DNA of 64,000 nt from Gordonia polyisoprenivorans. Its GTDB lineage: Bacteria; Actinomycetota; Actinomycetes; Mycobacteriales; Mycobacteriaceae. The notes below the pieces were generated by a model. The model saw nothing but the letters and a program-made list of their open reading frames with translations. It had not been told where the DNA came from and did not search any database. Within the stretch, counting starts at the first letter, position 1; each line of letters starts with the position of its first letter. This document shows, in pieces, positions 1 to 64,000 of the stretch. The position numbers and the translations under genes are program-made. The stretch spans positions 4,154,001 through 4,218,000 of the forward strand of contig NZ_CP072203.1 of assembly GCF_017654315.1 (NCBI RefSeq), in the 5' to 3' direction.

Positions 1-1
1 C

Positions 2-649
2 ACCGACACCCCGCTCGCGGTCTTTCCCGGCGGCACGTTCAATCACTTCGCCCGCGACGTCGGGACCACGACCGCCGACGACACGATCGCCGCCCTGCGT
101 GAGGGAAGGGTGACCCGCGTCGATGCTGCCCGGCTGGGCTCGGATCGGGTCGTGCTGAACACCGCCAGCATCGGCTCCTACCCCCACTTCGTGCGAGCAC
201 GCGAACGGCTGGAGAACCGGACCGGGAAGGCGCTGGCCAGCACCCTGGCGATCGTGCACGTTCTGCGCCACTCACGCCCGCAGCGCATCCGGGTCAACGG
301 CGAGGAACTCGACGTCACGTTATTCCTGCTCGGCAACTCGATGTACGGCTCGTCCGGGTTCGCCCCGGCCCGTCGCGAACGCCTCGACGACGGGCTCCTC
401 GACATCCGCTTCCTCGTCGCCGGCGGGCGCTGGGCCTTTGCGCGGCTGGTCTTCGGGCTGCTGAGCGGCCGCCTGCAACGCTCGCGTTCCTATCGGGAGA
501 TGCAGGTCCCGGAGTTCTCGTTCACCTCCGAGGAGCCGGTGGTCGTCGCGCACGACGGGGAGATCGGCGAGTCGTACCGCGACGCCACCTTCACCGTCGC
601 CTATCGTGCCCTCAAGGTGTACGGCTCCAGCGTCGTCGGCAAGCCCTGA
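2..649 (+). CDS. Diacylglycerol/lipid kinase family protein (5' end outside window)
   Basis: This is the C-terminal part of a diacylglycerol-kinase-catalytic-domain protein (YegS/DgkB/LCB5 type), which phosphorylates a lipid hydroxyl with ATP. The open frame runs in from the left edge and no start codon is visible. Near the edge it encodes PGGTFNHFARD, which matches the glycine-rich nucleotide-binding motif GGGT(L/F)N of the family. The C-terminal half, with a conserved HDGE motif near the end, is the usual second beta domain. An internal ATG at 110 exists, but the family motif lies upstream of it, so the gene is truncated by the window. The lipid substrate cannot be told. Confidence 0.85.
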   Translation, partial: TDTPLAVFPGGTFNHFARDVGTTTADDTIAALREGRVTRVDAARLGSDRVVLNTASIGSYPHFVRARERLENRTGKALASTLAIVHVLRHSRPQRIRVNGEELDVTLFLLGNSMYGSSGFAPARRERLDDGLLDIRFLVAGGRWAFARLVFGLLSGRLQRSRSYREMQVPEFSFTSEEPVVVAHDGEIGESYRDATFTVAYRALKVYGSSVVGKP

Positions 650-748
650 GAGGGCGTCTGCCCGAATACACCGATCCGTCCCAGATCTTTGCCGATGCCT
701 GTCTTTGCCGATGCCGCTCTTTTCCGATATCACGACAGGAGGCCCGCC

Positions 749-1990
749 GTGCGATGGACAGACCACGCCATCTGGTGGCACGTCTACCCTCTCGGATTCT
801 GTGGTGCACCGATCCGGGACCACGACGCGACCCCGGCTCCCCGACTACGCCGTCTGCTGAACTGGCTGGACTACGCCGTCGAACTCGGTGCCTCCGGGCT
901 GTTGCTGGGTCCGGTCTTCGCCTCGCAGGCTCACGGCTACGACGTCGTCGACCCGTTCCGGATCGATCCCCGCCTCGGCCGGCAGCAGGATTTCGACGAT
1001 CTCGTCGCGCAGTGTCGGGCACGGGGGCTGCGGGTGGTCCTCGACGGGGTCTTCAGCCATGTCGGCGATCGGCACCCCGCGGTGCTGCGCGCGCTGCACG
1101 AGGGGCCCGGCACCGAGACCGACATGTTCGACATCGACTGGGCGGCCGACGGCGGGCCCCGACCCCGCGTGTTCGAGGGTCATTCGTCGTTGGTGCGACT
1201 GAATCACGCATCCCAGCGCACCGCCGACCACGCGGTGGCCGTGATGAACCACTGGCTCGACCGCGGCGTCGACGGCTGGCGTCTGGATGCCGCGTATTCG
1301 GTCCCCGTCGACTTCTGGGCTCGGGTGCTGCCCGAGGTCCGCGGCAGCCACGGCGACGCCTGGTTCCTCGGTGAGGTCATCCACGGCGACTACCGCGCCT
1401 TCGTCGCCGCGTCCGGCGTCGATTCGGTGACCCAGTACGAACTGTGGAAGGCGATCTGGTCGGCCATCACCGACCGCAACCTGTTCGAACTGAACTGGGC
1501 CCTGGTGCGCCACAACGACTTCCTGGCCCGGTTCGTGCCGAACACCTTTGTCGGCAATCACGACGTCACCCGCATCGCGAGCCTCGTCGGACCGGATCAC
1601 GCGATCGTCGCAGCGGCGATACTGCTGACCGTCGGTGGTATCCCGTCGGTGTACTCCGGCGACGAGCAGGGATTCACCGGCCTCAAGCAAGAGCGGGTCG
1701 GCGGCGACGACGCCGTCCGTCCGGCCTTTCCCGACACCCCGGCCGGGCTCGCCGACTGGGGCCACGACATCATGCGGGCGCACCAGGATCTCATCGGGTT
1801 ACGTCGCAGGCACCCGTGGCTCGTCACGGCGAGAACCGAGTCGCTGACGCTGACCAACACGCGATACGGCTACCGCAGCAGTGCCGTGGCCGGTGGCGAC
1901 TGGATCGACGTGCACATCGATCTCGACGACCGGCCGCACGTCCGCATCGACGACGCCGCCGGTGTCACGCTCTGGTCCTCTCCGGGTTGA
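749..1990 (+). CDS. GH13 family alpha-amylase-type glycoside hydrolase
   Basis: A 413-residue GH13 (alpha-amylase superfamily) enzyme acting on alpha-glucosidic bonds. All four family signatures are present: DGVFSH (Asp99), the nucleophile in GWRLDAA (Asp180), the acid/base in FLGEV (Glu209) and the stabiliser in GNHD (Asp272), so the active site looks intact. The GTG at 749 is chosen over an upstream in-frame ATG at 689 because a perfect AGGAGG lies at 737-742, six bases ahead. No signal peptide is visible, so it is probably cytoplasmic and may work on glycogen, maltodextrin or trehalose-type substrates; the exact substrate is not resolvable. It converges on the ctaF-ctaC genes. Confidence 0.88.
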   Translation: MRWTDHAIWWHVYPLGFCGAPIRDHDATPAPRLRRLLNWLDYAVELGASGLLLGPVFASQAHGYDVVDPFRIDPRLGRQQDFDDLVAQCRARGLRVVLDGVFSHVGDRHPAVLRALHEGPGTETDMFDIDWAADGGPRPRVFEGHSSLVRLNHASQRTADHAVAVMNHWLDRGVDGWRLDAAYSVPVDFWARVLPEVRGSHGDAWFLGEVIHGDYRAFVAASGVDSVTQYELWKAIWSAITDRNLFELNWALVRHNDFLARFVPNTFVGNHDVTRIASLVGPDHAIVAAAILLTVGGIPSVYSGDEQGFTGLKQERVGGDDAVRPAFPDTPAGLADWGHDIMRAHQDLIGLRRRHPWLVTARTESLTLTNTRYGYRSSAVAGGDWIDVHIDLDDRPHVRIDDAAGVTLWSSPG

Positions 1991-1996
1991 ACGCAC

Positions 1997-2032
1997 TCGG
2001 CGCGGTCCACGCAGAAGCGTGGACCGCGCCGA
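1997..2032. terminator. Intrinsic terminator hairpin between convergent genes
   Basis: A perfect 16-bp inverted repeat (1997-2012 and 2017-2032) with the loop AGAA sits between the converging GH13 and ctaF genes. There is no clear T-tract on either side, which is usual for actinobacterial terminators. It can serve both strands. Confidence 0.75.
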
Positions 2033-2054
2033 TCACAGCGTGAACGATTCTCTC

Positions 2055-2471
2055 TCAGTGCTTTTCGGGGCCTACGTGGTATTCGAAGACCATTCCGGCG
2101 GCGGCGGCGATGATGCAGGCCGCCGCGAAGATGCAGAACCAGATGTTGCCGGTGGCGAAGCCGATCGCGAACATCGCGGCCGACGCCGCGAGCAGGATCG
2201 GCCACCAGGAGTGCGGGCTGAAGAAGCCGAGCTCACCGGCGCCGTCCTCGATGTCGGCATCCTCGTAGTCCTCCGGACGGATCTCGACGCGTCGCGCGAC
2301 GAATCGGAAGTAGGTTCCGGCGATCAAGGTCAGACCAGCACTGAAGTACATGCCGACCACGCCGACCCATTCCACGCCGTGCGAGGTGAATGCCGTGCAC
2401 AGCGTGTAGATCACACCGGCGAGGAAGAAGAAGGCCGTCAGGAGCTCGAAGAGCCGGGCTTCGATCTTCAC
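2055..2471 (-). CDS. ctaF: Cytochrome c oxidase subunit IV (actinobacterial CtaF)
   Basis: A 138-residue membrane protein of the actinobacterial cytochrome oxidase subunit 4 family, an accessory subunit of the aa3 oxidase in the cytochrome bcc-aa3 supercomplex. It has four hydrophobic helices in two pairs (about residues 7-27, 37-56, 88-105 and 110-130) separated by an acidic loop (RPEDYEDADIED). The GTG start overlaps the ctaC stop as GTGA (2468-2471), indicating translational coupling in a ctaC-ctaF operon. Length and position behind ctaC match the mycobacterial arrangement. Confidence 0.93.
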   Translation of the reverse strand: MKIEARLFELLTAFFFLAGVIYTLCTAFTSHGVEWVGVVGMYFSAGLTLIAGTYFRFVARRVEIRPEDYEDADIEDGAGELGFFSPHSWWPILLAASAAMFAIGFATGNIWFCIFAAACIIAAAAGMVFEYHVGPEKH

Positions 2472-3592
2472 TGGAAGTCACTCTCCTTGATCGTGCAGCC
2501 TGCCAGCCGCGTGTTGTTCGGGTCGCCGGTCGCCGTGGCGGTGCCATTGCTCTTGCGGCGGGTGTCGAACGGAACCGTCACCACCGACTCGGGCTGCTGG
2601 CAGATCGATTCCAGCGCTTGGGCATTGGTGGCCTGAGGATGAAGATCCCGATACGTGATGTACCGGTCGAAGTCCTGCGGCGAGACCGCCCGCACCTCGA
2701 AGTTCATCATCGAGTGGTAGGTGCCGCACATTTCCGCACAACGCCCGACGAACGCACCGGTCCGCTCGATCTTCTCGATCTGGAAGACGTTGTCGGTGTG
2801 GTTCTGCTCGGGGAAGGGCAGCACGTCACGCTTGAACAGGAACTCCGGCACCCAGAAGGAGTGCACGACGTCGGCGGCGGCCAGCTCGAACTGGATGCGC
2901 TGATCGGTCGGCAGGACCAGGATCGGGATCTCGGTGGAGCTACCGATGGTCTCGATCTTGTCGAACCGCAGGTAGTTGCGGATGTCGTCGTCGCGGCCGT
3001 TGGCCGGTCCGGGCAGCGGTTCGCCGTCGTGGGTGTTCTGCTGGACCTGCAGGTCGAACGGGTTGCCCAGCGTGCTCGGGAACTGCTTCTCCTGGCCGTT
3101 GACCTCGGCCTGGCGATATCCGAACTTCCAGTTCCACTGGAAGGCGGTGACGTCGACGACGACCTTCGGGTCGTTGGTCTTCTTCTCCACGTCGGTCTGC
3201 ACGATGACGGTGAAGTAGAACAGCACCGCGATGATGACGAACGGGATGGCCGTGTAGGTCAGCTCCAGCGGGACGTTGTAGGCGGTCTGCCGCGGAAACT
3301 CGTCCTGGCCTTCCTTGTGACGATGGAAGGTGATGGTCCAGAAGATCAGACCCCACACCAGGATGCCCATCAGCAACGCCGCGATGACCGACCAGGTCCA
3401 CAGGTGGCGCATCGACTCGGCCTGCGGGGTAACACCGACCGGCCAGCCGAACCGCACGATCTCGTCGCCACTGCAGCCCGTCATCACTACAGCTCCGACG
3501 GCGAGGATCGCGACGATGCCGAACCGCTTGATCATCCGCGATGCAGACGAAACACGCCGGGCCCGGGGCCGTTCACCGTGTGCCAATTTCAC
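2468..3592 (-). CDS. ctaC: Cytochrome c oxidase subunit II (CtaC), lipoprotein
   Basis: A 374-residue subunit II of the aa3 cytochrome oxidase; it passes electrons from cytochrome c to the catalytic subunit through the CuA centre. The N-terminus has a signal peptide with lipobox MTGC, then two transmembrane helices and a periplasmic cupredoxin domain. CuA ligands are visible in DVVHSFW and in CAEMCGTYHSMM (two Cys, His, Met). The GTG at 3592 is preferred over an upstream in-frame start at 3685 because AGGAAG lies just ahead of it and the extra upstream residues do not look like this family. It is the first gene of ctaC-ctaF and is divergent from asnB. Confidence 0.95.
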   Translation of the reverse strand: MKLAHGERPRARRVSSASRMIKRFGIVAILAVGAVVMTGCSGDEIVRFGWPVGVTPQAESMRHLWTWSVIAALLMGILVWGLIFWTITFHRHKEGQDEFPRQTAYNVPLELTYTAIPFVIIAVLFYFTVIVQTDVEKKTNDPKVVVDVTAFQWNWKFGYRQAEVNGQEKQFPSTLGNPFDLQVQQNTHDGEPLPGPANGRDDDIRNYLRFDKIETIGSSTEIPILVLPTDQRIQFELAAADVVHSFWVPEFLFKRDVLPFPEQNHTDNVFQIEKIERTGAFVGRCAEMCGTYHSMMNFEVRAVSPQDFDRYITYRDLHPQATNAQALESICQQPESVVTVPFDTRRKSNGTATATGDPNNTRLAGCTIKESDFQ

Positions 3593-3972
3593 GCCTTCCT
3601 GCTCGCTCGCCGCGGCGGTCCCGCCGTGCGAGTCGCATGCCACATGACCTGCCTCGACGCGTTGACTCCGAAGGGATCCGACCAACCGGCCGAAACGCCC
3701 GCGGGCACCGCGGTCACACCGCGGCCGCGCCTATGTACTACGCAGCGTAGACCAACTCACGGGAACTTTTTCGGTTGGGGTGGATCAGCGCGTCGAATTC
3801 CTGTGACCGACCCCGACATCGCCTGTTCGGGAGCGGTTTCGGCCCTCTGCACGGCGGTGCCGGACGGCCCTGCCGACCACGATGCGGCATACTCGGACCC
3901 GTCCGGAACCGCGGTGTTGCGGACCCGTTCTGTCATTCGAACCGCTCGATGTCGAAAGAGGCCTGAATCCCT
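3593..3972. promoter_or_regulatory. Divergent ctaC/asnB intergenic region (380 bp)
   Basis: No credible gene lies here; one long antisense frame crossing it is a shadow of asnB. It must hold the promoters of ctaC (leftward) and asnB (rightward). Near the middle is a perfect 6-bp inverted repeat, CTACGC-A-GCGTAG (3738-3750), in a relatively AT-rich patch that could bind a regulator. No confident -35/-10 pair could be assigned. Confidence 0.5.
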
Positions 3973-5898
3973 GTGTGTGGCTTGCTCGGTCTGCTGACCC
4001 CCGACGGATCGGCGGCCACCGCCGTCGACCTCATCGCCGAAGCCTGCCACTGCATGCGACACCGCGGGCCCGACGAGCCGGGCACCTGGCATGACGAACA
4101 CCTCGTCTTCGGGTTCAACCGGCTCTCGATCATCGACATCGAGCATTCGCACCAGCCACTGCGGTGGGGTCCCCCGGACAGCCCGGAACGTTACGCACTC
4201 GTCTTCAACGGTGAGATCTACAACTATCTGGAGATCCGCGCCGAGCTCGCCGCCGACGAACAGGCGGTCTTCCGTACCGAAGGCGACGGCGAGGCGATCG
4301 TCGCGGCCTTCCACCACTGGGGCCCCGACGCGGTGCGCCGGCTGCGCGGCATGTTCGCCTTCGCCATCTGGGACACCGACACCGGAGCGCTGTTCCTGGC
4401 ACGTGATCCGTTCGGCATCAAACCCCTGTTCCTCGCCACCGGTCCCGGCGGAACGGCCTTCGGCAGCGAGAAGAAGAGCCTGCTGGAACTGCTCGATCGG
4501 CTCGAGCTGTCGACCGATCTCGATCCGCGCGCGATCGAGCACTACACCGAACTGCAGTACGTCCCGGAACCGGAAACCCTGCATGCCGCGGTCCGGCGTC
4601 TGGAATCCGGGTGCCACGCGACGGTGCGGCCCGGTCAGTCCCCCTCGGTGACCCGATACTTCACCCCGCAATTCGGGGTCCGTCCGGTCACCGACGCCAC
4701 ACGTCAGAAACGCTACGACGAGATCGCCGACGTCCTCTCCGATTCGGTCGCCAAGCACATGCGCGCCGACGTGACGGTCGGCTCGTTCCTCTCCGGCGGG
4801 ATCGACTCCACCGCGATCGCCGCGTTGGCGATCCGCCACAACCCGGATCTCATCACCTTCACCACCGGCTTCGAGCGCGACGGCTACTCCGAGATCGACG
4901 TCGCCGCCGAATCCGCCGAGGCGATCGGCGCGCGCCACATCATCAAGGTCGTCAACGAGACCGAGTTCATCGACGCGATCGGAAAAATCGTCTGGTACCT
5001 CGACGACCCGGTCGCCGATCCGGCACTCGTGCCCCTCTATTTCGTGGCCGCCGAGGCCCGCAAACACGTGAAGGTGGTGCTCTCCGGAGAGGGTGCCGAC
5101 GAATTGTTCGGCGGCTACACCATCTACAAGGAGCCGCTGTCGCTCTCGGCGTTCGACAAGCTGCCGCGCATGCTGCGGCGCGCGGCGGGCAAGGTCTCCG
5201 ACCGCATCCCCGAGGGCACCCGCGGCAAGAGCCTGCTCCATCGCGGGTCGCTGACACTGGAGGAGCGGTATTACGGCAACGCCCGTAGTTTCGACGACGC
5301 GCGGCTGCGTGCGGTCCTCGTCGACTACCGACCGGAGTGGACGCACACCGACGTCACCGCCCCGATCTACGCACGCAGCGAGGGCTGGGATCCGGTGGCC
5401 CGGATGCAGCACATCGACCTGTTCACCTGGCTGCGCGGCGACATCCTCGTCAAGGCCGACAAGATGACCATGGCCAATTCCCTGGAGTTGCGGGTTCCGT
5501 TCCTCGATCCCGAGGTGTTCGCCGTCGCCGAGACGCTTCCGTTCGACGAGAAGATCGCCCACGGCACCACCAAGTACGCGCTGCGCAAGGCTCTCGAGCA
5601 GATCGTGCCGCCACATGTGTTGCACCGCAAGAAACTCGGCTTCCCGGTGCCGATCCGGCATTGGCTGGCCGGTGGCGAGATGTACGACTGGGCGCACGAG
5701 ACGATCAGCCATTCGCAGACCGAGCACCTGCTGAACAAGCCGGCCGTCCTCGCGATGCTCGCCGAGCACCGCGAGGGGGCCGTCGACAACAGCAGGCGCC
5801 TGTGGACGGTGTTGATCTTCATGGTGTGGCACGCGATCTTCGTGGAGAAGTCACTGGTGCCCGAGATCACCGACCACACGTATCCGGTGCGGCTGTGA
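3973..5898 (+). CDS. asnB: Asparagine synthase (glutamine-hydrolysing) / LtsA-type amidotransferase
   Basis: A 641-residue class II glutamine amidotransferase. The GTG start at 3973 places Cys2 (MCGLLG) at the N-terminus as the glutaminase nucleophile, which fixes the start. The N-terminal Ntn domain covers about residues 2-200; the asparagine-synthetase domain follows, with the ATP-pyrophosphatase loop SGGIDS beginning at Ser274. The length and the place beside ctaC match Rv2201 and the LtsA protein of Corynebacterium and Rhodococcus, shown to amidate meso-diaminopimelate in peptidoglycan. So the product may be amidated cell-wall precursor rather than free asparagine. This choice cannot be settled from sequence alone. 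Confidence 0.92.
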   Translation: MCGLLGLLTPDGSAATAVDLIAEACHCMRHRGPDEPGTWHDEHLVFGFNRLSIIDIEHSHQPLRWGPPDSPERYALVFNGEIYNYLEIRAELAADEQAVFRTEGDGEAIVAAFHHWGPDAVRRLRGMFAFAIWDTDTGALFLARDPFGIKPLFLATGPGGTAFGSEKKSLLELLDRLELSTDLDPRAIEHYTELQYVPEPETLHAAVRRLESGCHATVRPGQSPSVTRYFTPQFGVRPVTDATRQKRYDEIADVLSDSVAKHMRADVTVGSFLSGGIDSTAIAALAIRHNPDLITFTTGFERDGYSEIDVAAESAEAIGARHIIKVVNETEFIDAIGKIVWYLDDPVADPALVPLYFVAAEARKHVKVVLSGEGADELFGGYTIYKEPLSLSAFDKLPRMLRRAAGKVSDRIPEGTRGKSLLHRGSLTLEERYYGNARSFDDARLRAVLVDYRPEWTHTDVTAPIYARSEGWDPVARMQHIDLFTWLRGDILVKADKMTMANSLELRVPFLDPEVFAVAETLPFDEKIAHGTTKYALRKALEQIVPPHVLHRKKLGFPVPIRHWLAGGEMYDWAHETISHSQTEHLLNKPAVLAMLAEHREGAVDNSRRLWTVLIFMVWHAIFVEKSLVPEITDHTYPVRL

Positions 5899-5910
5899 GC
5901 CGGGTTCGGC

Positions 5911-6930
<1,020 letters not shown>

Positions 6931-6954
6931 CTACCGACCGGTGCCACAACGCAT

Positions 6955-6989
6955 CCGACCGCATCCCCGGTGTCCGGGAATGCGGTCGG
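6955..6989 (-). terminator. Terminator hairpin downstream of erpA
   Basis: A 16-bp stem with one mismatch (6955-6970 and 6974-6989) and a TGT loop lies directly after the leftward erpA gene and before adoK. A short A-rich stretch on the plus strand is not a proper U-tract for the leftward transcript, but the stem is very stable. Confidence 0.65.
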
Positions 6990-7012
6990 AAGAAGAGGGA
7001 TCTCGCGCGGAC

Positions 7013-7372
7013 TCAGTTGAACGAGTCGCCGCAGGCGCAGCTGCCGGTCGCGTTCGGGTTATCGATGGTGAAACCCTGCTTCTCGATGGTGTCGACGAAG
7101 TCGATGGTGGCGCCCTGGACGTAAGGAGCACTCATCCGGTCGACGGCGAGGGTGACGCCGGCGAAGTCGGCGGTGAGGTCACCGTCGAGGCTGCGGTCGT
7201 CGAAGAACAGTTGGTAACGCAGACCGGCGCAGCCACCCGGCTGCACGGCGATGCGCAACGACAGGTCGTCGCGACCTTCCTGGTCCAGAAGGGCCTTGGC
7301 CTTCGACGCGGCGGCGTCGGTCAGGATGACTCCGGTGCTGGTGGCGGCGCCGGATTCGTTCTGCACAGTCAT
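7013..7372 (-). CDS. erpA: Iron-sulfur cluster insertion protein (HesB/IscA/ErpA family)
   Basis: A 119-residue A-type iron-sulfur carrier that delivers clusters to apo-enzymes. The three family cysteines are present: one in GGCAGL and two in the C-terminal CAC of GSCACGDSF. The length is typical. It corresponds to Rv2204c and sits between adoK and glycerate kinase as in mycobacteria. Likely clients in this window include lipoyl synthase. It is followed by a strong hairpin and appears to be its own transcription unit. Confidence 0.93.
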   Translation of the reverse strand: MTVQNESGAATSTGVILTDAAASKAKALLDQEGRDDLSLRIAVQPGGCAGLRYQLFFDDRSLDGDLTADFAGVTLAVDRMSAPYVQGATIDFVDTIEKQGFTIDNPNATGSCACGDSFN

Positions 7373-7560
7373 CGATGCTCCTCAGTGCTGGTCGAGGCCG
7401 GCTCGGTGGGGCCGGTTGCGGTCAGTCCCCGCGCAGACGCGCGGAAACGCACATTCGTACGGTCGGCTTCAACGGTACCCCGTCCTGACATATTCCCGCC
7501 GCCGGTCGACCCCGGCTATGTCGTCAGGGTCACGTTCACACCGACTCCGGCCCAGCACGG

Positions 7561-8622
7561 TCACGGCCATGCCGCCGCGATTCCGCGAACCATCCGCTCC
7601 AGTTGGTTGCCGGCATCGTCCATCGCCAGGCGCACCGATCCGGCGTGGTCGACGAGCGAATGTGCCGCGGCGATCCCGGCGTCGGCGATCTCCTCGGGAG
7701 TCAGCGCGATCTGCCCGGCGACGACCAGTGTCGGCACCGACGCTGCACGAGCGGTGGTGGTGAGAGCGGAGACGACCTTGCCGCGCAGGGTCTGGCTGTC
7801 GAACTTGCCCTCCCCGGTGATCACCAGGTCGGCGGCGGCGATCTGGGCGTCACGATCGGTGACCTCGGCGACCACCGTCGCGCCGGAGACGCGCCGACCA
7901 CCGAGTGCCAGCAGCGCCGCACCCAGACCTCCGGCCGCCCCGGCGCCGGCGTCGGCCCCGACATCGCGCCCGGCCATGCGGGCGAGCACCCGCGACCACT
8001 GGGTCATGCGCTCTTCGAGACGCCCGAGGGTGTCGGCGTCGGCCCCCTTTTGTGGGCCGAACACCGCGGCCGCGCCCAGGGCACCGAGTAGCGGGTTCTC
8101 CACGTCGGAGGCCGCAACCACCTCGATGGCGGCACAGCGCGCGACCGCGCGATCCGGGCCGCCGAGGGCCTCGACGAGTCCCCGGCCGCCGTCGGTGGTG
8201 GCGCTGCCGCCGAGTCCGACGACCACCGAGCCGGCCCCGGCGCGCAGGGCCGCGTCGACGAGTTGTCCCACACCGAAGGTGTCGGCGGCCATCGCCGTGC
8301 GTGCCGTGGGGCGACCGCCGAGTTGGTGCAGGCCGCATGCCTGCGCGCATTCGATGTAGGCAACGGGACGGTCGGGATCGCGTTCGTCGAGTAGCCACTG
8401 CGCGTCGACCGCGGCGCCGAGCGGCCCGAAGACCGTCTCGGTGTGCAGCGTCCCGAGATGCTCGGCGAGGACCGCGACGAAACCCGGCCCGCCGTCGGAC
8501 TGGGGTGCGCGGATCACCTCGTCGGCGGGTCGGGCGGAGAGCCATCCGCGGGCGACGGCCTCGGCCGCCGACACCGCGGTCAGCGTGTCACCGAAGGAGT
8601 CGGGTGCGATCAGGATGCGCAT
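7561..8622 (-). CDS. glxK: Glycerate kinase (GK-1 / GlxK family)
   Basis: A 353-residue glycerate kinase of the GarK/GlxK fold, which phosphorylates D-glycerate with ATP. The N-terminus MRILIAPDSFGDTLTA is the family signature (APDSFKGxL), and the glycine-rich GLGGSATTDGG and VTGEGKFDSQT motifs lie in the second half. The start is an ATG with no better alternative. The position matches Rv2205c. It is divergent from the DUF3043 gene, with 114 bp between the starts. Confidence 0.9.
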   Translation of the reverse strand: MRILIAPDSFGDTLTAVSAAEAVARGWLSARPADEVIRAPQSDGGPGFVAVLAEHLGTLHTETVFGPLGAAVDAQWLLDERDPDRPVAYIECAQACGLHQLGGRPTARTAMAADTFGVGQLVDAALRAGAGSVVVGLGGSATTDGGRGLVEALGGPDRAVARCAAIEVVAASDVENPLLGALGAAAVFGPQKGADADTLGRLEERMTQWSRVLARMAGRDVGADAGAGAAGGLGAALLALGGRRVSGATVVAEVTDRDAQIAAADLVITGEGKFDSQTLRGKVVSALTTTARAASVPTLVVAGQIALTPEEIADAGIAAAHSLVDHAGSVRLAMDDAGNQLERMVRGIAAAWP

Positions 8623-8723
8623 CGGACCTCGCCGAGGGACGTCGGAAAGGCCGGGGAAAACACGGGGGCCGCCATGCGGGGCAAGTATAGGGAGGTCGGC
8701 GCATCACGGCAGCGCGGATCACC

Positions 8724-8729
8724 TAGGCT
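8724..8729 (+). promoter_or_regulatory. -10 element TAGGCT for a leaderless DUF3043 transcript
   Basis: TAGGCT ends eight bases before the GTG at 8737, the spacing expected when transcription starts at the start codon. No ribosome-binding site lies between. This supports GTG 8737 as the start. Confidence 0.45.
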
Positions 8730-8736
8730 CGTCGGT

Positions 8737-9420
8737 GTGAAACTGCCATGGAAGAAGGACGACTCCGCACCCGCGGACGAGGCCGTCGAGACCCTTGACG
8801 ATTCCGACTCGACGGATTCGGTTGATCTCTCGAAATCGCAGCGTGGCAGTGCTTATACGCCCGCCAAGGGCCGCCCGACCCCGTCGCGCCGAGAGGCCGA
8901 GGGCCGTCGCCGCGGACCGGTCGCCCCGCCGCCGACGACCCGGGCCGAGGCCCGCGCGCGCAAGAAGGAACTGCGCAGCTCGATGTCACGGGAGGACAAG
9001 AAGAAGGCGTCGGCCGACCGCCGTGCCCAGCGCCTCGAGCAGCGCGAGCGGATGATGGCCGGCGACGAGCGCTACCTGATGCCGCGTGATCGCGGTGACG
9101 CCCGTCGCTACACGCGCAACCTCGTCGATTCCCGACGCAACTTCGCCGGACTGTTCATGCCGTTCGCGATCGTGTTGATCGTGGTGATGTTCGTGCCCTC
9201 GATCGCGGTGTACTCGACCTTCCTGCTGCTGGCCTTCGTCATCCTGATGGCCATCGACGGGGTCATCCTCGGCCGCATGGTCAACAAGCGGGTGGCCGAG
9301 CGCTATCCCGACGCCGGCGAGGGCGGTCTGAAGCTCGGCTGGTACGCCTTCACCCGCGCGATGCAGCTACGTCAGATGCGCGCGCCCAAACCGCAGGTCT
9401 CCCCCGGCGACGAAGTCTGA
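8737..9420 (+). CDS. DUF3043 domain membrane protein
   Basis: A 227-residue protein of the DUF3043 family (Rv2206 position); the function is unknown. The first 130 residues are highly charged and rich in Lys, Arg, Asp and Glu, with likely coiled-coil or disordered character and a basic [12 protein letters not shown] stretch. Two adjacent transmembrane helices follow (about residues 137-155 and 158-178, containing [12 protein letters not shown]), then a basic cytoplasmic tail. GTG 8737 is chosen because a -10-like TAGGCT sits directly upstream and longer frames run into the glxK promoter. It ends 4 bp before cobUT, so it may be cotranscribed with the cobalamin genes. Confidence 0.82.
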
Positions 9421-9424
9421 GCCG

Positions 9425-11227
9425 ATGACCGCACGAGGGGTCCGGACGCTGGTCCTGGGCGGGGTTCGGTCGGGCAAGTCCGCACACGGCGAACAGTTGC
9501 TGCGCGAGGCCGCATCGGTGCGTTATGTGGCCACCGGGCCGACGCTGACGACCGATGCCGAGTGGACCGCGCGCGTCGAGAAACATCGGCAACGGCGTGA
9601 TCCGAGATACACGACGGTCGAGACGAGCGATCTCGCGTCGGAACTGCGGGCCGACCCGCACACGACGACACTCGTCGACGACCTGGGCAACTGGCTGGCC
9701 GCCGGCCTCGACGCCACCGGCGCATGGTCGGCGACGGCCACCGTCGACCGCTCTGCCGAGAATGCCGAATTGTGTTCGGCGATAGCCGGATTCACCGGCG
9801 ATCTGGTACTGATCAGTCCGGAGGTCGGATTGGCTCCGGTGGCCCCGACCCCGGCCGGCCGACTCTTCCAGGACCAACTCGGCGCGCTCAACGAGGCCGT
9901 GGCCGCAGTGTGTGATCACGTGGTCCTCGTCGTGGCCGGCCGCGTCATCGACCTGACCGACGCACCTCGGGCCGCGGCCCCGGGATCGACCGACGCCGAG
10001 ACGCCCGCGTCGACCGCTGCACCGGTCGCCACCCCACCGGTCGCCACCCCACCGGTCCCGCCTGCTCCGGCGAGCACGCCCGCAGCCGCGACGCCGATGA
10101 CCGGCCACATTCCCGACGCGACCGACGCCGAGATCTTCGACCCGATCGACCTGCCCGACGAACAGGTCGCCGAGGCGGCCCGGGCACGCCAGCTCGAACT
10201 GACCAAGCCGCCCGGCTCGCTGGGCCGGCTCGAGGAGATCGGGGTGTGGATCTCGGCGTGCCAAGGGGTCTGTCCCCCACGGCCGATCGAGATGCCCACC
10301 GTCGTGGTCTTCGCCGGCGACCACGGGGTGGCCCAGGGTGGCGTGTCGGCCTTCCCTCCGGAGGTGACCGCGCAGATGGTCGCCAACATCGCGGCCGGCG
10401 GTGCGGCCGTCAACGTGCTCGCCCGTCGGTGCGGTGCCACGGTCCGGGTCGCCGACATCGCCGTCGACGCCGACACCGGTCCGGAGGTCTCGGCCTACAA
10501 GGTGCGACGCTCCAGCAACGACCTGCGGGTCACTGACGCCCTGACCATCGACGAGGCGCGTCGAGGCCTCGCCGCCGGACGGGCCATCGTCGATGATCTC
10601 GTGGACTCCGGCGCAGATCTGCTCATCGCCGGTGACATGGGGATCGGTAACACCACACCCGCCGCGATCATCATCGGCACCCTTGCGCGCCGCGAACCCG
10701 TCGAGGTGGTCGGCCGCGGCACCGGCATCGACGACGTCGGATGGATGCGCAAGACCGCCGCGATCCGCGACGGGATGCGCCGCGGGCGTCGTCATCGCAG
10801 CGACCCGCTCGCGCTGATCGCGGCGGTCGGGGGCGCCGATCTGGCTGCGATGGCCGGTTTCCTCGCGCAGGCGGCGGTGCGGCGCACACCGGTGGTCCTC
10901 GACGGCGTGGTGGTCACGGCGGCCGCACTCATCGCCGTGGAGATGGCCCCGGGCGCCACGCGGTGGTGGCTGGCCGGTCACCGCTCGGTCGAACCGGCGC
11001 ATGCCATCGCCCTGGAGTATCTGGATCTCGAACCGCTGCACACCTATTCGATGCGCCTCGGTGAGGGCACCGGTGCGTTGTCCGCGCTGCCGACGGTGCT
11101 CTCGGCCGTCGACATCATGACGTCGATGTCGACCTTCGCCGACGCCGGTGTCAGCGATGCCGACGCCGCGCCGGACTCCGCTGCCGACCCGGAACCGGCT
11201 GGGACACAACCCTCGTCGTCCTCCTGA
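9425..11227 (+). CDS. cobUT: Fused CobU-CobT: cobinamide kinase/guanylyltransferase + DMB phosphoribosyltransferase
   Basis: A 600-residue fusion of two cobalamin lower-ligand enzymes. Residues 1-180 are CobU: P-loop GGVRSGKS (12-19), EKHRQRR and VDDLGNWL motifs. It phosphorylates adenosylcobinamide and then adds GMP. Residues about 181-228 are a Pro/Ala/Thr-rich linker with a PVATP tandem repeat. The rest is CobT, which joins 5,6-dimethylbenzimidazole to nicotinate mononucleotide; it has the KPPGSLG motif, the FAGDHGV motif and the catalytic Glu in LGEGTGA. In M. tuberculosis these are separate genes (Rv0254c, Rv2207). It is followed 7 bp later by cobS, the enzyme that joins the two products. 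Confidence 0.93.
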
Positions 11228-11234
11228 CACACCG

Positions 11235-12023
11235 ATGACACCGGTACGCGCGATCGCCGTCTCGCTGTCGTGGCTGACCGTGCTCCCCGTACCCCGGCGG
11301 GTCACCGCAGCAACCCCCGATCGCCGGCTCGGCGGCGCGGTCATCGCGGCGGTACCCGTGGTCGGCGTGCTCCTCGCGGCGGCAGTGACCCTGATCGCCT
11401 GGGGGCTGTCGTACACGGCCGCCCCGGATGCGCTGATCGGCGTACTCGTCGTCGGCGTGCTCGCCGTCTCCACCCGGGGTATGCACCTCGACGGTCTCGC
11501 CGACACCGCCGACGGACTCGGGTGTTACGGCCCACCGGAGCGGGTGACCGAGGTGATGCGCTCGGGTTCGGTCGGCCCGTTCGGTGCCGCGACCCTGATC
11601 CTGGTGCTGGCACTGCAGGCGGTCGGCATTGGGACGCTGGTCACCCAAAGCCGGTGGTGGGAGCTCGGTCTGGCGATCGGCGTCGCACGCGTCGCCGCGG
11701 TGCTCGCGTGCCGTCGGGCGCTGCCGCCGGCCCATCCCGACGGCTTCGGTGCGCTGGTCGCCGGGACACAACGCATCGCCGTCGTCGTGTGGTCGGTGGT
11801 GGCGGTCGCCGTCGGTGTCGTGATCGGCGGCCTCGCCGACACGGTCACCGCCCATTCGATCACCGCCGGGCTGCAGGCGGGGGCGACGATCTTGGTGATG
11901 CTCGTGTTCACCTGGCTGTTCAGTCGGCACTGTGCACGACGGATGGGTGGCATCGTCGGCGACGTCCTCGGCGCCGTGATCGAACTCGGCACCGCGCTCG
12001 TTCTCGTCGGACTGATCCTCTGA
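11235..12023 (+). CDS. cobS: Adenosylcobinamide-GDP ribazoletransferase (cobalamin synthase)
   Basis: A 262-residue integral membrane protein that condenses adenosylcobinamide-GDP with alpha-ribazole, the last step of nucleotide-loop assembly. It has several hydrophobic helices and the signature HLDGLADTADGLG with acidic metal-binding residues, followed by SVGPFGA. ATG 11235 lies 7 bp after the cobUT stop, and the N-terminus fits the family, so a longer frame starting at 11148 inside cobUT is rejected. It uses the products of both halves of the upstream fusion. Confidence 0.93.
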   Translation: MTPVRAIAVSLSWLTVLPVPRRVTAATPDRRLGGAVIAAVPVVGVLLAAAVTLIAWGLSYTAAPDALIGVLVVGVLAVSTRGMHLDGLADTADGLGCYGPPERVTEVMRSGSVGPFGAATLILVLALQAVGIGTLVTQSRWWELGLAIGVARVAAVLACRRALPPAHPDGFGALVAGTQRIAVVVWSVVAVAVGVVIGGLADTVTAHSITAGLQAGATILVMLVFTWLFSRHCARRMGGIVGDVLGAVIELGTALVLVGLIL

Positions 12024-12064
12024 GTCGGTCTGCACACTGCACAGCCGCGGCGCATCCTTGGCGT

Positions 12065-12601
12065 ATGCCATTGCCGGACTGCAATTTTGACGGATTCGCA
12101 CTGTATGCGGCGCTCGACGCCCGGCGCCGGGAGCAATCGTTGACCTGGAACGCACTCGCCCGGCAGGTGTGGGACCTCTCGGCGGCACTCAACGCTGCGC
12201 GCCCCGATGGTCACCCGTTCAGCACGTCGGCGATCTCACGCCTGCGCGCACACGGCAACACCGGCTGCCAGCACGCGTTGTTGCTGCTGTGGTGGCTGGA
12301 CGCGGCTCCGGAGGACTTCGTCACAGACCCGGCACCCGGGACGGTCGGCGTCGAACTCCCACGATGCGACGACGCGCATCGCCTTCGGTGGAATCTCGGT
12401 CGGCTCTACGCCACACTCGACGCCGCGAGAACCCGTCGCGGCGCCACGTGGGCGCGGACGGCAGCTCGGCTGGACTGCTCGCCGGGCCAGCTGACCGGTC
12501 TGCGGACCGCCCACTACTCCACCAACATGCGCTTGGCCATGACGATCACGCAGGCCCTGCGGCGTCCCGCCGCCGAGTTCGTCTACTGCGCCGAGTGGTG
12601 A
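12065..12601 (+). CDS. Small XRE-like helix-turn-helix protein
   Basis: A 178-residue protein that seems built from two similar HTH-like halves: ALDARRREQSLTWNALARQV near the N-terminus and TLDAARTRRGATWARTAARL after residue 115. Each is followed by a segment resembling XRE recognition helices (STSAISRLRAHG; SPGQLTGLRTAH). It is probably a cytoplasmic DNA-binding regulator with an internal duplication. The start is ATG 12065. It lies where mycobacteria carry a membrane protein (Rv2209) between cobS and ilvE. The target is unknown. Its 3' end is 7 bp from the convergent ilvE. Confidence 0.65.
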   Translation: MPLPDCNFDGFALYAALDARRREQSLTWNALARQVWDLSAALNAARPDGHPFSTSAISRLRAHGNTGCQHALLLLWWLDAAPEDFVTDPAPGTVGVELPRCDDAHRLRWNLGRLYATLDAARTRRGATWARTAARLDCSPGQLTGLRTAHYSTNMRLAMTITQALRRPAAEFVYCAEW

Positions 12602-12608
12602 GAGCGGC

Positions 12609-13715
12609 TCAGCGCCGGTAGAGCTCGGTCATCCAGCCGTGGGTGTCGGCGAACTTGCCGCGCTGGATGCCGGTGAGGGTGTCGCGCAGCGCGAGGGTCA
12701 CCTCACCGGGGGTGCCGTCCCCGATCGAGTAATCGTCGGTCTCGCTCTTGACGTGGCCGACCGGAGTGATGACGGCCGCGGTCCCGCAGGCGAAGACCTC
12801 GGTGATGTCGCCGGACGTCACCCCCTTGCGGAGTTCCTCGGTGGTGATCTTGCGTTCCTCGACGGCGAATCCGGCGTCGGTGGCCAGGGTCAGCAACGAT
12901 TCCCGGGTGATGCCCGGCAGCAGCGAACCGGTGAGTTCCGGGGTGACCAGCCGCGCGTCGGCGCCCGAGCCAAAGACGAAGAACAGGTTCATCCCGCCCA
13001 TCTCCTCGATGAACCGGCGCTCCACGGCGTCGAGCCACACCACCTGGTCACAGCCCTGTGCGGTGGCCTGCTGCTGGGCCAGGAAGCTCGCGGCGTAGTT
13101 GCCGCCGCACTTGGCGAAGCCCGTGCCGCCCGGGGCTGCGCGGACGTATTCGGTCGACAGCCACACGCTGACCGGCTTGATACCGCCGTCGAAGTAGGCG
13201 CCTGCGGGTGAGGCGATCACGCAGTAGCGGTACTGCGTCGACGGGGCGTTGACGCCCAGCCCCGCCTGCGAGGCGAACATGAACGGCCGCAGATAGAGCG
13301 ATTCCTCGCCACCGGCGGCGGGCACCCACTCGTTGTCGGCGTCGAGCAGGGCGCGCAGCGAGGAGATGAAGTCGTCGACCGGCAGCGGCGGCATCGCCAG
13401 ACGTTCACCCGAGCGCTGCAGGCGCAGGCCGTTGGCCTCCGGACGGAACGCGGCGATCGAACCGTCGGGCTGACGGTAGGCCTTGAGCCCCTCGAAGATC
13501 TCCTGGCCGTAGTGCAGCACCATCGCCGACGGATCGAGTGCGATCGGGCCGTACGGGGTCACCTTGGCGTCATACCAACCGCGGTCCACGTCGTAGTCCA
13601 CCATCACCATGTTGTCGGTGAAGTACTTGCCGAAACCGGGAGCGGCGAGGATGTCCGCGCGCTGCGACTCCGACACCGGGTGCGGGTGCTCGGTACGGGT
13701 GAACTGCAAGGTCAT
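12609..13715 (-). CDS. ilvE: Branched-chain amino acid aminotransferase
   Basis: A 368-residue fold-type IV PLP aminotransferase that interconverts Leu, Ile and Val with their 2-oxo acids. The PLP lysine is in [14 protein letters not shown], and [12 protein letters not shown] and [13 protein letters not shown] match the BCAT family. ATG 13715 ([11 protein letters not shown]) is chosen; an in-frame start 8 residues upstream adds unrelated sequence. The location matches Rv2210c. It is transcribed in the same direction as gcvT, with 83 bp between them. Confidence 0.95.
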
Positions 13716-13798
13716 TGGCCCATCGTAGCGCCGCGGCACAAGGCGATCGGTGCCAGGTTCCCGTCGCCGCCGGGCCGGGGATTCAGACGTGCCGGGCT

Positions 13799-14908
13799 TC
13801 AGACGTGCGACTCGACGAACGGCGGGATCACGACCTCACACGGCAACGCCCGACCGCGCACATCGATGACCACCTCGGCTCCCTTGCCGACACCTGCGGC
13901 GGTGTCGATGAGCGCCAGCGCGATTCCCTGTTTGAGGGTCGGCGAGAAGGTGCCCGAGGTGCACAGGCCGATGCGGTCGCCGCCCGCCGCGGTGAGCACG
14001 TCGCAGTCGGCGCGCGGCACCCCGCGACCGGTGGCCCGCAGTCCGTAGAGCCGGCGGGCCGGCCCGTTCTCCTTCTCCGCGAGCAGCGCCTCGCGGCCGA
14101 AGAACGCGGGCTTGTTCCAGCCGACCGCCCACCCGGTGCGGGCCTGGACGGGGGTGATCTCCGGAGAGAGTTCGTGGCCGTGCAGCGCATATCCCATCTC
14201 GGTGCGCAGGGTGTCGCGCGCCCCGAGTCCGGCGGGCAGCCCACCGAACGCGGTGACCTGAGCCATCAGCGCGTCGAACACCGGGCCGGCCTGCGACCAT
14301 CGGGGCAGGATCTCGTAGCCGCGTTCTCCGGTGTAGCCGGTCCGGCACACACGCACCGGCGCGCTACCCCCGTCGATCGACAGTTCGGCGTCGGCGAACG
14401 CCATGTACTCCATGTCGGTGGGCAGTCCCACCGCGGCGAGCACCTCGGGACTCTTCGGCCCCTGCACCGCGAACACCGCGTACTCGCGGTGCAGATCGGT
14501 GATCGTGACACCGTCGGGCGCGACCGCCGTCAACGCCGCGACGACCGCTGCGGTGTTGGCGGCGTTGGGTACGAGGAACACCTCGTCGTCGGCGACGAGA
14601 TAGGCGATCAGATCGTCGATGACGCCACCGGAATCGTTGCAGCACAACGTGTATTGGGCTTTGCCCGGCGCGATCTTGGCGAGATCGTTGGACAGGGTGG
14701 CGTTGACGAACTCCGCGGCGCCGGGCCCGGCGACCGACGCCTTCCCGAGGTGGCTCACGTCGAAGATGCCGACGGCCTCGCGTACGGCGGTGTGCTCGGC
14801 GACGGTCCCCGAGTACGCAACGGGCATGTCCCACCCGCCGAACTCGGCGAAACTCGCCCCGAGTGCTGCGTGTCGATCGGCAATGGGTCCGGCGAGGAGT
14901 TCGGTCAT
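13799..14908 (-). CDS. gcvT: Glycine cleavage system T protein (aminomethyltransferase)
   Basis: A 369-residue tetrahydrofolate-dependent aminomethyltransferase that takes the aminomethyl group from the lipoylated H protein and releases ammonia and methylene-THF. The N-terminus [20 protein letters not shown] and the central [10 protein letters not shown] are family hallmarks, and the GcvT C-terminal barrel follows. ATG 14908 is preferred over a TTG nine bases upstream. No gcvH or gcvP lies nearby. The position corresponds to Rv2211c. Confidence 0.94.
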
Positions 14909-14958
14909 GGCGCTCAACCTACCGCGAGCGCGGGGCCCAGGACGATCACCACGGGAGC

Positions 14959-15570
14959 TCAGCTCCCGGCGGGAACCCCGAACCCCTGCAGCCCAGGATC
15001 GGCGGCGAGGTCGGCGGTGTGCAGGGTCACCCCGTCCGGTGGCTGGTTGCCGCCGACGGTCGTCACCTCATCGCCGTTGACGGCGATCACGATGTTGGTG
15101 TGTTGGCCCCACGGGCTGGGTTTGTCGTAGATCACGATGTCGCCGGGCTGCGGACGATGACCCGGCCCACGCCAGCGCCCCGAGGTGTGCAGGTAGTCGG
15201 AGAGCGTCGCCACCCCCGGGATGCGCCACGATCCGGAGTTCGGATTGTCCAGCGGCACACCGGATTCGTGCATCACGGTGCTGACGAAGTCGGCGCACCA
15301 CGGTTCGTCGACGCCGCCGGAATAGGTGGTACCCGACGCGTTGCGCGCGTATTCCGTGCGCACCGACTCGATGATGCGGGCCCGGGAGGCCGTCAGTGCC
15401 GTGGTGTCGACGCCGGGGAACGGGGGCCTCGACTGGCCGGTCATCCCGTTCACCGCCCGGGACACCGCGTCGTCGCCATGGCGATACGCCCGCAGACCGA
15501 TCACCGTCGCCGTGCATGCGGTGACGATCACCACCACCGCGATCACCCATGCCGTCCTGGTTCGCCGCAT
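14959..15570 (-). CDS. CHAP domain membrane-anchored/secreted cell-wall hydrolase
   Basis: A 203-residue protein with an N-terminal transmembrane or uncleaved signal helix (about residues 8-26, [13 protein letters not shown]) and a CHAP-type papain-like amidase domain. The likely catalytic Cys is in [16 protein letters not shown] and the His in [13 protein letters not shown], matching the CHAP C...H arrangement. It probably cleaves peptidoglycan cross-bridges or stem peptides outside the membrane. It is not part of the mycobacterial order, where an adenylyl cyclase gene (Rv2212) stands here. Confidence 0.8.
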
Positions 15571-15707
15571 CGTCGCTACCCACCCCGTCTCTCGTCGTCA
15601 CACCGCCATCGCAACGCCGCGTCGTTATGGCGGGTTCCCGCTGCGATGGCACGTCGGTCGGTCGGATGACGGGCAGCCGACGAGGCGCCTGTGGCAAGGT
15701 TGGTCGG

Positions 15708-17258
15708 GTGAGCAAGAACGAGAGCGTCGACCGCACTCGCGGTCCCCAGATCACCCTGACCACCTCCATCGGCAAAGACGACGAGGCCCTCGTACTCGGC
15801 CTCGTCGCCGCCTCCTCCGAGGACACCACTGCCGACGCCACCACCGCCGACCCCGCGGCACCGACCCTGCTCGGCGCGGACGTCCTCGACGACGCGTCGG
15901 CGGCGGCGATCACCGCCGCGCTGTCGGCGGTGGGCGCCACCGGTTCCCACGGCGAGGTCACCCGGCTGGCCGCGCCGGAATCACTCGGCGTACGCGTTGT
16001 GGTGGCCGTCGGCGTCGGCGACGAGAAGGCGCTCGACGACCCGGAGAAACTCCGCCAGGCCGCCGGCGTCGCGATCCGCTCCCTCGAGGGCTTCGACGTC
16101 GTCGCCACCACCCTGGGCTCCACCGACATCGGTGCCGCGGTCGAGGGACTGTTCCTCGGCGCCTACCGCTTCGAGGAGTTCCGCTCGTCGCGCTCGGCGT
16201 CGACCAAGCAACTGCCCGGCACCGTGCACGTCGTGGTCGAGTCCGCCGACAAGGCGGCGAAAGCCGAACTCGCACATGCCATCGCGGTCGCGGATTCGGT
16301 GGCCATCGCCCGTGACTTCGTCAACACCCCGCCGAGCCACCTCTACCCCGAGGAGTTCGCCGAGCGTGCGCGCGAGCTGGGCGCGAAGGCCGGACTCAAG
16401 GTGGAGATCCTCGACTTCGACTCCCTGCAGAAGGACGGCTACGGCGGGATCGTCGGCGTCGGCAAGGGTTCGTCCCGGTTGCCGCGGCTGGTGCGACTGA
16501 CCCACGCGGGCAAGAAGTCGGCCAAGAAGGTGGCGCTCGTCGGCAAGGGCATCACCTTCGACACCGGTGGCATCTCGATCAAGCCGGCCGCCAACATGGA
16601 TCAGATGACCTCCGACATGGGCGGCGCGGCAGCGGTGATCGCGGCGACCATCGCCGCCGCGCGTCTCGACCTGCCGGTGTCGGTGATCGCCACCGTGCCG
16701 ATGGCCGAGAACATGCCGTCGGGGACCGCGCAGCGTCCCGGCGACGTGCTGACCCAGTACGGCGGGACGACCGTCGAGGTCCTCAACACCGACGCCGAGG
16801 GACGCCTCGTGCTCGCCGACGCCATCGTGCGCGCCTGCGAGGACGATCCGGACTATCTCATCGACACCGCCACCCTGACCGGCGCGCAGATGGTTGCCCT
16901 GGGCACCCGCACCCCGGGCGTCATGGGCACCGACGACTTCCGCGACCGGGTGTCGGCACTGTCGGCCGAGATCGGCGAGAACGCCTGGCCCATGCCGCTG
17001 CCGGCGGAACTGCGTGCCGATCTCAAGTCGCGGGTCGCCGATCTGGCGAACGTCACGCCGCACCGGTGGGGCGGCATGCTCGCCGCGGGCCTGTTCCTCA
17101 AGGAGTTCGTGCCCGACGGGGTGCAGTGGGCCCACATCGACATCGCCGGTCCCGCCTTCAACACCGCCGGTCCCTGGGGTTACACACCCAAGGGTGGTAC
17201 GGGCGTACCGGTCCGGACGATCACCAAGGTCCTCGAGGACATCGCGGCCAACGGCTGA
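15708..17258 (+). CDS. pepB: Leucyl aminopeptidase (M17)
   Basis: A 516-residue cytosol aminopeptidase of family M17, a two-metal exopeptidase that removes N-terminal residues. The N-terminal domain is variable; the C-terminal catalytic domain has the Lys/Asp metal motif [15 protein letters not shown], then SDMGGAAAV, and the signature [12 protein letters not shown]. The GTG at 15708 (VSKNESVD) is chosen; a longer in-frame extension to 15549 is low in family resemblance. The position matches Rv2213. A modest hairpin follows the stop. Confidence 0.94.
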
Positions 17259-17270
17259 TCGGCCACTTTT

Positions 17271-17295
17271 GCGCCACACACCACGTCCGTGGCGC
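17271..17295. terminator. Possible pepB terminator hairpin
   Basis: GCGCCAC (17271-17277) pairs with GTGGCGC (17289-17295) around an 11-nt loop, 12 bp after the pepB stop and following a short T-run (TTTT) just before the stem. A weak but plausible terminator. Confidence 0.4.
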
Positions 17296-17305
17296 GCACG
17301 GCGGG

Positions 17306-17311
17306 TAGGGT
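17306..17311 (+). promoter_or_regulatory. Candidate -10 (TAGGGT) of the sucB-lipB-lipA unit
   Basis: TAGGGT lies about 110 bases ahead of the sucB ATG and directly after the pepB hairpin. It resembles the TAnnnT -10 boxes seen at other starts in this window. The implied 5' leader is about 105 nt and shows no recognised structure. Confidence 0.3.
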
Positions 17312-17422
17312 CTAGCGATGGGCGCCTGGCCACCCGCCACACGCCTGGGAGACGCGGCGCACACACCGCGACACCCCGCTTCACACGCAGACCCACCACG
17401 TCGAGTTCAGGAGTCAACAGCA

Positions 17423-19213
17423 ATGGCCTTCTCCGTCCAGATGCCCGCCCTCGGTGAGAGTGTCACCGAGGGGACCGTCACCCGGTGGTTGAAGGAAGAG
17501 GGCGACACCGTCGAGGCCGACGAGCCCTTGCTGGAGGTGTCGACCGACAAGGTCGACACCGAGATCCCCGCCCCCACCTCCGGCGTCCTCACCAAGATCA
17601 TCGCCCAGGAAGACGACGTCGTGGAGATCGGTGGCGAACTCGCCCTGATCGGTGACGCCGGGGAGAGCGCCGACGATTCCGGGGATTCCGGATCCGATGA
17701 CTCGGCCGGTTCCGACGACTCGGCGGGCGGCGACGAACCGACCGAAGCCGGTGCGGCCGAAGAGGACACCGAGGCACCCTCGACCGAGGCGGAGGCTCCG
17801 GCCGAGAAGCCGGCCGCCGCCACCGGTGACAACGGAGCGTCGGGAACCGATGTGCTGATGCCCGAACTCGGCGAGTCGGTCACCGAGGGCACGGTGACCA
17901 ACTGGCTCAAGGCCGTCGGCGACGAGGTCGCCGCGGACGAACCGCTGCTCGAGGTCTCGACCGACAAGGTCGACACCGAGATCCCGTCCCCCGTGGCCGG
18001 TACCCTGCTCGAGATCCTCGCGCAGGAGGACGACGTCATCGAGGTCGGCGGCAAGCTCGCGGTGATCGGCGATGCCTCGGCCGCCGAATCGAAGCCCGCG
18101 CCGGAACCCGAACCAGAGCCGGAACCGGAGCCGGAGCCCGAACCCGAGCCCGCCAAGTCCGAGCCCGCGAAGTCCGAGGAGCCGGCCGCCACGAGTGAGC
18201 CGGAACCCGAACCGGTCAAAGTGGCCTCCGCCGACGATTCCACCGATCTGCAGTCCACCCCGTACGTGACCCCGTTGGTCCGAAAGTTGGCCGCGGAGAA
18301 CGACATCGACCTGTCGAGCCTCAAGGGCACCGGGGTCGGCGGCCGCATCCGCAAGCAGGACGTGCTCGCCGCCGCCGAGGCGAAGAAGGCCCCCGAGCCG
18401 GCCTCGAGCCCGGCCCCGGCCGCCGCACCGGCGCCCGCTGCCGCTTCGGCCGCGTCGTCGTCGCCGGAGGTCAAGCCCGAACTCGCGGCGCTGCGTGGCA
18501 CCACGCAGAAGATCAACCGCATCCGGCAGATCACCGCGAAGAAGACCCGCGAGTCGCTGCAGACCAGTGCTCAGCTGACGCAGGTCTTCGAGGTCGACAT
18601 GAGCAAGATCGTGTCGCTGCGCAAGGCGGCCAAGGAGTCGTTCAAGGCTTCCGAGGGGGTGAACCTGACCTTCTTGCCGTTCATCGCCAAGGCCGTCGTG
18701 GAGGCGCTCAAGGCGCATCCGAACGTCAACGCCTCCATCGACGAGGACAAGAAGGAGATCACCTACTACGACAAGGTGCATCTCGGTATCGCCGTCGACA
18801 CCGAGCAGGGCCTGCTCTCGCCGGTGATCCACAACGCCGACGACCTCTCGATCGCCGGGCTGGCCCGGGCCATCGCCGACATCGCCGCCCGTGCCCGTAC
18901 CAACGGCCTCAAGCCCGACGAGTTGGCCGGTGGCACCTTCACCATCACCAACATCGGAAGCCAGGGCGCCCTGTTCGACACGCCGATCCTGGTGCCGCCG
19001 CAGGCGGCGATGCTCGGTACCGGTGCGATCGTCAAGCGCCCGGTGGTCATCACCGGCGACGACGGTTCGGAGTCGATCGCGGTGCGGTCGATGTCGTACC
19101 TGCCGCTGACCTACGACCATCGCCTCATCGACGGCGCCGACGCCGGTCGCTTCCTGACAACGATCAAGAAGCGGCTCGAGGCCGGCTCGTTCGCCGCCGA
19201 ACTGGGTCTCTAG
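17423..19213 (+). CDS. sucB: Dihydrolipoamide acyltransferase E2 (SucB/DlaT)
   Basis: A 596-residue E2 acyltransferase core of 2-oxoacid dehydrogenase complexes. Order: lipoyl domain 1 (Lys43 in DKVDTEI), an acidic Ser/Asp/Glu linker, lipoyl domain 2 (Lys182), a Pro/Glu repeat linker, a peripheral-subunit-binding domain ([15 protein letters not shown]...[11 protein letters not shown]), an Ala/Pro linker and the catalytic domain with DHRLIDG (His566, Asp570). AGGAG at 17409-17413 supports ATG 17423. In M. tuberculosis the equivalent (Rv2215, DlaT) serves pyruvate dehydrogenase and the peroxynitrite reductase system, despite the SucB name. It heads an operon with the genes that make its lipoyl cofactor. 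Confidence 0.95.
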
Positions 19214-19219
19214 GCACCG

Positions 19220-20107
19220 ATGCGGGTAGCCGTCGCCGGCTCATCGGGGCTCATCGGTTCGGCTCTGATCACCGCGCTGGAATCGGCGGGCCACTCGGTG
19301 CGCCGGCTGGTTCGGCGCGAGGCGACCGAACCCGGTGAATTCAGTTGGGACCCCGAGACATTCGGTGTTCCCGACGAGGCACTCGACGGCGTCGACGCGG
19401 TGGTGAGCCTCGGCGGCGTCGGGGTCGGCAACGGCCGGTGGAGCGGGCGGTTCAAACAAGAACTCCGCGACTCCCGGATTCCGCCGACCGAGGTCATCGC
19501 CGAGGCCGTCCGCCGGACCGGTGTCCCCACCCTGGTGAGCGCGAGCGCCACCGGGTACTACGGGGACACCGGCGCACGGACGGCCACCGAGGACGACGGA
19601 CCCGGCTCGGGGTTCCTGGCCGAGCTGACCGTCGATTGGGAAGGCGCGGCGACCGCCAACTCCGGCGACGGGACTCGCGTGGTCCTGCTGCGGACCGCAC
19701 CCGTGCTCGCACCGCACGGCGGCCTGCTGGCCAAACTCCGGCCGCTGTTCAAGCTCGGCCTCGGCGGCACCATCGGCAATGGGCAGCAGTACTTTTCGTG
19801 GATCTCACTGGTCGACGAGATCCGTGCGATCGAGTTCGTGCTGAATTCGTCGATCAGCGGTCCGGTGAACCTGTGCGCGCCCGGGGCGGTCCCGTTCGCG
19901 ACCTTCGTCGACGCCTTCGGCCGGTCGGTGCACCGGCCGACCTTGATGGGTGTTCCCGCGTTCGTCGCCCGCAAGGCGGGCGGCGAGATGATCGAGGAAA
20001 TGGTTCTGTACTCCCAGCGCGTTGCACCCGGTGTGCTCACCGACCACGACTTCGTCTTCACCCATCGCACCATCGACGCGGGACTGGAGTACGCCAATGG
20101 ACGCTGA
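19220..20107 (+). CDS. TIGR01777 family NAD(P)-binding SDR/epimerase-like protein
   Basis: A 295-residue extended SDR-type protein of the TIGR01777 (SDR39U1-like) family. The Rossmann glycine motif is at the N-terminus ([15 protein letters not shown]), [12 protein letters not shown] carries the catalytic-type Ser/Tyr region, and the C-terminus has the DUF1731-like segment ([19 protein letters not shown]). The reaction is unknown. It starts 6 bp after sucB, and its end overlaps the lipB start by 11 bp, so it is part of the sucB-lipB-lipA operon, as for Rv2216. Confidence 0.9.
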
Positions 20108-20861
20108 CACACCAGCCGCCATAGGTACCCGACGGGCATCGCTGCGCGCGGTCGCCACCCCTGTCGAGATCCGGCGGCTCGGCGTCCTCGACTACCGCGA
20201 GGCCTACGAACTGCAGCACCGGCTCGCCGGCGAACGTGCCGACGGCACACTCGATCACGATCTGTTGCTGCTGCTCGAGCATCCGTCGATCTACACCGCG
20301 GGCAAGAGAACCGAGGACGCCGATCGTCCGACCAACGGCGCCGAGGTGATCGACGTCGACCGTGGCGGGCGGATCACCTGGCACGGGCCCGGACAACTCG
20401 TCGGCTATCCGATCATCAAACTCGCCGAACCTCTCGACGTCGTCGAGTACGTCCGCCGACTCGAGGCGGCGCTCATCGGTGTCTGCGCGGCGCACGGCGT
20501 GGCCACCACCCGGGTGGCCGGCCGCTCGGGCGTCTGGGTCGTCGACGACTCACCCGACCCGGGGCAAGCCGGGGAACGCAAACTCGGCCAGATCGGTATC
20601 CGGGTGGCGCGCGGCGTCGCGCTGCACGGGTTCGCCCTCAACGTCGACCCCGACATGAGTGCCTTCGACGCGATCGTTCCGTGCGGCATCGCCGACGCCG
20701 GGGTCACCTCCCTGAGCCGCGAAGCGGGCCGGGAACTCTCGGTCGGCGCGCTCGCCGACGAGGTCGCCGACGCCGTTCTCACGGCTCTGGACCACAGTGA
20801 GATCACCCTCACCCCGCAGGCCGGGCACGCCGACGGCGCGCGCGTAGCATCGGTGCGGTGA
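20097..20861 (+). CDS. lipB: Lipoyl(octanoyl) transferase LipB
   Basis: A 254-residue octanoyl-ACP:protein N-octanoyltransferase, the first step of lipoate synthesis. The signature [17 protein letters not shown] and the catalytic dyad (Lys in RKLGQIG, Cys in [14 protein letters not shown]) are both present. The ATG at 20097 lies inside the end of the preceding gene; the overlap and the MDADTP N-terminus favour it over an upstream in-frame start at 20022. Its stop overlaps the lipA GTG. Confidence 0.95.
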
Positions 20862-21982
20862 CCGTGTCAGAGACCCGCACCGCACCCACGGCGCCGGCGT
20901 CGACCCCACAAGGGTCGCCCCCCGCCCTCACCGCGTCCGCACGCGCCTCGTCCGAATCGAGCGCCGCACCGACCGACCCGGCTCCCAACGGTCGTAAGTT
21001 GTTGCGGCTGGAGATCCGCAACGCCCAGACCCCGATCGAGCGCAAGCCCTCGTGGATCAAGACGCGCGCGACGATGGGACCCGAGTACACCGAACTCAAG
21101 GGTTTGGTGAAACGCGAAGGGCTGCACACGGTTTGCGAGGAAGCCGGATGCCCCAACATCTACGAGTGCTGGGAAGACCGCGAGGCCACCTTCCTCATCG
21201 GCGGCGAGCAGTGCACCCGCCGATGCGACTTCTGTCAGATCGACACCGGCAAGCCCGCCGAACTCGATCGTGACGAGCCCCGCCGCGTCGCCGAGAGTGT
21301 GCAGGCGATGGGCCTGCGCTACTCCACCATCACCGGCGTCGCCCGCGACGACCTCCCCGACGAGGGCGTCTGGCTCTACGCCGAGACGGTGCGCGCGATC
21401 CACCGGCTCAACCCCGGTACCGGCGTGGAGAATCTGATCCCGGACTTCCACGCGAAGCCCGACCTGCTCGCCGAGGTCTTCGAATCCCGGCCGGAAGTGC
21501 TCGCGCACAACCTGGAGACGGTGCCGCGGATCTTCAAGCGCATTCGCCCGGCGTTCCGCTACGAGCGGTCCCTCGACGTGCTCACCCAGGCCCGCGACTT
21601 CGGCCTGGTCACCAAGTCCAATCTCATCCTCGGGATGGGTGAGACCCCGACCGAGGTGCAGTCGGCGATCGTCGACCTGCACGAGGCCGGCTGCGACATC
21701 CTGACGATCACCCAGTATCTGCGGCCTTCCGCGCGCCACCATCCGGTGGAGCGCTGGGTCAAGCCCGAGGAGTTCGTCGATCATTCCGAGTTCGCCCGCG
21801 AGGTCGGGTTCGCTGGTGTGATGGCCGGGCCGCTGGTGCGTTCGTCCTATCGTGCCGGCCGGCTCTACGCGCAGGCGATGGCCCACCACGGACGGCAACT
21901 GCCGCCGTCGTTGGCGCACCTCGCCGACGAGGGTTCGGCCAGCCAGGAGGCCTCCTCGTTGATGGCGCGACTGGCCCGCTGA
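20858..21982 (+). CDS. lipA: Lipoyl synthase LipA (radical SAM)
   Basis: A 374-residue radical-SAM enzyme that inserts two sulfurs into the octanoyl chain. It has the auxiliary cluster cysteines [12 protein letters not shown] (Cys93, Cys98, Cys104) and the radical-[11 protein letters not shown] (Cys119, Cys123, Cys126); the RSSY motif near the C-terminus holds the serine ligand. The GTG start overlaps the lipB stop (GTGA). The N-terminal 40 residues are an Ala/Pro/Thr-rich extension; a start inside them is possible. It depends on iron-sulfur delivery such as by ErpA. Confidence 0.96.
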
Positions 21983-22046
21983 ACCGGACACCTGGGCTGG
22001 TGACCGCGTTGTCGATCACCGCGCCCGCAGACGTATCCTGGTGAGC

Positions 22047-22793
22047 ATGGCAAAGGCGCAAGCGGCGAGCAAAGCGGACAAGAAGGCCGCACGACAGGCC
22101 CGACGGAAGGCCTCCAAGGAGCGGTTCACGCAGCTCTGGCAGGCGTTCCAGATGCAGCGCAAGGAAGACAAGCGGCTGATCCCATACATGGTCGGCCTGT
22201 TCGTGCTGATCGTGGCGATCTTCGTGGTCATCGGTCTGTTCATCGGCTCCCCGTGGCTACTCGTTCCCATCGGCGTGGTGCTCGGCATCCTCGCCGCCTT
22301 CCTCCTCTTCGGACGGCGCGTGCAGAAGACCGTCTACACCAAGGCCGAGGGGCAACCGGGTGCGGCCGGGTGGGCGCTGTCGAATATGCGCGGTCAGTGG
22401 CGGGTACAGCAGGCGGTCACCGGCACCTCCCACCTCGACGCCGTGCACCGGGTGATCGGCAAGCCCGGGGTCATCCTCGTCGGCGAGGGCTCGGCAAGTC
22501 GCGTCACCGCCCTTCTGGGACAAGAGAAGAAGAAGGTCGCGCGCGTCGTCGGCGACACCCCGATCTACCAGATCATGGTCGGCAACGACGACGGCCAGGT
22601 GCCGCTGTCGAAGCTCGAACGGCACCTCAACAAGCTGCCGGGCAATATCGACCGCAAGCGCATGGACACCCTCGAGGGCCGGTTGTCGGCGCTCGGCGGC
22701 AAGCAGCCCGGCCCGGGCATGCCCAAGGGTCCGCTGCCCGGCAATGCCAAGATGCGCAGCATGCAGCGCACCGCGCGGCGTCGCGGCGCGTGA
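22047..22793 (+). CDS. DUF4191 membrane protein
   Basis: A 248-residue protein of the DUF4191 family (Rv2219 position). The N-terminus is strongly basic (KADKKAARQARRKASKERF), two adjacent transmembrane helices follow (about residues 46-68 and 72-90), and a soluble cytoplasmic domain of unknown function completes it. Two starts compete: GTG 22041 and ATG 22047. TATCCT at 22034-22039 places a transcription start near 22046-22047, which favours a leaderless message from ATG 22047. It converges on a beta-propeller gene with a hairpin between them. Confidence 0.85.
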   Translation: MAKAQAASKADKKAARQARRKASKERFTQLWQAFQMQRKEDKRLIPYMVGLFVLIVAIFVVIGLFIGSPWLLVPIGVVLGILAAFLLFGRRVQKTVYTKAEGQPGAAGWALSNMRGQWRVQQAVTGTSHLDAVHRVIGKPGVILVGEGSASRVTALLGQEKKKVARVVGDTPIYQIMVGNDDGQVPLSKLERHLNKLPGNIDRKRMDTLEGRLSALGGKQPGPGMPKGPLPGNAKMRSMQRTARRRGA

Positions 22794-22798
22794 TCACC

Positions 22799-22821
22799 AC
22801 GCGGTCAGACGCCGACCGCGT
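22799..22821. terminator. Hairpin between convergent DUF4191 and propeller genes
   Basis: A perfect 8-bp stem (22799-22806 with 22814-22821, ACGCGGTC/GACCGCGT) and a 7-nt loop lie between two converging genes, 5 bp after one stop and 3 bp before the other. Probably a bidirectional terminator. Confidence 0.55.
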
Positions 22822-22824
22822 CGG

Positions 22825-24276
22825 TCACGCGGCGTAACCGACGATCGACGATCGGGTGCCTGCTTCTACCCCATCGTCGACGAGCAACAGATGGCCCGCC
22901 ACGACCTGCCAGTGCGCCGTGGTACGCGGTGCCGGTAGGTGCCACAGTCGCGCTCCGGTCCGAATGTCATACGCACTGAGTGCAGGGTTGCTCGGCCGCT
23001 GGTCTGCGTCGGCCTCTCCGCCCAGGATCAGGCGAGCGCCGTCGAAGCCCACGAAACCCTGTCCGAAACCGGCGGTGAAACCACTGATCCGGGAACCGGA
23101 CCGGGCGTCGAGCACCGTCCACTTGCGCGTGTTGCTGAGGTCTTCGCTGAATTCGTCGACGACGGTGACGACATACCGATCGCCGAGCACCAGAGGAGAG
23201 GACCGTTGCGACGGCCGCGTCCACCTCACGTCGGTGCCGACTGTCGACGCCAGCCCGATCGTGGTGTTGGTTTCCACAGGGATGATGTCGCCGTTGATGG
23301 TCTGCACCGGGTCGGCAGCACCGTCCCCGGACGAGATACGCCATCCCGAGATCTCACCGGTCCGCACCCCGTCGGCATCGTAGAACTCGGTGGTGTCCCG
23401 ACCCGTCCCGGCGAGACCGCTCGTCACGAACCCGGACGGGTGGATGACCACCGCCTGCCGATCGTCCACGGAGTGCAGTAGTCGGCCGGAATCGAGCCGC
23501 ATGACGGTGGCCCCATGGCGAAAACCGCTCACCGCGAGCAGGTTTCCGGCTTCGGTGACCACCGGTTGCCCCTGATCGACCGGCGGGCGCACCGTCCACA
23601 ACGCATGCCCGCGGGAATCGAACCTGGTGATGACCGTCTGTAGCGGCGGTATGTCGTCATCGGTGACAAGGCCCGCCACGGGCACCAACACGGAATCCGT
23701 GGGGATCTCCTCAGGGAGTGCGATGTTCTCCATTTCCACGGTCAGGACCAGGAAGCCGTCGCCGGCGCGCAGGATCCGCGAGGACCCCGGGATCGGGATC
23801 GTCGCGGTGCCGAGGTCGTCTCCGGTATCCGGATCGACGAACGACACCCTGGTCACGATCGCGGAACCAACTCTGGCCGTACGAGTACACGCGAGCCGCT
23901 TGTCGCGACTGATCGCGCAGGAGTTCTCCCACCCGATCCTCGGCGCCCTCCACAGTGACCTGCCCGTGTCAGGGTCGATGGCGATCACCGCGGACGGACG
24001 GCCGAGCCTGTTGCGCGACGCCCGCACCAGGAGATGGTCGTAGGCCGCTTCGACGGACACGCTCGCATCGTCGAAGTCTTTGCCGAACAGCGATGCCGCA
24101 TCGACTCTCCAACGGGCATCGGGGCGGGTGGACATCGATTCGAGGGTGCGGCTCTGCGGCGGCTGGGCCTCACCACGCTCCAGCACTACGAACGCGGAGA
24201 GCACCAATGCGCCGATGCTCAGGACGGCAGTCAGCGTCAGCGCCTCGCGCCGACCTCGGTTCGCACCGACACGCAC
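22825..24276 (-). CDS. PQQ-like beta-propeller repeat protein, membrane-anchored
   Basis: A 483-residue protein with an N-terminal membrane anchor (about residues 13-32, ALTLTAVLSIGALVLSAFVV) and an extracytoplasmic domain that looks like a PQQ-type beta-propeller. Recurrent blade motifs follow a DxxTGxxLW pattern (IDPDTGRSLWRAP, SRGHALWTVRPP, IRTGARLWHLPAP). There are no obvious PQQ ligands, so it is likely a structural or binding propeller. It starts at GTG 24276, 40 bp after the RDD gene in the same direction, so the two may be cotranscribed. The role is unknown. Confidence 0.75.
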   Translation of the reverse strand: MRVGANRGRREALTLTAVLSIGALVLSAFVVLERGEAQPPQSRTLESMSTRPDARWRVDAASLFGKDFDDASVSVEAAYDHLLVRASRNRLGRPSAVIAIDPDTGRSLWRAPRIGWENSCAISRDKRLACTRTARVGSAIVTRVSFVDPDTGDDLGTATIPIPGSSRILRAGDGFLVLTVEMENIALPEEIPTDSVLVPVAGLVTDDDIPPLQTVITRFDSRGHALWTVRPPVDQGQPVVTEAGNLLAVSGFRHGATVMRLDSGRLLHSVDDRQAVVIHPSGFVTSGLAGTGRDTTEFYDADGVRTGEISGWRISSGDGAADPVQTINGDIIPVETNTTIGLASTVGTDVRWTRPSQRSSPLVLGDRYVVTVVDEFSEDLSNTRKWTVLDARSGSRISGFTAGFGQGFVGFDGARLILGGEADADQRPSNPALSAYDIRTGARLWHLPAPRTTAHWQVVAGHLLLVDDGVEAGTRSSIVGYAA

Positions 24277-24316
24277 GCTCGCCGACCCCCTGCCCTGCGC
24301 GACCCGACCCCTGCGT

Positions 24317-24814
24317 TCAGCGGCTCCGGACCATCGCGGTGCCGGTCGCGCGATCGTGCAGTGCGCGGCCGTTGTAGTCGTTCATCAACGCGGGCACCAA
24401 GAACACGATCAGCACCTGCCGCATCAAAGCACGGATCACGCCGACCGCGGCGACGGGAGCCTTGCCGGCGATCTCGTCGGCCAGGCGCTCGGGTCCGTGG
24501 TCGACGCGCGCCACCCGCATGCCCACGGCGAACTGCCCGGGCGTGAAGCCGAACATCGTCACGGTGAACACGCCGATGACGAACCACACGGCGAGCACGG
24601 CGAGGCCGAGGTTCGGTGACCCGAAGCCGACGAAGAACAGCGACAGCCCGCCGCCGATGATCCAGTCGACGAGCAGCGCCAGCGTGCGCGGCCACCCGGG
24701 AACGAGCGCTCCGGGGCCGCTCTCGGGCAGGCCGAGGTCGGCGCCGCGATATTCGAGGTCGGCCGGTGCGCCCGACTGCGGGCCCGACAACCAGGAGCCG
24801 GTGGCCCTGCTCAT
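24317..24814 (-). CDS. RDD family membrane protein
   Basis: A 165-residue RDD-domain membrane protein. Three hydrophobic helices are visible: the first begins LALLVDWIIGGGLSLFF, the second is LAVLAVWFVIGVFTVTMFG, and the third near the C-terminus contains VLIVFLVPALMNDYNGRALHDRATGTAMV. The first Arg/Asp of the family are in RTLALLVDW and the last Asp in LHDRATGT. RDD proteins are thought to be transporters or scaffolds of unknown substrate. It corresponds to Rv2219A and is divergent from glnA1. Confidence 0.87.
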   Translation of the reverse strand: MSRATGSWLSGPQSGAPADLEYRGADLGLPESGPGALVPGWPRTLALLVDWIIGGGLSLFFVGFGSPNLGLAVLAVWFVIGVFTVTMFGFTPGQFAVGMRVARVDHGPERLADEIAGKAPVAAVGVIRALMRQVLIVFLVPALMNDYNGRALHDRATGTAMVRSR

Positions 24815-24997
24815 GAGAGATCTCCCCCGGCACGCACATTCCCGGTGCTCGCGTGCTCGATTCTGCCGGTGGTCCGCGCGTCGTTCATGTTTTCCATGGT
24901 AGAGGCAGTGAGTTCACTGATGAGATCACCGTTCGCTTTCGTACGGGGCGTGCATACGGAATAGTTGCCGTGGGCACGACAACGCAGCCCCGGCCGT

Positions 24998-25035
24998 GTA
25001 ACACAGGGGAAACACGTCCTTGACGTGCGGGCAAC
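24998..25035 (+). promoter_or_regulatory. Candidate tandem GlnR operator upstream of glnA1
   Basis: GTAAC (24998-25002) and GAAAC (25009-25013) are separated by exactly six bases, which matches the actinobacterial GlnR box GTnAC-n6-GAAAC. After six more bases, a degenerate second pair follows with the same spacing: TTGAC (25020-25024) and GCAAC (25031-25035). The array lies about 120-160 bp before the glnA1 start and overlaps a possible -35. Nitrogen control of glnA1 by GlnR is the inference. Confidence 0.6.
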
Positions 25036-25051
25036 GTCGCGTCCATACGGT
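25020..25051 (+). promoter_or_regulatory. Candidate glnA1 promoter
   Basis: TTGACG (25020-25025) could act as a -35, with CATACG (25044-25049, 18-bp spacer) or TACGGT (25046-25051, 20-bp spacer) as -10. The -35 coincides with the second GlnR half-site, so bound GlnR could affect polymerase directly. The leader to the GTG at 25156 is about 100 nt. Confidence 0.4.
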
Positions 25052-25155
25052 TCTGGCTGAGATCCGCCGCGGTTTCTTGCGCGGTGGTCCAGGCGCGTCA
25101 GGTCCGCGTGTGCACACGCCGGCCTGACCCCGACAAGTTAAGGAGTCACCGCACG

Positions 25156-26589
25156 GTGTACAGCAGCAACGAAGAACTACTCGAGGGCATCAAGAAGGAA
25201 GGTGTCGAGTACGTCGACATCCGCTTCTGTGACCTGCCCGGTGTGATGCAGCACTTCTCGATTCCGGCCACGGCCTTCGACGAGTCGGTGTTCGAGGACG
25301 GCCTGGCATTCGACGGCTCGTCGGTGCGCGGCTTCCAGTCGATCGACGAGTCGGACATGATGCTGCTCCCCGATCCGGCCACCGCGCGGATCGACCCCTT
25401 CCGTCGCGCCAAGACGATGAACGTCAGCTTCTTCGTCCACGATCCGTTCACCCGCGAGGCCTACAGCCGCGACCCGCGCAACGTCGCCCGCAAGGCCGAG
25501 GACTACCTGGCCTCCACCGGCATCGCCGACACCTGCTTCTTCGGCGCCGAGGCCGAGTTCTACATCTTCGACTCGGTCGCCTTCGACTCGCAGATGAACG
25601 GCACCTTCTACGAGGTCGAGTCCGAGTCCGGGTGGTGGAACACCGGTTCGCCCTCCGACCCCGACGGTTCACCGAACCTCGGCTACAAGGTGCGCCCCAA
25701 GGGCGGCTACTTCCCGGTGGCCCCCTACGACCACTACGTCGACCTGCGCGACGAGATGTCGACCAACCTGACCAACGCGGGCTTCGAGCTCGAGCGCGGT
25801 CACCACGAGGTCGGTACCGGCGGCCAGGCCGAGATCAACTACAAGTTCAACACGCTGCTGCATGCAGCCGACGACGTCCTGCTCTTCAAGTACATCATCA
25901 AGAACACCGCGTACGCGAACGGCAAGACCGTCACCTTCATGCCGAAGCCGCTGTTCGGCGACAACGGCTCGGGCATGCACGCCCACCAGTCGCTGTGGAA
26001 GGACGGCAAGCCGCTGTTCCACGACGAGGCCGGCTACGCGGGCCTGTCGGATCTGGCGCGCTACTACATCGGCGGCATCCTGCATCACGCGCCGTCGCTG
26101 CTGGCCTTCACCAACCCCACGGTGAACTCCTACAAGCGTCTGGTGCCGGGCTACGAGGCCCCGATCAACCTGGTGTACAGCCAGCGCAACCGGTCGGCCT
26201 GCGTGCGCATCCCGATCACCGGCAACAACCCGAAGGCCAAGCGCCTCGAGTTCCGTTGCCCGGACAGCTCGGGCAACCCGTACCTGGCCTTCGCGGCGAT
26301 GATGATGGCCGGACTCGACGGCATCAAGAACAAGATCGAGCCGCACGAGCCCGTCGACAAGGACCTCTACGAGCTCCCGCCCGAGGAGGCCAAGAACATC
26401 CCGCAGGCCCCAACCTCGCTGTCGGCGGTCATCGACAAGCTCGAAGAGGATCACGAATACCTCACCGCCGGTGGCGTGTTCACCGAGGACCTCATCGAGA
26501 CCTGGATCGCGCTCAAGCGTGAGAACGAGATCGAGCCGGTCCAGATCCGTCCGCATCCGTACGAATTCGCGCTCTACTACGACTGCTGA
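25156..26589 (+). CDS. glnA: Glutamine synthetase type I (GlnA1)
   Basis: A 477-residue GSI-beta-type glutamine synthetase, the main ammonium-assimilating enzyme (glutamate + NH3 + ATP). It has FDGSSVRGF near the N-terminus, the catalytic metal/ATP motifs [11 protein letters not shown] and [14 protein letters not shown], and the adenylylation site Tyr405 in DLYELPPEE, the target of GlnE encoded 5 kb away. The GTG at 25156 follows AGGAG (25141-25145). A leftward-reading frame on the opposite strand is a shadow. It is preceded by a candidate GlnR operator and followed by a perfect 18-bp terminator. Confidence 0.97.
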
Positions 26590-26618
26590 TCTCTGACACG
26601 CTGATCTCTGACACAGAG

Positions 26619-26660
26619 CACCGCGGGCCCACCGACAACAGAGTCGGTGGGCCCGCGGTG
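26619..26660 (+). terminator. Strong glnA1 terminator
   Basis: A perfect 18-bp stem (26619-26636 with 26643-26660) closed by a 6-nt loop (AACAGA) begins 30 bp after the glnA1 stop. The stem is mostly GC and is followed by TTCGT rather than a long T-tract. Confidence 0.85.
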
Positions 26661-26769
26661 TTCGTGAGACCGCACAATCGCGGCAGCACCTCATGGCGCA
26701 GGTCACAGCACAAAATGTGAATGATGCCACGGAGGACCTTTTGCTCTCACGCGATCACATCTCAACCCG

Positions 26770-26775
26770 TAATCT
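26770..26775 (+). promoter_or_regulatory. -10 element TAATCT for a leaderless small gene
   Basis: TAATCT ends seven bases before ATG 26783, and there is no Shine-Dalgarno sequence between (only a pyrimidine tract). A TTGCTC at 26741 is too far (23-bp spacer) to be a convincing -35. Confidence 0.4.
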
Positions 26776-26782
26776 TCTTCTC

Positions 26783-26968
26783 ATGTCCCGTATGCTTTTT
26801 GTTGAAGATCTCGTCCCCGGCGATCGGATCGCCCTGGACGGCATCCGTGCCGTCGTCCGCAAGCAGGTTCCGCATGGCACCGACCAACGCCTCGTCGAAC
26901 TCGCCCACAGCTCCGACGATCGCAGCGAGCTCATCTTGAAGTCCGGCTCCAAGGTCGAGGTCTACTGA
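26783..26968 (+). CDS. Small hypothetical protein (61 aa)
   Basis: A 61-residue small protein starting MSRMLFVEDLVPGDRIALDG and ending in SGSKVEVY. The pattern, short and beta-rich with alternating hydrophobic residues, suggests a small SH3- or DUF-like beta barrel; I do not recognise the family. An in-frame ATG at 26693 would add 30 residues, but the -10-like TAATCT just before 26783 and the lower-quality N-terminal sequence favour the short form. It sits alone between the glnA1 terminator and the convergent MFS gene. Confidence 0.55.
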   Translation: MSRMLFVEDLVPGDRIALDGIRAVVRKQVPHGTDQRLVELAHSSDDRSELILKSGSKVEVY

Positions 26969-26987
26969 GTCCCACCCCGTTCCGCTC

Positions 26988-28523
26988 TCACCCCTGAGCG
27001 AACGTTGCCGACGCCTTCCCGGAACGCGTCGGCCGACCGTGGGCCGATGGCGTGCGCGCCGCCCACACAATCAGTACCGCGGTCACCACCAGCACCCCGG
27101 CTCCCACCCAGGCGACCACCGACATCCCGTCGACGAACGCGTGGCGGGCGGCGTCGAGAATCCGTGCGGCCGCCTCGGCCGGTTCGCGGTGTGCCACCGC
27201 GCTCGCCCCGGCCAGACTGCGACCTGCCTCCACCGGCCCCACGCCCGCCGGATAGCTCACGCGATAGACCGCGTTGAGCACACTTCCCAGCAGCGCGATG
27301 CCCAGTGCACCGCCGAGTTCACTCGATGTCTCCAGCAGCCCCGACGTGGCGCCGGCACGATCGGCCGGTGCGATTCCGACGACGTGGTCGGCGATCACCG
27401 AGGTCGTGGCCACGAGCCCGCCGGCGAGCAACGTCGACGCGACGAGCACCACGAGCAGCGAGTCCTGCCCGATGAGCGTCGCGAGCACCACGAAGCCGCA
27501 GGCCGCCACCACCAGTCCCCCGATCATCACCGCAGGACGACCGAACCGCCCGGCCGCCACGGCCGCGGTCGGCGCCGCCACCGCGACGAACAGGGACGGC
27601 ACCACGCTCCACAGCGCCGCCCGCAGCGGACTGAATCCGAGGACCGACTGCAGGTATTGCGTCACCATGATCGAGTTGCCGAGCAACGCGAACATGCAGA
27701 TGAGGTTGGTCCAGATCGACGTCGAGAAGCGACGCTCACCGAGCAGTGTCAGATCGAGCATCGGATCTTCCAGGCGCCGTTGACGTCTCACGAAGGCCAC
27801 CCCGAGCACCACACCGACGACGCCGATCCCCAGCCGACCGAGCGACCAGCCGTCGGCGGCGATCTCCTTGATCGCATAAATCACCGGCAGGATCGTCGCG
27901 AACACCAAGAGCGCACTGAGGACGTCGATGCGGCGGCCCGGTATGGCGGTGTCTCCGGGTAGCAGCAGGGGTGCCGCGATCAACAGCGCGACCATGACCG
28001 GAATGTTGATGAGAAACACCGAGCCCCACCAGAAGTGCTCGAGCAGCACACCGGAGATGATCGGGCCGAGCGCCACTCCCCCGGCCAGCACGGCGTTCCA
28101 GGTGGCCACCGCTTTCGCCCGCGCGGCATCGTCGCCGAAGACGTGTCGGATGAGTGCCAGCGTGGAGGGCATCAGCGTCGCACCGGCGACGGCGAGCACC
28201 GCGCGAGCGATGATCAGCATCTCCGGCGTGCTCGAGAGGGCCGCGAGCAACGATGCAGCGCTGATGCAGGCCGCACCCCACATCAGTACGCGGCGGTGAC
28301 CGAATCGGTCGGCGAGCGACCCCATGGTCAGCAGCAGTCCGGCCAGCACGAACCCGTATACGTCGAAGATCCAGAGTTGTTGTGCAGGTGAGGGATCGAG
28401 ATCCGCGGCGATGAACGGAACCGCGAAGAACAACACCGACACGTCCATCGAGACGATGAGCATCGGCAGACACAGCGCAGTCAAAGCCACCCAGGGCGAG
28501 CGCGCGATTCGTACGTGGGGCAT
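26988..28523 (-). CDS. MFS transporter, DHA2 (14-TMS) drug-efflux family
   Basis: A 511-residue major facilitator with about 14 hydrophobic helices, as in the DHA2 drug:H+ antiporters (EmrB/QacA/LfrA type). The motif A region, GSLADRFGHRRVLMWG, lies between helices 2 and 3, and motif C-like VLAGGVALGPIISGVLLEHFWWGSVFLINIP in helix 5. ATG 28523 is well placed. It is divergent from a TetR regulator with a palindromic spacer, which suggests an inducible efflux pump. The substrate is unknown. Confidence 0.9.
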   Translation of the reverse strand: MPHVRIARSPWVALTALCLPMLIVSMDVSVLFFAVPFIAADLDPSPAQQLWIFDVYGFVLAGLLLTMGSLADRFGHRRVLMWGAACISAASLLAALSSTPEMLIIARAVLAVAGATLMPSTLALIRHVFGDDAARAKAVATWNAVLAGGVALGPIISGVLLEHFWWGSVFLINIPVMVALLIAAPLLLPGDTAIPGRRIDVLSALLVFATILPVIYAIKEIAADGWSLGRLGIGVVGVVLGVAFVRRQRRLEDPMLDLTLLGERRFSTSIWTNLICMFALLGNSIMVTQYLQSVLGFSPLRAALWSVVPSLFVAVAAPTAAVAAGRFGRPAVMIGGLVVAACGFVVLATLIGQDSLLVVLVASTLLAGGLVATTSVIADHVVGIAPADRAGATSGLLETSSELGGALGIALLGSVLNAVYRVSYPAGVGPVEAGRSLAGASAVAHREPAEAAARILDAARHAFVDGMSVVAWVGAGVLVVTAVLIVWAARTPSAHGRPTRSGKASATFAQG

Positions 28524-28537
28524 GACACCAAACCTTT

Positions 28538-28594
28538 CATATACGGCATATACTGTTTATTGCCTACGCAGATATTAGGACTGAACTGTATATG
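28538..28594. promoter_or_regulatory. Operator-like repeats between MFS and TetR genes
   Basis: The divergent spacer holds two direct copies of CATATAC (28538-28544, 28547-28553), which together form a near-palindrome TATACGGCATATA, and an inverted copy GTATATG (28588-28594). The stretch is strikingly AT-rich for this genome. These are likely binding sites for the TetR protein and overlap both promoters. Confidence 0.5.
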
Positions 28595-28620
28595 GTGCAA
28601 GCAATTAGTAGGATGTCGAC

Positions 28621-29436
28621 ATGGATGCCCCGGACGACCCCGACGCCGCCGAGCGCGGACCAGCCGCACCCGCACCGATGCCCGTGCGGTTACCGACGTC
28701 GGTCGCACTGCTGTGGGGCCGAGTCCCCGACACCCCGCGCCGAGGCCCCAAACCGACCCTGACCATCCGCGACATCGCGCGCGCCGCGGTCGCCATCGCC
28801 GACGACAGCGGCTGGGAGTCCGTATCGATGAAGGCCATCGCCCAGAGCGTCGGTCTCACGGCGATGTCGCTGTATCGCTACGTCGACAGCAAGGACGACG
28901 TCATCGATCTCCTCGTCGACGAGGCCTACGGGACCGCCGACCCGCATCTGGCGACCAGCGGGACGTGGCGCGAACGGATCACCGACTGGGCGCACGCGGC
29001 GGCATCGACCCTGCGCGCACGCCCCTGGCTGACCGAGATCCCGATGTCACGGCCGCCGGTCGGACCCAACGTGCTGTCCTGGACCGAGTCGGGCGTCCGC
29101 GCCTTCGATCCCACCGCACTGACCGGGCCGCAGAAGATGAATGCCTTGCTCCTGGTGGACGGATTCGTCCGCCAGCACATCCGGCAGTCGGCGCAGATGG
29201 GCCTACTGCCGGGCGACGGCGGAGCACGGGCGGGGGCACGAAAAGGGGCACAACCACCGACACCGGGCTACGAGGCCGTGGTGGCATCACTGATCGACGC
29301 CGACCGATTCCCCGCCCTGACAGCGGCCGTGCAGACGATGGCAGACGGCAACGACGACTTCGACGGCGAACAGTTCGAGTTCGGCCTCGGCGTGATCCTC
29401 GACGGCCTCACCGGCATGATCGACACGCTCGACTGA
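28621..29436 (+). CDS. TetR/AcrR family transcriptional regulator
   Basis: A 271-residue TetR-family repressor. After an unusual Pro/Asp-rich N-terminal tail of about 45 residues comes the HTH: TIRDIARAAVAIADDSGWESVSMKAIAQSVG then the recognition helix LTAMSLYRYVDSKDDV. The C-terminal ligand-binding domain resembles the TetR_C_1/TetR-class domain and includes a flexible Gly/Ala/Lys insert (about residues 200-213). Being divergent from the MFS gene with repeats between, it probably represses the pump and itself. The first ATG at 28621 is used; a later start before the HTH is possible. Confidence 0.9.
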   Translation: MDAPDDPDAAERGPAAPAPMPVRLPTSVALLWGRVPDTPRRGPKPTLTIRDIARAAVAIADDSGWESVSMKAIAQSVGLTAMSLYRYVDSKDDVIDLLVDEAYGTADPHLATSGTWRERITDWAHAAASTLRARPWLTEIPMSRPPVGPNVLSWTESGVRAFDPTALTGPQKMNALLLVDGFVRQHIRQSAQMGLLPGDGGARAGARKGAQPPTPGYEAVVASLIDADRFPALTAAVQTMADGNDDFDGEQFEFGLGVILDGLTGMIDTLD

Positions 29437-29474
29437 CTGCGCACCGCCGCCGACGGTACGGACCCGCGGACGGG

Positions 29475-30128
29475 TCAGCCGCGGGTGCGGTCGAGATCGG
29501 CGAACAGCGCCTGGTTGTGTTCGAAGGCGCTGACCGCCTCGGCCACCAGACGATCCACCCCGGCATCATCGAGGGGCAGGGCGTCGAGGCGGTCGCGGTA
29601 GGAGTCCTTGTAGCGCTTGAGCTTGTCGATGTCGAAGGCGTAGAACGACAGCGCCGAATCGTCGACACCGTAGTGCTGCCGCATCCGATGGGCCACGACC
29701 TGACCACCACTGAGGTCACCGAGGTAGCGGGTGTAGTGGTGTGCGACATACCGCGCGGCATCCGAGCGGGTCGCCTCGATCGCCTCGACATAGGCCGCCA
29801 CCGCGGGCAACGGCGACACGGCGTCGACGTCGGATCCGAGGGCGGCGAGGTCGGTGCGCAGTCGCGGGACCCGTCGCAGCCGCTCGTCGTGCACCGCGCC
29901 ACCGACCGGATCCTCGGCCAGGGCATCGCCGACCGACTCCAGCGCGCGATAGACGAAGAACAGTTGCTCGGCGAGCCGCCGATACGCGGCGACGTCGAGT
30001 CGCCCCGACATCAGATCATCGATGAACGGCGAGTTCTCCGCCTGCTGATGAGCCACTGCGGTCGCCTCGCGCAGACGCGTCGAGACGGCGACCGGCTGGG
30101 TGGCGGGGGAATCGGTGAGAGATGTCAT
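29475..30128 (-). CDS. Heme oxygenase (biliverdin-producing)
   Basis: A 217-residue HO-1/HmuO-type heme oxygenase that opens heme to biliverdin, CO and Fe(II). The proximal heme ligand His is in LREATAVAHQQAENSPFID, and the distal-helix glycine motif is YLGDLSGGQVVAHRM. ATG 30128 starts the domain; a longer frame upstream lacks any homology. In actinobacteria it serves iron acquisition from heme. No clear IdeR/DtxR box is seen upstream. It lies in a block absent from the M. tuberculosis order between glnA1 and glnE. Confidence 0.93.
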   Translation of the reverse strand: MTSLTDSPATQPVAVSTRLREATAVAHQQAENSPFIDDLMSGRLDVAAYRRLAEQLFFVYRALESVGDALAEDPVGGAVHDERLRRVPRLRTDLAALGSDVDAVSPLPAVAAYVEAIEATRSDAARYVAHHYTRYLGDLSGGQVVAHRMRQHYGVDDSALSFYAFDIDKLKRYKDSYRDRLDALPLDDAGVDRLVAEAVSAFEHNQALFADLDRTRG

Positions 30129-30235
30129 GTTGCCACCAGTGATACCACCCCACACCGGCATCCGTAACCCGAGAACGCCGATCACGGCCGGGTCCACTGC
30201 TACGGTGCTAACGATTTCGCCGTGCTCGCCGCCGC

Positions 30236-31177
30236 TCACCCGGCCACCAGCGACACCACCACTCCACGGTGATCCGACCCCGCGATGGAGAACGTGTGCA
30301 CGGCGGTGGCGACGAAGCCGCGGACCACGACCCGATCGACTGCGGCCAGCGGTCGGCCTCCGAGACGATCGGTCGGAAACGTCGGCTGCAGTCGGGCGCC
30401 CGCCTGCGAGGTGGCGTCGGCAAAGCCATGGGACAGCAGCGCCCGGTACTGCGCGTGGTCCCAGGTGGCGTTGAAGTCTCCGGCGACGATGACCGGACCG
30501 TCGGGCAGATCGTGCAGCTGGTCGCGCAGCAGTCCCAGGTCGTGATCCCACTCCCCCGCATGCCCCGACAGCGGTGCCGGCGCATGGATGGCGAGTACCC
30601 GCGTGCGCGGTCCACCCGGTACCACCGTCTGTGCGCTCAGGTTGTTGAGCAGCATGTTCGGCAGCCGATGCGCGTCGTCGAGTGGGCGCAGACTCAACAG
30701 CATTCCCCCGGCGGCCGCCGGCCCGGGTAGCGCGTACTCGTACCGAAACCGTTGCGCCAGTGCGCTGTTGCGGATGCGCTCGAGGGCCTCTGGGGTGACC
30801 TCCTGCAGCGACACCAGTTGTGCGTCACGCGCCGCCGCGGCGACGTCGTCGACGGACCCCTCACCGAAGCGCAGGTTGGCGCTGACGACGGTGAACCGAT
30901 CGCCCGCCGGTGGGGTCTGCGATACCCACAGCGGCCCCTGCGTGAAGCACACTCCGACCGCGGCCAGAACCGCCACGAACAGCGCGATCCACCGCCGCAG
31001 AGCTGCGAACAGCAGGATCGCCGCCACACCGGTCACCACCGCGAAGGGCACCGCTGCGGTCGCGTACACCGCCACCGTCCCACGGGAGGCGATGTAATGC
31101 AGCCAGATCGCCAGGCCGGTCGCAACGACCAGTAGCCACGCCAGCGACAGGACGAGGAACCTCAGCAGGCCGCGCAC
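30236..31177 (-). CDS. Membrane-anchored endonuclease/exonuclease/phosphatase (EEP) family protein
   Basis: A 313-residue protein with three N-terminal membrane helices (about residues 4-24, 33-56 and 59-75) followed by an EEP (DNase I-like) phosphodiesterase domain. Catalytic motifs are present: SANLRF, the metal Glu in LQEVTPEALE, the Asp/Asn in VAGDFNATWDH and the terminal SDHRG. The domain probably faces outside. The GTG at 31177 is 1 bp after the glnE stop, so it is likely translated with glnE. The substrate (nucleic acid, sphingolipid or sugar phosphate) is unknown. Confidence 0.85.
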   Translation of the reverse strand: MRGLLRFLVLSLAWLLVVATGLAIWLHYIASRGTVAVYATAAVPFAVVTGVAAILLFAALRRWIALFVAVLAAVGVCFTQGPLWVSQTPPAGDRFTVVSANLRFGEGSVDDVAAAARDAQLVSLQEVTPEALERIRNSALAQRFRYEYALPGPAAAGGMLLSLRPLDDAHRLPNMLLNNLSAQTVVPGGPRTRVLAIHAPAPLSGHAGEWDHDLGLLRDQLHDLPDGPVIVAGDFNATWDHAQYRALLSHGFADATSQAGARLQPTFPTDRLGGRPLAAVDRVVVRGFVATAVHTFSIAGSDHRGVVVSLVAG

Positions 31178-31178
31178 C

Positions 31179-34100
31179 TCACGCCCCGAAGACCTTGCGC
31201 ACCACATTCTTCGCGCGACGGGTGACGCGCAGATAGTTCTCCAGGAACTCCGCGGCCTGGTCCTCGGGCCACCCGGCGGCGAAAGCGATCTGGCGCAACT
31301 GTTTTCCCGGCGCCGGGAGCTGATCGACCGGCTTACCCCGGACGAGCACCAGCGCGTTACGCGCCTTGGTCGCCGTCAGCCACGCCTCCTTGAGGATCGC
31401 CACATCGGTCTCGGCGAGGAGTTCGGCCGAGCCGATCGCGTCGAGCGTCTGCAACGTCGAGGTGTTGTGCAACGAGGTGTAGCGGTGTGCGTAACGCAGC
31501 TGCATCAGCTGCACCGTCCACTCGACGTCGGCGAGTCCACCGCGGCCGAGTTTGGTGTGGGTCGCCGGGTCCGCGCCACGAGGCAGGCGTTCGGAATCGA
31601 CGCGTGCCTTGATCCGCCGGATCTCGCGCACCGCCGCCGACGACACCCCGCCCGCCGGGTAGCGGACCTTGTCGGCCATCAACAGGAACTCGATGCCGAG
31701 TTCGTTGTCACCGGCGACCTGATGGGCACGCAGCAGCGCCTGGACCTCCCACGGCTGGGCCCACTGCTCGTAGTAGGCCGCATACGCGGCGAGGGTCCGC
31801 ACGACCGGGCCGTTGCGTCCCTCGGGTCGCAGGCCGGTGTCGACGACCAGCGGCGGATCCTCGCTGGGCGAGCCGAGCATCGAGCGGACCTTCTCGGCGA
31901 TGGTCTGCGACCACCGAACAGCGGCGGCCTCGTCGGCACCGGGCATCGGTTCGCACACGAACAGCACATCCGCGTCGGACCCGTAGCCCAGCTCGAGTCC
32001 GCCGAGACGACCCATGCCGATGACCGCGATACGCGCCGGGGCCGGCGACTTCCGTTCGGCCTCCGATGCCTTGATCGCCACGGCCAGAGCGGCATTGAGG
32101 ACCGCGGCCCACACACTCGAAAGTGCATGGCAGACCTGTGGGACGTCCATCATCCCGAGGATGTCGGCCGAGGCGATCCGGGCGAGTTCGGCCCGGCGAT
32201 GCGAGCGGGCGATGGCCACGGCCCGACGCAGATCGGTCTGCCGGACCGTCGAGGCGACGAGCCCCTTGGCCACGTCCTCCGGGCGGGTCTCGCACAGCTT
32301 GGGACCGTTCGCACCGTCGGAGTAGAGGTGGATGACCTCCGGTGAGCGCATGAGCAGGTTCGCGATGAACTCCGAGGTGCCCAGCACGCGCATCAGGCGT
32401 TCGGCGACCACGCCGTCGTCGCGGAGCAGGCGCAGGAACCAGTCGTTGTCCATCTCCTCGCACAGGCGGCGGTAGTTGAGCAGACCGGCGTCGGGATCCG
32501 GTGTGTCCCCGATGTGTTCGAGCAGCTGCGGCAGGATCAGCAACTGCACCTGTCCACGTCGCCCGGGCGCCGACGCGAGAGCCCGGATGTGGCTCAGCGC
32601 GCGCTGCGGCTGCGCGTAACCCAGGGCCGCCAGGCGCCGTTCGGCCGAGGTGTCGGAGAGCGTGAGTTCCTCGGTGTTGAACCGGGTCGCCGCCTCCAGC
32701 AGCGGCCGGTAGAAGAGCTTCTGATGCAGCTTGCGCACCCGCAGTGCCTGGTGTTTGATCTGCCGGCGCAGGACTGCGGTCGCGTCGAGTTCACCCTCAC
32801 GCCGGATGTGCGCCGCGCGGGCCAGCCACCGCATGCCCTCGTCGTCGTCGAACGCGGGCAGCAGATGTGTCCGCGACATGCGCTGTAACTGCAGGCGGTG
32901 CTCGAGCAGCCGCAGGAACTGGTACGACGCGATGAGGTTGGCGCCGTCGTCGCGACCGACGTAACCGCCGGCGGTGAGCGCTTCGAGGGCGTCGACGGTG
33001 GCACGCACCCGCAGTTCCTCGTCGACCCGGCCGTGCACCATCTGCAGCAACTGCACCGCGAACTCGACGTCGCGCAGACTTCCGCTGCCGAGTTTGAGGT
33101 TGCGTTCACGCTGATCCTCGGGCACCAGGTCCTCGACGCGGCGCCGCATCGCCTGCACCTCGTGCACGAAGTCCTCGCGCTCGGCCGCACGCCACACCAT
33201 GGGGTTGATGGCCTCGTGATAGGCCGTGGCCAGTTCCATGTCACCGGTCATCGGGCGGGCCTTGAGCTGCGCCTGGAACTCCCAAGTCTTGGCCCACCGG
33301 TTGTAGTAGGCGACGTGTGATTCCAGGGTGCGGGTCAGCGCCCCCGCCTTGCCCTCCGGGCGCAGCGCGGCATCGACCTCGAAGAACGCCAGCGAGCCGA
33401 CGCGCATCATCTCCCCTGCGATGCGTGCGGCCACTCCGTCGGCGGGTTCGCTGACGAACACCACGTCCACGTCGCTGACGTAATTGAGCTCGCGCGCACC
33501 GCATTTGCCCATCGCGATGACGCCGATGCGCACCGGGATCGGCTTGTCACCGCATACTTCCCGGAAGGCGACGGCGAGCGCCGCGGTCAGCGCGGCGTCG
33601 GCGAGATCGGCAAGGTAGGCCCCGACCTCGGGGAACCACATGACCTTCTCGTCCTCGACCGTCGACGCCACGTCGTGGGCGGCGAGTTGCATCACCAGGC
33701 TGCGGTAGGTCGCACGCAGGGCGACCACGGCACGCGGCCCGCTGAACCCGGCGCGGAAGATCTTGTTGCCCTTCTCCTGCTCACCCGGCTCGGCCACGGC
33801 GTCGACGGCGGCGAGCATCGTCGCGTTGATCTCGGCGACGTCGGGCAGCGTGTCGGTCTCGAGCAGGTGCCACGACGACGGTTCGGCGGCGAGGTGATCA
33901 CCGAGGGCATCCGAGGACCCGAGGACGCCGAAGAGCCGACCACGAAATCCTTTGTCGGTGCGCAGGAGTGCGTCGATCGCCGGCCACTCGTCGGCGGCCG
34001 CCGACCGTAGGCGCATCAACGCGCGCAGCGCGAGGTCGGCGTCGGGTGCACGCGAGAGCGACCACAGCAGGTCCACCGATTCCTCGGTGTTCCACCCCAA

Positions 34101-34187
34101 TTCCGCGAGATCGGCCGACGCCGTGGCGTCGAGCAACCCCAGGCGTCCGGAACTGGGTATGCCACCACGGCCGTGCAGCGTTGTCAC
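31179..34187 (-). CDS. glnE: Bifunctional glutamine synthetase adenylyltransferase/deadenylylase
   Basis: A 1002-residue GlnE with two nucleotidyltransferase domains. The first ([20 protein letters not shown], about residue 230) is the deadenylylase; the second ([20 protein letters not shown], about residue 735) is the adenylyltransferase. Each is followed by a GlnD-UR-type helical domain. It adds or removes AMP at the GlnA tyrosine in response to nitrogen status. The GTG start at 34187 gives a length close to the mycobacterial Rv2221c. It lies downstream of glnA2 in the same direction. Confidence 0.96.
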
Positions 34188-34210
34188 CCCACGAAAATAG
34201 CGTCTGACGC

Positions 34211-34252
34211 CGACGCGTCCGTGCCCGGGCGGCGAATCCGGGCGCGTGTCGT
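34211..34252 (-). terminator. Possible glnA2 terminator
   Basis: An inner stem GCCCGG/CCGGGC (34223-34228, 34238-34243) is flanked by imperfectly pairing outer arms (34211-34217 and 34244-34252). It lies 14 bp past the leftward glnA2 stop and before glnE, so transcription may be reduced between them. Confidence 0.35.
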
Positions 34253-34265
34253 GATGTCGCTCGAC

Positions 34266-35606
34266 CTACAGCGGCAGGTAGCTCTTGAGCTCGAAGGGGG
34301 TGACCAGGCTGCGATAGTTGGTCCACTCGGTCCACTTGTTCCGCAGGAAGTAGTCGAAGACGTGCTCGCCGAGCGCCTCGGCGACCAGCTCGGACTCCTC
34401 CATCGCGTGCAGCGCCTCGGCCAGGCTTCCGGGGAGTTCCTTGTAACCCATCGCGCGCCGTTCGGCGGGCGTCAGCGCCCACACGTCGTCCTCGGCCTCG
34501 TCGGGCAATTCGTAGTCCTCGGTGATGCCCTTGAGCCCTGCGGCCAGCAGCACCGCGAAGGTCAGGTACGGGTTGCAGGCCGAGTCTGGGCTGCGGATCT
34601 CGACGCGGCGCGACGACGCCTTGTTCGGGGTGTAGAGCGGCAGGCGGATCAGCGCGGACCTGTTGGCGCCGCCCCAGGTGGCCGCCGTCGGCGCCTCACC
34701 GCCGTGGATCAGACGCTTGTAGCTGTTGACCCACTGATTGGTGACGGCGCTGAGTTCGTTGGCGTGGTACAGGATTCCGGCGATGAACTTCTTGCCGGTC
34801 TCCGACAGCTGCATCGGGTCGTCGGGGTTGTGGAAGGCGTTGGCCTCCCCCTCGAACAGGCTCATGTGGGTGTGCATCGCCGACCCCGGGTGCTCGCTGA
34901 AGGGCTTGGGCATGAACGTCGCCCAGGTGCCCTCGGAGATCGCGACCTCCTTGACGACGTAGCGGAAGGTCATCACGTTGTCGGCCATCGACAGCGCGTC
35001 GGCGTAGCGCAGGTCGATCTCCTGCTGGCCGGGCGCGCCCTCGTGGTGGGAGAACTCCACCGAGATGCCCATCGACTCCAGCGCCTCGATGGCGTGTCGG
35101 CGGAAGTTCGGGGCTGCGTCGTGCACCGCCTGGTCGAAGTAGCCGCCCGAGTCGGCCGGAACCGGGACGCTGCCGTCCAGGGGCGCTTCCTTGAGGAGGA
35201 AGAACTCGATCTCGGGATGGACGTAGCAGCTAAAGCCGAGGTCGGCGGCCTTGTTCAACTGCCGGCGCAACACGTGCCGGGAATCGGCCCAGCTCGGGGT
35301 GCCGTCGGGCATCGCGATGTCGCAGAACATCCGCGCCGAATGGTGACGACCCTGCGAGGTGGTCCACGGCAGGATCTGGAAGGTCGAGGGATCGGGCTTG
35401 GCGACGGTGTCGGCCTCCGAGACGCGGGAGAAGCCCTCGATCGCCGAGCCGTCGAAGCCGATACCCTCGGAGAAGGCGCCTTCGAGTTCGGCGGGGGCGA
35501 TCGCCACGGACTTGAGGTATCCGAGAACATCGGTGAACCACAACCGAACGAACCGGATGTCCCGCTCTTCGAGAGTCCGCAGAACGAATTCCTTTTGGCG
35601 ATCCAT
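34266..35606 (-). CDS. glnA2: Glutamine synthetase type I-alpha (GlnA2)
   Basis: A 446-residue GSI-alpha-type glutamine synthetase paralogue. It has FDGSAIEGF, the HPEIEFFLL ATP/metal motif, MPKPFSEHPGSAMHTHMS, and the glutamate-binding NRSALIRLP. The segment equivalent to the GlnA1 adenylylation site reads DDVWALTPAER, with Trp in place of Tyr, so GlnE probably does not regulate it. ATG 35606 (MDRQKEFVL) is chosen over ATG 35618 because it matches the family start. The place next to glnE matches Rv2222c. Confidence 0.95.
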   Translation of the reverse strand: MDRQKEFVLRTLEERDIRFVRLWFTDVLGYLKSVAIAPAELEGAFSEGIGFDGSAIEGFSRVSEADTVAKPDPSTFQILPWTTSQGRHHSARMFCDIAMPDGTPSWADSRHVLRRQLNKAADLGFSCYVHPEIEFFLLKEAPLDGSVPVPADSGGYFDQAVHDAAPNFRRHAIEALESMGISVEFSHHEGAPGQQEIDLRYADALSMADNVMTFRYVVKEVAISEGTWATFMPKPFSEHPGSAMHTHMSLFEGEANAFHNPDDPMQLSETGKKFIAGILYHANELSAVTNQWVNSYKRLIHGGEAPTAATWGGANRSALIRLPLYTPNKASSRRVEIRSPDSACNPYLTFAVLLAAGLKGITEDYELPDEAEDDVWALTPAERRAMGYKELPGSLAEALHAMEESELVAEALGEHVFDYFLRNKWTEWTNYRSLVTPFELKSYLPL

Positions 35607-35854
35607 GAACGCCGACATTAGGGATGCCCTGTTAAATCCGTGTTACGTTCACAAGTCGAACTCTTCACCCTGGGAGTTTGCGATAGTGATCCCACATTGT
35701 GGAACGCCTCGACCGCGGAGTGGAATCATCGGTTCTGGTGTGATCAAAGGCACAGCTCACGCCGGTGTTGGCCGATCACCTCCGGTGCGAAAATGGAGTG
35801 TCCCAACCGCCCGGGTACCTGCCAGCCAGGACTCGAGGAAGAAAAGAGACAACG

Positions 35855-36781
35855 ATGTCCCCAGAGTCTGTGGTGTCCACCGCGTCTGAAATCCCTGCGT
35901 CTGACACCCCCGCGGCCGAAACCCCCTCAGTCGAGACCCCCGTCTACGGCGGCACGCCCGCCGGGTCGGGCGAATCCGCCCCGCGCCGCCGCGTCACCCG
36001 TGTCCATCACCTCGCGCAGATGAAGGCCGAGGGCGAGAAGTGGTCGATGCTCACCGCCTACGACTACTCGACCGCCCGCATCTTCGACGAGGCCGAGATC
36101 CCCGTGTTGCTCGTCGGCGATTCCGCCGCAAACGTCGTCCTCGGTTACGACACCACGATCCCGGTCAGCACCGACGAGCTGATCCCGCTCGCCCGCGCCG
36201 TCGTGCGCGGCGCCCCGCACGCGCTCGTCGTCGCCGACCTCCCGTTCGGCAGCTACGAGGCCGGCCCGCAGCAGGCACTCGCGACCGCGGTCCGATTCTT
36301 CAAGGAAGCGGGCGCGCACGCGGTCAAGCTCGAGGGCGGTGAGCGCGTCGCCGACCAGATCGCCACCCTCACCGGCGCCGGCATCCCCGTGATGGCCCAC
36401 ATCGGTTTCACCCCGCAGAGCGTCAACGGACTCGGCGGATTCCGTGTCCAGGGCCGCGGTGACGGTGCCGACCAGTTGATCGCCGACGCCATCGCCGTCC
36501 AGGAGGCGGGTGCGTTCGCCGTCGTCATGGAGATGGTTCCGTCCGAGCTCGCCGGCCAGATCACGCGCAAGCTCACGATCCCCACCGTCGGGATCGGAGC
36601 CGGCCACGAGACCGACGCACAGGTACTCGTCTGGCAGGACATGGCCGGTTTCACCCACGGCAAGACCGCCCGATTCGTCAAGCGCTTCGCGGATGTCGGC
36701 GGCGAACTCCGCGGTGCCGCAGCCCAATACGCCGATGAGGTACGTCGGGGCGTCTTCCCCGGTCCCGAGCACAGCTACTGA
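35855..36781 (+). CDS. panB: 3-methyl-2-oxobutanoate hydroxymethyltransferase (pantothenate synthesis)
   Basis: A 308-residue PanB, which transfers a hydroxymethyl group from methylene-THF to 2-oxoisovalerate to give ketopantoate. An N-terminal Pro/Thr/Ser-rich tail of about 45 residues precedes the core ([17 protein letters not shown]). The core has the metal-binding motif [17 protein letters not shown], the KLEGG motif and the [12 protein letters not shown] motif. GAGGAAGAAAAG upstream supports ATG 35855. It is divergent from glnA2, 248 bp apart; the spacer has a -10-like GATAGT near 35683. Confidence 0.95.
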
Positions 36782-36829
36782 TCCGATCGGCGCGACGTGC
36801 GGTGGGGCGACGCCAGGGCGGGGTCGGTG

Positions 36830-37012
36830 TCAGCGCACGTTGCGGCGCAGGACCAGCACAACCAGGGCGATCAGCAGGACGACGACCACCGCGGTCACCA
36901 CAGCGGTCATCCCGATGTGACCGCCGAAGACTCCGAGATGGGCGAACTGACCGAAGTGGCCCACGGAGTTCCGTCGGGCCAGCAACTCGACGTGCTCGAC
37001 CTGCTGGATCAT
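36830..37012 (-). CDS. Small single-pass membrane protein (60 aa)
   Basis: A 60-residue protein with a polar N-terminal half (MIQQVEHVELLARRNSVGHF), one transmembrane helix (about residues 34-55, MTAVVTAVVVVLLIALVVLVL) and a basic RRNVR end that predicts the C-terminus inside. GAGAAGGG lies nine bases ahead of ATG 37012, a reasonable RBS. An upstream GTG at 37054 would lengthen it by 14. It is on the opposite strand to panB and the peptidase gene. The function is unknown. Confidence 0.55.
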   Translation of the reverse strand: MIQQVEHVELLARRNSVGHFGQFAHLGVFGGHIGMTAVVTAVVVVLLIALVVLVLRRNVR

Positions 37013-37224
37013 CGCTCTCGTGCCCTTCTCTATTCGGTGATCTCTGGTGCTCACCTGCGCTGAGTTGTCACGCTAGCCCCCCGGCCACCCCCGACGCACG
37101 GATCGCCGCGCCGACGTCATCCGCTCGTATGACCAACCGCGACAGCAGGATTGCGCCATCACCGGCGTAACGGACATCGCGGCAGCGCCACCGCACGGCG
37201 CCCGGGTGTCTAGGCTCGTAAACC

Positions 37225-38199
37225 ATGCGCGACTTCTACCCCGAGATCGAGCCCTACGCCTCCGGCCACCTGCCCACCACCGACGGTCAGCAAATCTACT
37301 GGGAGACCTCCGGTAACCCCGATGGCAAACCCGCGGTCTTCGTCCACGGCGGTCCGGGCGGTGGGACCGCTCCGGATCAGCGTCGCTTCTTCGATCCGCA
37401 CCGCTATCGGATCGTCCTGTTCGATCAGCGGGGCTGCGGCCGCTCCCGCCCGCACATCGCCGATGGCGCCGACCTCTCGGTGAACACGACAAGCGCACTC
37501 ATCGCCGACATGGAGGCGCTGCGCGAGCACCTCGACATCGACACCTGGCAGGTGTTCGGGGGCTCCTGGGGATCGACACTCGGGTTGGCTTATGCGCAAA
37601 CCCATCCGGATCGGGTGTCGGAGTTGGTCCTGCGCGGCATCTTCCTACTGCGGCGCAGCGAGATCGACTGGTATTACAACGGCGGTGCGGCGCACATCTA
37701 CCCCGACATCTGGGAGTCCTATCTGGCGCCGATTCCCGCCGCCGAACGCGACGGTGATCTCGTGGCCGCCTATCACCGGCTGTTGACCTCACCCGAACCG
37801 GAGGTGGCCGCGGCCGCCGCCCGTGCCTGGACCGGCTGGGAACAGGCCACCAGCTACCTCATCCCGAAGCCCGAGGAGGCGGCGGCGATCAAGGAGGACT
37901 CCGGACCACGCTTCGACATCGCCTTCGCCTCGATCGAGAACCATTACTTCGTGAATCACGGCTTCCTCGACGACGGCCAACTCCTGCGCGACATCGACCG
38001 CATCGCCGACATCCCCGGCGTCATCGTGCAGGGCCGCTACGACGTCGTCTGCCCGATGCGCAGTGCGTGGGATCTGCACCGGGCGTGGCCGTCGGCACAG
38101 CTGCACATCGTCGACGACGCCGGGCACGCCTCCTTCGAGCCGGGCATCCGGAGCACACTCATCGAGGCGACCGACGCCTTCGCCGGCGACGCCAGGTGA
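37225..38199 (+). CDS. pip: Prolyl aminopeptidase (S33 proline iminopeptidase)
   Basis: A 324-residue alpha/beta-hydrolase that releases N-terminal proline. It has the oxyanion motif HGGPGGG, the FDQRGCGRS motif, the nucleophile elbow GGSWGS, the Asp of GRYDVVCPM, and the His of DDAGHAS, so the triad is complete. The length fits family S33. It ends 49 bp before the CYTH-CHAD gene in the same direction. Confidence 0.95.
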   Translation: MRDFYPEIEPYASGHLPTTDGQQIYWETSGNPDGKPAVFVHGGPGGGTAPDQRRFFDPHRYRIVLFDQRGCGRSRPHIADGADLSVNTTSALIADMEALREHLDIDTWQVFGGSWGSTLGLAYAQTHPDRVSELVLRGIFLLRRSEIDWYYNGGAAHIYPDIWESYLAPIPAAERDGDLVAAYHRLLTSPEPEVAAAAARAWTGWEQATSYLIPKPEEAAAIKEDSGPRFDIAFASIENHYFVNHGFLDDGQLLRDIDRIADIPGVIVQGRYDVVCPMRSAWDLHRAWPSAQLHIVDDAGHASFEPGIRSTLIEATDAFAGDAR

Positions 38200-38248
38200 T
38201 CGCCCGCATATACACTTCACGCGTATCCGACATCCGGCAGGAGGACCA

Positions 38249-39742
38249 GTGGCAACCGAACAGGTCGAGGTAGAGCTGAAGTTCGACGTCAAAGCCGGAA
38301 CCGCCACCCCCGACCTGCGGGTGTTGCCCGGCGTCGTCGGCGCACGTGAACCGGAGACGTTCACCCTCGACGCCACGTACTTCGACACCGACAACCTGGA
38401 TCTGGCAGGCAATCGGATCACCCTGCGCCGTCGCACCGGCGGCCACGACAGCGGCTGGCATCTCAAGCGTCCCAGCGGAATTCCCGGCGCACGCCGCGAA
38501 TTGCAGATCGCGTTCGACGAGGCACCCGCCGACGGCGACCTCCCCGATGCCCTGTTGATCCCGGTGCTCGCGCTCACCCGGCACCGCAGCCTGATCCCGG
38601 TGGCGGTGATCTCCACCTCCCGCACCATCACCACCCTGTTCGGGGTCGACGAGGAGCCGCTCGCGGAGTTCGCCGAGGACCTCGTGACCGCGCGGTCGCT
38701 GCTGCACGGCGGCGAGGTCGCGCAGTGGGCCGAGTGGGAGTTCGAGTTGCTCTCCGGCGGTACTCCCCGATTGCTGAAGGCTGCCCACAAGTTGCTGCGC
38801 TCGGCCGGCGGATCGGAACCGTCGAGTGCCTCGAAGCTGGCCCGTGCCATCGGTTCCACCCCGACGACGACCGTCGAACCCCGGTTGCCCAAACGCCCCT
38901 CGGCGCTGGAGCTGGTGGTCACCGACCTGACCCTGCATCGCAATGCCCTGCTCACCTACGACCCCGAGGTCCGGGTCGACGCGCCCGACGCCGTGCATCA
39001 GATGCGGGTGGCTACCCGCCGATTCCGCAGTGTGCTCTCGGGTTTCCCGACGGTCCTCGACCCGCACCGGACCGCCCACATCAACGACGAGCTGCGCCTG
39101 CTCGCCCGAATCCTCGGTGACGCACGGGATTCGGAGGTCCAGCTCGAGATCGACACCGCCCTGTTGCGTGGGGAGTCGCCGTCGGAGGCCTTGGTCTCGG
39201 CGCTGACGGGGACCGAGTCGGACTCGCATGATCGCGCGATCCGCGCCGCCCATGCAGCGATGAACTCCGAGCGCTACTTCCGGCTGCTCGACGACATCGA
39301 CGTCCTGATCACCGATCCGCCGGCCGGGCCCGACGCCGACATGCCCGCGGCCGCGGCGGTCGATGCGGCGATCGCCAAGAGCCGCAAGAAGATCCGGAAG
39401 GCTCAGGAAGAGCTCGCCACCTTCCCCGAGGGGTCGCACGAGTGGCAGGAACAGGTGCACGTCATCCGCAAGCGGGCCAAGAAGTTGCGCTACGCCACAG
39501 ATGCGGGAGAACCGTTGGGCATCAAGCGCTATCAGAAGACCGCCGCGGTGGCGAAGAAGATCCAGTCGGCGCTCGGCGATTTCAACGACACCCGGATCAA
39601 CCGGGCGCGCCTGGCCGAGCTTGCCGAGCGCACCGACCTCCCCGGTCGCGACATGTTCCTGCTCGGCCGCCTCGACGCCCTGCAGGAGGCCGCCGGAGCA
39701 CGCGCCCTCGATGCCTACCGCAAGGCCGCCAAAGACCTCTGA
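38249..39742 (+). CDS. CYTH-CHAD domain protein
   Basis: A 497-residue two-domain protein. The N-terminal CYTH domain (residues about 3-205) starts with the VEVELKF signature (ExExK), and its tunnel usually handles triphosphates or polyphosphate. The C-terminal CHAD domain (about 220-495) is helical with conserved His and basic residues (VHQMRVATRRFRS; HVIRKRAKKLRYATDAGEP), which bind polyphosphate. A GTG at 38249 follows AGGAGG (38239-38244). A possible role in polyphosphate sensing or inorganic triphosphatase activity is family-based. The position matches Rv2226. Confidence 0.92.
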   Translation: MATEQVEVELKFDVKAGTATPDLRVLPGVVGAREPETFTLDATYFDTDNLDLAGNRITLRRRTGGHDSGWHLKRPSGIPGARRELQIAFDEAPADGDLPDALLIPVLALTRHRSLIPVAVISTSRTITTLFGVDEEPLAEFAEDLVTARSLLHGGEVAQWAEWEFELLSGGTPRLLKAAHKLLRSAGGSEPSSASKLARAIGSTPTTTVEPRLPKRPSALELVVTDLTLHRNALLTYDPEVRVDAPDAVHQMRVATRRFRSVLSGFPTVLDPHRTAHINDELRLLARILGDARDSEVQLEIDTALLRGESPSEALVSALTGTESDSHDRAIRAAHAAMNSERYFRLLDDIDVLITDPPAGPDADMPAAAAVDAAIAKSRKKIRKAQEELATFPEGSHEWQEQVHVIRKRAKKLRYATDAGEPLGIKRYQKTAAVAKKIQSALGDFNDTRINRARLAELAERTDLPGRDMFLLGRLDALQEAAGARALDAYRKAAKDL

Positions 39743-39790
39743 GCACTCGGGAAACCTCTGAGCACATGGGCGCCTCTGAGCACTCGGGCG
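39736..39790. repeat. Three tandem 18-19 bp repeats over a stop codon
   Basis: The unit CCTCTGAGCACTCGGG plus 2-3 variable bases is repeated at 39736, 39755 and 39773. The first copy contains the CYTH-CHAD stop codon, and the third ends at the stop of the convergent RNB gene. It may reflect recent slippage. No hairpin terminator is seen. Confidence 0.7.
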
Positions 39791-39791
39791 C

Positions 39792-41204
39792 TCAGCTGAC
39801 CGGCGCGAACCCCACGGTGCGTCGTACCGGGTCGGCGGCGATCAGTCGTACCCGAATCCTGGTCGCCGACGCGGGATTTCCGCTGCAGCCGGCGATGACG
39901 GCCGGGTCGTCGATGAAGATCCGGGCCGGCTTCTTCGCGTCGGCGTCGGCGAGGACCACCGCGTCGAAGACCTCTCCGACCCGGCCGGCGAGGACCGTCG
40001 CCTCGGCGAGGTCGATCGAGAGCCGGTCCGCCGAGGCTCCCAGGGAGTCGGCCGACCGCAGGATCTTCGGCAGGGTGGGCAATGCGCGCATCACCCAATC
40101 GGGTACCGGCTCGCCGGCGCTGATCGCCAGACATGCCTCGGTCGCGAAGCGATCACCCAACCGCCGTAGCGGCGCGGTGACGTGCGCATAGATCCCGCCG
40201 ATCGCTGCGTGCACCATCGCCGCCGGCGCCGGCGTCGCGCCGCCGTCGAGGGCCAGATACCCGGCACCGCGCATAAGCGAGCCGGCGTGCGACATCAACG
40301 CCAGGGTCGACGGCGCGTCGGCCGGTAGACCGGCCAGGAACTCTCCTGGCCCCTGCTTGTCCGGCCAGTCCACACCCATCGCTCGTGCCGTGTCACGCAA
40401 TGCCTGCACCGCACCGGGTTCGGCAGGTGGCAGGGTCCGCAGCAGCCCGACGCCCGCATCGGCCATCAGGGTTCCGGCGCACATTTTGGCAAGCAACGAC
40501 ACCTGGGCATTCCACCTGTCCGCGGGTGTGTGCGGCGCTATCTGCAGGCTCCATCCGTCGGCGTCGCGCACCACCTCCTGGTCGGGGAGGTCGAGTTCGA
40601 TTGCGCCGCGCGACAAGGCGATCCGTTGCCGCAGCGCACCGAAAGCCGGTAGCGCCGTGATCGACGGGTGCAGCCGGCCCGCCGCGGCGTCGGCGGTGAC
40701 ACCCGCGTAGTCGAGGCGGGCCACCGAACGCACCAGCGCGCGTCGCACCGCCACGTCGCCGATCCGGCCGTCGGCGCCGACGCGGATGGTCCAGAGCACG
40801 GCCGGGCGTTCCACACCCGGCAGCAGCGAACCGCTGCCCTCCGACAGGACCCTCGGATGCAGCGGGACCGAGCCGTCGGGGAAGTACACCGTGGCGCCGC
40901 GTCGGCGGCTCTCGGCGTCGAGGGCGCCCTCCGGTTCGATGAGGGCGGCGACGTCGGCGATCGCGTAGTCGACCACGAACCCGTCGCCGTCGGTGGCGAT
41001 GTGCACGGCCTGATCGAGGTCCATCGATCCGGGCGGGTCGATCGTCACCAGGGGTAGATCGCGGTGGTCCGCGCGCTGCCCGGCATATCGGTCGCGCGCG
41101 TTGCCGGCTTCCTCGAGTGCGGCGCCACCGTAGTCCTCGCTGACGCCGAGTTCCCCACGGATGGCATCGAAGTCGATCTCGGGCGCCGACAGTCTGCGTT
41201 GCAC
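39792..41204 (-). CDS. RNB-domain exoribonuclease
   Basis: A 470-residue RNase II/R-type catalytic (RNB) domain protein, a hydrolytic 3'-5' exoribonuclease. The catalytic acidic cluster is in IDPPGSMDLDQAVH; it lacks the extra cold-shock and S1 domains of full RNase R, so it is a short form. The second half has the AALIEPEG and MVHAAIGGIYAHVTAPLRR motifs. The GTG at 41204 starts the domain. It lies directly downstream of rnpB and transcribed in the same direction. Confidence 0.9.
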   Translation of the reverse strand: MQRRLSAPEIDFDAIRGELGVSEDYGGAALEEAGNARDRYAGQRADHRDLPLVTIDPPGSMDLDQAVHIATDGDGFVVDYAIADVAALIEPEGALDAESRRRGATVYFPDGSVPLHPRVLSEGSGSLLPGVERPAVLWTIRVGADGRIGDVAVRRALVRSVARLDYAGVTADAAAGRLHPSITALPAFGALRQRIALSRGAIELDLPDQEVVRDADGWSLQIAPHTPADRWNAQVSLLAKMCAGTLMADAGVGLLRTLPPAEPGAVQALRDTARAMGVDWPDKQGPGEFLAGLPADAPSTLALMSHAGSLMRGAGYLALDGGATPAPAAMVHAAIGGIYAHVTAPLRRLGDRFATEACLAISAGEPVPDWVMRALPTLPKILRSADSLGASADRLSIDLAEATVLAGRVGEVFDAVVLADADAKKPARIFIDDPAVIAGCSGNPASATRIRVRLIAADPVRRTVGFAPVS

Positions 41205-41301
41205 TCCCCGACCATAACGCCGCGCTCGGCGTGCATGGGGGGACGTGCATGCGGTGACAGGGCGTGATCAGGGCCGACGATGACGTCGGGGTGTCGGAGG
41301 G

Positions 41302-41718
<417 letters not shown>

Positions 41719-41761
41719 GTACAGGATAGCGTCCGGGGTGTCGGCGACGATGCGAGGTCTG

Positions 41762-41833
41762 ACTTCACCGGAGGTGCGCCGTGTCACTTCACCGAAGGTG
41801 CGCCGTGTCACTTCACCGGAGGTGCGAGGTGTC
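41762..41833. repeat. Three tandem 24-bp repeats upstream of rnpB
   Basis: Three copies of ACTTCACCGAAGGTGCGCCG plus TGTC (24 bp) begin at 41762, 41786 and 41810, with small differences in the first and third. Each contains a small palindrome CACC-GRA-GGTG. The stop codon of the phosphatase gene lies in the third copy, so the array forms its 3' end and the rnpB upstream region. Confidence 0.8.
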
Positions 41834-42481
41834 ATTGACGCAGCGGACGACAGCGCCGCCGTCGGGAAAGAACTCGGCCACCGACACCGACGCCAGGTCG
41901 AGGTGTAGCCGGAACAACAGTTGCGGTCCGACGTCGAGGGCGTGGCGCAGCAGGGACTTGATCGGGGTGACGTGACTGACGACGACGACGGTTTGACCCG
42001 GATAGCGCTGCAGCAGACGGTCCTTGGCGGCGATCACCCGCTGGGCGGTCTGGATGAAGCTCTCCCCACCGGGCGCGGGCACCGACTCGTCACCGAGCCA
42101 TCGGGCGTGGACCTCGGGGTCGCGAGCGTTGGCCTCGGAAAAGGTCAGTCCCTCCCATGCACCGAAGTCGTTCTCGATGAGGTCGTCCTCGGCCACCACC
42201 TGGCCGCCCACGAGGTCGGTGATCGCCTGCGCGGTCTGCCTGGCCCGGTCCAGAGGCGAGCTGACGACCGCGGCGATCGGCTGTTCGGACGCCGCCCGCT
42301 GTGCCGCGCGCAGCGCCTGCGTCTTTCCCAGGTCGGTCAGTGGCGGGTTGCCACGCCCCGAGTACCGCCGGTCCACCGACAGCGCGGTCTGACCGTGACG
42401 GACCAACACGATGCGGGTCGGGGCGGCCATCTGGCCCTGCCACGACGGTGTTGCGGGGGTGTTCCCGGAGGGGGTGGTCAC
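41813..42481 (-). CDS. Histidine phosphatase family protein (alpha-ribazole phosphatase-like)
   Basis: A 222-residue phosphoglycerate-mutase-type phosphatase. The catalytic RHG is in VLVRHGQTALSVDRR, and the second His in VVVSHVTPIKSLL. It sits where mycobacteria have Rv2228c, a fusion of RNase HI with a CobC-like alpha-ribazole phosphatase; here the RNase H half is absent and only the phosphatase half is encoded. The GTG at 42481 overlaps the upstream stop (GTGA, 42478-42481), so translation is coupled; ATG 42430 is an alternative. The cobalamin neighbours fit dephosphorylation of alpha-ribazole phosphate. Confidence 0.85.
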   Translation of the reverse strand: MTTPSGNTPATPSWQGQMAAPTRIVLVRHGQTALSVDRRYSGRGNPPLTDLGKTQALRAAQRAASEQPIAAVVSSPLDRARQTAQAITDLVGGQVVAEDDLIENDFGAWEGLTFSEANARDPEVHARWLGDESVPAPGGESFIQTAQRVIAAKDRLLQRYPGQTVVVVSHVTPIKSLLRHALDVGPQLLFRLHLDLASVSVAEFFPDGGAVVRCVNDTSHLR

Positions 42482-43215
42482 AGTCCCGACTCGTGGGTCC
42501 GGATCAGGATCGCCCCACACTCCTCACAGCGGATCACCTCGTCGTCGGGCGCGGCGGCGATCCCGGAGAGCGTCCCGCGATCGAGTTCCATTCGGCAGGC
42601 GCCACATCGGCGGGCGCGGAGCAGCCCCGCGCCGACCTTGCCCGCGCTGCGCTGGCGTTCGTAGATCGGGAGCAGTTCGTCGGGCACCTCGGCGACGATC
42701 TGGGTACGCCGCGCCGCCAGCGCCTCCTTGTCGGCGTCCACCGCGGTCACGGCCTCTTCCCGACGACCGCGCAGCTCGGCGAGTCGCTGCTCGAGATGGG
42801 CGATGGTCGCCGATGCCCGATCGCGTTCGGACCCGAGTGCCTCCTGGCGTTCCATCAGTTCCAGCATGTCGTCCTCGAGGACCTGCCGGCGCCGACCCAA
42901 TCCGGTCAGCTCATGTTGCAACTCCGACAATGCCTTCGGCGCAAGGCCACCGGCGGTCATCTGGGCCGAGTCCTTCTGTTCCCGATCTCGCATGCCGGTG
43001 ATCTCACCATCCATGCGGCGGTACTCGCGGTCGAGATCCTCCGCGGCGATCTCCGCGCGCACGAGGTCGTCGCGGGCGGCCTCGATCGCGGTGATCGTCT
43101 CGGCGATCTCGGCGTCCTCGGGCAGGTTGCCGACTCGATGGTCGAGTCGGGCCAGGCCGGCGTCGACGTCGGCGAGTTCGAGCAGGAGTCGTTGCCGTCC
43201 GGCATCGACCTTCAT
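42478..43215 (-). CDS. Coiled-coil zinc-ribbon protein (C4-type, DUF164-like)
   Basis: A 245-residue protein with a long N-terminal coiled coil (about residues 4-165, heptad-rich in Leu, Glu and Arg) and a C-terminal zinc ribbon formed by RRCGACRM and RCEECGAI. ATG 43215 follows GAGGAG and matches the MKVDAGRQRLLLELADVD start of this family. It corresponds to Rv2229c. The function is unknown; nucleic-acid or protein tethering is typical of the fold. Its stop overlaps the phosphatase start, and it lies 103 bp after the Nif3 gene. Confidence 0.9.
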   Translation of the reverse strand: MKVDAGRQRLLLELADVDAGLARLDHRVGNLPEDAEIAETITAIEAARDDLVRAEIAAEDLDREYRRMDGEITGMRDREQKDSAQMTAGGLAPKALSELQHELTGLGRRRQVLEDDMLELMERQEALGSERDRASATIAHLEQRLAELRGRREEAVTAVDADKEALAARRTQIVAEVPDELLPIYERQRSAGKVGAGLLRARRCGACRMELDRGTLSGIAAAPDDEVIRCEECGAILIRTHESGL

Positions 43216-43318
43216 CGGGTGTCTCCTCGTGCACTGGGGGGAATCGGTGGTCGGGTGAGCCGGGTGAGTCACGGCGCGCCGTTGCACCGGGCGGTGAACG
43301 TTTACGGTACGCGCCGTG

Positions 43319-44431
43319 TCAGGCCGACGTGTGCACGGTGAACGGATCGGTGGGTTCGTCGTGGCACTCCGCCACACATCCGGTGGCGGCAGTGATCCGT
43401 TCGGCGGCCTGCCGGCACCAGGGGAACTCGGTGGCCCAGTGCCCGGCGTCGAGGAGCACCGCGCCGCCGGACCGCAGCGCCTCGTCCACCGGATGATGGC
43501 GGAGGTCGCCGGTCAGATAGGCGTCGACGCCGAGCCGGGCGACGGAGGCCAGCAGGGAATCACCGGCGCCGCCGCAGACCGCGACCGTTCTGATCTGTCG
43601 GTCGGCCGGGCCGGTGGCACGCACGCCCCATGGCGTACGCAGCGCGTGGGCCGCGCGTTGCGCGAACTGCGCCGCGGTCATCGGTTCGGCCAGCACACCG
43701 ACGCGGCCGAGACCGAGCGCCGACGGGATCGCGGCGAGTTCGAGGATGTCGAAGGCAGGTTCCTCGTACGGGTGGGAGTCGCGCAATGCGGCGAGGACCG
43801 CGGTTCGCAGCCCTCGGGCGGCAACCATCTCCACGCGCGCTTCGTCCACGCGTTCACGCTGCCCGATCTCACCGATGGTCGGGTTGGCACCCGGTTTCGG
43901 CTCGAACTGGCCGACGCCGACCACCGACCATGCGCAGTCGCGGTAGTCGCCGATCGCTCCGGCTCCGGCGGCGAACATGGCCTCGCTGACCTGTTCGGCG
44001 TTGCCCTCGGGCACCATCACCACCCACTTGTCGACGGGCGGTAGCGGTTCGGGGTCGATGGGCGCGACCTCACGGAGTCCGAGTGCGGCGGCGAGCGCGT
44101 CGGACACACCGGGATCGGCCTTGTCGGCGTTGGTGTGGGCGGTGAACAGGGCGATACCGGCCCTGATGAGTCGGTGGACGATGCGGCCCTTGGGTGTGTC
44201 GGCAGCGACCGACTCCACACCCCGCAGCAGCAACGGGTGGTGTGCCACGATCATCCGGTGACCCTGCGCGCATGCCGTGGTGACCACGTCGTCGGTGACG
44301 TCGACGCACACCAGGACCGGCCCGGCCGGTTCGCTCGGGTCCCCGCATACGAGCCCGACGGCGTCCCAGCTCTCCGCCAGGCGCGGCGGATACGCGGCCT
44401 CCAGCACTGCCACCACGTCGGCGACACTCAC
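43319..44431 (-). CDS. Nif3-like dinuclear metal centre protein
   Basis: A 370-residue Nif3/YbgI-family protein (DUF34). Metal-ligand motifs IVAHHPLLL and AHTNAD lie in the first half and LRHHPVDEA and GHWATEFP in the last; the middle has the inserted PII-like domain (DKWVVMVPEGNAEQ to HPYEEPAFDI). GTG 44431 is taken as the start since the family begins near SVADVVAVLEAAYPP; an upstream TTG at 44470 would overlap cobC. DUF34 proteins are hydrolase-like with uncertain function, possibly tied to metal or cofactor handling. The location matches Rv2230c. Confidence 0.88.
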   Translation of the reverse strand: MSVADVVAVLEAAYPPRLAESWDAVGLVCGDPSEPAGPVLVCVDVTDDVVTTACAQGHRMIVAHHPLLLRGVESVAADTPKGRIVHRLIRAGIALFTAHTNADKADPGVSDALAAALGLREVAPIDPEPLPPVDKWVVMVPEGNAEQVSEAMFAAGAGAIGDYRDCAWSVVGVGQFEPKPGANPTIGEIGQRERVDEARVEMVAARGLRTAVLAALRDSHPYEEPAFDILELAAIPSALGLGRVGVLAEPMTAAQFAQRAAHALRTPWGVRATGPADRQIRTVAVCGGAGDSLLASVARLGVDAYLTGDLRHHPVDEALRSGGAVLLDAGHWATEFPWCRQAAERITAATGCVAECHDEPTDPFTVHTSA

Positions 44432-44456
44432 CTCGCTCGGACCGTGACCCGTGTGC

Positions 44457-45527
44457 TCATGCGCTGCCAACGGTGATCTCCTCTCGCGCCCGGTCGAGCG
44501 CCGTGACCAGCCGATCGACCTGCGCCGCCGGGCGCACCGCCAACCGTAGGTGGTCGTCGGTCAGTCCGACGAAGTTCGCGCAACTGCGCACGGCGATCCC
44601 CTGGTCTCGCAAGCTTTCTCGCACCGCCAGTGCACCGGAGATCTCGACGAGCACGAACGGCGCCGCGGGCGGCGCGCACGGGATCACTCCGACCTCGGTA
44701 AGTCGCGCGAGCAGATGGTCGCGTTCGATGGCGACGAGCTCGGCCTGCTCGGAACAGAAGCGTTGCCCGTCGGGTCCGCAACAGGCGGCCAGCGCGGCGA
44801 GCGCAGGCGTGGACAGTGGCCAGGCGCGGCGCCCGGCCGCTGCCCGTTCGATCACCTCGGGCGCCGCGAGCAGGTAACCGGCACGCAGTCCGGCCAGTCC
44901 GAAAGTCTTGGTGACACTGCGCATCACGATGACGTCGTCGGCTCGCCGGTCGGCCAGCGACTGCGGCTCGCACGCCCCGGTCACCGGATCGAGGGTCAGA
45001 TCGGCGAACGCCTCGTCGACGACGACGAGTCGTCCGGGACGTCGAAGCGCTGCGATCGACTCCGCAGCGTGCAGCACCGACGTCGGGTTCGTGGGGTTGC
45101 CGACGACCACGAGGTCGGCGTCGTCGGGGATGTCGGCGGCCAGCTCTGCCAGCGGCGTGTCGGGCCGGCCGATGACCTGGGTGATCGGAATCCCCGCGGC
45201 CCGCAACACGAGTTCCGGTTCGGTGAACGACGGCTGCACCAGGGCCGCATGTGCCGCACCCAGTTTCGGCAGCAGCTCGAATCCGTCGGAGGCGCCGGCG
45301 AGGAGCATCACCTCGTCAGTGGGACGGCCGTGCAGGTCGGCGATGATCCCGGTGGTGTGATCGGTCTGGTCGGTCGTCGGGTATCGGGCCAGGTCGTCGA
45401 GGGTGGAGGCGATGGCCGCCTGCACGAACGGCGGTGCGGCTCCGCGCACGTTGACGGCGAAATCCAGCATGCCCACGGTGCTGTCCCGGTCGCCGTGCCG
45501 GTCGAGCGCATGCAGCCCGGATGTCAT
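44457..45527 (-). CDS. cobC: CobC-like PLP aminotransferase / threonine-phosphate decarboxylase (Rv2231c type)
   Basis: A 356-residue class I/II PLP enzyme. The PLP-binding Lys is in RSVTKTFGLAGLRAGY, with GNPTNPTSV and VVDEAFADLT upstream. In cobalamin synthesis, this family makes the aminopropanol phosphate for CobD; L-threonine-phosphate decarboxylase or histidinol-phosphate aminotransferase-like activity are both possible. The start at ATG 45527 gives the typical MTSGLHALDRHGDRD N-terminus (HGGD-like). It is divergent from ptkA with only 33 bp between, and followed by Nif3. Confidence 0.88.
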   Translation of the reverse strand: MTSGLHALDRHGDRDSTVGMLDFAVNVRGAAPPFVQAAIASTLDDLARYPTTDQTDHTTGIIADLHGRPTDEVMLLAGASDGFELLPKLGAAHAALVQPSFTEPELVLRAAGIPITQVIGRPDTPLAELAADIPDDADLVVVGNPTNPTSVLHAAESIAALRRPGRLVVVDEAFADLTLDPVTGACEPQSLADRRADDVIVMRSVTKTFGLAGLRAGYLLAAPEVIERAAAGRRAWPLSTPALAALAACCGPDGQRFCSEQAELVAIERDHLLARLTEVGVIPCAPPAAPFVLVEISGALAVRESLRDQGIAVRSCANFVGLTDDHLRLAVRPAAQVDRLVTALDRAREEITVGSA

Positions 45528-45560
45528 ACCGAGTGAGCCTACGTGCACCATGGGTTGGTG

Positions 45561-46244
45561 ATGTCCCGACCAGACCCCACTGATCCCGACACCGTTCTGC
45601 TCGTCGATCTCGACGGGACGATCACCGACAGTTTCACCGGGATCGCCAACAGTTTTCGGCACGCCCTGACCGCTGTCGGCGCGCCACCGGCACCCGAGGC
45701 GGTGGTGGCCGGGATCGCCGGACCGCCGATGATCGACACCTTGCGCGAGCTCGGCCTCGACGAAGCCACCGCGGATGAGGCGATGCGCGCCTATCGTGCC
45801 CGCTACACCGACGTCGGCTGGCTGGAGAACTCGGTGTTCGACGGCATGGACACACTTCTGGGTGATCTCGGCGCGTCGGGTCGGACGCTGGCTGTGGCGA
45901 CGTCGAAGAACCAGACGACCGCGCGCGCCATCCTCGGCCATTTCGGCCTCGCCGGCCACTTCCGTGTCATCGCCGGGGCCAGCGACGACGGAACCCGCCG
46001 CCACAAACCCGACGTGATCGCCCACGCACTGGCACAATTGGACATATCGCTCGACCCGCACACACACCGACCCTCTCGTCCGGCGGTGATGATCGGCGAC
46101 CGATCCCACGATGTCGAGGGCGCAGCCCGATTCGGCATCCCGACGATCCTCGTCGGATGGGGTTACGCTCTGGCCGGGGAGCGCGACGCTGCTGCATGGA
46201 GCGTCGATTCGATGTCAGATCTGCGCGAGGTACTCGGTGTCTGA
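45561..46244 (+). CDS. ptkA: HAD family hydrolase, PtkA-like
   Basis: A 227-residue HAD-superfamily protein (phosphoglycolate phosphatase-like) with motif I DLDGT, motif II in ATSKNQT, Lys in RHKPDV and motif IV in IGDRSHDVEGA. The orthologue Rv2232 (PtkA) is reported as a protein tyrosine kinase that phosphorylates PtpA. ATG 45561 is preferred; a GTG at 45543 also fits. Its end overlaps the ptpA start by 8 bp, so the two are coupled. Confidence 0.88.
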   Translation: MSRPDPTDPDTVLLVDLDGTITDSFTGIANSFRHALTAVGAPPAPEAVVAGIAGPPMIDTLRELGLDEATADEAMRAYRARYTDVGWLENSVFDGMDTLLGDLGASGRTLAVATSKNQTTARAILGHFGLAGHFRVIAGASDDGTRRHKPDVIAHALAQLDISLDPHTHRPSRPAVMIGDRSHDVEGAARFGIPTILVGWGYALAGERDAAAWSVDSMSDLREVLGV

Positions 46245-46719
46245 TCAACTACACATCTGTTTCGTCTGCACCGGCAACATCTGCCGGTCGCCGATGGCGC
46301 AGAACATCTTTGCCAAATCGCTGCACGACGCGGGGCTCGCCGACCGCGTCGAGGTGAGCAGCTGCGGGACGAGCGGCTGGCATGTCGGCGAGGCGGCCGA
46401 CAACCGCGCGCGCACGGAGCTGCTGGCGCACGGCTACTCCGACGCCCACATCGCCGATCAGCTCGGGCCCGATCACATCGGTGCCGACCTGTTCGTCGCC
46501 GCCGACGCCGGACACGTCAAGGAACTCGAGCGCAAACGACTCGGTGAGCGCACCCGACTGTTGCGCAGCTTCGATCCCGACGCAGGCGACGATCTCGATC
46601 TGTCCGACCCGTACTACGGCAACGCCGACGATTTCGCCGTCACCCGCGAGCAGATCGAGGCCGCGGTACCGGGCCTGCTCCAGTGGGCCCGCGAACACCT
46701 CGACGACGCCACCGGCTGA
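46237..46719 (+). CDS. ptpA: Low-molecular-weight protein tyrosine phosphatase PtpA
   Basis: A 160-residue LMW-PTP. The P-loop is CTGNICRSP (Cys11, Arg17), and the general-acid motif is DPYYG with Asp124, Tyr126 and Tyr127, the equivalents of the tyrosines that PtkA phosphorylates in M. tuberculosis. The GTG at 46237 overlaps the ptkA stop. In pathogens PtpA is secreted and acts on host proteins; here an internal regulatory role is more likely. Confidence 0.95.
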   Translation: MSDQLHICFVCTGNICRSPMAQNIFAKSLHDAGLADRVEVSSCGTSGWHVGEAADNRARTELLAHGYSDAHIADQLGPDHIGADLFVAADAGHVKELERKRLGERTRLLRSFDPDAGDDLDLSDPYYGNADDFAVTREQIEAAVPGLLQWAREHLDDATG

Positions 46720-46838
46720 GCCGTCGCCGGTGCTGCCGTGATCGGGTACTGCGGCGCACGTCACGGCCGAATCCGGCATACCGTCATCAGATGCAGCCGG
46801 GGCTGCTGCGGTGGTTGCGCACTGGGTACCGTTGTCCT

Positions 46839-47879
46839 ATGCGCGCGCTGCGAAACATACGACCGGGGTGGATCGCCCTGATCATCGTTGTCGCCGCATT
46901 CGCGGCGGCATGTTTCATGGTGCTGGCGCCGTGGCAGCTCGGGAAGAACTCCGCGACGTCCGAGCGCAACCATCTGATCAAGAGTGCCGTCGGTACCGCC
47001 CCGGTACCGATCAACGAGGTGGCGCCCGCCGGAAGGGGATTCGTTCCCTCCACCGAGTGGCGTGAGGTGACGATGACCGGGACCTACCTCGTCGACGACC
47101 AGGCCCTCGTCCGCCTGCGTTCGGTCGACGAGCGACCGGCCATCGAGGTCCTCACCCCGTTCCGCATCGCGGGCACCGATCGCGTCCTGGCGGTCGATCG
47201 CGGCTACGTTCGCCCGGATCAGAGCAACACGCCCGCGATCCCTGCGCCCCCGACAGGCGAGACGACCATCAACGCCCGCATCCGGGCTTCGGAGGGCACG
47301 TCAGAAGGCCGCGGCGCGCGGACCGAAGGCAACGCGCTCACCATGTACACGGTCGACCCGACCCAGCTGGCCAAGGCGACCGGCACCCCGATGGACCCGT
47401 TCTATCTGCAGTTGTCGCCGAATCAACCCGGCTCACTCGGCGAGATCCCACTGCCACAACTGGATTCGGGCCCCTACCTCTCCTACGGCCTGCAGTGGCT
47501 GGCCTTCGGTGTGATGGCACCGCTGGGAGCCGGATACTTCATCTACTCCGAAATTCGTCAACGTCGACGAGCTTCCGCCGCCAAGAAAGCCCACGCGGCC
47601 GAGGCCGCCGCCGGTCCCGACCCGACGACCCCCGACGACACCTCCGGACTCAACGGTGCCGCACAACCCGAGCCGGCCCCACATCTGCTGACGCGATCCG
47701 AACGCCGCAAACGCATGCGCGAGGAACTGCGCGCAGCAGCCGGAACAACCACCGCGCCCGCTCCGGTCGACCCCGACGACATCGACGAGCAATCGCCCGC
47801 CGGCATCGGCGTCGGACCCGACACCGAGCACTTGTCGTCCACGGTGCGCGACAAACTCACCGAACGCTACGGCGGCTGA
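46839..47879 (+). CDS. SURF1-family cytochrome oxidase assembly protein
   Basis: A 346-residue SURF1/Shy1-type protein that helps insert heme a into cytochrome aa3 oxidase subunit I. Two transmembrane helices flank an extracytoplasmic domain (N-terminal about residues 10-30, WIALIIVVAAFAAACFMVL; second around 230-250). It has the family CAPWQLGK-like start (APWQLGKNS) and the conserved VAVDRGYV-type motif. A long hydrophilic, Ala/Pro/Glu-rich C-terminal tail (about 90 residues) is unusual. ATG 46839 is used; ATG 46791 is an alternative. Confidence 0.87.
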   Translation: MRALRNIRPGWIALIIVVAAFAAACFMVLAPWQLGKNSATSERNHLIKSAVGTAPVPINEVAPAGRGFVPSTEWREVTMTGTYLVDDQALVRLRSVDERPAIEVLTPFRIAGTDRVLAVDRGYVRPDQSNTPAIPAPPTGETTINARIRASEGTSEGRGARTEGNALTMYTVDPTQLAKATGTPMDPFYLQLSPNQPGSLGEIPLPQLDSGPYLSYGLQWLAFGVMAPLGAGYFIYSEIRQRRRASAAKKAHAAEAAAGPDPTTPDDTSGLNGAAQPEPAPHLLTRSERRKRMREELRAAAGTTTAPAPVDPDDIDEQSPAGIGVGPDTEHLSSTVRDKLTERYGG

Positions 47880-47967
47880 GGCCCCCGCTTCACCGGATAC
47901 TTCCCGTTCAGCGGCAGGAGTGCGCGGCCCGTGCCGTGCCCCATCGGTGGCCAAGCCCTTGTATTGG

Positions 47968-48122
47968 TGGTCGAGGTGCGAGGCGCCCCAGGCCCTTCCC
48001 CGATCGGTGGTCGAGGTCCTTCCCGATCGACGGCCGAGACGCTTCCCGATCGATGGTCGAGGTCCTTCCCGATCGACGGCCGAGACGCTTCCCCATCGGT
48101 GGTCGAGGTGTGAGGCGCCCCC
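47968..48122. repeat. Tandem and dispersed repeats upstream of the 13E12-type gene
   Basis: Two direct copies of a 46-bp unit (48002-48047, 48048-48093; starts GATCGGTGGTCGAGG) are followed by a partial third (48094-48120). Flanking them are two copies of GGTGGTCGAGGTG(C/T)GAGG (47967 and 48098). The 404 bp between SURF1 and the HNH gene (47880-48283) otherwise hold no gene. The motif GGTCGAGGTG also recurs downstream of the HNH gene. Confidence 0.8.
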
Positions 48123-48283
48123 GGGCGCCGAGCCTCGAGACCGAGCCGAACCGACGCTGGAACCCCACCACTAAACCCACTCGAAGAAACTTTCGACAAC
48201 CCTTGCCAACCCGACAAACCCGGCATATGATCGAACACAACAGCACACAAACACATGTGCGCTTATCGCCGGGGGTGACAATC

Positions 48284-49963
48284 ATGGTCGACACCGCACT
48301 CCCTGACGTGTCTGGGTTGTCGACCACCCAGAAAATCGCCCTCGCCCACACGCTGATGGACGAGTTGGCCACCGATGATTTGACCGGCCTGTCCAACGAT
48401 GACCTGGTGTCGGTCGCTCAGTCCACCGAACGGTTGATCACCCGCGTCACCGTCCAAGGCGATCGGCAGATCGTCGAGTTCTCCGACCGCCATCTGGCGC
48501 GGGAGTACGGGTTCGGGTCGATCATCGACGCCATGATCGGCTTGTTGCGTGTGTCGGAACCGTGGCGGCGGTGGAAACAACTCAAAGCGACCGCCACCTT
48601 CCACACCGTCACCGGCGAGGTTGCTGCGCCGAAATATCCGGCGTTGGCCGAGGCGATGGCCTCCGGGGCGGCCGGCCCCTCCCACGCCGCAGTCGTCATC
48701 GACGTGTTGGACCGCATACCTACGACAGTGCCGTTCGACGAAAAAATGTCGGCCGACGCCACGATGGCCGGGTTCGCCCGCACCCACACCCCCTCCGATC
48801 TCCGGATCCTGGGGGCACGGGTGTTGGCGCACCTCGACCCCGACGGTGAGTTGACCGACGATGCTGATCGGCAACGCCACCGCCAGATCCGCATCGGCCG
48901 TCAAGACGCCCAAAAAATGAGTGGGCTATCGGGGCAGATGACCCCGACTCTGACCGCGCACCTCGAAGCAGTACTCGCCGCGTGGGCGGCGCCTGGAATG
49001 AACAACCCCGCCGACCCGGAGTCCCCGACCGGTAGTCGCGAGGATGCCGACCCCGACCAGGTGGCGGCCGCGGCAGCCCGCGATCACCGGGATCAGGTGC
49101 AACGCAACCATGATGCGTTGGAAGCAGTCCTACGCGCCGGACTCGATGTCGGACTCGGCCCGCACTCGCATCGCGGCCTACCACCGCATCTGATCATCAA
49201 AGCATCGCTGTCGGAGTTGATTGCGCAAACCGGGATGGGCGTCACGGCGACCGGCACCCTCCTCCCAATCCGGGATGTGATCGCTTTGGCGGCCCACAGT
49301 CAGCCGTGGTTGGCGGTGTTCGACGACCACACCAGTCTTCCCCTGTATTTGGGTCGGGCGAGGTTAGCGAGTCAAGGACAGCGGATCGCCCTGTTCGCCA
49401 AAGACGGCGGTGAGTACTGCTCGTTTCCCGGATGTACCCAACCCGCCGCGCACGTCGAAATTCATCACGCCACCAAAGACCACGCGAAAGGCGGACTCAC
49501 CAACATCGGTGACCTCGCCCCCGCCTGTGGGAAACACAACCGGATGGTCGGCGACAAACCCGGACAATTCACGACCGGCATCTATCGCGACGGGCCGTGG
49601 GCCGGACGATGCTGGTGGCGCACAAACACCCCGGTCGGCGCAGCCGAACCGAACCCGAAACGCACCAACGCGCTCCCCGACGTCGGCACCACCTACGCTG
49701 CGGCACTGGCCCGTATCCGCGCGGAGTTGCATCCACCACCCGACCCACCACCAAGTGGGGCCGCTGCCAGTGCTGATACCGATCTCGCCACAAGCGACGA
49801 CCGGGACTCGATGCTGCCCACTGACCGACTACGCCGCAGCCAGGTCCCGGTCGGGTGCGGCGGCGGGTATTACGACCTCGTCGAAATCCTCCACCCTGAT
49901 CCCAACCCGGACTCGCCGGTCGACACCCGACTCGCCCAACTCCTCGGCGACCGCGCGTTCTAG
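48284..49963 (+). CDS. DUF222/HNH endonuclease, 13E12 repeat family
   Basis: A 559-residue DUF222 protein with a C-terminal HNH nuclease, the REP13E12-type family found as dispersed repetitive genes in this order. The HNH zinc/metal motif is CSFPGCTQPAAHVEIHHAT...GGLTNIGDLAPACGKHNRMV. ATG 48284 is the likely start; GTG 48275 is an alternative. It is flanked by repeat arrays and interrupts the order SURF1-cobD conserved in mycobacteria, so it is probably a mobile or amplified unit. In M. tuberculosis, 13E12 copies are the attachment site of phiRv1. Confidence 0.93.
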   Translation: MVDTALPDVSGLSTTQKIALAHTLMDELATDDLTGLSNDDLVSVAQSTERLITRVTVQGDRQIVEFSDRHLAREYGFGSIIDAMIGLLRVSEPWRRWKQLKATATFHTVTGEVAAPKYPALAEAMASGAAGPSHAAVVIDVLDRIPTTVPFDEKMSADATMAGFARTHTPSDLRILGARVLAHLDPDGELTDDADRQRHRQIRIGRQDAQKMSGLSGQMTPTLTAHLEAVLAAWAAPGMNNPADPESPTGSREDADPDQVAAAAARDHRDQVQRNHDALEAVLRAGLDVGLGPHSHRGLPPHLIIKASLSELIAQTGMGVTATGTLLPIRDVIALAAHSQPWLAVFDDHTSLPLYLGRARLASQGQRIALFAKDGGEYCSFPGCTQPAAHVEIHHATKDHAKGGLTNIGDLAPACGKHNRMVGDKPGQFTTGIYRDGPWAGRCWWRTNTPVGAAEPNPKRTNALPDVGTTYAAALARIRAELHPPPDPPPSGAAASADTDLATSDDRDSMLPTDRLRRSQVPVGCGGGYYDLVEILHPDPNPDSPVDTRLAQLLGDRAF

Positions 49964-50012
49964 ACCCGGGGCGCACTTCCGTTCGGGGTTGGAAACCAGC
50001 AGCGGTGCAACA

Positions 50013-50175
50013 GGTCTCGAGGCTCGTCGCTAACGCTCCTCGGCACCTCGACCACCGGGACGAAAGATCCGCCGGGCTGGTCGACCACCGATCAAGGAGC
50101 ACCTCCGCCCGGTGAGGAAGCCCCCTCCCCGATGGTCGAGGTGCTGAGGAGCGCCAGCGACGAGGCCTCGAGACC
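50013..50175. repeat. Large inverted repeat downstream of the 13E12-type gene
   Basis: A ~43-bp arm at 50013-50056 (begins GGTCTCGAGGCTCGTCGCT) is nearly matched in inverted orientation at 50134-50175, with about 77 bp between. Each arm itself contains the GGTCGAGGTG motif. This resembles the dispersed hairpins common in Gordonia and relatives. No gene lies between 49964 and 50195. Confidence 0.8.
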
Positions 50176-50195
50176 CCCGACAGCCGAACATCAGA

Positions 50196-51152
50196 TCACG
50201 AGCGTCGAGCGCGCCACCAGGCTATGGCCATGGCGGTGGCGAGCGCGCCGACTTGCACCTGTCGGGACAAAGCCAGGGCGGCACGGAGATCCGTTGTGGT
50301 CGGAGCCCGCCCGTCGCCGAGGGTGGGTCGGTGCTCGGTGCGGTGCGGGTAGACCGTGATACCGCCGAGACGGATGCCGAGAGCTCCGGCGAAACTCGCC
50401 TCCACGACACCCGCGTTGGGGCTCGGATGTGCCGATGCATCGCGCTTCCACGCGCGCACTGCACCCCGTCGATCAGGCCCGGCGGCCACGACGAGCACCC
50501 CCGCGATCCGGGCCGGCAGGATGTTGAGCGCATCATCGAATCGTGCTGCAGCCCAACCGAAACGGTTGTAGCGGGCATTTCGATGACCGATCATCGCATC
50601 CAGTGTGTTCGCGGTCCGGTAGACGAGGAGGCCGGGAACACCGGCCACAGCGCCCCAGACCAGCGCTCCCACGGTGGCATCGGAAGTGTTCTCGGCCACC
50701 GATTCCAGTGCAGCGCGACAGATCCCGGGTTCGTCGAGTGCGTCTGGGTCGCGGCCACACAAGCTCGGTATGAGTTCCCGCGCGCCCGGCACATCGTCGG
50801 ACTCGAGACAGTCGGCCACGTCGTCACCGACGCGGATGAGGGTGGTCCCACCCAATACGGCCCATGTCACCGCGGCGGTGAGCAGTGTTCGCGCCGGACC
50901 GTTCTCGGCGAGTGGGCGGGCCGCGAGTGCCCCAGCCACACCGATAGAACCCACACACAGCGCACAGTGTGCGCTGCCGGCGATCCGGCTGTCGGCGTAT
51001 GTATGTCGTTGCAACGCGAAGGCGAGAGAACCGATACCGGCAACCGGGTGCCCACGTCTCGGGTCGCCGAGCGCACGGTCCAACAGGTATCCGACCAGTA
51101 ACCCTGTCGGCGAAGGCCGGACAGCAGCGGCCCACCACCTCCATGCCCGCAT
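50196..51152 (-). CDS. cobD: Adenosylcobinamide-phosphate synthase
   Basis: A 318-residue CobD/CbiB-type integral membrane protein that attaches (R)-1-amino-2-propanol phosphate to adenosylcobyric acid. It has several hydrophobic helices and the family motifs LLDRALGDPRRGHPVAGIG and ESVAENTSDATVGALVWGA, plus YRTANTLDAMIGH. ATG 51152 is preferred; an upstream frame to 51206 is weaker. It corresponds to Rv2236c. It works with the product of cobC encoded 5 kb away. Confidence 0.94.
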   Translation of the reverse strand: MRAWRWWAAAVRPSPTGLLVGYLLDRALGDPRRGHPVAGIGSLAFALQRHTYADSRIAGSAHCALCVGSIGVAGALAARPLAENGPARTLLTAAVTWAVLGGTTLIRVGDDVADCLESDDVPGARELIPSLCGRDPDALDEPGICRAALESVAENTSDATVGALVWGAVAGVPGLLVYRTANTLDAMIGHRNARYNRFGWAAARFDDALNILPARIAGVLVVAAGPDRRGAVRAWKRDASAHPSPNAGVVEASFAGALGIRLGGITVYPHRTEHRPTLGDGRAPTTTDLRAALALSRQVQVGALATAMAIAWWRARRS

Positions 51153-51168
51153 CAGAGTGACCCCCGCA

Positions 51169-51810
51169 TCAGTAGTCCGATGCCACAACGGTCTGCTGCT
51201 CGCCACGCACCAAGAGAGCTTGGTCGTCGGCGAGCGGGGTCACGCGGTGGCGCGACTCGTACTTGCGGCGCACCGACTCGATCACGTCGGCGGGATACAC
51301 CGGGAACTGGCCGTCGGCATGCGGGAGCACCACCGTGTCGATGAGTTCCAGACCGCGCGGATCGACCGGACCCGGCGCCTCGGCCGGATCGTCGAGGCCT
51401 TCCACCGGCGCGATGGTCGGACCCACCACAACCGCGCCGGCGCTGCATCCGATGTAGGGCAACGACGCTCGTACCCGCTCGGTGAGCAGATCCCCCGCGC
51501 CCGCCCGACGCAGTGCCCACAGCAAGGCGAAGGTGTTCCCGCCGGCCACGTACACCGCGTCGACGCGGTCGAGCGTGGAGGCGAACTCCTCGAGATCCTG
51601 CCGCGCTGCCGAGAGGTCCACGACCGCATACCCAGCGGCCGTCAGGCGGTCACGTTCGGCGCGCACACCCGGCTGGCCGGCGTAGGGGATCCGCGCGTCG
51701 TCGAGATACCCGATCTGCAACTCCGACAGCGCTTTTCCTGTGGTCTCCGAAAGGAAACCGGGCACGGCCCCGAAACCCAGCGACAGGAGCAACAGATTCA
51801 CGGTGGTCAC
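51169..51810 (-). CDS. Peptidase E / S51-type class I glutamine amidotransferase-like protein
   Basis: A 213-residue peptidase family S51 protein (PepE-like). The nucleophile Ser is in GCSAGAVVVG, with AVYVAGGNTFALL upstream. Peptidase E cleaves Asp-X dipeptides. GTG 51810 (VTTVNLLLLSLG) starts the domain; a longer frame to 51876 adds unrelated residues. It is divergent from the spermidine-synthase-like gene and 16 bp from cobD in the same direction. Confidence 0.85.
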   Translation of the reverse strand: MTTVNLLLLSLGFGAVPGFLSETTGKALSELQIGYLDDARIPYAGQPGVRAERDRLTAAGYAVVDLSAARQDLEEFASTLDRVDAVYVAGGNTFALLWALRRAGAGDLLTERVRASLPYIGCSAGAVVVGPTIAPVEGLDDPAEAPGPVDPRGLELIDTVVLPHADGQFPVYPADVIESVRRKYESRHRVTPLADDQALLVRGEQQTVVASDY

Positions 51811-51866
51811 GCTACCCGCGGACACAGCACCCACGGCGGCCCACCCTTGCCCGATACACTCACGCC

Positions 51867-52712
51867 GTGATGGCACGCCCCCGCCCCGTTCCCGTCGCGG
51901 GCACCTATGCGATCGACACCGGCATGGCCGAGCTGGCCCCGGACACCATCTCGGGCGGATGGCTCCTGCAGATCAACGGCACACACAGCTCGCACATCGA
52001 CGACGATCCGCGCGTGCTGGACTTCGAGTACCTACGACAGATGGCGGCCGTCATCGAGGACCGCCACCCCGCGCAGGCGAAGCTCTCCGTCCTGCATCTC
52101 GGCGGCGCCGCGTGCGCGCTCCCCCGCTATCTGGCCGCGACCTTTCCACAGTCGCGACACGTCGCGGTCGAGATCGATGCCGAGCTGGCGCGTCTCGTCC
52201 GCGACTGGTTCGACCTGCCGCGTGCGCCGCGTCTACGTATCCGCGTCGGTGACGCCCGGACGGTGCTGGAGTCACTCCAGCCCGACACTCGAGAAGTGAT
52301 CATCCGGGACGCATTCGAATCCGACCGCACCCCAACACATCTGACGACGGTGGAGTTCACGCATGCCGTCAAGCGGGTCCTCACACCGAATGGTCTGTAT
52401 CTGGCCAACTGCGGCGACACCCGCGATCTCGGTCGCGTGCGCGCCGACGCCGCCGCACTCGCCGAGGTCTTCGACCACATCGCGCTGATCGCCGACCCGG
52501 CGATGTTCAAGGGCCGGCGCACCGGCAACGTGGTCATCGCGGGCAGCGACGGCCCCCTCGATCCCTCGCCGACACTCGTCCGGCGCCTGCTCAGCGATCC
52601 GCTTCCGGCGCGGGTGATCGCCGGCGACGAGGCCAGGACATTCGGGTCCGGGCAGGCACCCCACGATCCACCGACCGCCTCCGACGAAACCGCCGAGGAT
52701 CAGATCGTGTAG
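51867..52712 (+). CDS. Spermidine synthase-like (polyamine aminopropyltransferase fold) protein
   Basis: A 281-residue Rossmann-fold methyltransferase-like protein of the spermidine-synthase family, with the binding motif LHLGGAACALPRYLA, the acidic VEIDAEL and DARTVLESL. It lacks a clear catalytic Tyr/Asp pair typical of true polyamine synthases, so it may be a methyltransferase-like relative. TACACT (51855-51860) lies directly before GTG 51867/ATG 51870, consistent with a leaderless start. It converges with the DinB-like gene, 1 bp between stops. Confidence 0.8.
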   Translation: MMARPRPVPVAGTYAIDTGMAELAPDTISGGWLLQINGTHSSHIDDDPRVLDFEYLRQMAAVIEDRHPAQAKLSVLHLGGAACALPRYLAATFPQSRHVAVEIDAELARLVRDWFDLPRAPRLRIRVGDARTVLESLQPDTREVIIRDAFESDRTPTHLTTVEFTHAVKRVLTPNGLYLANCGDTRDLGRVRADAAALAEVFDHIALIADPAMFKGRRTGNVVIAGSDGPLDPSPTLVRRLLSDPLPARVIAGDEARTFGSGQAPHDPPTASDETAEDQIV

Positions 52713-52713
52713 A

Positions 52714-53532
52714 TCAGATCATGTAGTTGAGGGAGCCCAGGATCGCTTGCCCCAGCTCCTGATCGCCGCGAACCTTCACCGCCGACGGATCGGCGCTGCG
52801 CCGGCCACCGGCGAGCCGGACCAGATCGACGGCATCGAGTTCGAGCACCACGTCGGCGGCGTCGTCACCACCGTCGAAGGCCTCGACGAGGCCTGCCCGG
52901 TCGGCGACGGCAATGCGCACGGTACGCGGTGCCGCACCGGTGATCTCGAACGCGACGGCGCTTCCGGCGGGCGCCTTGGCGCGCTTACCGACCACGAACG
53001 GCAACGACGCCGCGACCTCATCGAGCACCCAGGCCACCGGTGCCGTCGACGGACTGCCGCCGATGGTGCCGTCGCGGAGGTCGACCTCGTGAATCCAGCA
53101 GTCGAACAACCGGATTCGCATGAACCGACCGTAGGTGTCCGGGCCTGCCGGAGTGGCCGCCGCGGCGTCGAAATCCGACTGCGACATCGCCGACAGGGCC
53201 GCGCTGCGGACCGCGATGATCTCGTCGTAGGCAGCGAGTACCTCGTCTGCGGGTCGCCCCCGGAAGTGTTCGACCCACTTCTCGTTGAGTTCGCCGATCG
53301 GATTGCGCACGTGGTCGAGATCGGTGAGACCTGCGGGTGCCTCGACGTCACGTCCATCGAGCATGCTCTCGGTCCCGATGATGTGCGCGATGATGTCGGC
53401 GTTGGTCCAGCCCGGCAGGATCGACGGCTGCGTCCACCGCTCACCGATGTCGTCGGCCAACGCCCGCAAGGCTGCCCACTCGCCGATCAGGTCCGGGGTC
53501 AACGTGGTGTGGTCGATGGACGTCGTGGGCAT
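52714..53532 (-). CDS. Mycothiol-dependent maleylpyruvate isomerase family protein (TIGR03083)
   Basis: A 272-residue DinB/MDMPI-fold protein. The N-terminal helical bundle has LTDLDHVRN and the metal-type His residues in IIAHIIGTES and DCWIHEVDLRD, consistent with the MDMPI-type metal site; the C-terminal segment resembles the SCP2-like MDMPI C-domain (VVLELDAVDLVRLAGGRR). It is likely a mycothiol-dependent transferase. The substrate is unknown. Confidence 0.82.
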   Translation of the reverse strand: MPTTSIDHTTLTPDLIGEWAALRALADDIGERWTQPSILPGWTNADIIAHIIGTESMLDGRDVEAPAGLTDLDHVRNPIGELNEKWVEHFRGRPADEVLAAYDEIIAVRSAALSAMSQSDFDAAAATPAGPDTYGRFMRIRLFDCWIHEVDLRDGTIGGSPSTAPVAWVLDEVAASLPFVVGKRAKAPAGSAVAFEITGAAPRTVRIAVADRAGLVEAFDGGDDAADVVLELDAVDLVRLAGGRRSADPSAVKVRGDQELGQAILGSLNYMI

Positions 53533-53728
53533 GAAGATCTCCGATTCGCGGGCTGGTCGACTACGCCCGAGGAGGGACAGGCGCGTCGAACGCGCCTGAC
53601 CGTACGGGCGGCTTCGACGCTACCCCGGTGGCGCCGTCACGACCGCCGGGTTCACGCACGGCGACAAACGACCCCGCGAGTGCTTCTCGGACACCGGCAT
53701 CCGGGACGGACGCGTGCCGGAGATGTCC

Positions 53729-53734
53729 TATCCT
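53729..53734 (+). promoter_or_regulatory. -10 element TATCCT for a leaderless esterase transcript
   Basis: TATCCT ends seven bases before GTG 53742, with no RBS between. It supports the GTG over any upstream in-frame start. Confidence 0.45.
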
Positions 53735-53741
53735 TGCACGG

Positions 53742-54716
53742 GTGCGGGTAGCGAGCAGGTGGTCAGGGTCGATCGTCACGATGCTGGTGGTGAGCGTTCT
53801 GACCGTCATCGCCGCTCTACTCACCGCGTCCGGGGCGCCCGCACACGCCGCTCCCACCGACGCCTCCCCGGTCGCGGCATGCGCACCACGGGCTGCCGCT
53901 CCGGCGAACACCGTCCGCACCACCGATGTCGGGGGTGTGACACGGACGTACCGGGTGCATCTACCCGCGCGCTATACCGGACACACCCCGATGCCGCTGA
54001 TCCTCGCGTTCCCCGGCCACACCGAGGCGCCGACGACGTTCGAGCGCTACACCGGCCTGTCGGCGTTACCGGCGGTTGTGGTCTGCCCCGACGGCTTGCG
54101 CGGCACCGACGGCGCATTGTCCTGGCAGGGCGCGCCGTACTCCTCCCCGCGGGCCGACGACATCGCGTTCACCGCGGCGATCCTTCGCGAGGTGCGGGCG
54201 ACGACCTGCGTCGACCGCAGCCGCACCTATGCGGTCGGCAGATCCAACGGTGGCGGGTTGGTGTCGATGCTCGCGTGCCGGATGCCGGGTCAGTTCGCCG
54301 CCTACGCCATCGTCAACGGAGCCATCTACGACCAGAGCCTGCGCGGCTGCTCGGCGTCCAAGGCGCCCGCATCGATCATCGACTTCCATGGCACCGCCGA
54401 CGCCACGATCCACTACGGTGGCGGCACCCGGCTCGGCGGCCACTACGCACCGATCTTCGACGTCGTGCGGTCATGGGCGGCGCGCAACGGATGCATACCG
54501 ACGCCCCTGGAGATCCCCGTCTATTCGGCTGTCACGCAGTTCCTCTGGCCGTTGTGCCGGTCGGTCGGCAGCGAGATCTCGCACTACCGCATCACCGGCG
54601 GAGCCCACGTGTGGCCCGGATCGTCGGCCCACCGGGGACGGACCGGCGTCAGCGACAGCATCTCGGCCACGGCCCTGATCTGGCAGTTCTTCAACCGGCA
54701 TCCCCTCGCGGTGTAG
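53742..54716 (+). CDS. Secreted PHB-depolymerase/feruloyl-esterase-type alpha/beta hydrolase
   Basis: A 324-residue secreted esterase with a signal peptide (hydrophobic run about residues 9-28, ending AHAA). The nucleophile elbow is GRSNGGG, the early oxyanion strand LILAFPGHTEAP, and the His is near ITGGAHVWPG, as in LpqC/PHB depolymerase-family esterases. The substrate is probably an ester polymer or acylated polysaccharide, but this is not certain. The start at GTG 53742 is supported by TATCCT upstream. It ends 13 bp before the kinase gene. Confidence 0.87.
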   Translation: MRVASRWSGSIVTMLVVSVLTVIAALLTASGAPAHAAPTDASPVAACAPRAAAPANTVRTTDVGGVTRTYRVHLPARYTGHTPMPLILAFPGHTEAPTTFERYTGLSALPAVVVCPDGLRGTDGALSWQGAPYSSPRADDIAFTAAILREVRATTCVDRSRTYAVGRSNGGGLVSMLACRMPGQFAAYAIVNGAIYDQSLRGCSASKAPASIIDFHGTADATIHYGGGTRLGGHYAPIFDVVRSWAARNGCIPTPLEIPVYSAVTQFLWPLCRSVGSEISHYRITGGAHVWPGSSAHRGRTGVSDSISATALIWQFFNRHPLAV

Positions 54717-54729
54717 GCGGACGATCACG

Positions 54730-56382
54730 ATGAGCGCCATCGACGACCGGACCGGGACCCCGCTCGGGCACTATGCCATCGAAGAACTGCTGGGCCGGGG
54801 CGGGATGGGTCAGGTCTACCGCGCCACCGACACCCGCAAGGGACGGACGGTCGCGCTCAAGCTGCTCAATCCCGAGTTCGCCGACGATCAGGTGTTCCGC
54901 GACCGATTCCTGCGGGAGTCACGGGTCGCCGCGCGGATCAACGACCCCCACGTCGTTCCGATCCATGACTGGGGCGAGATCGACGGGCTGCTGTTCATCG
55001 ACATGCGACTGGTGACCGGCCGCGACCTGCGCGCGATGCTGGTCGAGCAGGGAACACTGGCACCGGAGAGGGCGGTGGCCATCCTTGGGCAGGTCGCCGA
55101 CGCCCTCGACGCAGCCCACCTCGACGGCCTGGTGCACCGCGACGTCAAACCCGACAACGTGCTCGTCGACGCCCGCGACTTCACCTATCTGGCCGATTTC
55201 GGGCTGGCCCAGGGCGCCGCCGACACACGGTTGACCACCGCGGGCACCGCCATCGGGTCGTTCGGCTACATGGCACCCGAACGCTTCGGCGCCGACGAGG
55301 TCGGCGCGGCCGGCGACATCTACGCACTGGCCTGCGTGCTCTATGAATGCGTTGCCGGGACACAACCTTTCGCATCTGCCACCAATCTCGAGCGACTCAT
55401 CGCCGCCCACCTCACGGCCGAACCGCCGCGGACGGGTACGGCGCTCGATCCGGTCATCGCCCGCGGGATGGCCAAGAACCCACACGACCGGTACCCGAGT
55501 GCCGGTGCACTGATCGACGCGGCGCGTGCCGCCCTCGCATCCCCGGACGCGCAATCGCCCGGTGCGCCATTCCCCGGCACGTCGGCGGCACCCGCGACGC
55601 TCGCCCCGCACACGAGACCGCCGATCGGACACACCACCGACCGACCGACCGGGGTGAACCCGGCCGCCGTGAACAAGACCGGGATGAACCCGGCGTCGTA
55701 CTCACCGACCGAGATCGCCGCCGCCTCCGGCGCCCCCCGCTTCGAGCCGTATCCGTTTGCGCCGCAGCACTATCCGCAGACACCACGACGCCGCTCCCCC
55801 GTGCTCGCGATCCTCGTCGTCATCGCTGTGCTGCTCGCGGGCGGCATCGGGGCCGGCGCGTGGGTGCTGTTGCGCGACTCCGACGACGGGGCCCGCACCG
55901 TCGCCGACAGCACCGACGCCAGCCTGATCACCACACCGACCGCCGCGGCGCCTCCCAACACCACGAGCCAGGCCACACCGACCCCGACCACGCCATCGGT
56001 GGCCACGGCGGCCCCCACCGGCTCGGCCAGGGCAGCCTTCGATCTCGGCCTGGCCACACCCATCAGTACCCCCGCATGTGACGGCACGGGGATCGTCGTG
56101 GTCGGCAATGCCGTCGATCCGTCGAACTACGCCGCCGAGGTGCAGGGCTATCTCACCGCCTTCCCCGGTTCGAGTTACCTGCGCACCGACCAGTCCTGCT
56201 CGTCGTTGCGGGCGCGCGACGACAACGGCAATCCGATCTACGCGGTGTACCAGGTGGCCGGACGAACCACCACCGACATCTGCCGCCTCCGCAACCAGAT
56301 CGGTGGCACCGCCTACGGAAAGTGGCTCGACAACACCACCGACCCGACCACGTTCATCACCCCGAGCGAATGCGGGGCGTGA
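54730..56382 (+). CDS. Serine/threonine-protein kinase (PknB family)
   Basis: A 550-residue membrane Ser/Thr kinase. The kinase domain (about 10-275) has the P-loop GRGGMGQVY, Lys44 (VALKLL), HRDVKPDN (Asp138), DFGLA (Asp156) and the APE motif, so it should be active. A Pro-rich juxtamembrane linker follows, then one transmembrane helix (about 356-378) and an extracytoplasmic domain with four Cys, likely two disulfides (PACDG, QSCSS, DICRL, SECGA). The ligand is unknown. It starts right after the esterase, and a WYL regulator follows. Confidence 0.93.
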   Translation: MSAIDDRTGTPLGHYAIEELLGRGGMGQVYRATDTRKGRTVALKLLNPEFADDQVFRDRFLRESRVAARINDPHVVPIHDWGEIDGLLFIDMRLVTGRDLRAMLVEQGTLAPERAVAILGQVADALDAAHLDGLVHRDVKPDNVLVDARDFTYLADFGLAQGAADTRLTTAGTAIGSFGYMAPERFGADEVGAAGDIYALACVLYECVAGTQPFASATNLERLIAAHLTAEPPRTGTALDPVIARGMAKNPHDRYPSAGALIDAARAALASPDAQSPGAPFPGTSAAPATLAPHTRPPIGHTTDRPTGVNPAAVNKTGMNPASYSPTEIAAASGAPRFEPYPFAPQHYPQTPRRRSPVLAILVVIAVLLAGGIGAGAWVLLRDSDDGARTVADSTDASLITTPTAAAPPNTTSQATPTPTTPSVATAAPTGSARAAFDLGLATPISTPACDGTGIVVVGNAVDPSNYAAEVQGYLTAFPGSSYLRTDQSCSSLRARDDNGNPIYAVYQVAGRTTTDICRLRNQIGGTAYGKWLDNTTDPTTFITPSECGA

Positions 56383-56445
56383 GCAGACCGACGTCTCCGC
56401 CTATCGAGGACACCCGCCGTCCGCAATGTCCGGCAAGATGAGCGC

Positions 56446-57429
56446 ATGCTGGAAACATCGGCTCGGCTCCTGCACCTGCTCTCGCTGCTCCAGACGAGAC
56501 GGGAGTGGTCGGGCCGGGAGCTCGCCGACCGGCTCGAGATCACCACGCGCACCGTCCGACGCGACGTCGACAAGCTGCGAGAGCTCGGCTATCCGGTCGA
56601 GGCGACCGTCGGTGTCGGCGGCGGGTATCGGCTCGGCGCAGGTGCGGAGATGCCGCCGCTGCTCCTCGACGACCAGGAGGTGCTGGCCGTGGCCCTCGGG
56701 CTCGACGCGGTCACGACCGGTCCCGTGTCCGACATGGCGGAGGCCTCGGCCGGTGCGCTGACCAAGCTGCGCCAGGTCATGCCCTCGCGTCTGCGCCACC
56801 GGCTGGATTCGTTGTCACTGGAAGCCGTGCCCCGCACGCGAGGCCAGGTGACGGTGTCGGCCGATGTTCTCACCGACATCGCCGCGACCTGCCATCGCCA
56901 CGAACGGCTCCGCTTCGACTACCGGCGTGGTGACGGCACCGAGTCGCGGCGCGAGGTCGAACCCTACCGGTTGGTGCGCAACGGGATGCGTTGGTATCTC
57001 ATCGCTTTCGACCTCGGCCGCGACGGTTGGCGCTCGTTCCGGGTGGACCGGATGGTGCCCAAGATCCCGACCGGCCCCCGGTTCACCCCACGCGAGCTCC
57101 CCGAGGGCGCGGCGTCGAGGTTCCTCGAACGCAGCCTGGGCGCGGTGTATCGCAAATCCTCGGCGCGCGTGCGCATCCACGCCCCGGTGGAGACGATCGG
57201 TCCGATGGTCTCCGATGCGTGGGGCACCCTGGAATCCGGCGATGAGCAGACCTGTGAACTGACCCTGTTCTCCACGTCGCTCACCTCGATCGCCCGCTGG
57301 TTGCACGCCTTCGACGCCGATTTCACGGTGCTCTCCCCGGACGCATTGCGGGACGAGCTGGCCGGCGTCGCCGAACACCACGAACGCGTGGCGGCCCGGT
57401 ACCGGCGAGCGTGCGGCACGGCGCCGTGA
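56446..57429 (+). CDS. HTH-WYL domain transcriptional regulator (YafY type)
   Basis: A 327-residue regulator with an N-terminal DeoR-type winged HTH (ELADRLEITTRTVRRDVDKLRELGYPVEATVGVGGGYRL) and a central WYL domain (VEPYRLVRNGMRWYLIAFDLGRDGWRSFRVDRM), typical of ligand-responsive regulators, and a WCX-like C-terminus. The target is unknown. ATG 56446 is used. It follows the kinase by 63 bp. Confidence 0.9.
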   Translation: MLETSARLLHLLSLLQTRREWSGRELADRLEITTRTVRRDVDKLRELGYPVEATVGVGGGYRLGAGAEMPPLLLDDQEVLAVALGLDAVTTGPVSDMAEASAGALTKLRQVMPSRLRHRLDSLSLEAVPRTRGQVTVSADVLTDIAATCHRHERLRFDYRRGDGTESRREVEPYRLVRNGMRWYLIAFDLGRDGWRSFRVDRMVPKIPTGPRFTPRELPEGAASRFLERSLGAVYRKSSARVRIHAPVETIGPMVSDAWGTLESGDEQTCELTLFSTSLTSIARWLHAFDADFTVLSPDALRDELAGVAEHHERVAARYRRACGTAP

Positions 57430-57525
57430 TCGTTTCGTGACCGTCCGGGCGGGCGGCGTCTCGACTCCGCCACGACCCCGCCGCGTCCCTGGGCGGCAGC
57501 GGATCGGATACCTACCGTGGTCCTC

Positions 57526-58596
57526 ATGAGGCTTTTCGTCACCGGTGCCAGTGGATATGTCGGCTCGCGATTGGTGTGCTCACTGCTCGCCGCCGGACAT
57601 GAGGTCGTCGTGTCCTCCCGAAATGTGGACCGCTTGACCGATTTCGGCTGGTTCGACGCGGTCACCGCGGTGTCGATGGACGTCGACGACCCCGATTCGG
57701 TGAAGCAGGCGCTGGCCGCGGCCGGGCCACTGGATGCGATCTATTACCTGGTTCACGGGATCGGTCAGTCGGGGTTCGCCGACGCCGACCGCAACGCCGC
57801 CGCGAACCTCGCGTCGGGCGCGCGTGACGCCGATGTCACCCGCATCATCTATCTGGGTGGCTTCGTCCCTGATGACGACGACCTCTCCGATCACCTGCGC
57901 AGCCGAGCCGACGCCGGCGAGGCCCTCCGGCTGGCCGACGGGCCGGAGCTGGTGTGGCTGCGCGCAGCGGTGATCCTCGGCGCCGGGTCGACGTCGTTCG
58001 AGATCATCCGCTACGTCGGCGACCGCCTCGCGGTCATCCCGGAGCCGTCGTGGACGCGAAACCCGATGGACCCCATTTCGATTCGCGATGTCTTGCACTA
58101 CCTCACCGCCGCCTGCGAGCCCGAGCTGCCCGCGGGCGACTACGACATCGCCGGCCCCGACGCCTGTCGATATCGCTCGGTCCTCGACGCCTATCTCGAC
58201 GCGATCCGCATGCCGAAGGTGCGGGTGTGGGTGCCGTTCGTCGGGACGCGTCTTGCCGGCAAGGTTGCCGGGCTCCTCGTTCCCATCCCGTCTGCGCTCA
58301 CCGAAGAGCTCATCACCTCCCTCGACCATCCGATGCGCGCCGATGAGCACCGCATCCGGAAGCTGGTGCCGCCACCTGCCGGAGGCTTGACGCCGATGCG
58401 CGACGCGGTCGCCGCGTCGGTGGCGTCACCGGCTCCCCGGTCGGTCTGCGCGCTCGATGACCCGCATCACCTGGCGTCGACCGATCCGGCCTGGGCCGGG
58501 GGCGACTGGCCACGCGTACGACGCCGGATCGGCGGCACCGTCCGCGGCGTGTTCGGGACGGCGGGTCGACTCGGCCGCGCATTGCTGCCAGTCTGA
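57526..58596 (+). CDS. NAD(P)-binding SDR-type protein (NmrA/extended SDR-like)
   Basis: A 356-residue Rossmann-fold protein with the NAD(P) motif VTGASGYVGSRLV at the N-terminus and a YYLVHGIG segment, resembling the NAD(P)H-binding/DoxX-fused oxidoreductase relatives. The DUF2867-like C-terminus of some members is absent. ATG 57526 is used; GTG 57517 is an alternative. It ends 4 bp before the CPBP gene, so the two probably form an operon. The substrate is unknown. Confidence 0.82.
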   Translation: MRLFVTGASGYVGSRLVCSLLAAGHEVVVSSRNVDRLTDFGWFDAVTAVSMDVDDPDSVKQALAAAGPLDAIYYLVHGIGQSGFADADRNAAANLASGARDADVTRIIYLGGFVPDDDDLSDHLRSRADAGEALRLADGPELVWLRAAVILGAGSTSFEIIRYVGDRLAVIPEPSWTRNPMDPISIRDVLHYLTAACEPELPAGDYDIAGPDACRYRSVLDAYLDAIRMPKVRVWVPFVGTRLAGKVAGLLVPIPSALTEELITSLDHPMRADEHRIRKLVPPPAGGLTPMRDAVAASVASPAPRSVCALDDPHHLASTDPAWAGGDWPRVRRRIGGTVRGVFGTAGRLGRALLPV

Positions 58597-58600
58597 CGAC

Positions 58601-59353
58601 GTGGACTCACCAACCCAGAGCCCTGTCCAACACCGCGGCGCGATCACCGAGCTGATCGACGAATTGCGCACCGACCGCAATGGTGACCTGCCCACGCGGC
58701 AGGTGCGCCGGCGATGGATCGTCGGCGTGACGCTGGTGATCGGCGCGGTACTTCTCGGCTTTTCGTTGTCGGCGACCCCGGGCGACAGCAGGTTCTATCC
58801 GCTGACCGTCGCGCTCGGCGTCGTCTGGGTCGTCGGTGGTTTCCTCGCCGGCCCGCTCCCGCTCGGCGTCTTCCCGGTGTTCGGTCGACGCTCGGCGAAC
58901 GGCGCACCCGCACACTCGCATCGCAACGCGGTTCTACTCGGCGTGTCGGTGGGCCTGTTGGTCGGCGCGTGCTTCGTCGTCGGCGCTTTCGGCACCCGCC
59001 TGATCCCCCCGCTCAACGACCTGATCGGTCGTGTGCTGGCGTTCGCCGATTCCGGCAACATCGTAGCGATCGCGGCGATCACCCTGGGCAACGGCGTCGC
59101 CGAGGAACTGTTCTTCCGTGGGGCGGTGTACACCGCCGCCCGCCCGTGGCACCCACTGGTGGTGTCGACGGCCATTTATGTCGTCGTCACGATGGCCAGC
59201 GGAAATGTGATGCTCGGCTTCGCCGGGGTGATCCTCGGCGCGGTGTGCGCCGTCCTGCGACGCGCGACCGGAGGTGTGCTCGCACCGCTGTGTACGCACG
59301 TGGTGTGGTCGGCAATCGTGCTGTTCGCATTGCCGCCCATCGTCGGGGTGTGA
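58601..59353 (+). CDS. CPBP family intramembrane metalloprotease
   Basis: A 250-residue membrane protein with about six to seven helices and the CPBP (Abi/CAAX) motifs: EELFFRG (first Glu pair) and the later His in LCTHVVWS. A further His expected in motif 3 is not clear. These are intramembrane glutamic-type proteases with roles from prenyl-protein processing to bacteriocin immunity. GTG 58601 begins 4 bp after the SDR stop. Confidence 0.88.
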   Translation: MDSPTQSPVQHRGAITELIDELRTDRNGDLPTRQVRRRWIVGVTLVIGAVLLGFSLSATPGDSRFYPLTVALGVVWVVGGFLAGPLPLGVFPVFGRRSANGAPAHSHRNAVLLGVSVGLLVGACFVVGAFGTRLIPPLNDLIGRVLAFADSGNIVAIAAITLGNGVAEELFFRGAVYTAARPWHPLVVSTAIYVVVTMASGNVMLGFAGVILGAVCAVLRRATGGVLAPLCTHVVWSAIVLFALPPIVGV

Positions 59354-59444
59354 GCCAGGTTCCGGCGAACCCGAACCGGTTTGGGCGAAGGCCACCTCAG
59401 CCGCTACATTCGTGTGTTGGTGCGGCCGCCTCGGCCGTGGCCGC

Positions 59445-59516
59445 GCGCGTATAGCTCAGCGGTAGAGCTCTGGTCTTACACACCAGCGGTCAGGGGTTCG
59501 AATCCCTTTGCGCGCA
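59445..59516 (+). tRNA. tRNA-Val (anticodon TAC)
   Basis: A full cloverleaf. Acceptor GCGCGTA pairs with TGCGCGC (one G-U), D-arm is AGCTCAGCGGTAGAGCT, the anticodon stem CTGGT/ACCAG closes the loop CTTACAC with anticodon TAC, and the T-arm is AGGGGTTCGAATCCCT. The CCA is encoded (59517-59519). It is intact, yet phage-derived genes follow at once, so its 3' end is probably the attachment site of the element. Confidence 0.95.
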
Positions 59517-59607
59517 CCACTGCTGACCAGCATGGATACGCGCCGCAGGCGCCACTGTGGGCCCAGACGTGGGCTATCCCGTCAGACGCTGACCGACGTG
59601 GACGTCC

Positions 59608-59690
59608 ATTGACTCACCCATTTTGGGCTGTCCTCCTGCGCGGCATTGACCCGAGTTGACGCCCCTAGTCCCGGTAGAGTGATCGTCAAC
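59608..59690 (+). promoter_or_regulatory. TTGAC-type repeats and putative early promoter at the left end
   Basis: TTGAC occurs at 59609, 59646 and 59656, the last two one helical turn apart, and an inverted GTCAAC is at 59685-59690, forming GTTGAC/GTCAAC with the copy at 59655. A -10-like TAGAGT (59675-59680) lies inside. This looks like an operator-promoter region in the 268-bp stretch (59520-59787) without a gene. No clear 17-bp-spaced -35 exists. Confidence 0.35.
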
Positions 59691-59787
59691 GCCACAGCGG
59701 GACACGAACTCACAGGACAAAAATCCGGCGAAGTATGACGACCGAGCAACAGGCACGGTCACCAACTCCGAAACCGGAGGCTTCACC

Positions 59788-59994
59788 ATGTCCACACTCG
59801 CCCGCACCGACATCTTCGGCCCGGACACACCGCGTTGGGTGTCCTATGACGACGCGGCATACATGCTCTGCGTCGACCCCCGCACGATCCGCCGTGCTGT
59901 CGAGCGTGGTGATGTCGCGGCGCGTCGGTTCTCCACAGCGATCCGAATCGACGCCGACAGCTTGGCGCGATACTTTGCCCCGGTGAACGCGTGA
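59788..59994 (+). CDS. Small HTH protein, excisionase/AlpA-like (HTH_17)
   Basis: A 68-residue MerR/excisionase-type winged HTH: WVSYDDAAYMLCVDPRTIRRAVERGDV and a wing RFSTAIRIDADSLARYF, typical of recombination directionality factors and AlpA-like regulators. GGAGG at 59776-59780 precedes ATG 59788. First gene of the element. Its stop overlaps the next start (GTGA). It may control excision or transcription. Confidence 0.78.
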   Translation: MSTLARTDIFGPDTPRWVSYDDAAYMLCVDPRTIRRAVERGDVAARRFSTAIRIDADSLARYFAPVNA

Positions 59995-60572
59995 CCGACA
60001 CGCTGAAGCTCTGCACCAAGTGCCAGCAGTCGCAGCCTGTCGACAACTTACATCGCAACGCATCCAAGGCTGACGGTCGGCAGGCTCAATGCAAGTCTTG
60101 CAAGGCGTCGAGTGACCGACGTTGGCGTGCAGAGAACATCGACCACGACCGAGAGCGCAAGCGGACTTGGTACCAGGACAACCGAGAACATTGCACCGCG
60201 TACAACCAAACTTGGCACGCTGCCAATCGCGAGCATCGCAGCGACTACGACCGAGAGCGACGCCGAGAACGGCCCGAGCTCGGTTGGGAGAAGGATTATC
60301 GACACCGATGCGGCATCTATGGCATCGCGCCGGTCATCCAGCCATTCACCAAGGCCGAGTTGACAGCAGCATGGGGCAATCGGTGCGTCGAATGCAATGC
60401 GCCTGATTGGCAGCTCGACCACATCACCCCCGTTGCCGCTGGTGGCGAGCATTCGATCACGAACTGCCGACCTTTGTGTGGCGAATGCAACAGGACGAAG
60501 TTGATAACTACTGACCGCCGATCAATAGCCGAATATCGAGCGACACAGCAATGCCTTGCAACAAGACAATAA
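59991..60572 (+). CDS. Phage HNH endonuclease
   Basis: A 193-residue HNH homing-type nuclease. The N-terminal zinc ribbon is CTKCQQ...CKSCK, and the HNH core is RCVECNAPDWQLDHITPVAAGGEHSITNCRPLCGECNRTK with Cys pairs. In tailed phages an HNH protein beside the terminase aids packaging; here it stands with the regulators, so a role in mobility or packaging is open. The GTG overlaps the upstream stop. Confidence 0.88.
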   Translation: MTDTLKLCTKCQQSQPVDNLHRNASKADGRQAQCKSCKASSDRRWRAENIDHDRERKRTWYQDNREHCTAYNQTWHAANREHRSDYDRERRRERPELGWEKDYRHRCGIYGIAPVIQPFTKAELTAAWGNRCVECNAPDWQLDHITPVAAGGEHSITNCRPLCGECNRTKLITTDRRSIAEYRATQQCLATRQ

Positions 60573-60627
60573 CCCGGGATAATCATACATAGGAAAACGG
60601 AACCCATTACCTATCCCAGGGGAAACA

Positions 60628-60813
60628 ATGCCCGACCAACTCACTCCCGAGAACGTTCGGGACTATCTCAGCGTATCCGACATCGCCCGAATCACCGGAA
60701 TGTCATGGCAAGGCGTGAAGAACATCATTCTCAGCCATGAAATACCGCATTTGACTCTTCGCAGTCGTCGGCGGTATTCCCTGTCTGCATTTCTCGAGGT
60801 TCTGGCCCGGTGA
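60628..60813 (+). CDS. Small HTH protein (second)
   Basis: A 61-residue HTH_17-like protein: YLSVSDIARITGMSWQGVKNIILSHEIPHLTLRSRRRYSLSAFLEVL. AGGGGAAACA ahead of ATG 60628 is a reasonable RBS. It ends with a 4-bp overlap into the next gene. A likely DNA-binding regulator or excisionase of the element. Confidence 0.68.
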   Translation: MPDQLTPENVRDYLSVSDIARITGMSWQGVKNIILSHEIPHLTLRSRRRYSLSAFLEVLAR

Positions 60814-61016
60814 TCACCCGCAATGAGTGGACGTGGCCGACGTTCTGCCGCGCCTTTAACGTCAAGGAATCCGACCTGATTCACGCGATCAATTCGCGCG
60901 AGTTGAAGGCCCGGAGAATCGGTGCGCTGATGATCCTTGATGACGTCGGACAAGCTAGTAATTGGCTCAACAAATACAGAAGGGGCCGAAATGGAACCAC
61001 TACAGAAGAAACTTAA
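60810..61016 (+). CDS. Small HTH protein (third)
   Basis: A 68-residue protein with a similar helix pattern (WTWPTFCRAFNVKESDLIHAINSRELKARRIGALMILDDV). GTG 60810 overlaps the previous stop. The element thus carries three short HTH-type proteins in its left part. The role is unknown. Confidence 0.6.
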   Translation: MITRNEWTWPTFCRAFNVKESDLIHAINSRELKARRIGALMILDDVGQASNWLNKYRRGRNGTTTEET

Positions 61017-61278
61017 GGGCGAAGAACTGAAGGCGCATAACGCGCACCTGCGAACCCTCTACGGCCGGACCCGGTGCCCAGGATGTGGTGATCTGGTGAG
61101 CGTAAAGACGGACTTGCATCTCGCGAAACATGAGGACTTGTGCGGCCTGAAGTCGAGAACGCCAAAGGGTGATCTATTCGACTTCCATCTCCGCAATCAT
61201 GGGTTAATGCTCGCAGACGCCGGTAAACGCTTCAAAACCGACGCTGAGATTGCCGCCTCCGAAAAATCAAATCACTAG
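60991..61278 (+). CDS. Small zinc-finger-like protein
   Basis: A 95-residue protein. A likely zinc site is RCPGCGDLVSVKTDLHLAKHEDLC (Cys, Cys, His, His/Cys). AAGGGG at 60980-60985 precedes ATG 60991, and the gene begins inside the end of the previous one. It is followed by a strong hairpin. I do not recognise a family. Confidence 0.6.
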   Translation: MEPLQKKLKGEELKAHNAHLRTLYGRTRCPGCGDLVSVKTDLHLAKHEDLCGLKSRTPKGDLFDFHLRNHGLMLADAGKRFKTDAEIAASEKSNH

Positions 61279-61286
61279 CAAAAGAC

Positions 61287-61315
61287 GAGACCCCCGGTGT
61301 GCCGCCGGGGGTCTC
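61287..61315 (+). terminator. Perfect 11-bp hairpin before the replication gene
   Basis: GAGACCCCCGG (61287-61297) pairs perfectly with CCGGGGGTCTC (61305-61315) around a 7-nt loop, 8 bp after the zinc-finger gene. The 3' arm ends right at GAGGAG, the ribosome-binding site of the next gene, so the hairpin could be a terminator or an attenuator that controls translation. Confidence 0.7.
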
Positions 61316-61330
61316 GAGGAGAACTTCACT

Positions 61331-62377
61331 GTGACTTCAATTGTATCAGAAGATTTCGACGCGCTGACGTGGATGAGTGCCTACGCGTGCCACGGACCGA
61401 AGACTGTTCGCGTGCTGCTCGCGCTATGGTCGCACGTCGACAACACGACATGTCGAGCACATCCGAGCCTCGAAACGCTCGCCGCTGAATCCGGCATCTC
61501 TCGACGCAACGTGATCAAGCAACTGAACTCGGCCGTCGAGGATGGATGGATCACGGTCGTCGAGAAGGGGTATCGGGGCCGCGCGACCGAGTATCGCCTC
61601 ACCCTGCCCGCCCCGTTGCCCTGGATCGCGAGCGAAGACAAGTCTGACCATCGCGACAACTGCAGGTGTCGGTCGTGCTTCACTTGCCGGTGCGCCTGGT
61701 GTCGCGAACACGGGCAGACGGATGCGCGGGCCGACGCCGTCGAGGCTAAAAAATGTCAGGACGCAGAAAATAGGGTGACGAATTCGACGGGAAAGGGTGA
61801 CGAATTCGACCAATACGGTGACGAATTCGCCGAATGCAGTGACGCCAGTGTCACACCAACTTCTCTTAGAACTTCTCTTACCAACTTCTCTCAAGAGAAC
61901 TTCTCTCTTTCTGGATCGGCTTGCGCCGATCCGCCGAAGATCAAAGACGAAGATGATCTTGCTCGACGTGGCGAGAAGACCAAGCGGGGTTATCCGCTCC
62001 ATGTCGACTTCGTTGGCAACGCTGCCACGCTCGCCAAGGCCGGACGTCTGGGGATCGACCACGACGAGGCTCTGCGCGCCTTCCATGGCTACATGAACGA
62101 GCACGACCACGAGACGTCGCGGAACTGGGGCGGTACCTTGTCGGCATTTATGTCGTCGGTTGTCGAGGACTTGGACAGTGAGCACTACGAACGCTTTTGG
62201 TGCGACGACGATCCTGACAACTACTTCCCCAGTGAAGATGTCGACGCCGAGGTGCAGCTCGACGCCGAGGATGACCACTGCGAAGTCTGCGGCTGCACCA
62301 TGACACTGCGGGCCGATCTTGACGACGGCGCTCATCTCGGTTGCCGCCCTGCCTTAACCACCTCGTCTTGCAAGTAG
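61331..62377 (+). CDS. Winged-helix replication initiator-like protein with internal iterons
   Basis: A 348-residue phage/plasmid-type replication protein. The N-terminal winged HTH is SLETLAAESGISRRNVIKQLNSAVEDGWITV with a wing (YRGRATEYRLTLP). Cys-rich segments CRCRSCFTCRCAWC (about 115-130) and CEVCGC near the C-terminus may bind zinc. A disordered Ser/Thr stretch in the middle is encoded by the iteron and AACTTCTCT repeat region. The GTG 61331 has GAGGAG at 61315-61320. The C-terminus is acidic. The best guess is an origin-binding initiator; no ATPase motif is seen, so host helicase loaders would be needed. Confidence 0.68.
   Translation: MTSIVSEDFDALTWMSAYACHGPKTVRVLLALWSHVDNTTCRAHPSLETLAAESGISRRNVIKQLNSAVEDGWITVVEKGYRGRATEYRLTLPAPLPWIASEDKSDHRDNCRCRSCFTCRCAWCREHGQTDARADAVEAKKCQDAENRVTNSTGKGDEFDQYGDEFAECSDASVTPTSLRTSLTNFSQENFSLSGSACADPPKIKDEDDLARRGEKTKRGYPLHVDFVGNAATLAKAGRLGIDHDEALRAFHGYMNEHDHETSRNWGGTLSAFMSSVVEDLDSEHYERFWCDDDPDNYFPSEDVDAEVQLDAEDDHCEVCGCTMTLRADLDDGAHLGCRPALTTSSCK
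61774..61906. repeat. Iteron array and AT-rich repeats inside the replication gene (putative origin)
   Basis: GGTGACGAATTCG occurs at 61774, 61796 and 61817, with a partial AGTGACG at 61838: spacing 22, 21 and 21 bp, two helical turns. Next come AACTTCTCT copies at 61858, 61870, 61883 and 61898 in a more AT-rich stretch. Copies 2 and 3 of the iteron encode GDEF in the gene's frame, but copy 1 is in another frame (VTNS), so the repeat is conserved as DNA. Initiator-bound iterons plus an adjacent unwinding-like region within the rep gene is the lambda O/ori pattern. Confidence 0.75.
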
Positions 62378-62396
62378 CCAATACAAAAGGGAAACC

Positions 62397-62609
62397 ATGA
62401 CACACAAACCCTCACCCGCCGACCTGGCGCCGAAAGCCGAACCCGTCGATCCAAGTCGCGCGATCGCCGATGCCCTCGCGACCGAGATTCGCCGACGAGA
62501 TGATCGTATCCGCGACCTCGAAATCGAGAATCGAACATTGCGTTCAGTCCTTGGCCTTGCATTTCGCGGCATCATGTCCAGCCGATTAGTCGGTGAGTTT
62601 CATGAGTGA
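62397..62609 (+). CDS. Small coiled-coil protein
   Basis: A 70-residue protein with a Pro-rich N-terminus and a coiled-coil segment RAIADALATEIRRRDDRIRDLEIENRTLRSVL. GGGAAACC precedes ATG 62397. Its end overlaps the next gene. A role in scaffolding or regulation cannot be told. Confidence 0.6.
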   Translation: MTHKPSPADLAPKAEPVDPSRAIADALATEIRRRDDRIRDLEIENRTLRSVLGLAFRGIMSSRLVGEFHE

Positions 62610-62766
62610 GAGTCTGGACTTAAAAAACGCACAGCAGCACGCGCGGACCGTTCAACTGCTCGACCACTACGCCCTCGCTCTCGAGGAGATCGCCACTGCC
62701 CACAACGCACTCGCGATTTATGTGCAGCAACTCGAATTGCGAGTCTCGGAATTGGAGGGAAAGTGA
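62602..62766 (+). CDS. Small helical protein (54 aa)
   Basis: A 54-residue, helical protein (MSESLDLKNAQQHARTVQLL to VSELEGK) with heptad-like Leu/Glu spacing. It starts at ATG 62602 inside the previous gene and overlaps the next start by 4 bp (GTGA), so it is translationally coupled on both sides. It was too short for most gene callers. Function unknown. Confidence 0.55.
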   Translation: MSESLDLKNAQQHARTVQLLDHYALALEEIATAHNALAIYVQQLELRVSELEGK

Positions 62767-63074
62767 CGGTATTCGACTTCACCGGCCTTGAGAGCCGTAA
62801 GAAGCTACCCGACGGTGATCCGCGCGGCATCCTCGGATTCGAGGACTACCCGGACGAACTCCAGAGGCTGATGGATGCTCGCCTGTATGCCGATTTTGAG
62901 CACCGGGTAAAGCTGCGTGACGCTACCGAGTTGGAGCGTGCATTACTCGCATATCTCGGATATATCGCCGAGGACGAGACGCGGGCGATTAAGGCACACA
63001 TTGAGTGGACCAAGGGTGTGCGAGCAATGCAATTCAAGTTCCTGGACGGGACAAGGATCGGAGAATCAGAATGA
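62763..63074 (+). CDS. Hypothetical phage protein (103 aa)
   Basis: A 103-residue, acidic helical protein (MTVFDFTGLESRKK...YLGYIAEDETRAIKAHIEW). It precedes the scaffold-like gene, where satellites and phages often have a small terminase or head-completion protein, but no motif supports that. The GTG 62763 overlaps the upstream stop; its own stop overlaps the next ATG (ATGA). Confidence 0.6.
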   Translation: MTVFDFTGLESRKKLPDGDPRGILGFEDYPDELQRLMDARLYADFEHRVKLRDATELERALLAYLGYIAEDETRAIKAHIEWTKGVRAMQFKFLDGTRIGESE

Positions 63075-63583
63075 GTGACAACACCGCATGGTCAGACGCA
63101 GGCGAACCGGAGTCCATCACCCCCGATGAACCCGCGACCGTCGACCGGGACCGGAACGAGACTCCCGATGCCGACCTCGATGACTCAGACCGGGGTGAGC
63201 TGATCGCTGAGAGTAAGAAGTACCGACAGCGCGCACAGGCAGCCGAGGGCGAGCGTGATGCACTGCGGGGTCGACTGGAGTCTGCCCAACGCGCGCAGGT
63301 GCTCGCGCTGGCTGCTGGGTTGTCGGAACCGGCTGACGTGTTCTCGACTCCCCTCGGTGGTGCCGACCTCGATGACCTACTGGATGACGACGGCCTGGTC
63401 GATCCCGGCAAGGTCCGGGCGACAGTCGACGCGGTAGTGCTCGCTCGCCCCGGCCTCGCGCGTGACCACGCCTCGACTGCACTGTTTGGCGACGTCGGGC
63501 AGGGGCGAACGAAGAAGCACCGACCGGAGAAATCAGGACCGACGTGGGCCGAAGTCCTCAAACCAACACCGGGCATTTCGTAA
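63071..63583 (+). CDS. Putative capsid scaffolding protein
   Basis: A 170-residue protein that is Asp/Glu-rich at the N-terminus (TPDEPATVDRDRNETPDADLDDSDR), with a charged coiled coil (ELIAESKKYRQRAQAAEGERDALRGRLESAQRA) and a basic C-terminal tail (RTKKHRPEKSG). That layout and the place directly before the capsid gene are typical of tailed-phage scaffolding proteins. Confidence 0.75.
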   Translation: MSDNTAWSDAGEPESITPDEPATVDRDRNETPDADLDDSDRGELIAESKKYRQRAQAAEGERDALRGRLESAQRAQVLALAAGLSEPADVFSTPLGGADLDDLLDDDGLVDPGKVRATVDAVVLARPGLARDHASTALFGDVGQGRTKKHRPEKSGPTWAEVLKPTPGIS

Positions 63584-63593
63584 AATTTTGCCC

Positions 63594-63599
63594 TATAAT
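63594..63599 (+). promoter_or_regulatory. Perfect -10 (TATAAT) before the capsid gene
   Basis: TATAAT lies in an AT-rich 137-bp gap (63584-63720) between scaffold and capsid. No good -35 with 17-bp spacing is found (TTTCGT is the nearest). A small stem GGCGC/GCGCC (63607-63611, 63625-63629) follows. It may drive extra capsid transcription. Confidence 0.35.
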
Positions 63600-63720
63600 T
63601 GAAATAGGCGCAGTTAGTTAAACCGCGCCGCAATCTTCGCCAGGCAATGCGAGAGTAAGTCAGTAGACGTATCTCGATCCACGGGTGACGCACACAATCA
63701 TCTAACAGAATTGAGACCAC

Positions 63721-64000
63721 ATGTCTATGAATCGAGCAGGGAACCTTGGGGCACTAAAACCCGATGAGGTTGCCGGACTTATTATTGAGCCTGCATTGTC
63801 GGCGAGTATCTTCGCGCAAGCTGCCAATCAGATTTCTTTCAACTCGGCGAATTTGCGTATTCCACGCGTCGCTGATGGAAGTGCAGCCTGGACTAGCGAA
63901 GGCGCCGAGATTGGCGTTAGTGACGCCACCATCTCCGAGGTTGTCGCCCCGGCAAAGGCAATTAAAGCGCTCACATTCTTGTCCAATGAACTAGTCGCTG
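63721..64000 (+). CDS. HK97-family major capsid protein (3' end outside window)
   Basis: The first 93 residues of an HK97-fold major capsid protein, starting MSMNRAGNLGALKPDEVAGL at ATG 63721. The region LRIPRVADGSAAWTSEGAEI followed by ISEVVAPAKAIKALTFLSNEL matches the N-arm/P-domain of actinophage and phiRv-type capsids. The frame stays open to the edge. Codons here are clearly more AT-rich (ATT, AAA, GAA) than in chromosomal genes upstream. Confidence 0.85.
   Translation, partial: MSMNRAGNLGALKPDEVAGLIIEPALSASIFAQAANQISFNSANLRIPRVADGSAAWTSEGAEIGVSDATISEVVAPAKAIKALTFLSNELVA

Follow-up and report, generated by a model that had tools for sequence, protein, structure and literature searches.

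Paired repeat arrays suggest a replication origin within the winged-helix initiator gene of a tRNA-Val element

The tRNA-Val element

Positions given below count from the first letter of the window, by which we mean the whole 64,000-nt stretch of DNA that was analysed. A tRNA-Val gene with the anticodon tac, identified by ARAGORN on the forward strand (59445-59519), is the integration target of a mobile element, and its 3′ end holds the att core TTCGAATCCCTTTGCGCGCACC (59497-59518, forward strand). A second att copy at 69126-69147, beyond the window, sets the length of the element at about 9.65 kb. The two copies are a duplication of the tRNA-Val 3′ end that is identical over 22 bp, which makes real the tRNA-Val element of which the earlier note had spoken. 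Within the window, all on the forward strand, the element encodes a small excisionase-like HTH_17 protein (59788-59994; PF12728 at 5.4e-5, below the Pfam cut-off, and phrog_7506, a recombination directionality factor, at 1e-5), an HNH/endonuclease VII-like protein (59991-60572; PF01844 at 7.4e-9, phrog_1035 at 9.6e-26), the initiator gene rep (61331-62377), a weakly matched scaffold-like ORF (63071-63583; phrog_4708, E 0.042) whose homologues are found close to Rep in seven of 16 relative contexts, and a major capsid gene (63721-64560, of which the window holds 63721-64000; PF05065 at 3.4e-23, phrog_10 at 8.3e-35, TIGR01554 at 2.1e-26). Beyond the window follow a head-tail adaptor (64547-64930), a head closure protein (64927-65253), a small terminase (65378-65788) and, on the reverse strand, a tyrosine integrase (67744-68922). 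Among the 19 element ORFs there was no PHROG match for large terminase, portal, protease or lysis functions, and the sole tail match (62763-63074) was weak at E 0.19. The DNA from 59445 to 64000 matched phages at the tRNA only.

With an integrase and a major capsid gene inside one att-bounded element, the element can be regarded as a candidate phage satellite if the term is taken as loosely as in the available text of PMC10654092. A capsid-forming PICI, as described in the accessible part of PMC10690885, carries capsid, protease, portal, connectors, large and small terminase and HNH genes; our element shares the capsid, connectors, small terminase and HNH, whereas portal, protease and large terminase went unrecognised among the 19 ORFs scanned, which places it outside that definition. 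The HNH part alone of the protein at 59991-60572 also gives a weak match to the IscB profile NF040563 (2e-5, far below cut-off). Among the relatives, one context (L288, 19227-19754) contains a homologue of the scaffold-like ORF where no capsid homologue was recognised, and another (L284), a contig of 10,888 bp and close to the element in length, encodes scaffold-like, capsid and adaptor proteins as well as Rep and a small terminase; it is perhaps an excised or separate copy.

The rep gene and its protein

The rep gene starts with GTG and encodes a winged-helix initiator of 348 aa, matched by PF13730 (HTH_36) at 1e-10 over residues 23-74. PHROG profiles for replication initiation and O-like proteins match Rep at 2.4e-7, 4e-7 and 3.7e-6, the two O-like matches (4e-7 and 3.7e-6) covering the winged-helix end only. 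In a structure model built from an alignment of five sequences, the part that includes the HTH_36 match, approximately residues 10-92 (61358-61606, forward strand), reaches a pLDDT of 57-91 in 10-residue blocks across residues 11-90. The linker that follows, residues 93-225 (61607-62005, forward strand), is Thr/Ser-rich and modelled with low confidence (pLDDT below 50), and its coding stretch contains both repeat arrays discussed below. A fold search with the model returned nothing at E <= 0.001, its top entries being ordinary winged-helix proteins, and a sequence search of solved structures gave three weak winged-helix matches. NCBIfam held no match for the Reps. No close relative of our Rep was found in 5.8 billion proteins (the one match being Rep itself), in 50,697 phage records or among viral contigs, and the Rep of one related locus (L279) had no relative in plasmids.

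The C-terminus of Rep can be aligned with that of a relative from the genus set (L007, the same gene as L278) and has no DnaT-like match among Pfam profiles; the C-terminal parts of three other proteins match DnaT weakly, below the Pfam cut-off (L288, 0.027; L286, 0.025; Bbif-1, 0.029). That this part of Rep loads the helicase is a guess. Beside rep, the ORFs at 62397-62609, 62602-62766 and 62763-63074 matched no profile naming a loader, so that no P-like helicase loader was recognised there. A DPFA-like motif, possibly a partner-binding peptide, lies near the otherwise dissimilar C-termini of six related Reps (L281, L283, L284, L285, L291 and L239), and its place is taken by DPFV or DPFM in L280 and L282. 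Ahead of the rep start codon, within 61286-61330, a perfect hairpin with 12-bp arms (CGAGACCCCCGG/CCGGGGGTCTCG) directly precedes the ribosome site, and the sequence GAGAACTTCACT in the same region looks like an array unit.

Two repeat arrays within rep

The 13-mer GGTGACGAATTCG occurs in three exact copies, starting at 61774, 61796 and 61817, with the 22- and 21-bp spacing that the earlier note had described; it has no other exact copy in the window and nine in the genome of 6.03 Mb, three of them being those in rep. The GTGAC half-sites begin at 61775, 61797, 61818 and 61839, 22, 21 and 21 bp apart, and define four iterons on the forward strand: iteron 1 (GTGACGAATTCGACGG, 61775-61790, containing the 13-mer at 61774-61786), iteron 2 (61797-61812, 13-mer 61796-61808), iteron 3 (61818-61833, 13-mer 61817-61829) and iteron 4 (61839-61854). 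The first three carry a single dyad arm each, and the second arm is present in iteron 4 only, where GTGAC-GCCAGT-GTCAC forms a perfect dyad with 5-bp arms. The fourth repeat that had been noted as partial thus exists, in register and 21 bp past the third copy, but is not partial, being a complete perfect dyad of the form GTGAC-N6-GTCAC. A palindrome scan of the rep gene itself was not significant (88/100).

Downstream of the iterons, four exact direct repeats of AACTTCTCT start at 61858, 61870, 61883 and 61898 (61858-61906, forward strand), at spacings of 12, 13 and 15 bp that agree with the 12-15 bp reported before, and no other exact copy is found in the window (0.11 expected). We propose this array as the DNA unwinding element. 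The 60-bp segment that begins here (at 61857-61858), 4 bp past iteron 4, is the least stable among the element positions 59497-64000, and its instability stands at the 99.99th percentile of the entire 64,000 nt. The description of these repeats as AT-rich holds relative to the GC-rich genome, the unit AACTTCTCT itself having 33% GC. A stretch of the form AACTTCTC(C)TCAAGAGAA, which could form a small hairpin, is common to the array (61883-61905) and two related loci (L281 and L285). No exact DnaA box occurs in 59497-64000, and allowing one mismatch brings up none in 61200-62500 either. A shared host oriC unwinding element was considered and rejected: in the dnaA-dnaN region of the same genome ACTWCTC forms no array, each strand having a single match within 5 kb, which leaves such sharing unsupported.

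Neither array is readily produced by coding sequence. In 20,000 codon-order shuffles of rep, no 13-mer occurred three times within 60 bp and no 9-mer four times within 60 bp. The first copy of GGTGACGAATTCG is read in frame 2 (RVTNST) and the second and third in frame 0 (GDEF), a difference in frame that had been pointed out earlier and that we find as described, and the four AACTTCTCT units are likewise split, two and two, over two reading frames. Because both arrays are read in two frames, constraint at the protein level is unable to explain the repeats.

The arrangement in related winged-helix genes

Using the winged-helix domain as query, we found matches in four of 59 genomes of the genus, our own included. 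Three other genus loci (L006, L007 and L009) have differing dyad-like repeats approximately 22 bp apart right after the winged-helix stretch, followed by AACTACTC units, unlike a fourth (L008), which has no such array. Searches of the family matched at least 54 of 401 genomes, or at least 45 of 401 when the model was broadened and the limit tightened, and a search of the class matched at least 38 of 394; these family and class tallies are lower bounds, as 10-12 candidates were scored per genome. Of 112 distinct winged-helix genes, 17 with less than 120 bp after the domain were dropped and 95 tested for repeats, a pass being no more than three of 300 codon shuffles. The test was passed by 54 of the 95 genes, our own included, as against nine of 338 neighbouring ORFs; the 41 that fail are mostly larger or class-level proteins. 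Some of the genes used to build the search model were already known to have repeats, so the pass rates that exclude the model genes are important: 35 of 73 remaining genes pass, as do 15 of 38 class-level genes, with only four of 17 passing among proteins of more than 450 aa outside the model. For L283 (the same locus as L009) an array is visible, but at 7/300 it is not counted, and for L280 the repeat counted is its second array.

In the 54 passing genes the repeats sit after the winged-helix domain and differ in sequence from gene to gene, with lags of 22 bp in 21 genes, 23 bp in 13, 21 bp in 12 and 24 bp in eight, and in 34 of them the lag is not a multiple of three. Two passing genes (L198 and L203) have far-off repeats and were left out of the stability, motif, covariation and short-period tests. 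In 41 of 52 genes, the 40 bp of lowest stability in the coding sequence downstream of the winged helix start between -10 and +60 relative to the last repeat, where uniform placing would give 8.1. A short-period self-match (lag 8-16) is present in the 75 bp after the repeats in 36 of 51 genes; stretches lying another 150 bp downstream show it in three of 47 cases, and codon shuffling predicts 4.5. The lag is no multiple of three in 19 of the 36. Two or more copies of the motif ACTWCTC are present in 11 of 52 genes (0.075 expected), and across 12 genes its copies number 28 in forward and four in reverse orientation; with other units in other genes, such as ATCAGATCC, any one array unit is common to only part of the set. 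The search of related elements for the same array at the same place that had been suggested earlier thus bears out repeat conservation in homologous genes, in the form of an equivalent array, at the same place and mostly with a sequence of its own, followed by an easily melted array. The palindrome scan of the relatives reached p <= 5/100 in only 17 of 52 genes.

Conservation at the DNA level varies between groups of relatives. For three genes with winged helices 73-85% identical pairwise (L293, L289 and L224), the fraction of all-identical columns is 0.66 in the 150 bp after the winged helix, 0.65 in the winged helix and 0.25 in the next 150 bp. In two other groups conservation drops from the winged helix to the following 150 bp (from 0.74 to 0.51 in L252 and L259; from 0.58 to 0.49 in L262, L268 and L270). 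Between L285 and L281, with winged helices 59% identical and iterons dissimilar, 36 of 39 bases after the last iteron are identical by manual count. Covariation between recognition helix and iterons was examined in 51 genes, L280 being dropped as its detected repeat is the second array, and gave no helix-specific signal: the partial correlation with the helix given the rest is 0.088 (reached by one of 500 permutations), and that with the rest given the helix is 0.188 (reached by none of 500). Iteron similarity tracks overall relatedness, not the recognition helix.

A putative origin and its alternatives

The repeats, their register, the dyad in the fourth iteron, the adjoining instability and the same anatomy in relatives are all seen in the sequence. 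Taken together, they indicate that the element very probably starts its replication at 61774-61906, from an origin embedded in its own initiator gene, where the linker between the winged helix and the C-terminal part is encoded. They support the reading of the earlier note, an origin within the initiator gene in the manner of lambda O/ori. In this proposal, the winged helix of Rep would bind the four iterons at their GTGAC half-sites, which, being two helical turns apart, lie on one face of the DNA. The resulting complex would destabilise the adjoining AACTTCTCT array, which would melt, and one exposed strand would be held through the 12-15-bp repeats. The replicative helicase would then be brought in by the C-terminal part of Rep or by a host or helper protein, and replication would take place after excision. 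A DnaA box is missing from this site and present in only one of the 52 genes whose repeats are intragenic, which suggests that 61774-61906 can do without DnaA.

There are other possible explanations for repeats in this location. A winged-helix protein acting on repeats in its own gene could repress it, and iteron Reps often autoregulate; the arrays might then be intragenic operators by which Rep blocks its own transcription, with the true origin elsewhere in the element. Operators would, however, be expected near the promoter and not approximately 440 bp into the gene, and nothing about them calls for adjoining the least stable stretch, as 41 of 52 genes do, or for the second, short-period array that follows in 36 of 51, so that we consider autoregulation improbable. 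The element also encodes a small terminase, which could bind the arrays as a packaging (pac or cos) site of the satellite, and such sites may be repetitive and lie within genes. Yet the anatomy accompanies the winged-helix gene rather than a terminase gene, and recurs in nine of 16 contexts without a homologue of our capsid, the one capsid type searched for, making a packaging role highly improbable. The least credible explanation, to which we assign almost no weight, takes the repeats as those of a protein, an expanded low-complexity linker without DNA function: the stretch does encode a Thr/Ser-rich linker of low model confidence, and the lags of L196, L198 and L203 are multiples of three, but our own units are read in two frames, and 34 of 54 repeat lags and 19 of 36 second-array lags are not multiples of three.

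The site could also be a formerly active origin, with the integrated element now a remnant whose array is no longer used. The element is found in the integrated state, sequence cannot reveal activity, and Rep has no close homologue (one protein, its own). Against this, the reading frames for Rep, integrase, capsid, connectors and small terminase are open, and the att copies are identical over 22 bp, which makes a remnant rather unlikely.

Comparison with known origins

Origins inside initiator genes are already known. In lambda, according to the available text of PMC7466680, iterons and an AT-rich tract lie in the middle of the initiator gene, with four iterons in lambda and six in Stx phages, and unwinding requires at least two iterons together with the AT-rich region. 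Analogous to lambda O/ori, our Rep has O-like winged-helix profile matches, and its gene holds four iterons approximately two helical turns apart (22/21/21 bp) with an easily melted stretch directly beside them. Unlike lambda, the iteron sequence is different, the unstable part is an ordered array of four 9-mer units, no P-like gene was recognised beside rep, and the element is satellite-like with capsid genes. With no P-like loader recognised, we suggest that the site works like lambda O/ori but do not file it as one. At RK2 oriV, iterons lie beside four short direct DUE repeats, of which TrfA binds one strand specifically (available text of PMC4081077); arrays of our type resemble this DUE in their 12-15-bp spacing and fixed orientation, while oriV is outside the rep gene and has DnaA boxes, which our site is without. 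The steps proposed above, from phased-iteron binding through melting and strand holding to helicase loading, follow the scheme for lambda O and TrfA in the accessible parts of PMC7466680 and PMC4081077.

Actinobacterial and satellite systems offer further likenesses. The RepA of the mycobacteriophage prophages Miko, Rachaly and Jeeves is, like our Rep, an actinobacterial initiator with an N-terminal HTH, and its origin was proposed upstream of or within repA, as in lambda, in regions where the authors identified no repeats, as far as the available text of PMC7157519 goes. Candidate Mycobacterium PICIs and phiRv1/phiRv2 share with our element tRNA integration, tyrosine integrases and capsid and replication genes, and the consulted part of PMC10654092 describes no origin for them. 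Another satellite, the Vibrio cholerae PLE, likewise encodes an initiator of its own and has semi-palindromic iterons, but its RepA is of the RepA_N family, its origin is noncoding and helper functions are required (PMC7145576, available text). Two full-size phages, unlike our element in that respect, come close in anatomy, with intragenic clustered repeats followed by the least stable 40 bp and, in both, by AT-rich sequence: BBP_0958 of Bifidobacterium phage Bbif-1 (HTH_36; repeats at 0/300) and gp63 of Gordonia phage Lucky10 (repeats at 1/300), the latter matching PHROG replication initiation and neighbouring gp64, an annotated helicase loader.

In the literature covered, consisting of openly available papers seen mostly at the level of titles, we came across no account of such an arrangement in actinobacterial satellites. 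For a group of satellites and prophages of actinobacteria, the sites described here are candidate origins placed exactly enough to be tested, and for RepA-type mycobacterial prophages, where the available text of PMC7157519 leaves the origin between upstream of and within repA, the anatomy indicates what to seek. Self-contained cassettes of this small size, each an initiator with its origin and differing from one another in their iterons, might serve as compatible vector replicons; they would also allow one to ask how an initiator and the origin in its own gene change together. One broader hypothesis, which we advance tentatively and hold at somewhat less than even confidence, is that such cassettes are common in actinobacterial mobile elements, with the origin in the linker-coding stretch of a winged-helix Rep; that relatives exchange the iterons, together with the winged helix, as a module determining specificity but retain the unwinding repeats; that a common reader, either a Rep region or a host factor, holds one strand of AACTWCTC-type arrays; and that iteron type sets incompatibility among co-resident satellites, phages and plasmids.

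Array units as markers and short HTH-only ORFs

As a search key, pairs of AACTACTC matched at least 120 viral stretches and were rejected: at 122 places, repeats of the 20-bp class (at least 14 of 16) were found upstream of eight and downstream of six, as by chance. The doublet by itself marks nothing. A looser form of AACTACTC matched nine of 59 genus genomes, mostly through one or two recurrent sequences.

Some of the winged-helix genes are short, HTH-only ORFs (L161, L165-L168, L170, L171, L174, L184 and L233) with 21-22-bp repeats at or after the stop codon. DnaA boxes of the form TTATCCACA occur in six of 20 such short ORFs, compared with one of 52 genes with intragenic repeats, and these ORFs perhaps belong to a second type of origin that shares the winged helix but depends on DnaA. 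When short or terminal-HTH genes were read past the domain and the stop codon, repeats were detected in 14 of 22 by dinucleotide-block shuffles.
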